A DNA stretch of 22,702 nt from a virus. The stretch covers positions 1 to 22,702 of the IMG/VR virus record IMGVR_UViG_3300025652_000599. The stretch is one strand, 5' to 3'. The translations under genes were made by a program, and so were the position numbers. Positions within the stretch are counted from its first letter, which is position 1; every line of letters starts with the position of its first letter. This document shows positions 1 to 22,702 of this stretch, one piece after another. A model generated the notes under the pieces. That model was not told where the DNA came from. It did not search any database and saw only the letters and a list, made by a program, of their open reading frames with translations.

Positions 1-6
1 GGTATC

Positions 7-25
7 GCCTGCGCAAAACGCAGGC
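7..25. other. Hairpin next to the terminator
   Basis: A perfect 7-bp stem, GCCTGCG (7-13) and CGCAGGC (19-25), encloses the loop CAAAA. It has no T-run after it on either strand, so it is not a classical terminator alone. On the minus strand it lies 3' of the terminator at 28-52 and might back it up or protect RNA ends. On the plus strand it could belong to whatever lies left of the window. Confidence 0.4.
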
Positions 26-27
26 AC

Positions 28-52
28 AAAAAAACCCCGCCGAAGCGGGGTT
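28..52 (-). terminator. Rho-independent terminator of the leftward operon
   Basis: Read on the minus strand, AACCCCGC and GCGGGGTT form an 8-bp stem closed by a TTCG loop (C-UUCG-G, the extra-stable tetraloop), followed by a run of seven T (complement of A28-A34). It starts 4 bases after the stop codon of the 58-residue gene, exactly where an operon terminator is expected. On the plus strand the same hairpin is followed by GATCTT, with no T-run, so it should act mainly on leftward transcription. Confidence 0.88.
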
Positions 53-56
53 GATC

Positions 57-233
57 TTAGTTAACAATTGAATCCCAAATCATCGTGGGTGTTAGGCACG
101 AATTGTATTCAGTCCAATATGATTGATCCCATGATTCGCAACCTAGTAACACGTTAATGATTAGGAAGGCAAACAAGAGTCCGATTGCGAAGGTGGCCGC
201 AAGGCCACCTCCTAGTTCAATCAAGCGCTTCAC
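57..233 (-). CDS. Small membrane protein or lipoprotein, 58 aa, GTG start
   Basis: I do not recognise a family. The frame opens with GTG at 233, whose GTGA overlaps the TGA stop of the upstream gene by 4 bases, and ends with TAA at 57, just before the terminator. The product starts MKRLIE, continues with a hydrophobic stretch of about 24 residues (8-31, rich in Gly, Ala, Leu, Ile, Phe), then a 27-residue polar tail rich in Trp, Tyr, Ser and Thr. The basic N-terminus before the membrane segment predicts N-in topology. The residues LLGC (29-32) resemble a lipobox, so a lipoprotein cleaved before Cys32 is an alternative to a one-TM protein. There is no clear Shine-Dalgarno; translation is probably coupled to the 170-residue gene. 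A perfect 8-bp stem with a four-base loop (191-210) lies inside the gene. A membrane role in lysis, entry exclusion or host takeover is only a guess. Confidence 0.7.
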   Translation of the reverse strand: MKRLIELGGGLAATFAIGLLFAFLIINVLLGCESWDQSYWTEYNSCLTPTMIWDSIVN

Positions 234-742
234 TTGAGCACCGCCAAGGCAATCTTGATCTTGGCAATCATGTCAGTCAGATCGAAGGTTGCTTCCTCCG
301 CTGTCTGGCAGACCTTGATAACATCGTTCAGGTTATCTCGGACCCGTTGATCAAGTGGACGGTTGCGCGATCCTGCACCGTCTGACTTGTCAGCATTCAA
401 ACGCTTGCCTAGTTGAGTTTTGAAGTCACCGATGCGGGCGTTGATCTGTTGTTGCCAGTATCGCTTGTCTGACTTCTGGGTCTCAGTCAAAGAGTTAGTA
501 GGCTTGGCTAACAATGCCTGATTAGTCTTAGTGAAACCTAGCACGACCGCCGCCTTGAGCGCTGTCCATTCATCCGCGTGGATGGTGGAACCGTCTGACT
601 TGGGGCTGATGTAATCAGTCACCTTGTCGAAGCCGTCTGCTATCAGCAGGTCAAGCGCCGCGACGCCTGCCTTGTCTGCCTTGATGCCTAGTTCAACCGC
701 GCTTGCGATTTTATCTTGTGTTACTGTTTTTAAAGTACGCAT
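230..742 (-). CDS. Hypothetical protein, 170 aa, leftward operon
   Basis: I do not recognise this protein. It is soluble-looking and largely helical, with no signal peptide or membrane segment. Charged and Gln-rich stretches occupy residues about 85-140, including a YWQQQ motif, and the single cysteine is near residue 145. The start at 742 is well supported: AGGAGA (754-749 on the minus strand) lies 6 bases upstream of the ATG. It is the first gene of a two-gene leftward transcript, and its TGA overlaps the GTG of the 58-residue membrane protein. A candidate promoter at 771-800 contains a dyad, so the operon may be regulated. It points away from the structural genes, which suggests separate timing, perhaps early or host-interaction expression. 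Confidence 0.82.
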   Translation of the reverse strand: MRTLKTVTQDKIASAVELGIKADKAGVAALDLLIADGFDKVTDYISPKSDGSTIHADEWTALKAAVVLGFTKTNQALLAKPTNSLTETQKSDKRYWQQQINARIGDFKTQLGKRLNADKSDGAGSRNRPLDQRVRDNLNDVIKVCQTAEEATFDLTDMIAKIKIALAVLK

Positions 743-770
743 GTCATATCTCCTATGATTGACAGTTAAG

Positions 771-800
771 GTTATGTCAGCAGGTTCCCCCTGATGACAA
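771..800 (-). promoter_or_regulatory. Candidate promoter of the leftward operon
   Basis: On the minus strand, TTGTCA (800-795; 5 of 6 match to TTGACA) is followed after 18 bases by CATAAC (776-771; 4 of 6 match to TATAAT). The predicted start would fall about 20 bases upstream of the AGGAGA ribosome site. A weaker alternative lies further upstream, TTGATT, 17 bases, CATAGT. This is consensus matching only. Confidence 0.4.
775..799. promoter_or_regulatory. Imperfect dyad inside the leftward promoter
   Basis: TGTCAGCAGG (775-784) and CCTGATGACA (790-799) are inverted repeats matching at 9 of 10 positions around a 5-base centre. The dyad covers the spacer and parts of both boxes of the candidate minus-strand promoter, where a repressor would block polymerase. 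It could instead fold as a hairpin in RNA, but it would then lie upstream of or at the predicted transcript start. Confidence 0.5.
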
Positions 801-872
801 TTACACTATGCCAAACATATGGTAACAAATCAATAGATAAACTAACAGGATGACAAGTTTACACATAATCCG

Positions 873-939
873 ATAGGCCATGTTAGTGTCACACTAACAA
901 AACAGCATAGGCCAGACCCTACCCGCCCCCCATAGGCCA
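873..939 (+). repeat. Three direct repeats of ATAGGCCA
   Basis: ATAGGCCA occurs at 873-880, 907-914 and 932-939, with start-to-start spacings of 34 and 25 bases. Flanking bases differ, so the 8-mer itself seems to be the conserved unit. The array flanks the 881-899 palindrome. Short direct repeats upstream of terminase genes can be protein-binding sites, for example small-terminase sites, but nothing here proves that. Confidence 0.5.
881..899. promoter_or_regulatory. Perfect palindrome, operator-like
   Basis: TGTTAGTGTCACACTAACA is a perfect inverted repeat with 9-base arms and a single central base. A further ACTAACA lies at 841-847, matching one arm's end. This size and symmetry fit a site for a dimeric helix-turn-helix protein. 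No repressor gene is present in the window, so the protein would be encoded elsewhere in the phage or by the host. Confidence 0.55.
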
Positions 940-1061
940 CTTCACAGCTTGGGACTCCCTATCTCCTATGTATTACTAGTATGTACGAATAGTTGTGTTT
1001 TTTCTGAGTTCGGTACCCCCACCCCCCTTTATATAGGAACACCCCCCACTAGGAGTCCCAA
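917..1061. repeat. C-tracts and a long-range inverted repeat
   Basis: C-runs sit at 917-919, 922-924, 926-931, 1016-1020, 1022-1027 and 1042-1047, making the minus strand G-rich. A 10-base inverted repeat, TTGGGACTCC (949-958) and GGAGTCCCAA (1052-1061), encloses the last three runs with a 93-base loop. The G-rich strand has short G-runs that might form a quadruplex, though only two-layer types are obvious. Possible roles are a packaging cut site or a structured leader; neither can be settled from sequence. Confidence 0.45.
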
Positions 1062-1066
1062 CCTCC

Positions 1067-1095
1067 TTGCACTAAAACAAATTATTGTGTATAAC
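1067..1095 (+). promoter_or_regulatory. Candidate promoter of the terminase operon
   Basis: TTGCAC (1067-1072) and TATAAC (1090-1095; 5 of 6 match to TATAAT) are 17 bases apart. Transcription would start near 1102, about 28 bases before the small terminase ATG. The -35 box is weak, so an activator or a phage-specific sigma factor or polymerase may be needed, or the late promoter may be a different sequence. Confidence 0.4.
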
Positions 1096-1129
1096 TCGGC
1101 AGTAACGGTTAACAACCTGCGGAAACAGT

Positions 1130-1732
1130 ATGTCTTTAATGCTCGAACCAGAGATTGGTGTACCATACTCGGATGAAATTCCGTATATGGATTTGCGTGC
1201 ACGCGCAGAAGCTGCGTGCAATACTGCTTCTATGCTAGGAGAACACGGGTTGGACCTACAACCTACCAGTGAAGACGAAGAAATCGCAGCAAAAATTTCT
1301 TTGGCCTATGCTGATAACCCTGAAAAGACCTCTAAGAAGGTTTCTACTAAGCGAGCGTCGGCTTTACCGCCCGCTGCGCTGGTCGCTACTCACGGAATCT
1401 TGACTCAATTCGGGCATTCGGTCGTAGAAAGCGCTGTTCAAGTGCGCCATTTAGTCACAAACAAGCTAATTGAAGAGACTGAGAACCCTGACCCCCGCGT
1501 TCGTATCCGTGCATTAGAGTTGTTGGGTAAGATTTCGGATGTTGGGCTGTTTACAGACAAGACCGAAGTCACAATTACCCACAGAACCACTGATGAACTA
1601 CGCGAAAGCCTACGCAATAAGCTGTCAAAGCTGGTAAATCCCGACGAAGACGTGATCGAAGCAGAGTTTGTAGACCCTGATGCTGTAGATGTGGACGCAG
1701 AACTGGGAATTGAGGACGAATCTGATGAATGA
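1130..1732 (+). CDS. Putative terminase small subunit
   Basis: Likely the DNA-recognition subunit that brings phage DNA to the large terminase at the portal. It is 200 residues long and lies directly upstream of, and overlapping, the large subunit. Residues 78-175 form the most family-like part: a helical stretch after SALPPAALVATHGILTQFG, then ALELLGKISDVGLFTDK (128-144), which I associate with small terminases of uncultured marine phages. The C-terminal 30 residues are strongly acidic, typical of a flexible tail that contacts the large subunit or portal. No strong Shine-Dalgarno precedes the ATG at 1130 (only GCGGAAA); a second in-frame ATG at 1139 is possible. Calling it from position and C-terminal similarity is more secure than from a recognised helix-turn-helix, which I do not see. 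Confidence 0.72.
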   Translation: MSLMLEPEIGVPYSDEIPYMDLRARAEAACNTASMLGEHGLDLQPTSEDEEIAAKISLAYADNPEKTSKKVSTKRASALPPAALVATHGILTQFGHSVVESAVQVRHLVTNKLIEETENPDPRVRIRALELLGKISDVGLFTDKTEVTITHRTTDELRESLRNKLSKLVNPDEDVIEAEFVDPDAVDVDAELGIEDESDE

Positions 1733-3278
1733 TATGTCCTTAGACTTCTCTGAAGACGATATTCAGCGTTTGTTGGACAATTTAGACAGCTTTTCGCCAG
1801 ATGAGATAGCTGAAATAGACAAAATGGCGGGAGAATTAGGCAACCGCAAGCAAAACAAAGCAGCCTACGACGATTTGATAGACTTCTGCAAGCTCATGAT
1901 GCCTGAGTTCATCGTTGGTAAGCATCATAGGATACTTGCTGACATGTTAATGGGCATCGAGAAGGGGGAAAAGGACCGTGTTTGCGTGAATATACCCCCT
2001 AGACATGGCAAATCACAGCTCGTTTCTATCTTCTACCCCGCATGGTTTTTAGGTAGAAATCCTGACAAAAAGGTCATGATGGTGTCCCACACCACTGATT
2101 TAGCGGTGGACTTTGGGCGTAAAGTACGTAACTTAATAGCAACAGATGCTTACCGATCAGTATTTCCTACAGTAAAACTAGCACAGGATAGTAAGTCAGC
2201 AGGCAGATGGAACACTAACGTCGGAGGAGAATACTATGCGTGTGGTATTGGTAGCGCTCTTGCTGGTCGGGGTGCTGACCTCTTGCTCGTTGACGATCCC
2301 CATTCTGAACAAGACGTTATTAATGGAAACTTTGAAGTGTTCGCCAAAGCCTACGAATGGTTTACCTTCGGAGCGCGTACTCGTCTCATGCCGGGTGGCA
2401 GAGTGGCGATAATTCAAACACGTTGGCATATGGATGACCTGACTGGACGTGTGACAAACGACATGGCTAAGAACGACCGCTCGGATCAATACGAGGTTGT
2501 CGAGTTCCCTGCTATACTAGAAGTACAAAACAAGAAAACGAAACGCTATGTGGAGAAACCACTGTGGCCTGAGTTCTTTGACTTAGAGGCACTGTTACGT
2601 ACTAAGGCGTCAATGCCTACGTTCCAGTGGAACGCGCAGTACCAACAGAATCCTACGTCTGAAGAAGCGTCGATAGTTAAACGAGACTGGTGGAACCTGT
2701 GGGAACAGGACAACCCCCCGTCGTCTGAATATCTTATCATGTCTTTGGACGCAGCGGCAGAAACACACAACCGTGCCGACTACACAGCACTCACTACTTG
2801 GGGCGTTTTCTTCAACGAAGATACGAATGCGTACAATATTATATTGTTGAATAGTATAAAAAAGCGTATGGAGTTTCCAGAACTTAAACAACTGGCTATG
2901 GAGGAGTACGCTGAGTGGGAGCCTGATGCGTTCATTGTGGAGAAGAAAAGCGCAGGTACCGCGCTGTATCAAGAGATGCGGCGTATGGGATTACCAGTGT
3001 CGGAGTACACCCCGCATAGAGGATCAGGTGATAAGTTAGCACGACTTAACTCCGTTGCAGATATTGTTGCATCGGGTATTTGCTGGGCACCCCCTACCAG
3101 ATGGGCAGAAGAAGTGATAGAAGAGATTGCCGGATTCCCTTTTATGAGTCATGATGACTTAGTGGACTCAACGGTGATGGCGCTTATGCGGTTTAGGCAA
3201 GGCGGGTTTATTCGACTACCTACTGACGAGCCAGAAGAGCAACAATACTTCCGCCAACGTCGTGGTGGGTTTTACTGA
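1725..3278 (+). CDS. terL: Terminase large subunit
   Basis: ATP-driven packaging motor with a C-terminal nuclease that cuts the DNA concatemer; it docks on the portal. Numbering from ATG 1725 (517 aa): Walker A PPRHGKSQ at 91-98, Walker B LLLVDD at 186-191 with the catalytic acid, a QTRWHMDD motif near 231-238 between ATPase and nuclease, then RNase H-like nuclease acids in LSLDAA (D342), IVEKK (E406) and SHDDLVDS (D477, D478). All key residues are present, so it should be active. GAGG at 1712-1715 lies 9 bases before ATG 1725, and this start overlaps the small subunit stop by 8 bases. The frame is open further upstream to 1689, but that start has no ribosome site; ATG 1734 is another possibility. 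The sequence looks like the prophage-type terminase family with a Terminase_6C-like C-terminus. Confidence 0.96.
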   Translation: MNDMSLDFSEDDIQRLLDNLDSFSPDEIAEIDKMAGELGNRKQNKAAYDDLIDFCKLMMPEFIVGKHHRILADMLMGIEKGEKDRVCVNIPPRHGKSQLVSIFYPAWFLGRNPDKKVMMVSHTTDLAVDFGRKVRNLIATDAYRSVFPTVKLAQDSKSAGRWNTNVGGEYYACGIGSALAGRGADLLLVDDPHSEQDVINGNFEVFAKAYEWFTFGARTRLMPGGRVAIIQTRWHMDDLTGRVTNDMAKNDRSDQYEVVEFPAILEVQNKKTKRYVEKPLWPEFFDLEALLRTKASMPTFQWNAQYQQNPTSEEASIVKRDWWNLWEQDNPPSSEYLIMSLDAAAETHNRADYTALTTWGVFFNEDTNAYNIILLNSIKKRMEFPELKQLAMEEYAEWEPDAFIVEKKSAGTALYQEMRRMGLPVSEYTPHRGSGDKLARLNSVADIVASGICWAPPTRWAEEVIEEIAGFPFMSHDDLVDSTVMALMRFRQGGFIRLPTDEPEEQQYFRQRRGGFY

Positions 3279-3289
3279 GAGGCTAGATT

Positions 3290-5773
3290 ATGGCGATAGA
3301 AAAAGGGTTATATTCAGCCCCAGAGGGTTTGGATAAGGAACTAGAAGAAGGTTTGGAAGGTGTCGAAGGTATGGACACTGCTGAGCTAGAGATAGAGATC
3401 GTTGATCCTGAAGCGGTCACTTTGTCTGATGGCAGTATGGAGATAACAATAATCCCCGACTTAAACGAGTCTGACCTCATGGGGTTTGATGCTAACTTGG
3501 CAGAGGCGCTGGAAGACGGTGACTTGCAAGAACTATCTGGGGAGTTAATTGGGCTTGTTGAAGCAGACATTGAGAGCCGAAAAGATTGGGCGGATACGTT
3601 TGTTAAGGGACTAGATACTCTAGGGCTGAAGTACGAAGAGCGTACTGACCCGTGGGATGGTGCTTGTGGAGTGTATTCTACAGTCCTAGCAGAAGCAGCT
3701 ATCCGGTTCCAAGCAGAGACAATGAGTGAGACGTTCCCCGCCGCTGGCCCTGTCAAGGTTAAAATCCTTGGGGAAGAAACACAAGAAAAGATTGAAGCGG
3801 CTGAACGTGTAAAGTCTGACATGAACTATGAGCTTACTGAGCGCATGGTCGAGTACAGACCAGAACACGAGCGGATGCTCTATAGCCTAGGACTCGCAGG
3901 ATCGGCGTTTAAGAAGGTTTACTTTGATCCTAACCTAGGACGCCAGATGGCGGTCTACATCCCAGCAGAAGACGTTATTGTGCCTTACGGTGCGTCTACG
4001 ATTGAGCAGGCCGAACGTGTCTCGCATATCATGCGCAAGACTAAGAACGAGCTACGTAAGCTACAGGCCGCTGGATTCTACCGTGACGTAGAGCTAGGAG
4101 ACCCCGAGCCGTTCCACACAGATATTGAAGAGAAGAAAGCCGAAGATGATGGTTTCTCTATCTCTGACGATAGTCGTTTTGCAATCTACGAGATTCATGC
4201 TGACCTAATCATTGACGGTATTGACGAAGATGATGAGGGTATAGCGAAACCCTACGTTGTTACGATTGAGCGTGGCACTGGAGAAGTCCTTGCTATACGC
4301 CGTAACTGGAACGAAGAAGATGAGCTAATGCTCAAGCGCCAGCACTTTGTACACTATGTATATGTGCCGGGATTTGGCTTTTACGGCCTTGGCCTGATTC
4401 ATATCATTGGTGGATATGCGAAGGCTGGGACATCCTTGATACGTCAGCTAGTTGATGCTGGTACCCTATCGAATCTCCCCGGTGGGTTGAAGTCTCGCGG
4501 GCTACGTATCAAGGGTGATGACTCTCCAATCGAACCGGGTGAGTTTAAAGATGTAGATGTACCGTCCGGTAGTATCCGCGACAACATCATGCCGCTACCC
4601 TACAAAGAACCTAGTCAGACTCTCCTCGCTCTGTTAAACCAGATTACGACTGAAGGTCGTCGATTGGGTGCTATCAGTGACATGAACATATCGGACATGT
4701 CAGCCAACGCTCCTGTGGGTACTACGCTAGCGCTCTTAGAGCGTACGTTGAAGCCGATGGCAGCAGTGCAAGCCCGTGTTCACTACACCATGAAGCAGGA
4801 GTTTAAACTCCTTAAAGCGATCATGTCAGAGCACGCACCGGAGGATTATGACTACATCCCCATGCGGGGCGAAGTAAGCGCACGGCAGTTAGACTATATG
4901 ATGGTGGACGTAATCCCCGTCAGTGATCCCAATAGTTCTACAATGGCCCAGCGTGTTGTTCAGTACCAAGCTGTGCTACAGATGGCTCAGCAAGCGCCTC
5001 AGATATACGACCTACCACAACTACATCGTCAGATGATTGAGGTGTTAGGTGTGAAGAACGCAGACAAACTTGTTCCCACAAGAGAAGATTCCAAGCCCGC
5101 CGATCCAGTCAGCGAGAACATGGATGCTCTGGTTGGCAAGCCGATACGAGCGTTTATCTACCAAGACCATCAGGCTCACATTGCGACTCACACGTCGTTT
5201 ATGCAGGACCCACAGGTTGCTCAGATGATCGGACAGAACCCACAAGCACAGCAGATTATGGCGTCATTACAAGCGCACATTGCAGAGCACCTTGGGTTCC
5301 AGTATCGCCAGCAAATCGAGGAGAAGTTGGGAGCACCGCTACCACCTCCGGGTCAGGAGTTACCAGAGCAGATCGAAGTGGATTTGTCACGTCTGGTAGC
5401 AGAGGCAGGGGCGCAACTTATGCAGGGGCATCAGCAAGAAGCCGCGCAGAAGCAAGCGGAACAGCAACAACAGGACCCTATCTTCCAGCAGAAACAAGCC
5501 GAGCTACAGCTCAAAGGGCAGGAAGTACAGCGCAAGGCCGCAAAGGATCAACAAGAAGCACAGATGAAACAGGCCGAATTGCAGCTTAAAGCTCAGAAGA
5601 ATCAGGTTGATGCGCTCTTCGATGCGGAGAAGCTGAAGTTGGATAAACAAGAATTAGAACTAGACGCTAAGAAAGAAGGCGTTCGCGTGGCGGCAAATCG
5701 TCGCCAAGAAAACAACAAGCTCGATTTGGAGCTTGCGAGGATGATGGCTGACAAGCCTAAACGAGGTGAATAA
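3290..5773 (+). CDS. Portal protein, P22-like
   Basis: Forms the dodecameric ring at one capsid vertex through which DNA is packaged and ejected. At 827 residues it is longer than the P22 portal (about 725) and much longer than typical siphovirus portals. After an acidic N-terminal extension (residues 1-100), the central region carries a WADTFVKGL...DPWDGACG segment typical of podovirus portals, followed by the core with GTLSNLPGGLKSRGLR (about 390-405) and a long helical part. The last 120 residues (about 707-827) are a Gln/Lys/Glu-rich coiled coil, comparable to the C-terminal barrel of P22 portal that reaches into the capsid. GAGG lies 7 bases before the ATG. Its last base is shared with the next gene (TAATG). 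Assignment rests on size, position and segments remembered from the family. Confidence 0.9.
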   Translation: MAIEKGLYSAPEGLDKELEEGLEGVEGMDTAELEIEIVDPEAVTLSDGSMEITIIPDLNESDLMGFDANLAEALEDGDLQELSGELIGLVEADIESRKDWADTFVKGLDTLGLKYEERTDPWDGACGVYSTVLAEAAIRFQAETMSETFPAAGPVKVKILGEETQEKIEAAERVKSDMNYELTERMVEYRPEHERMLYSLGLAGSAFKKVYFDPNLGRQMAVYIPAEDVIVPYGASTIEQAERVSHIMRKTKNELRKLQAAGFYRDVELGDPEPFHTDIEEKKAEDDGFSISDDSRFAIYEIHADLIIDGIDEDDEGIAKPYVVTIERGTGEVLAIRRNWNEEDELMLKRQHFVHYVYVPGFGFYGLGLIHIIGGYAKAGTSLIRQLVDAGTLSNLPGGLKSRGLRIKGDDSPIEPGEFKDVDVPSGSIRDNIMPLPYKEPSQTLLALLNQITTEGRRLGAISDMNISDMSANAPVGTTLALLERTLKPMAAVQARVHYTMKQEFKLLKAIMSEHAPEDYDYIPMRGEVSARQLDYMMVDVIPVSDPNSSTMAQRVVQYQAVLQMAQQAPQIYDLPQLHRQMIEVLGVKNADKLVPTREDSKPADPVSENMDALVGKPIRAFIYQDHQAHIATHTSFMQDPQVAQMIGQNPQAQQIMASLQAHIAEHLGFQYRQQIEEKLGAPLPPPGQELPEQIEVDLSRLVAEAGAQLMQGHQQEAAQKQAEQQQQDPIFQQKQAELQLKGQEVQRKAAKDQQEAQMKQAELQLKAQKNQVDALFDAEKLKLDKQELELDAKKEGVRVAANRRQENNKLDLELARMMADKPKRGE

Positions 5774-5970
5774 TGGCTAAAACCGTCTTTGACGTGCTTA
5801 AACAAAAACTCGACGAAGATATTTCGTCTGCAACTAGTTTTCTTGCTGGGGGGTCTGCTAAAGACTTCGCAGGATACAAGGAGATTGTTGGCTTAGTTCG
5901 GGGTCTCGAAGCCAGCAAGCAACACATTGAGGACCTCTCGCGTAATTATATGGATGATCAAGATGAATAA
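5773..5970 (+). CDS. Conserved hypothetical protein, 65 aa
   Basis: A small, mainly helical, slightly acidic protein with a GYKEIVGLVRGLE segment (about 34-46) and an acidic end DDQDE. No signal peptide, membrane segment or metal-binding cysteines. It sits between portal and co-chaperonin with overlaps at both ends (TAATG at the start, 8 bases at the end), so it is translated with the head genes. I recall similar short proteins at this place in marine phage genomes but know no function; a head-assembly accessory or connector role is inference from position. Confidence 0.8.
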   Translation: MAKTVFDVLKQKLDEDISSATSFLAGGSAKDFAGYKEIVGLVRGLEASKQHIEDLSRNYMDDQDE

Positions 5971-6418
5971 CACTCAGACTATTGAAGTACCTGATGCACT
6001 AAAAGCTAAGATGGCAGCAGAAGCAGCAGAAGCTGAACCTATTGCCGAAACTAGTAAACGTGAAGTCAGCGACGAGGAATGGGAAGCACAAATGCCCAAA
6101 CCTTCTGGCTACCGTTTGTTAATAGCCCTACCCGATGTCGAAGAATATTACCAAGGCAGTACCCTGCTTAAAACAACTGACCAGATGCACAAAGAGTACA
6201 TCATGTCGATTATGGGTATTGTTATAGATATGGGGGCAGACGCCTATTCAGACAAAGACCGTTTCCCTGAAGGCCCTTGGTGTAAAGAAGGGGACTATGT
6301 GATGTTTCGTATGAACACAGGCACACGGTTCAAAGTTAACGGGAAAGAATTTAGATTAATGAACGACGATTCTGTGGAAGCTGTAATCCCTGATCCTCGT
6401 GGCATTATGGCTGTATAG
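5963..6418 (+). CDS. GroES-like co-chaperonin
   Basis: Predicted Cpn10-fold cap for the host GroEL, probably needed to fold the phage capsid protein, as gp31 does for T4. The 151-residue product has a charged 45-residue N-terminal extension not found in GroES, then a GroES-like body at 46-151: SGYRLLIALPDV (first strand), YYQGSTLLKTT at 63-72 in the place of the mobile loop with TLL matching the Ile-Val-Leu that binds GroEL, MGIVIDMG (strand before the roof), KEGDYVMFRMNTGTRFKVNG (GD-V-F motif) and the ending MNDDSVEAVI, like GroES MSESDILAIV. ATG 5963 overlaps the previous stop; earlier in-frame starts at 5954 and 5927 are less likely. Its position between portal and scaffold supports a head-assembly job. 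The fold call is from motif alignment by eye. Confidence 0.82.
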   Translation: MNNTQTIEVPDALKAKMAAEAAEAEPIAETSKREVSDEEWEAQMPKPSGYRLLIALPDVEEYYQGSTLLKTTDQMHKEYIMSIMGIVIDMGADAYSDKDRFPEGPWCKEGDYVMFRMNTGTRFKVNGKEFRLMNDDSVEAVIPDPRGIMAV

Positions 6419-6428
6419 GAGAAAAATC

Positions 6429-7457
6429 ATGCCTTTTCAAAAAGTAGAATACGAGTTTCCTGATGAGGAGACAAAAACAAAACAAGACATCGAAGTGGAG
6501 GGTTCCAGTGCTATCGAAGTGGACATTGGAGGTAAGAAAGCTAAAGCCGAGGCTGAGAAATCTGAGCCTGTCGTTGAAAGTGAAGTGGATACTGATGACG
6601 ACGAATATGAAATTGAAGTGGTTGACGATACGCCGAAAGCTGACCGCAATCGTAAACCCTCTGATCCCCCAGAAGACGTTACTGATGACGAGTTGGAAGA
6701 CTATTCAGAGAAAGTGCGTAAACGGATACAGCACTTTAGTAAAGGCTATCACGACGAACGCCGTGCTAAAGAAGCGGCTTTCCGTGAACGTGAAGAGTTG
6801 GAGAAACTATCTCAACAACTTGTGGAAGAGAATAAAAAACTCAAGTCTAACGTAAACAAAAACCAAACAGCTTTGCTTGAACAAGCTAAGCGAAGTGCAG
6901 TATCTGAGCTAGAATCTGCTAAAAAGCAGTATAAAGATGCGTATGAAGCCGGAGACTCAGACGGTGTTCTTTCTGCACAAGAAAACCTAACAAATGCCAA
7001 GATTAAGGCCGATAGGTTAAATAATTTCAAGTTACCAGCTTTACAAGAAGATGAAACTAATGTAAAAATGGTACCTGAAACCACCCCACCGCCAGTGGAG
7101 GTTGATAAACGAGCACAAGCGTGGCAAGACGCGAACGGCTGGTTCAACCAAGACGTAGAGATGACAAGTTACGCGCTGGGGTTGCATAATAAACTTGTCA
7201 ACGAGGGCGTTAGCCCTCAGAGTGATGACTACTACGAGAGAATTGATTCTCGTATGCGACAGTTATTCCCCGAGAATTTCGAGGGGGAGGAAGTAGAAAA
7301 GCCGAAGAAGCAGTCAAATGTGGTTGCACCCGCTACGCGGAGCACTTCGCCTAAGAAAGTTAGGCTAACGCAAACACAACTAACGCTCTCTAAACGCTTG
7401 GGACTGACTCCCGAACAATACGCCAAACAGGTTGCACTAGATATGAGGAAACAATAA
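6429..7457 (+). CDS. Head scaffolding protein (putative)
   Basis: Expected to fill and shape the procapsid and then leave or be degraded. It has 342 residues: an acidic, low-complexity N-terminus (1-90, many Asp/Glu), a long coiled coil (about 85-200, heavy in Lys, Glu, Ala, Leu), a linker with TTPPPVEV, then a conserved-looking helix with AWQDANGWF (about 233-241) and YYERIDSRMRQLFPENF, and a basic C-terminal helix with KRLGLTPEQYAKQ, the usual type of capsid-binding end. AGGAGA (6417-6422) lies 6 bases before ATG 6429; an upstream in-frame start at 6399 lies inside the previous gene and is not needed. It lies two genes upstream of the capsid genes. No protease domain is visible. Confidence 0.82.
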   Translation: MPFQKVEYEFPDEETKTKQDIEVEGSSAIEVDIGGKKAKAEAEKSEPVVESEVDTDDDEYEIEVVDDTPKADRNRKPSDPPEDVTDDELEDYSEKVRKRIQHFSKGYHDERRAKEAAFREREELEKLSQQLVEENKKLKSNVNKNQTALLEQAKRSAVSELESAKKQYKDAYEAGDSDGVLSAQENLTNAKIKADRLNNFKLPALQEDETNVKMVPETTPPPVEVDKRAQAWQDANGWFNQDVEMTSYALGLHNKLVNEGVSPQSDDYYERIDSRMRQLFPENFEGEEVEKPKKQSNVVAPATRSTSPKKVRLTQTQLTLSKRLGLTPEQYAKQVALDMRKQ

Positions 7458-7906
7458 TGGCTACGAACAGAATTGACCGTGAACTAGAAACACAAGAAAA
7501 AACGATCCGCAAAAAGGCTTGGACGCGTCCCGAGGTGTTACCATCTCCAAATCCCGAGCCGGGTTACGAATTTCATTGGGTTCGTGTAAGCACGCAAGGG
7601 CAAGTAGATGCCACTAACGTATCCTCAAAAATAAGAGAAGGTTGGGAGCCTGTAAAGGCAGTAGATCACCCAGAAATCACATTGGTTGCCGTTGAAAATG
7701 AACGGTTCAAAGACAACGTGGTAATTGGTGGTTTGATGCTTTGTAAAGCTCCAGCGGAATTAATTCAAGAGCGGTCTGCACATTATCAACAGCAGACAGA
7801 CTCCCAGATGCACTCCGTAGACAACAGTCTCATGAGAGAAAATGATCCTCGTATGCCCCTGTTTAATGACAGGAAGACGAAGGTCACTTTCGGAAACGGA
7901 ACTTAA
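7457..7906 (+). CDS. Conserved phage head-region protein, 149 aa
   Basis: No function known to me. The start ATG shares its first base with the scaffold stop (TAATG). The central part PGYEFHWVR, then NVSSKIREGWEPV, and later VIGGLMLCKAP, follows a pattern I recall in proteins encoded just before capsid genes: a short basic region, a PGY-H-WVR strand, and a REG-W/F-E-V loop. The C-terminal third is polar, with Gln-rich YQQQTDSQM and a basic end. A small accessory of head assembly is the simplest reading from its position between scaffold and capsid-accessory genes. Confidence 0.8.
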   Translation: MATNRIDRELETQEKTIRKKAWTRPEVLPSPNPEPGYEFHWVRVSTQGQVDATNVSSKIREGWEPVKAVDHPEITLVAVENERFKDNVVIGGLMLCKAPAELIQERSAHYQQQTDSQMHSVDNSLMRENDPRMPLFNDRKTKVTFGNGT

Positions 7907-7920
7907 ATTAGGAGCTTAAC

Positions 7921-8526
7921 ATGGCTTACCCAACTGTAAGTGGCCCTTCAGGGCTAGTTCCGGTTAAACTTGTAAGCGGCGTACCTTTCGTGGGCGTAAC
8001 TCGTCAATATAGCATTGCGAGTGGTTATAACACGAACATCTTTAATGGTGACGCTGTACAACTTGTTACCGGAGGCACCGTAGAACGTGATACTGCTGAC
8101 GCAGCAATGACGCCTATTGGTGTATTTCTTGGTTGTACTTATACTGATCCCTCACTGGGCTATCAGTTATTCAGCCAATACTACCCAGCAAACACCGCTG
8201 CATCTGACATCATGGCTTACGTCGCTGATGGTACTGATGTGTTGTTTAAAGTTGCTGTACTTTCATCCGCTGCTGGCGCTACGCCAGTAATTGGCGATCT
8301 AGCGATCACTGATTTGGGTGCAAACGTAGCAATGATCAACAACGCTGGCGATACTGCTACTGGAAATTCACGATGTGGTATTTCCGACACGACCGCTACA
8401 ACGAACACTTTACCTTTGCGTATTGTGGAACTTGTAGAGGAAACCAAAAACTCATCCGGTGGGTTCACTGAGGCACTCGTTAAATGGAACGCAGGGCATC
8501 AAATGAACAACCTCACTGGCGTCTAG
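7921..8526 (+). CDS. Putative capsid accessory or decoration protein
   Basis: A 201-residue, beta-rich, mildly acidic protein with many Ala, Thr, Val and Gly and no membrane segment. The N-terminus MAYPTVSGPSGLVPVKL, the segment ASGYNTNIFNGDAVQLV (about 33-49) and GVFLGCTYTDP (about 67-77) match a protein type very common just before the major capsid gene in marine phage genomes. That place and the composition suggest a virion protein that binds the capsid surface. AGGAG lies 6 bases before the ATG. It shares its transcript with the capsid gene 12 bases downstream. Decoration function is inference; presence in virions is likely. Confidence 0.78.
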   Translation: MAYPTVSGPSGLVPVKLVSGVPFVGVTRQYSIASGYNTNIFNGDAVQLVTGGTVERDTADAAMTPIGVFLGCTYTDPSLGYQLFSQYYPANTAASDIMAYVADGTDVLFKVAVLSSAAGATPVIGDLAITDLGANVAMINNAGDTATGNSRCGISDTTATTNTLPLRIVELVEETKNSSGGFTEALVKWNAGHQMNNLTGV

Positions 8527-8538
8527 GAGGGATAACTA

Positions 8539-9447
8539 ATGGCTATTTCACGCGCCCAGCTCCTTAAAGAGCTACTTCCCGGTCTAAACGCATTGTTTGG
8601 GTTGGAATATGCAAAATACGGCGAAGAGCACGCCCAAATTTTTGAAACAGAATCCTCAGATCGCTCGTTTGAGGAAGAAACTAAGCTATCCGGTTTCTCA
8701 GCAGCACCTGTCAAAGACGAAGGCTCAGCCATCGAATATGACAATGCTCAAGAAGCATGGAGTGCACGTTACGTGCATGAGACGGTTGCGATGGGGTTCA
8801 GTATTACTGAAGAAGCCATCGAAGATAACTTGTATGACTCACTGTCTGCTCGTTATACAAAGGCCCTAGCTCGTGCGATGGCGTACACTAAGCAAGTTAA
8901 AGCTGCGTCTATTTTGAACAATGGATTTGCTGCTGGCACCACTTACGGTGACGGACAGTCATTGCTCTCAACAGCGCATCCACTTGTTTCTGGTGGCAGC
9001 AACTCGAACCGCCCAACTGTTGCGGCAGACCTTAACGAGACTTCTCTTGAAGCCGCCGTTATTGGTATTAGCCAGTGGACAGATGAGCGAGGATTGTTGA
9101 TCGCTGCTCAGCCACGGAAGCTAATCATTCCACCAGCACTGCAATTCGTTGCAACTCGTCTGTTGGACACTGATGGTCGTGTAGGTACTGCGGATAACGA
9201 TATTAACGCTCTTCGCAACAACGGTTCTATCCCTGAAGGATATGCCGTTAACCACTACCTCACAGACACCAATGCTTGGTTCTTGATGACTGATGTGCCG
9301 AACGGCCTGAAGCACTTTGTTCGTACTCCAATGTCTACATCTATGGATGCAGATTTTGACACGGGCAACTCGCGCTATAAGGCTCGTGAGCGTTATTCCT
9401 TCGGGGTTTCTGACCCACTAGGAATTTACGGATCACCCGGTGCGTAA
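8539..9447 (+). CDS. Major capsid protein, Mu gpT-like HK97 fold
   Basis: Main shell protein of the head, 302 residues. The N-terminal half has the helix LLKELLPGLNALFGLEY, then ETKLSGFSAAPVKDEG and a long helix SITEEAIEDNLYDSLSARY (about 93-111). Residues 135-150 carry DGQSLLSTAHPL, a hallmark that I associate with Mu gpT-like major heads. The C-terminal half, with LIIPPALQFVATRLL and a closing SFGVSDPLGIYG, fits the P-domain and A-domain of HK97-fold capsids. There is no obvious N-terminal protease-cleaved delta domain, consistent with a separate scaffold. AGGAGGG before ATG 8539 is the strongest ribosome site in the window, as expected for the most abundant protein. A strong terminator follows 6 bases after the stop. 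Confidence 0.92.
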   Translation: MAISRAQLLKELLPGLNALFGLEYAKYGEEHAQIFETESSDRSFEEETKLSGFSAAPVKDEGSAIEYDNAQEAWSARYVHETVAMGFSITEEAIEDNLYDSLSARYTKALARAMAYTKQVKAASILNNGFAAGTTYGDGQSLLSTAHPLVSGGSNSNRPTVAADLNETSLEAAVIGISQWTDERGLLIAAQPRKLIIPPALQFVATRLLDTDGRVGTADNDINALRNNGSIPEGYAVNHYLTDTNAWFLMTDVPNGLKHFVRTPMSTSMDADFDTGNSRYKARERYSFGVSDPLGIYGSPGA

Positions 9448-9453
9448 TTAGTG

Positions 9454-9485
9454 TGGGGGGCAACTATTGCCCCCCATTACTTTTT
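9454..9485 (+). terminator. Rho-independent terminator after the capsid gene
   Basis: TGGGGGGCAA (9454-9463) and TTGCCCCCCA (9467-9476) form a perfect 10-bp stem with a 3-base loop CTA, followed by TTACTTTTT. The stem has seven G-C pairs and the T-run is interrupted once, so it should stop a good part, perhaps not all, of transcription. It separates the packaging and capsid genes from the downstream virion genes. Confidence 0.88.
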
Positions 9486-9495
9486 GTGCTATAAG
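9467..9495 (+). promoter_or_regulatory. Candidate promoter overlapping the terminator
   Basis: TTGCCC (9467-9472), inside the right arm of the terminator, is 17 bases from TATAAG (9490-9495; 5 of 6), which also has the extended -10 TGC just upstream. Transcripts would start near 9502 and give a leader of about 50 bases before the next gene. This would restart transcription after the terminator, but it is consensus matching only. Confidence 0.42.
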
Positions 9496-9552
9496 ATACC
9501 AATCCCTGACAGTTACATACCGTAGCTGACTAACCCAAGACAGGAGATTAAC

Positions 9553-10023
9553 ATGGGTACTACTACATTTTCTGGTCCTATCCGGGCTGGCAACATTCGT
9601 AACACTAACGGCACCACAGTAGGTACTGACGTAGCAAACGTCGGCTACGTTGTCATGTGCCAATCCTATACAGCCGACTTATCTGGCGGCGCACTTGCTG
9701 CGGTTGTCACCGATATGGTCATTCCCGCTAACTCTAAAATCGTTAACATTATTGTTGATTTAGCTGTTGCAGCTAACGCTACTACTAACATTAGTGTTGG
9801 TGATACTGTTGGCGGTGCTGCTACATACATTAACGCTCTCGCTTCAGGAACAACCGTAGGCATCAAGGCCCTTGGTGTTTCTGGTGGTGGAACCCTTGCT
9901 TGGGGTAACACAGGAACTTCTGACGAGCGTTTAACTGTTACTTCTTCCGCAGCTACTAATGCGGGTAGTGCAGTAATTACTGTAATGTATGCACAGGCGT
10001 TTAACACTGCAATTCAACCGTAA
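9553..10023 (+). CDS. Putative virion beta-structure protein, 156 aa
   Basis: A Thr/Ala/Gly/Val-rich protein with almost no charged residues, expected to be a beta-sandwich or barrel. It begins MGTTTFSGPIRAGNIRNTNG, a start I recall in proteins coded right after capsid genes of marine phages, followed by GTDVANVGYVVMCQS and a strand-rich middle with VIPANSKIVNIIVDL (about 56-70). The closing ITVMYAQ is also strand-like. AGGAGA lies 6 bases before the ATG. It is the first gene after the terminator and promoter candidate. It is probably a capsid fibre, decoration or head-tail surface protein; which one cannot be seen. Confidence 0.76.
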   Translation: MGTTTFSGPIRAGNIRNTNGTTVGTDVANVGYVVMCQSYTADLSGGALAAVVTDMVIPANSKIVNIIVDLAVAANATTNISVGDTVGGAATYINALASGTTVGIKALGVSGGGTLAWGNTGTSDERLTVTSSAATNAGSAVITVMYAQAFNTAIQP

Positions 10024-10038
10024 ACGAGAGGTGATAAC

Positions 10039-10323
10039 ATGGCTGCTAATTTAGTACGCGCATTTAACTTCTCGCAAGGTGATACTGCGGCTCTCGTTGG
10101 CCCAAACCGTACTCGCATATTAGGGGTATTGGTTAACGCTGCCGCTGCATGTACGTTCCAATTGCGTAATGGAACTGCTAGCGGGGACATACTTTTGGAC
10201 CTCACATTACCTGTAGGCTGGAACGACGTGTATATACCCGCAGATGGTATATTAGCTCGTGAAGGCTGTTTTGTTGCCGCACTTACTGGTTCTGGTAACA
10301 AAATAACTCTGATACTGGAGTAG
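10039..10323 (+). CDS. Small putative virion protein, 94 aa
   Basis: A short, beta-type protein with segments LVRAFNFSQGDTAALVGPN, GVLVNAAAACTFQLRNG (about 29-45) and a closing TGSGNKITLILE. It resembles small domains that decorate phage particles, with single Cys near 38 and 76. GAGAGGTG lies 6 bases upstream of the ATG. Stop and next start are separated by 3 bases. The gene follows another small beta-type protein, so both may be parts of the same surface structure. No function can be assigned from sequence alone. Confidence 0.74.
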   Translation: MAANLVRAFNFSQGDTAALVGPNRTRILGVLVNAAAACTFQLRNGTASGDILLDLTLPVGWNDVYIPADGILAREGCFVAALTGSGNKITLILE

Positions 10324-10326
10324 GTC

Positions 10327-10638
10327 ATGCGGTCTTACTATAAAAGCGGAGGCTCGGTTAAGAAGTCGCCCGCTTGGACTCGTAAGGAAGGCAAGAGTGA
10401 ATCTGGTGGCCTGAACAAAAAAGGTGTTGCTAGTTATCGTAAGGCTAATCCCGGCAGTAAGTTAAAAACTGCCGTTACCACGAAACCTAGTAAACTCAAA
10501 AAAGGTTCTAAGGCTGCTAACAGACGTAAGTCCTTTTGTGCTCGCATGAAAGGTATGAAGAAGCGTAACACAAGCTCTAAGACGGCTAATGATCCAAATA
10601 GCCGTATCAATAAGAGTTTACGGAAGTGGAATTGCTGA
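10327..10638 (+). CDS. Very basic small protein, DUF6321-like
   Basis: A 103-residue protein with about 30 Lys/Arg and only three acidic residues, so it should bind nucleic acid. It starts MRSYYKSGGSVKK, followed by AWTRKEGKSESGGLNKKG (16-33), then RRKSFCARMKGMKKR (66-80) and the end SLRKWNC, a pattern I recall as DUF6321 in phages. Two Cys (about 71 and 103) are present. It is the first of five overlapping genes for small proteins; its TGA shares bases with the next ATG (TGATG). The MRSYYK start recurs in two neighbours. Candidate jobs are DNA compaction in the head or ejection with the genome; the family name is from memory and the function unknown. Confidence 0.8.
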   Translation: MRSYYKSGGSVKKSPAWTRKEGKSESGGLNKKGVASYRKANPGSKLKTAVTTKPSKLKKGSKAANRRKSFCARMKGMKKRNTSSKTANDPNSRINKSLRKWNC

Positions 10639-11102
10639 TGCCCGCTAAATCGAAGAAACAGCAGAAGTTTATGGCAGCAGTAGCAAATAATCCCAAGTTT
10701 GCTAAGAAAGTTGGGGTATCTCAAAATATAGGAGAAGAGTTTATGAAAGCTAAGAAATATAACATGGGTGGGATGATGGCTAATGTACCTGAATCAGGCC
10801 CTAGGAAAAAGAAGAAGCCCGCCCCTCGTGCCCCGTACGATGATAGTGGCGTTAATGTAGGTGGTGGCCCAAAAGGTGGCCCTAAACCCAGTCCTAAAGG
10901 CACTGGTGGTGTTATGGCAGGGCCAAACCCTATGACAGGCGGTCCAATGCCCCCTAAAAAGAAAAAACGTGCCCCAATGGGTATGGGCCAAGATAGAGGT
11001 GGCGCTATGCCTATGATGAAAAAAGGCGGTAAGGTTCGCGGTTGCGGTATGGCTAAGCAAGGCGTTCGTAAAGCCAAAATGGTAACAATGAAGGGCGCAT
11101 AA
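10638..11102 (+). CDS. Basic Gly/Pro/Met-rich protein, DUF3008-like N-terminus
   Basis: A 154-residue protein. Residues 1-35, MPAKSKKQQKFMAAV and following, match a small conserved domain I recall as DUF3008. The middle (about 55-125) is low-complexity Pro, Gly, Lys and Met, probably disordered. The end has MKKGGKVRGCGMAKQGVRKA (127-146), a basic motif with one Cys that ends many phage proteins of this kind. ATG 10638 overlaps the previous stop (TGATG); an upstream start at 10626 lies inside the previous gene. Overall charge is strongly positive. Position and charge suggest a genome-associated virion protein. The function is unknown. Confidence 0.78.
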   Translation: MPAKSKKQQKFMAAVANNPKFAKKVGVSQNIGEEFMKAKKYNMGGMMANVPESGPRKKKKPAPRAPYDDSGVNVGGGPKGGPKPSPKGTGGVMAGPNPMTGGPMPPKKKKRAPMGMGQDRGGAMPMMKKGGKVRGCGMAKQGVRKAKMVTMKGA

Positions 11103-11266
11103 TGCGTAGTTACTATAAGAAAAGCAGTAGTGGATGCGGGTACAAAAAGGGCGGGTCTGTAAAAGATTCGTGCTATAGGAAGGTAAAGGCAAGTTATAAA
11201 GTCTTTCCTTCCGCATACGCATCCGGTGCTATTGCTAAATGCCGGAAGAAAAAGGCTGGTAAGTAA
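11102..11266 (+). CDS. Tiny basic Cys-containing protein, 54 aa
   Basis: A gene easily missed for its size. The ATG shares its first base with the previous stop (TAATG), and its own TAA shares its last base with the next ATG, so it is enclosed by perfect start-stop overlaps. The product starts MRSYYKKSSSGCG, has Cys at 12, 24 and 47, and carries YKVFPSAYASGAIAKCRKKK near the C-terminus, a motif I recall in other viral and phage basic proteins. About one quarter of residues are Lys/Arg with one acidic residue. The shared N-terminus with genes at 10327 and 11266 supports that it is real and belongs to the same group. Function unknown. Confidence 0.8.
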   Translation: MRSYYKKSSSGCGYKKGGSVKDSCYRKVKASYKVFPSAYASGAIAKCRKKKAGK

Positions 11267-11571
11267 TGCGTACATACTACAAGTCTGGTGGTAAAATACG
11301 TAAAACAGCCAAAGGAGCAGCATTAAAACGCTGGTTCAAAGAGGACTGGAAAGACGTTAGCACCGGAAAGGCTTGTGGTAGGAAGAAAGGAGATGGGCGA
11401 GGAACCCCCTATTGCCGACCTTCTAAACGAGTTTCTTCTAAGACTCCTAAGACTTCTGGTGAGATGTCTAGCTCTGAGAAGAGTAAGAAGGTAGCGGAAA
11501 AGAAACGCTTGGGACAACCTGCGGGTAAGCCGCGTAGAGTATCCCCAGCCAAACGTAAGGGGAAAAAGTGA
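11266..11571 (+). CDS. Very basic small protein, DUF5872-like
   Basis: A 101-residue protein, about one third Lys/Arg. It starts MRTYYKSGGKIRKTAKG, followed by LKRWFKEDWKDVSTGKACGR (20-39) and GTPYCRPSKRVSSKTP (47-62), a pattern I recall as DUF5872, with Cys37 and Cys50 and nearby Arg/Lys. The last 35 residues are a Lys/Arg/Pro/Ser tail resembling histone-like tails. Start and stop overlap the neighbours (TAATG and TGATG). It shares the MR(S/T)YYK start with two genes upstream. Nucleic-acid binding is very likely from charge alone; DNA packaging or ejection roles are inferred. Confidence 0.8.
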   Translation: MRTYYKSGGKIRKTAKGAALKRWFKEDWKDVSTGKACGRKKGDGRGTPYCRPSKRVSSKTPKTSGEMSSSEKSKKVAEKKRLGQPAGKPRRVSPAKRKGKK

Positions 11572-11906
11572 TGGAGATTTTTCAAAACGGTAGGTTCTCA
11601 ACAGGAGAGCCAGTATACCAAATAGGTGTTAAACAAGCTGATGACACCTACGACATTAAAGTCTATGACCTGATGACTAAAGCACAGGCCGAGGCTAAGC
11701 TCGTATCTATGGGTGTCAAATCTACACCTGCCAAAAAACCTAAGAAAGCAGCGACTCCTAAAGTCCCTGACTACTCGAACATGTCCAAAACACAACTTGA
11801 GAAACTTATGCGTAAGTATAATATCGAGTTGGACCGTCGTAAGAGTAAAGCAGCTCTTTTAAAAGAAGTTGACGCGTTCTTCTCAGGAGAATGGGCAATC
11901 TCATGA
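11571..11906 (+). CDS. Hypothetical protein with SAP/HeH-like C-terminus
   Basis: A 111-residue protein with two parts. Residues 1-50 look like a small alpha/beta domain (GEPVYQIGVKQADDTYDIKVYDL). A Lys/Pro/Ala linker (about 52-66) leads to a helix-extended loop-helix segment, NMSKTQLEKLMRKYNIELDR then KSKAALLKEVDAFF (69-103), typical of SAP, LEM or HeH DNA-binding motifs found in phage structural proteins. AAGGGG lies upstream of ATG 11571, and the start overlaps the previous stop (TGATG). GTG 11568 is a possible but unneeded start. It closes the chain of small overlapping genes, and its stop overlaps the next ATG (ATGA). A DNA-contacting virion protein is the best guess. Confidence 0.78.
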   Translation: MEIFQNGRFSTGEPVYQIGVKQADDTYDIKVYDLMTKAQAEAKLVSMGVKSTPAKKPKKAATPKVPDYSNMSKTQLEKLMRKYNIELDRRKSKAALLKEVDAFFSGEWAIS

Positions 11907-12829
11907 CAACATCAGGTACCACTACATTCAATATGGACTTCACGGAGATCGCTGAAGAAGCGTGGGAACGTGCGGGCCGCGAGTTGCGTTCAGGCTACGA
12001 TCTACGTACTGCTCGTCGATCTATGAACTTAATGACGATTGAGTGGCAAAACCGTGGTATTAACATGTGGACAATAGAGCAAGGCTCTCTTGACCTCGTG
12101 CAAGGGCAATCAACATATGCTCTACCTGACGATACCATTGACTTAATGGAGCATCAAATACGCACGGGCGCGGGTAATACTTCGTTACAGTCTGATCTTA
12201 CTATAAGTCGTATTAGTGTGAGCACTTACGCGTCTATCCCTAACAAGTTAACACAAGGTAGACCAGTACAACTTTTTATCCACAGGAATAGCGGACAAAC
12301 TTATCCTGTAGGAATTACACTAGCGGCTACAGCGTCGAGTACAGACACTACTATTACTTTAAGCGGTGTCTCTGACTTACCACCCGCAGGTTTTGTTAAG
12401 ATTGAAGACGAAATAATAAACTATGGCAGTATTGACGGTAACGTCTTACAGAACTGTTTTAGAGGGCAGCAAGGCACAACAGCCGTTGCACATACAGTGG
12501 GTGGCGCTGCCATTCCCGTGTATTGGGAACAAGTCCCTGCGGCTACTGTATGGCCTATTCCTGACGGCACGCAAAGCTACCAGCTTGTCTATTGGCGTAT
12601 GCGTCGTATTGAAGACGCGGGTAGTGGCATACAAACCGCAGATATGAATTTTAGATTTTTCCCCTGTATGGTTGCGGGGTTAGCGTATTATATTGCTATG
12701 AAAGACCCAGAGCTTATTGAACGTGTGGGTATGTTAAAACAGATTTATGACGAACAATTTGCCCTAGCTGCGCAAGAAGACCGTGAAAAAACTTCTGCGC
12801 GTTTTGTGCCTAAAATAGGTAGGTTATAA
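11903..12829 (+). CDS. Putative head-tail adaptor protein with an inserted domain
   Basis: A 308-residue protein probably attached below the portal. The N-terminal part, DFTEIAEEAWERAGRELRSG (12-31) to LTQGRPVQLFIHR (116-128), is helical then strand-rich, of a type I recall near adaptor genes in marine phages. The C-terminal part from VWPIPDG (216) to the closing REKTSARFVPK restores that pattern with YWRMRRIEDAG (230-240). Between them, about 129-208, lies a beta-type segment with FVKIEDEIINYGSIDG and FRGQQGTTAVAHTVGGA, like short repeated domains of phage tail proteins, so it looks inserted. ATG 11903 overlaps the previous stop; AGGAGA (11885-11890) is 12 bases away, longer than usual. ATG 11891 touches AGGAGA directly and is less likely. 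Confidence 0.76.
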   Translation: MTTSGTTTFNMDFTEIAEEAWERAGRELRSGYDLRTARRSMNLMTIEWQNRGINMWTIEQGSLDLVQGQSTYALPDDTIDLMEHQIRTGAGNTSLQSDLTISRISVSTYASIPNKLTQGRPVQLFIHRNSGQTYPVGITLAATASSTDTTITLSGVSDLPPAGFVKIEDEIINYGSIDGNVLQNCFRGQQGTTAVAHTVGGAAIPVYWEQVPAATVWPIPDGTQSYQLVYWRMRRIEDAGSGIQTADMNFRFFPCMVAGLAYYIAMKDPELIERVGMLKQIYDEQFALAAQEDREKTSARFVPKIGRL

Positions 12830-12830
12830 A

Positions 12831-13196
12831 ATGGGCGCTAGGTTTGCATCTGCTAAGAAAGCCATTGCTTTATGCGACGTTTGTGGGTTTCAGTACAAAC
12901 TTAAAGAGTTGCGTAACCTCGTGGTTAAAGGGCGGGACACAGACATTAAAGCCTGTCCTGAGTGTTGGAATCCAAGTCAACCGCAACTTAAACTAGGAGA
13001 ATATCCTGTAGATGATCCGCAGGCTATACGAGACCCTAGAATAGATACAAGTATTGGTGAAGCTGGGCCATATAGTAGTAGGGACATCCAATGGGGATGG
13101 AACCCAGTAGGCGGAGGACTTGATCCGTTTGGGCTTAGCCCCAATTCGTTAGTTGGGACTAGCTATTTAGGGCAAGTTACCGTAAACATTACGTAG
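12831..13196 (+). CDS. Zinc-ribbon phage protein, 121 aa
   Basis: Two CxxC pairs, CDVCG (15-19) and CPECW (42-46), are 27 residues apart and fit one zinc-binding ribbon. Between and after them are FQYKLKELRNLVVKGRDTD and QLKLGEYPVDDPQAIRDPR. The C-terminal half is Gly/Pro/Ser-rich and probably extended, with QWGWNPVGGG. I recall similar proteins between two adaptor genes in marine phages. Start spacing is tight (1 base after the previous stop); no strong ribosome site is seen, so coupling is probable. A structural or assembly role is more likely than regulation in this place, but DNA or RNA binding is possible. Confidence 0.8.
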   Translation: MGARFASAKKAIALCDVCGFQYKLKELRNLVVKGRDTDIKACPECWNPSQPQLKLGEYPVDDPQAIRDPRIDTSIGEAGPYSSRDIQWGWNPVGGGLDPFGLSPNSLVGTSYLGQVTVNIT

Positions 13197-13206
13197 GAGT
13201 AGTAAA

Positions 13207-13374
13207 ATGAATGTATTTGGAATGAAAAAAGTCAAAGTCGAAAAAGACAAAGGTGTGTACCCATGTAAACACGCACCAAAGCCTAACATGACTGGCGTTA
13301 AAACTACGGGAGTAAAAATCCGTGGTACAGGTGCGGCTACAAAAGGAACTATGGCTCGCGGGCCAATGGGGTAA
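13207..13374 (+). CDS. Tiny basic protein, 55 aa
   Basis: A gene below usual size limits. AGGAG (13195-13199) lies 7 bases before ATG 13207, and the stop lies 3 bases before the next ATG, so the gap between neighbours is filled precisely. The product begins MNVFGMKKVKVEKDKG, has a single Cys in YPCKH, and ends with TTGVKIRGTGAATKGTMARG followed by PMG, a Gly/Thr/Lys motif I recall from short phage proteins beside adaptor genes. About one quarter of residues are Lys/Arg. No membrane segment. Function unknown; probably a virion or assembly component. Confidence 0.78.
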   Translation: MNVFGMKKVKVEKDKGVYPCKHAPKPNMTGVKTTGVKIRGTGAATKGTMARGPMG

Positions 13375-13377
13375 ACT

Positions 13378-14007
13378 ATGAACTATAGCGAGTTAAAAAC
13401 AAATATTGAGAACATCACTGAGAACTCTTTCACTGATGAACAACTCGCTATGTTTACTGAACAAGCCGAACAGAAGATATATAACACTGTTCAAATTCCT
13501 GCCCTGCGTAGAAACGTAACAGGAACGCTTAGTTCAGGAAACAAATACCTTGGTGCACCTACAGATTTCCTGTGGAGCTATTCACTAGCGGTTGTTGATA
13601 GTGCTGGAGACTACCATTACCTACTCAATAAAGATGTAAATTTTGTTAGGGAGGCGTATCCTAGTGCTTCGTCACAAGGATTACCAAAACATTACGCATA
13701 TTTTGACGATGATTCGTTTCTTTTAGGGCCTACTCCTGATAGTGCGTATACAATGGAATTACATTATGGGTACTACCCTGAGTCAATTGTTACAGCGGGT
13801 ACTACATGGTTAGGTGATGAGTTTGATTCAGCGTTACTTAATGGGGCATTAATCGAGGCAATACGCTTTATGAAAGGCGAGCCTGATTTAGTGCAGTTTT
13901 ATGAGCGTTTATACGTTCAATCGCTAAAACTGCTTAAAACTTTGGGTGATGGTAAACTTCGTGAAGATACATATCGCTCTGGGCAGTTTAGAATGAAAGT
14001 AGAATAG
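13378..14007 (+). CDS. Head-tail adaptor protein (SU10-like type)
   Basis: A 209-residue protein of a very common marine phage type, which I associate with podovirus adaptor proteins between portal and tail. The N-terminus is helical with FTDEQLAMFTEQAEQKIYNT (18-37), then RRNVTGTLSSGNKYLGAPTD (44-63), strands around YLLNKDVNFVREAYP, FLLGPTPDSAYTMELHYGYYP (about 113-133) and a C-terminal helical part with GALIEAIRFMKGEPDLVQFYERL. This helix-strand-helix layout fits adaptors whose C-terminal helix joins the portal. Only a weak ribosome site precedes the ATG. The specific subfamily is from memory, the connector role likely from fold pattern and context. Confidence 0.8.
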   Translation: MNYSELKTNIENITENSFTDEQLAMFTEQAEQKIYNTVQIPALRRNVTGTLSSGNKYLGAPTDFLWSYSLAVVDSAGDYHYLLNKDVNFVREAYPSASSQGLPKHYAYFDDDSFLLGPTPDSAYTMELHYGYYPESIVTAGTTWLGDEFDSALLNGALIEAIRFMKGEPDLVQFYERLYVQSLKLLKTLGDGKLREDTYRSGQFRMKVE

Positions 14008-14017
14008 GAGATAAAAA

Positions 14018-14446
14018 ATGGCAATATCGCAAGCAATGGTAACTTCATTCAAGAAAGCACTTCTTGATGGAGAAATGGACTTTAGTTCCAATACGTCTCA
14101 GACGTTTAAGATCGCACTGTTTACCTCATCCGCAACACTGGGTGCAGCAACAACAGCGTACAGTACAACAAACGAAGTATCCGGTACAGGTTATACAGCG
14201 GGTGGTAACACGTTAACCGTTGTAGCTCCCACAACGTCTGGTACTACGGCGCTCTTAGATTTTGCAAACACTACGTGGTCTACAGCAACAATTACGGCAC
14301 GTGGGGCACTAATATATAAGTCTGGTGGCGGTGATCCCGCTGTGGCAGTTCTTGATTTTGGAGCTGACAAGACATCAACAGCAGGTGATTTTACTATCCA
14401 ATTCCCTACTGCTGATGCGTCTAACGCCATTATACGAATAGCGTGA
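14018..14446 (+). CDS. Putative virion beta protein, 142 aa
   Basis: A Thr/Ala/Ser-rich beta protein: AISQAMVTSFKKALLDGEMD (2-21), FKIALFTSSATLGAATTAY (30-48), VLDFGADKTSTAGDFTIQFP (about 110-129) and the end ASNAIIRIA. This type is common beside fibre genes in marine phages, with a TFKIALYTS-like segment and the ending PTADASNAIIRIA that I recall well. AGGAGA lies 6 bases before the ATG. It has no signal or membrane segment. It probably forms part of the tail tip or fibre base; that role is inferred from its neighbours, the adaptor upstream and two repeat proteins downstream. Confidence 0.8.
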   Translation: MAISQAMVTSFKKALLDGEMDFSSNTSQTFKIALFTSSATLGAATTAYSTTNEVSGTGYTAGGNTLTVVAPTTSGTTALLDFANTTWSTATITARGALIYKSGGGDPAVAVLDFGADKTSTAGDFTIQFPTADASNAIIRIA

Positions 14447-14452
14447 TGACTG

Positions 14453-15349
14453 ATGGCTGATGTACTTGTAACCTATGGAGGTTGGTCCGCTGGTGGGTGG
14501 GGCAGTACCGCGTGGGGTACCGATGTACAGATGCCGTCAGCGACAGGTGCGGTTGGTACTGTATCTGTTAGTGGTGCCGCTACGGTTCAACCTGCTGGGC
14601 TTGAAGCTACAACAGCAATAGGTACAGTTAGTGTTGTTGCGGAAGCAAATATCTTCCCAACAGGGGTTGCAGCCACAGGAACATTAGGCACTGTAGTTGT
14701 TGATGCGGCAGCTAATGTAGCCGTTACAGGTGTTTCATGCACGTCCGCGTTAGGTAGCGTGACTGTTAGTGCAGGGGCTGTAGTTCAACCCTCTGGACTA
14801 GAAGCAACAACAGCGTTAGGAACAGTAGCAGTTTCCGCAGATGCTAACATAGCGGTAACTGGCAATGTAGGAACAAGTGCACTTGGCAGTGTAACTGTAA
14901 GCGCAGGAGCAATTGTCTCCCCCGCAGGTTTATCCGCTACAGGCGGTTTAGGTTCGGTAACTGTTGTTGCTGAAGCAAATATCTACCCCGTCGGGGTAAG
15001 CGCTACAAGTGCTTTAGGCACAGTCTCCACGACAGGAGACGCAAACGTCGCAGCATCTGGGCTTGCGGTCACAGGTTCTATTGGAACTGTCTCTGTAAGT
15101 TTAGGTATTGTAGAAAATGTAACAGGAGTCTACGGACAAACACAACTCGGTAGTGTAATAGTTGCAGCTAACTCAGATATAGCTGTAACAGGTGTAAATG
15201 CAGCAGGCGCGGTAGGTACAGTATTTGTTTGGGGAGACATAAATGACAATCAAAACCCCAATTGGCAAAATATTGCTGGCGCACAAGCACCAACTTGGGG
15301 TAATGTTTCAACAGGACAGACTCCTAATTGGCAAGATATAGCCGCGTGA
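14453..15349 (+). CDS. 22-residue repeat protein, probable tail or fibre component
   Basis: A 298-residue protein almost free of Lys/Arg. After a Gly/Trp-rich head (residues 1-29), ten consecutive repeats of exactly 22 residues (30-249) follow a pattern ATxALGTVxVxAxAN(V/I)xVTGVx, with alternating small and branched residues typical of stacked beta strands. An eleventh half-repeat leads into three 11-residue units (264-296) with the pattern NxxQxPxWxxI. Alternate repeats are more alike (for example units 4 and 6, or 2 and 7), hinting at 44-residue duplications. The start has no strong ribosome site and lies 6 bases after the previous stop. It is likely a virion protein, perhaps a fibre linker or surface adhesin. 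The three-Trp C-terminus could be a docking tag. Confidence 0.8.
   Translation: MADVLVTYGGWSAGGWGSTAWGTDVQMPSATGAVGTVSVSGAATVQPAGLEATTAIGTVSVVAEANIFPTGVAATGTLGTVVVDAAANVAVTGVSCTSALGSVTVSAGAVVQPSGLEATTALGTVAVSADANIAVTGNVGTSALGSVTVSAGAIVSPAGLSATGGLGSVTVVAEANIYPVGVSATSALGTVSTTGDANVAASGLAVTGSIGTVSVSLGIVENVTGVYGQTQLGSVIVAANSDIAVTGVNAAGAVGTVFVWGDINDNQNPNWQNIAGAQAPTWGNVSTGQTPNWQDIAA
14540..15199 (+). repeat. Ten 66-base coding repeats
   Basis: Ten in-frame units of 66 bases encode residues 30-249 of the repeat protein with no insertions or deletions between units. Anchor residues are Gly at unit position 6 in all ten and Gly at position 20 in nearly all, with Val/Ile at 5, 8 and 10. DNA sequences of the units differ widely in third codon positions, so selection acts on the protein pattern. 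Confidence 0.88.
15242..15340 (+). repeat. Three 33-base coding repeats with Trp
   Basis: Three 11-residue units, NDNQNPNWQNI, AGAQAPTWGNV and STGQTPNWQDI, follow the 22-residue repeats. Invariant positions are Gln4, Pro6 and Trp8, with Asn/Asp10 and Ile/Val11. The unit is half the length of the preceding repeat, but the sequences are unrelated. Confidence 0.85.
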
Positions 15350-15359
15350 GGATTAAAAG

Positions 15360-18300
15360 ATGACAACACAGTACACTTCGACACTTAAACTAGCCCTTCC
15401 TGTCCAAGGGGAACTCAGTGGTACATGGGGGGATGTTGTAAACGACAATATCACTTCTATGATTGAGCAGGCCATTGTCGGGCGTGCAGTCATTAACACG
15501 TGGTCGAGTAACTCCCATGTGCTGACTACCGCTGATGGTACAACCTCTGAATCGCGTTGTGCGATGCTAGAGTTCACCGATACAGGATCAAATCTTACTG
15601 GGGCAGCGACTGTGGTATGCCCTACAGCCGCTAAAATCTATATTGCTAAGAATGCTTCGGGACAAGCCGCCACGCTTAAAACCTCTGGCGGCTCGGGTAT
15701 TGCGATACCAAACGGCAAAACAATGTTTCTTTTCTGTGACGGTACTAACGTCGTAGAAGGCGCTACAAATATCCAATCGCTATCTGTTGGTGGGTACACA
15801 GTCTCTCTTGCGGGTAATTTAACAACCGCAGCGGCGTTTACAACGGCTGGAGCGAATGCACTTACGTTAACAACTACAGGTGCGACTAACGTAACTTTAC
15901 CTACAACAGGCACATTAGCTACGCTTGCGGGTACAGAAACACTTACGAACAAGACCCTGACAGGGCCTACTATCTCGTCACCAACACTGACGGGTTCTAT
16001 TTCAGCGACCGATTTGACTATTTCTGGTAATACCACGATTGGTGATGCCGCGTCAGATACGTTGACTGTTAACAGTACAATTACGTCACATCTTCTGTTT
16101 ACCGATAATACTTACGATATAGGCGCAACGGGTGCTACACGCCCCCGCAACTTGTTTCTATCGGGTAATGCCACTGTTGGTGGGAATATTGTTCTTACAG
16201 GTGGTATTGATGTTACTGGCAACTTTGGTGTTGACGGTAATTTTGATGTAAATACTGACAAATTTACTGTTACCGCATCGAATGGTAACACTGCTGTAGC
16301 AGGAACACTTGGAGTAACGGGTGCAACTACTGCAACTGGTGGCCTTAATGTCGATACGATCAGTGAAATTACTTCTGCTGGTGGTGTGACTATTGATGGT
16401 GTTGTGCTTAAAGATAGTGGAATAACTGCTACCGGCACAATCAAGCTGGATGGTAACTATCCTACTAATGCAGGTAACGTAGCTTTAGGTGATACCGCTT
16501 TAGATAGCTTATCAAGCGGTGCTAGTAATACCGCGATTGGTAGTGCTGCTTTAACGGCTAATACTTCAGGAGATTCCAATACCGCTGTTGGAAACGTAGC
16601 TGCAACTTCCAACACTACAGGCGACAACCTTTCTGCCTTTGGTAGATATGCTCTTTACGGTAATACAACCGGATCAAATAACACAGGGTTGGGTTTCCAA
16701 TCTTTGATGGGCAACACCACCGCAAGTAACAACACTGCTGTGGGGTATCAATCGCTTTTTGCAAACACCACAGCGGATTATAATACTTCTGTCGGTACAT
16801 CTTCTTTAACAGATAATACAACTGGGGCACATAACACGGCCCTTGGGGCAGATGCTCTTGGTAATAATACAACGGCAGATAATAATACAGGAATAGGTTC
16901 GTCTGCACTGTACATAAATACCACTGGGGCAAACAATACGGCTATTGGTAGAAGTGCTTTAGCCGCAAACACCACAGGTTCTCAAAACGTAGCCGTGGGT
17001 GCTTTAGCAGGAGATGCTATAACGACTGGCACACTAAACACGATTCTTGGCAGTTCTACGGGTTCTGGTATTACAACAGGAGCAGGCAACACCTTACTTG
17101 GGTACGCGGCAGGAGGAGTAGAAACCACAGGCAGTAATAACGTTATTGTCGGCCAAGCAGGACAAGCACAGCTTACCGTTAATGACACAGTTGCAGTCGG
17201 TGATGGTGCGTTACAAACAAACACTAAGTCCTCTAAAAACACAGCAATTGGTAGAAGTGCTTTAAGAACTCTTAATCACACTAGTGCTACCGATGCCTAC
17301 AATACAGCTTTGGGCTATAACGCTGGTTATGCAGTAACCACAGGCGCAGAAAACACCCTCATCGGTGGTCTTGCAGGTGATGCCTTAACTAACTCAGATA
17401 GAAACGTAGCATTAGGATTTGCCGCTTTAGGCGCTGAAATATTAGGGCAGTACAGCACAGCTATTGGTTGGAACGCTTTAGGCGTACAATCAAACAGCAG
17501 TGCGGCAAATGCTCTTAATACCGCAGTAGGCTACAACTCTGGAGCCGCAGTAACCACAGGTGTCCAAAACACGTTTATTGGCGGCCTTGCAGGAGACGCC
17601 GCCACCACCGCCAACAACAACACAGCGGTGGGTTATAATGCTTTAACCACAAGCACTACAGGCGCAGAAAATGTTGCGGTAGGTGTTGAAGCAGGAATGA
17701 GTGTTACTACTGGTTCTGAGAACGTAATGCTCGGTGTGTATGCAGGCTCTTCTAATGCCTCTACTGTCAACGGTATTACTACAGGTTCAGCAAACATAGC
17801 CATCGGTCTTGGTGCTATGGCAGGAGATGGAACAGCCGTAACAGGTTCTAATAATATCGCTATTGGTAGATATGCAGGGCAAAAATTTACATCTGGTAGT
17901 CGTAACATTGCTATTGGACAAGGAGCCTTAGATGCTAACACTACTGCATCAGGCAATGTTGCGGTGGGGCACCTTGCATTAGGCGCAACCACTACAGGTG
18001 AACAGAATGTAGCGTTTGGAACTCAAGCGGGAACCGCTCTAACTACCGGCGCACATAACACATTTATTGGATCGTACAGCGGCCTCAACACCACGACAGC
18101 AAATTACAACACTGTTGTCGGTAACTACGCACTAGCTATAAATACCAGCGGTGAAAGAAATACCGTACTGGGTCGTGCGGCTATGTACGCAAATAGCTCA
18201 GGAAGCTATAACACGGCTGTTGGGTATGATTCGTTAGCTGGAAATACAACAGCAAGCAACAACACCGCTGTTGGTTATCAGGCCCTATACGTTAATAGTA

Positions 18301-20795
18301 CAGGCACAAATAATGCGGCGCTTGGCTATAGAGCATTACATGCCAACACCACCGGAGGCTCGAACACTGCGATAGGTGTCGATGCCCTGCTAACCAACAC
18401 GACGGGTGAAACTAATACCGCAGTGGGTAGAAGGGCCATGGAGGACAACACCACTGGCTCTAATAACATCGCTATGGGCTACGGTTCGCTGCGAAACAAC
18501 ACCACTGGTAGCAGTAACGTTGCCCTTGGTTATTTGGCACTGGACGCTGCTACAACCGCTTCCAACAACGTTGCTGTCGGCTTTATTGCACTTGATGCAA
18601 ACACAACGGGTTCTAGTAATGTCGCCATCGGTTACTCCGCCCTTGGAGAAAACACTACCGCATCTTTTAACACCGCAGTGGGTCATTTGGCTTTAGCGCA
18701 AAATACGACAGGTAGTGCAAACGTAGCCATAGGTTATCTTGCGGGTGACGCTTTGACGACCGGCGGCTCCAACGTAGCTATAGGGTATAACGCTTTAACG
18801 ACAGAAGATGCGCATGGCGGTAACGTAGCCGTAGGTACTAACGCGGCTAGAGACTTAAATGCTGGAGCCACGGGCTATCACACTGCTATAGGCCATAATG
18901 CTGGCCTTAACATGACGACTGCCATTCAAAACACTATAGTGGGTAGTTTGGCTGGTGACGCGCTTACGACCGGCGGAAACAACGTAGTCGTTGGTAATGG
19001 CGCTTTGACGAGCGATTTACTTGGCCTTGGAACAACTGTTCTTGGCACACAGGCCATGTCAAATCAGGTCATGAATAATTCGTATTCGTTCAATACAGCG
19101 GTTGGATTTCAGTCCCTTTATTATAACGTGACCGGCCAAAACAACACGGTACTGGGTTATCGTGCAGGATTTGGTAGTGTTTCTGGAGCCAGCACTAACA
19201 CTCTTACTGCGATAGGTAGTAAAGCGGCTCAAAATATTACGACCGCTACAAACAACACCAATGTCGGAGCATCTTCTGGATTAAGTACAACCACAGGCTC
19301 ATCCAACACGAGTGTGGGATCAAGTACCTTATATGCCAACACGACCGGTGCCAACAACACGGCTGTGGGTTATCTAGCGGGTTATTCAAACTCAACTGCT
19401 GAAAACAATACCTTTGTTGGTCAAGCGGCAGGTTATTCAAACAATACCGGAGCGCAAAATACTTTTGTTGGCAGGATTTCTGCTGATGCGAATACAACAG
19501 GCGCAGACAACGCCGCCTTGGGGTATTGGAGCTTATCCGACAATACGACCGGTGCTTCCAACACGGCTCTAGGAAGCAGGGCGATGACCGGCAATACTAC
19601 GGCAGATTACAACACCGCCGTGGGTTTTGAGGCTTTACACACAAATACCACTTACACGGGCAACACCGCTGTAGGCGCACAAGTATTACGCACAACTAAT
19701 GGGGGCATAGGAAACACTGCTGTCGGCACTTATCACCCCGGCAGTCGGAATGCTGCAATGAGGTTTAACACTTCTGGGTCTTACAATAGCGCCTTTGGTC
19801 CGGGGTCTTTAGAGGCAAATACGACCGGAAATAATAACGTAGCTATCGGGTATTCAACATTATCCGCTAACACCACAGGTGTTAATAACGTGGCGATTGG
19901 TCTTAGTGCTGGGGTTAAGAATGTATCGGGTACATACAATACCTTTGTTGGCGATAAGGCGGGGCATGAAAGCGTAGTTGCTGGCTCTGCGGCAAACACC
20001 TTTATTGGGCAATTTGCAGGCTACTATGTAACTACCGGAGCCAATAACACTATTCTTGGAGGTTTTGGTGGTAACTCTGGTGGCGTAGACATTCGCACCT
20101 CAAGCAATAATATTATCTTAGCAGATGGTGCTGGTAATCCTCGGCTGATGATAAACAGTGACGGAAACATCACAAGCAGTCCGGGCAATGTCGCCAGCTT
20201 TAGTCGCCAAAACGCTGGTGTAACAATACGAACAAATGATGGCGGCACGTTACAATGTTCAAGAAACAGTGGTACGCCGCTTGAAATTAATCGTATCGCT
20301 AATGATGGTACGCTTGTTCAATTTTTCCAAGACGACAGTAATGAAGGCAATATTTCTGTAAGCGGAAGCACCGTAAGTTATAATGGTTTTGCGGGTCGGC
20401 ACGAATCATCTGGTATACCCGCAAATACTCCAAAAGGCACTGTTGTTAGTACAATAGATGAGCTTGATGTTTATCCTACTAGCTCCCCAAAAGCAGGTCA
20501 GCCAAGACTAGATCACGCTAAAGTGCAGGTTTCTAGTTCTGCGGGGGATGCTTGCGTCTACGGTGTGGTAGATATGTTCGATGACGACGAAAAAGTTATG
20601 GTTGTGTCTGTTGGTATTGGCTCTGTTCGAGTGACAGGAGCTTGCAGCAAAGGCGATCTGCTCGAAAGTAACGGTGACGGTACGGCGGTCGTACAATCTG
20701 ATGACATTATTAGAAGTAAAACAATTGGTAAAGTAACAATAGGAGACAGCACCGTTGCTGAAAAACTTGTATCCTGCGTACTTTACTGTGGCTAA
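15360..20795 (+). CDS. Giant tail fibre with YadA-like repeats, 1811 aa
   Basis: Host-recognition fibre, probably a trimer. The N-terminus, LALPVQGELSGTWGDVVND (about 11-29), matches the virion-attachment start of marine phage fibres. Residues about 130-370 are a Thr/Gly/Ala beta shaft with LTNKTLTGPTISSPTLTG, typical of phage fibres. Residues about 370-1570 are some seventy repeats of a 17-residue unit NTTGxxNTAxGxxALxx, like the left-handed beta-roll head of YadA-type adhesins. The C-terminal 220 residues are non-repetitive: a strand-rich part with LMINSDGNI, then KGTVVSTIDELDVYP to VTGACSKGDLLESNGDG and the end, resembling the cap domains of phage fibres that end in a KGDLL beta-barrel; no peptidase S74 catalytic motif is seen. 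GAGG lies 8 bases before the ATG. At 5.4 kb it is a quarter of the window. Confidence 0.9.
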   Translation: MTTQYTSTLKLALPVQGELSGTWGDVVNDNITSMIEQAIVGRAVINTWSSNSHVLTTADGTTSESRCAMLEFTDTGSNLTGAATVVCPTAAKIYIAKNASGQAATLKTSGGSGIAIPNGKTMFLFCDGTNVVEGATNIQSLSVGGYTVSLAGNLTTAAAFTTAGANALTLTTTGATNVTLPTTGTLATLAGTETLTNKTLTGPTISSPTLTGSISATDLTISGNTTIGDAASDTLTVNSTITSHLLFTDNTYDIGATGATRPRNLFLSGNATVGGNIVLTGGIDVTGNFGVDGNFDVNTDKFTVTASNGNTAVAGTLGVTGATTATGGLNVDTISEITSAGGVTIDGVVLKDSGITATGTIKLDGNYPTNAGNVALGDTALDSLSSGASNTAIGSAALTANTSGDSNTAVGNVAATSNTTGDNLSAFGRYALYGNTTGSNNTGLGFQSLMGNTTASNNTAVGYQSLFANTTADYNTSVGTSSLTDNTTGAHNTALGADALGNNTTADNNTGIGSSALYINTTGANNTAIGRSALAANTTGSQNVAVGALAGDAITTGTLNTILGSSTGSGITTGAGNTLLGYAAGGVETTGSNNVIVGQAGQAQLTVNDTVAVGDGALQTNTKSSKNTAIGRSALRTLNHTSATDAYNTALGYNAGYAVTTGAENTLIGGLAGDALTNSDRNVALGFAALGAEILGQYSTAIGWNALGVQSNSSAANALNTAVGYNSGAAVTTGVQNTFIGGLAGDAATTANNNTAVGYNALTTSTTGAENVAVGVEAGMSVTTGSENVMLGVYAGSSNASTVNGITTGSANIAIGLGAMAGDGTAVTGSNNIAIGRYAGQKFTSGSRNIAIGQGALDANTTASGNVAVGHLALGATTTGEQNVAFGTQAGTALTTGAHNTFIGSYSGLNTTTANYNTVVGNYALAINTSGERNTVLGRAAMYANSSGSYNTAVGYDSLAGNTTASNNTAVGYQALYVNSTGTNNAALGYRALHANTTGGSNTAIGVDALLTNTTGETNTAVGRRAMEDNTTGSNNIAMGYGSLRNNTTGSSNVALGYLALDAATTASNNVAVGFIALDANTTGSSNVAIGYSALGENTTASFNTAVGHLALAQNTTGSANVAIGYLAGDALTTGGSNVAIGYNALTTEDAHGGNVAVGTNAARDLNAGATGYHTAIGHNAGLNMTTAIQNTIVGSLAGDALTTGGNNVVVGNGALTSDLLGLGTTVLGTQAMSNQVMNNSYSFNTAVGFQSLYYNVTGQNNTVLGYRAGFGSVSGASTNTLTAIGSKAAQNITTATNNTNVGASSGLSTTTGSSNTSVGSSTLYANTTGANNTAVGYLAGYSNSTAENNTFVGQAAGYSNNTGAQNTFVGRISADANTTGADNAALGYWSLSDNTTGASNTALGSRAMTGNTTADYNTAVGFEALHTNTTYTGNTAVGAQVLRTTNGGIGNTAVGTYHPGSRNAAMRFNTSGSYNSAFGPGSLEANTTGNNNVAIGYSTLSANTTGVNNVAIGLSAGVKNVSGTYNTFVGDKAGHESVVAGSAANTFIGQFAGYYVTTGANNTILGGFGGNSGGVDIRTSSNNIILADGAGNPRLMINSDGNITSSPGNVASFSRQNAGVTIRTNDGGTLQCSRNSGTPLEINRIANDGTLVQFFQDDSNEGNISVSGSTVSYNGFAGRHESSGIPANTPKGTVVSTIDELDVYPTSSPKAGQPRLDHAKVQVSSSAGDACVYGVVDMFDDDEKVMVVSVGIGSVRVTGACSKGDLLESNGDGTAVVQSDDIIRSKTIGKVTIGDSTVAEKLVSCVLYCG
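16470..20070 (+). repeat. About seventy 51-base coding repeats in the fibre
   Basis: In-frame 51-base units encode the 17-residue pattern NTTGxxNTAxGxxALxx. A minority are 1 to 15 residues longer, mainly those ending LAGDA(L/I)TTG. The core NTTG is written with many codon combinations (AATACAACC, AACACGACG, AACACTACA and others), so DNA repeats are much less similar than the protein repeats. Limits are approximate because the units fade at both ends. Confidence 0.88.
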
Positions 20796-20811
20796 TTAAA
20801 GGAGAAATGAA

Positions 20812-21135
20812 ATGGCTATAACCTACACTTGGACAGTGACAAACATGTCCGTACTACAAACCCCACAACCAGATTTCGTTGTTGATGCGCAGTGGCTATG
20901 CACGGGCGTTGATGGCGATTATTCTGGAGAAATTAATGGGATTCAAGCATTCCCTGACCAACAGGGTGACGATTTTGTCCCGTATGCAAACCTTACCGAA
21001 TCTGAAGTTTTAGGCTGGATATGGGAGCAAATGGGTGAAGACGGAAAATCCAACTGGGAAGCGTGTGTGGCAGGACAGATTGACTCTGAAAAGAATCCAC
21101 CTGTTTCGCCTACTCAAGAACCACTACCGTGGTAA
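20812..21135 (+). CDS. Fibre-associated small protein, DUF7936-like
   Basis: A 107-residue acidic protein with AITYTWTVTNMSVLQTPQP (2-20), VVDAQWLCTGVDGDYSGEI (about 23-41) and YANLTESEVLGWIWEQMGEDG (58-78), ending NPPVSPTQEPLPW. The pattern of a TWxxTN strand, a V-xW strand, then LTExEVLGWxWxQ and a short Pro-rich tail is one I recall in small proteins coded right after phage fibre genes (called DUF7936, from memory). GGAG lies 7 bases before ATG 20812; ATG 20807 opens a 4-codon frame only. It may be a fibre chaperone or a tail-surface protein; no catalytic motif is visible. Confidence 0.78.
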   Translation: MAITYTWTVTNMSVLQTPQPDFVVDAQWLCTGVDGDYSGEINGIQAFPDQQGDDFVPYANLTESEVLGWIWEQMGEDGKSNWEACVAGQIDSEKNPPVSPTQEPLPW

Positions 21136-21161
21136 TTTAACTTAAACCAAGGAGACTTATG

Positions 21162-21386
21162 ATGGGAAAAGACAAAAAGACCCCAATCACAGTTAACGAC
21201 AAAGAATACTTTGTAGAAGAAATGACTGAACAGCAGAAGACGATGGTAAACCATCTTGCTGACCTCGAACGAAAAATGGGTTCAGCTCAGTTCAATATGG
21301 ATCAACTTAATGTCGGTCGTGAAGCATTTGCTAATATGCTGGCGCAGTCGTTAGAAAACCCTGAACCCAAAGAAGTAAGTGAGTAA
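21162..21386 (+). CDS. Conserved small protein, DUF6447-like, 74 aa
   Basis: A helical, acidic 74-residue protein: TPITVNDKEYFVEEMTEQQK (7-26), then MVNHLADLERKMGSAQFNMD and QLNVGREAFANMLAQSLE (about 48-65). The shape, a short strand hairpin followed by a two-helix coiled coil, is typical of a family I recall as DUF6447. AGGAG (21150-21154) lies 7 bases before ATG 21162 and 4 before ATG 21159, so 21162 is preferred. It lies between fibre-associated and lysis genes. Function unknown. Confidence 0.78.
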   Translation: MGKDKKTPITVNDKEYFVEEMTEQQKTMVNHLADLERKMGSAQFNMDQLNVGREAFANMLAQSLENPEPKEVSE

Positions 21387-21394
21387 GATGTATT

Positions 21395-21586
21395 ATGAGC
21401 CGCACTGTTCGAGATGCCCATCGTCGCATAGACGAAATTGAGCCTAGAGTGACCAAGCTGGAGACCGAGGTACATATCCAATTTAAAGAGGTATTTACTC
21501 GGATTAAACGCTTGGAAACAATCCTGATCGGTGCGGCTGGTACCATAATAGCAATGCTAGTAGCCATCTTATCAAAAATGGGTTAA
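21395..21586 (+). CDS. Coiled-coil plus one-TM protein, XhlA-like
   Basis: A 63-residue protein with a charged coiled coil (about 8-41, with RRIDEIEPRVTKLETEVH) and one C-terminal membrane segment (about 42-61, ILIGAAGTIIAMLVAIL) ending in KMG. This is the architecture of XhlA-type proteins, which work with a holin in bacterial and phage lysis. It lies just before a holin and an endolysin, so a role in lysis, perhaps as antiholin or holin partner, is likely. No strong ribosome site is seen. It has no cleavable signal or lipobox, so it does not look like a spanin. Confidence 0.78.
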   Translation: MSRTVRDAHRRIDEIEPRVTKLETEVHIQFKEVFTRIKRLETILIGAAGTIIAMLVAILSKMG

Positions 21587-21607
21587 CAAAGAGATAGGAG
21601 GCTATTT

Positions 21608-21979
21608 ATGCTACAGCAACTTATAGGTCCTGTTTCAGGACTGTTAGACAAGTTTATTGAAGATAAAGACCAGAAAGCTAAGCTCGCCCATGAAATTGGG
21701 ACTATGGCGGAAAAACATGGGCAGGAAATTGCTCTAGCGCAAATTGCGTTAAATACCGCTGATGCTAAAGGTAACTTCTTTCAATCGTCTTGGAGGCCCT
21801 TATGTGGGCACGTTTGTGTGCTTGGTTTAGCCGTCAATTTTTTAATATCCCCCATAGCAGCCGGATTTGGAGTGGAAGTTCCACAGGCCGATATGAGTGT
21901 GATGATGCCCGTATTAATGGGCATGTTGGGTCTGGGCGGTCTCAGATCATTCGAGAAAACGAAAGGCGTAGCAAAATGA
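21608..21979 (+). CDS. Holin, GTA 3TM type
   Basis: A 123-residue membrane protein with an amphipathic N-terminus (LIGPVSGLLDKFIEDKDQK, 5-23), then FFQSSWRPLCGHVCVLGLAV (57-76), the signature I associate with the holin family of gene-transfer agents (GTA_holin_3TM), and two or three membrane segments (about 64-89 and 97-113). It should form the inner-membrane lesion that releases the endolysin and times lysis. AGGAGG (21596-21601) lies 6 bases before ATG 21608. The stop overlaps the endolysin ATG (ATGA), giving coupled translation. Confidence 0.86.
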   Translation: MLQQLIGPVSGLLDKFIEDKDQKAKLAHEIGTMAEKHGQEIALAQIALNTADAKGNFFQSSWRPLCGHVCVLGLAVNFLISPIAAGFGVEVPQADMSVMMPVLMGMLGLGGLRSFEKTKGVAK

Positions 21980-22431
21980 GTTTTAAGTTATCACAACGTA
22001 GTCGAGACAGGTTGGAGGGTGTAGATGTTGGACTAATCGCAGTCGTTGACTATGCTATTGCCGTTACAAAAGTCGATTTTGGTGTAATTTGTGGTCTCCG
22101 AACCATTGAAGAACAACGAGAACTTGTTGCTAAAGGCGCAAGTAAAACCATGAAATCTAAGCACATTGGCGGTCACGCTGTAGACCTTATGGCCTATATT
22201 GGGTCGAGAGGTTCGTGGGAATTAAATTTATATGATGATCTTGCAGATGCCATGAAAGAGGGCGCTAAAGCTGCTGGAGTTGGAGTTCGTTGGGGTGCCG
22301 CATGGCATATCCCAGACATCCGCGAGTGGGATGGTACAATGGAAGAAGCTATGAATGCGTACGTAGACCTACGTCGTAGTCAAGGCAAACGGCCTTTTAT
22401 TGACGGCCCTCACTTTGAATTGGTGGTGTAG
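21976..22431 (+). CDS. Endolysin, M15-family peptidase
   Basis: Predicted zinc peptidase that cuts peptide cross-links of murein (L-Ala-D-Glu or D-Ala type), like phage T5 Lys. It is 151 residues, near the family's usual length. Zinc ligands are His63 and Asp70 in SKHIGGHAVDL and His146 in DGPHFEL, with Asp143 three residues before the last His as the likely catalytic acid. RWGAAW (105-110) matches the WGG-type motif next to the active site. It has no signal peptide, so it needs the holin to reach the wall. ATG 21976 overlaps the holin stop; the frame is open upstream but lies inside the holin gene. A weak AAAGG lies about 10 bases before the ATG. Confidence 0.9.
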   Translation: MSFKLSQRSRDRLEGVDVGLIAVVDYAIAVTKVDFGVICGLRTIEEQRELVAKGASKTMKSKHIGGHAVDLMAYIGSRGSWELNLYDDLADAMKEGAKAAGVGVRWGAAWHIPDIREWDGTMEEAMNAYVDLRRSQGKRPFIDGPHFELVV

Positions 22432-22432
22432 T

Positions 22433-22642
22433 ATGAAAACTACCGTAGAAGCTAGAGATACTGAAAGCGGTGTAGAACCAAAGCATACGGTGCACGTTGT
22501 GTGTGCACACTGTGGATATGATCTTGATGAAGCCGAACTTGAAGCAGATACTTGTTCTGATTGCGGTGCGTCATTGAATCTAAAGCAGCATGTAGCTATA
22601 GAAGTCACTACACTACCTCCTATCTTTGGCGAAAGTATGTAG
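22433..22642 (+). CDS. Small zinc-ribbon protein, 69 aa
   Basis: Two CxxC pairs, CAHCG (24-28) and CSDCG (42-46), 14 residues apart between the inner Cys, form a rubredoxin-like or zinc-ribbon knuckle with the sequence YDLDEAELEADT in between. The rest is acidic with a HVAIEVTTLPP tail. ATG 22433 is 1 base after the endolysin stop, with a weak ribosome site inside that gene. It may be a zinc-stabilised structural piece or a regulator; I cannot choose. It is the second four-Cys zinc protein of the window. Confidence 0.78.
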   Translation: MKTTVEARDTESGVEPKHTVHVVCAHCGYDLDEAELEADTCSDCGASLNLKQHVAIEVTTLPPIFGESM

Positions 22643-22649
22643 GTGGATT

Positions 22650-22702
22650 ATGGCTCTAAAGAAGTTAGTATTTAAACCCGGTATCAATAGAGAAGTAACA
22701 CG
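22650..22702 (+). CDS. Partial large structural protein, N-terminus only
   Basis: The window ends 17 codons into a gene starting MALKKLVFKPGINREVT. I recall this start in large virion proteins of marine phages (LKPGVNREnT followed by a WY-C-KVRFR segment), encoded after the lysis genes. AGGTGG lies 4 bases before ATG 22650. The remainder is not in the window, so length and role cannot be told. Confidence 0.7.
   Translation, partial: MALKKLVFKPGINREVT

Follow-up and report, generated by a model that had tools for sequence, protein, structure and literature searches.

Why do three neighbouring genes, placed shortly after the capsid gene of a phage, encode proteins that share a nine-residue start and differ in everything that follows? 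The genes lie at 10327, 11102 and 11266 of the window, which is the whole 22,702-nt stretch analysed here (IMG/VR record IMGVR_UViG_3300025652_000599, positions 1-22,702; 26 genes). The starts MRSYYKSGG, MRSYYKKSS and MRTYYKSGG were recovered in the reading frames exactly as the first-pass annotation had claimed, and its statements that the remainders differ and that the products are mostly very basic were also borne out: the bodies are DUF6321, a SAYAS-type module and DUF5872, and the last protein of the cassette is the one that is mildly basic (Table 1). In the wider set of related loci, MRxYYKxGG opens small, very basic proteins of at least seven unrelated kinds, whose genes lie next to that of the capsid protein.

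The head genes of the window are ordered as terminase large subunit, portal, GroES-like protein, acidic scaffold-like protein, two more genes and major capsid protein (MCP), followed by two variable genes, the small-protein cassette (10327-11906) and an adaptor-like gene. The product of 6399..7457 is probably a scaffold and that of 11891..12829 probably an adaptor. The MCP is 72% identical to that of Planktothrix phage Pag-Yong1 and 64% to that of HTVC023P. In relatives, the gene at the place of 9553..10323 is annotated as minor capsid or cement protein, and in the relative DSL-LC04 a gene annotated 'Pam1 adaptor protein' comes after the cassette. The MCP and portal of the window had no useful sequence match in the PDB, and the label 'Pam1-like' therefore rests on the annotation in DSL-LC04. 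Further downstream (15360-20795), a tail-fibre-like protein of 1811 aa contains dozens of NTAxGxxAL..NTTG repeats resembling YadA-type repeats.

Table 1. Features of the window and of related loci (positions are those of the window unless a locus is named).
Feature	Position	Strand	Evidence or remark
GroES-like co-chaperonin gene	5927-6418		between portal and scaffold; synteny kept across lineage
Acidic scaffold-like protein, proposed docking partner	6399..7457	+	between GroES-like gene and MCP; pI 4.98
MCP, upstream border of cassette	8539..9447	+	phrog_371, E 1.3e-21
Two variable genes between MCP and cassette	9553-10023, 10039-10323 (9553..10323)	+	position
Small basic protein, DUF6321 body	10327..10638	+	PF19846, E 1.1e-18, 68 bits (cut-off 28.5); pI 11.25
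Start MRSYYKSGG on DUF6321 gene	10327..10353	+	reading frame; pLDDT <50 at residues 1-3 and 5-9
Lysine-rich protein starting MPAKSKKQQKFM, without MRxYYK	10638..11102	+	phrog_16759, E 2.5e-15; pI 10.77
Small basic protein, CYRKVK..FPSAYASGAIAKCRKKK (SAYAS-type) module	11102..11266	+	phrog_727, 1.5e-10; phrog_3477, 2.6e-8; pI 10.15
Start MRSYYKKSS, long form running on SGCGYKKGGSV	11102..11128	+	reading frame
Small basic protein, DUF5872 body	11266..11571	+	PF19197, 5e-14, 53.3 bits (cut-off 27.5), profile 46-111 of 116; pI 10.92
Start MRTYYKSGG on DUF5872 gene	11266..11292	+	reading frame; pLDDT <50 at residues 1-14
Untagged small protein, last of cassette, mildly basic	11571..11906	+	pI 9.5
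Adaptor-like protein, downstream border of cassette	11891..12829	+	syntenic in lineage genomes
KVRGxGAATKG / KVRGCGMAKQGVRKAKM motif sites	13207-13374; 11020-11102; L326:12395-12562
RGMG-start examples, at least five unrelated small bodies	L384:7375, L424:6523, L430:8851, L409:4674, L062:1064	+

When the 26 window genes were compared for shared starts (at least four of residues 2-6), four pairs were found, three of which are formed by the three tag genes, and none of 20,000 shuffles within proteins matched the observed number of pairs. Body homology was rejected as the cause of the shared start because the three bodies belong to separate families. The 11102 product also touched PF19197 (DUF5872) below the gathering cut-off (14.7 bits, profile 10-39). 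In AlphaFold2 models the tag has low confidence and is predicted to be unstructured, and the DUF6321 body is helical in a model of modest quality (pTM only 0.46). The DUF6321 and DUF5872 profiles had no sequence match in the PDB; the DUF6321 model, read with the same caution, had no fold match there and matched mainly DUF6321 proteins in BFVD.

The gene between the first two tag genes had been connected to them through KKGGKVRGCG. The motif is present, near the C-terminus (MMKKGGKVRGCG), but the gene starts MPAKSKKQQKFM, contains an internal KYNMGG, and is linked to the tag only by the loose GGxV core. Over its N-terminal 41-45 aa it gives matches to phrog_22033/25121, annotated 'virion structural protein'. 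The corresponding N-terminal MPAKSKKQQKFMAAVANNPKFAKKVGV segment (10638-10770) also opens the larger 'virion structural' families phrog_22033 (845 aa) and phrog_25121. A C-terminal motif, KVRGxGAATKG / KVRGCGMAKQGVRKAKM, recurs among the small basic proteins, both within the cassette and close to the adaptor gene.

The spread of the tag was followed with a DNA-pattern scan that was not bound to any body type. In related phages it yielded 124 distinct tagged ORFs, far above chance, and all except a few truncated or frameshifted ones encode proteins of a limited number of module families, or a close fusion of these. The first-pass annotation had proposed a search for MRxYYKxGG before unrelated domains in phages, and had held that confinement to homologous proteins, or a broad occurrence outside phages, would speak against a tag. 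The bodies that follow it in IMG/VR loci number at least seven (DUF6321, the SAYAS/SAYAN module, DUF5872, NWTKQKW, NEAGNYTKP, CNKPRRTPSH and the KHHSSEH module), and about 85,000 prokaryote genomes gave four pattern matches, three of which were read, none being a module protein. Lineage head genes are present at 117 of 118 tag-sampled loci (MCP identity to the window 65-99%). The carriers were found in one lineage of Pam1/HTVC023P-like short-tailed marine phages (podoviruses), in the cassette between MCP and adaptor. Lineage records of 40-66 kb hold at most three occurrences each, within about 3 kb between these two genes; the pattern is missing from 2 of 18 lineage records, and a reversed control pattern matched three times in total. 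The conserved positions (R, Y, Y, K, G and G) use every synonymous codon, so selection acts on the peptide, and a DNA- or RNA-level cause of the conservation is unlikely. The annotation had known of no description of such a system, and a literature search for the start motif likewise found none; the bodies DUF6321 and DUF5872, however, are already Pfam families, the former without a mention in the literature searched and the latter with one.

The tag behaves as a separable part. Over the DUF6321 tree at least 14 changes of state were counted, of which supported branches force at least three, and over the DUF5872 tree four; both trees are built from few columns and have many unresolved forks. 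Such recurrent gain or loss on one and the same body marks the tag as a separable element. A tagged gene is present in 17 of 37 complete MCP-anchored cassettes. Close relatives begin the same bodies with MAKSPAW or MAVRKT instead, orthologous bodies occur without the tag at a locus whose MCP is 89% identical (L324), and a single genome can hold tagged and untagged modules together, so the tag is not obligatory. Intermediates between the two states include a long form such as MRSYYKKSSSGCGYKKGGSVK and the worn forms MFRRQFRSGS, MQCKKSYKSGG and MASGG. The strongest argument that the tag is not essential is that it is optional.

The bodies themselves are more widely distributed. Relatives of DUF6321 occur in 527 INPHARED phage records, mostly of cyanophages, and no MRxYYKxGG was found on a DUF6321 body among the INPHARED phage proteins inspected; the same bodies are found in cyanophages and pelagiphages without the tag. 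Among cultured phages, HTVC027P has a related start, MRSYYSEGG, on gp50, whose body is of DUF5872 type. In the T4-like cyanophage S-CREM2, ORF137 (108049-109521) contains DUF6321 and ORF160 (128342-129235) contains DUF5872-type and SAYAS modules, and the virion proteome of that phage contains both, ORF137 by 4 unique peptides and ORF160 by 7 (PMC10665884 Table 3). The module protein SSCSM1_29 is labelled as a virion protein in the record of S-SCSM1, a phage in which 45 virion proteins were identified by mass spectrometry (PMC9602691). Virion status is known for these homologous bodies in other phages, not for the tagged proteins themselves.

One close parallel is the capsid targeting sequence (CTS) of phage T4, which has the sequence MKTYQEFIAEA and ends at an (L/I)xE site of the prohead protease. 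The T4 internal proteins are otherwise unrelated small proteins with this short N-terminal peptide in common (PMC3012670), and ten N-terminal residues of IPIII are enough for packaging (PMC8402733). MRxYYKxGG resembles the CTS as one short N-terminal peptide on unrelated small proteins, here on at least seven bodies. It differs in sequence, has no E and no (L/I)xE cleavage site, is optional, and belongs to a lineage in which no S78 prohead protease (PF04586) was found in 14 records, some of them fragments, with a positive control; a search for S77 (PF03420) gave no match, its control being silent too. Because the sequence differs and the cleavage site is absent, MRxYYKxGG was not filed in the T4 CTS family. 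A second parallel is P22, likewise a short-tailed phage, whose ejection proteins gp7, gp16 and gp20 enter through the scaffold, gp7 and gp20 by their N-terminal parts (PMC8402733). An N-terminal docking address would, by analogy, be consistent with this scaffold-mediated loading, although no tag common to the P22 proteins is described there (PMC8402733) and no homology was noticed here.

The cyanophage module-chain proteins (DUF6321; phrog_727, phrog_3477), virion-linked in S-CREM2 and S-SCSM1, share their modules with the window and differ in arrangement: T4-like phages fuse them into one long protein with E-containing linkers and without MRxYYKxGG, whereas the lineage of the window encodes them separately, and several of these genes carry a start peptide of their own. 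In the fusions, 24 of the 27 modules are preceded by [VILMF]xE at a distance of up to 14 residues, compared with 28% of background positions in the same proteins, an enrichment whose significance the nominal p value overstates, the sequences being related. The T4 prohead protease prefers (L/I)xE, and, judged from their sequence, the sites before the fused modules would fit processing of the chain by a prohead protease, with small basic proteins as the products. Linkers resembling [VIL]xE|G/S/A join the DUF6321 and DUF5872-type modules in the T4-like loci L277, L327, L329, L276, L351 and L431. In the T4-like AG-345-E15 the same modules come after MKTFEQFTEG, which resembles the T4 CTS. The idea that all cyanophage module proteins carry such a start was dropped: it is clear in AG-345-E15 but not in S-SM1, RN05-S, S-CREM2 ORF137 or S-SCSM1, and most of the module proteins inspected begin without it. 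One fused chain would need one address, and many separate chains would need one each.

Sister cassettes use a second start, M(M)xxRGMG...[YF]xxGGxV, on the SAYAS module, NEAGNYTKP, LYANIHAK, SKPRP and DUF6321. Like MRxYYK it is an N-terminal peptide with the same GGxV joint, on overlapping bodies and in the corresponding cassette; it differs in sequence, is mostly carried by one gene per cassette and never stands beside MRxYYK. Among 120 distinct complete cassettes, a set partly sampled by the tag itself, 84 had only MRxYYK, 21 only RGMG, none both and 15 neither. The corresponding numbers in the MCP-anchored subset were 12, 13, 0 and 6 (Fisher p 1e-4, uncorrected for kinship), and the best MCP tree implies six or more switches between the start types. 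This exclusivity would also arise from replacement of whole cassettes. The best separator of the start types among about 300 MCP columns is residue 213 (gene 8539-9447), where 82 of the 83 MRxYYK genomes have G and 19 of the 20 RGMG genomes have L or Q; independent-pair contrasts on supported branches are only three, none discordant, and since these are too few, the residue is treated as a lead only. It is a quite doubtful, speculative extension that loading follows a lock-and-key code, in which MRxYYKxGG and RGMG...GGxV are alternative N-terminal addresses, one per genome, each fitted to a capsid feature (MCP residue 213), and T4-like phages instead use one fusion cut by the prohead protease.

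We give about an even chance to the reading that MRxYYKxGG is a lineage-specific N-terminal head-loading address, acting like the T4 CTS with another sequence and with no protease found. The tag would be a short flexible address peptide on interchangeable small basic virion proteins. While the procapsid assembles, it would attach every such protein to some part of the head, the likeliest candidates being the acidic scaffold and the capsid's inner face, and the docked proteins would be retained inside the head together with the DNA; no prohead protease that could remove the tag was found. What is seen directly is that unrelated bodies share the tag, that it is conserved at the protein level, repeatedly gained or lost, and sited in the head cassette, and that homologous bodies are in other virions; from these we infer the docking, its partner, the packaging and the fate of the tagged proteins. 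The sorting or docking tag of the first-pass annotation is upheld in part, as regards non-homologous bodies, occurrence in phages only (in the genome scan), the head-gene cassette and body relatives in T4-like virions, and weakened by orthologous modules that are tagless in close relatives.

The same optional tag would suit a peptide that merely sticks to DNA or capsid, with the modules reaching the head by DNA binding and the tag adding affinity only, in a protamine-like manner. The basicity expected of such condensers is present (pI 10.15-11.25), and many further lysine-rich proteins of the cassette contain a looser core, [YF]xxGGxV. A pattern of R2, K6 and conserved pairs of tyrosines and glycines is, however, more specific than charge, and other phages with the same basic bodies have no tag, so that this reading appears rather unlikely. 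The tag could also have no role in assembly and be a gene start spread by recombination between neighbours, under weak selection on translation or stability. The cassette is indeed highly mosaic, two tag genes of the window overlap their upstream neighbour at TAATG, and whole-cassette replacement could produce the exclusivity of the two starts. We nevertheless consider it unlikely, since codons vary freely among synonyms while the residues are fixed, so that neither DNA nor RNA sequence is what is being conserved, and since the same residues stand on non-homologous bodies across phages with MCPs 65-99% identical to that of the window.

Action after ejection, by localisation or host-target binding inside the host, would make the bodies injected proteins like those of T4, where diverse counter-defence proteins have only the CTS in common (PMC3012670); cassette repertoires do differ even among close relatives. 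DUF6321 has no recognised enzyme-like fold (no PDB match, from a modest model) and the bodies are common to cyanophages and pelagiphages without the tag, and we judge this explanation improbable.

For the preferred head-loading address, the existence of a specific partner can be put to a direct test, since the two start peptides exclude each other, and the tag, if it works in this way, would offer a short peptide by which cargo could be brought into capsids where no prohead protease was found. The tag lineage is related to the HTVC023P type, which PMC9599517 places among the most abundant pelagiphages. If the reading is true, several unknown protein families (DUF6321, DUF5872 and others) in hundreds of marine phage genomes would become accessible to study, and a tag that loads heads would be another natural cargo-address system besides that of T4.
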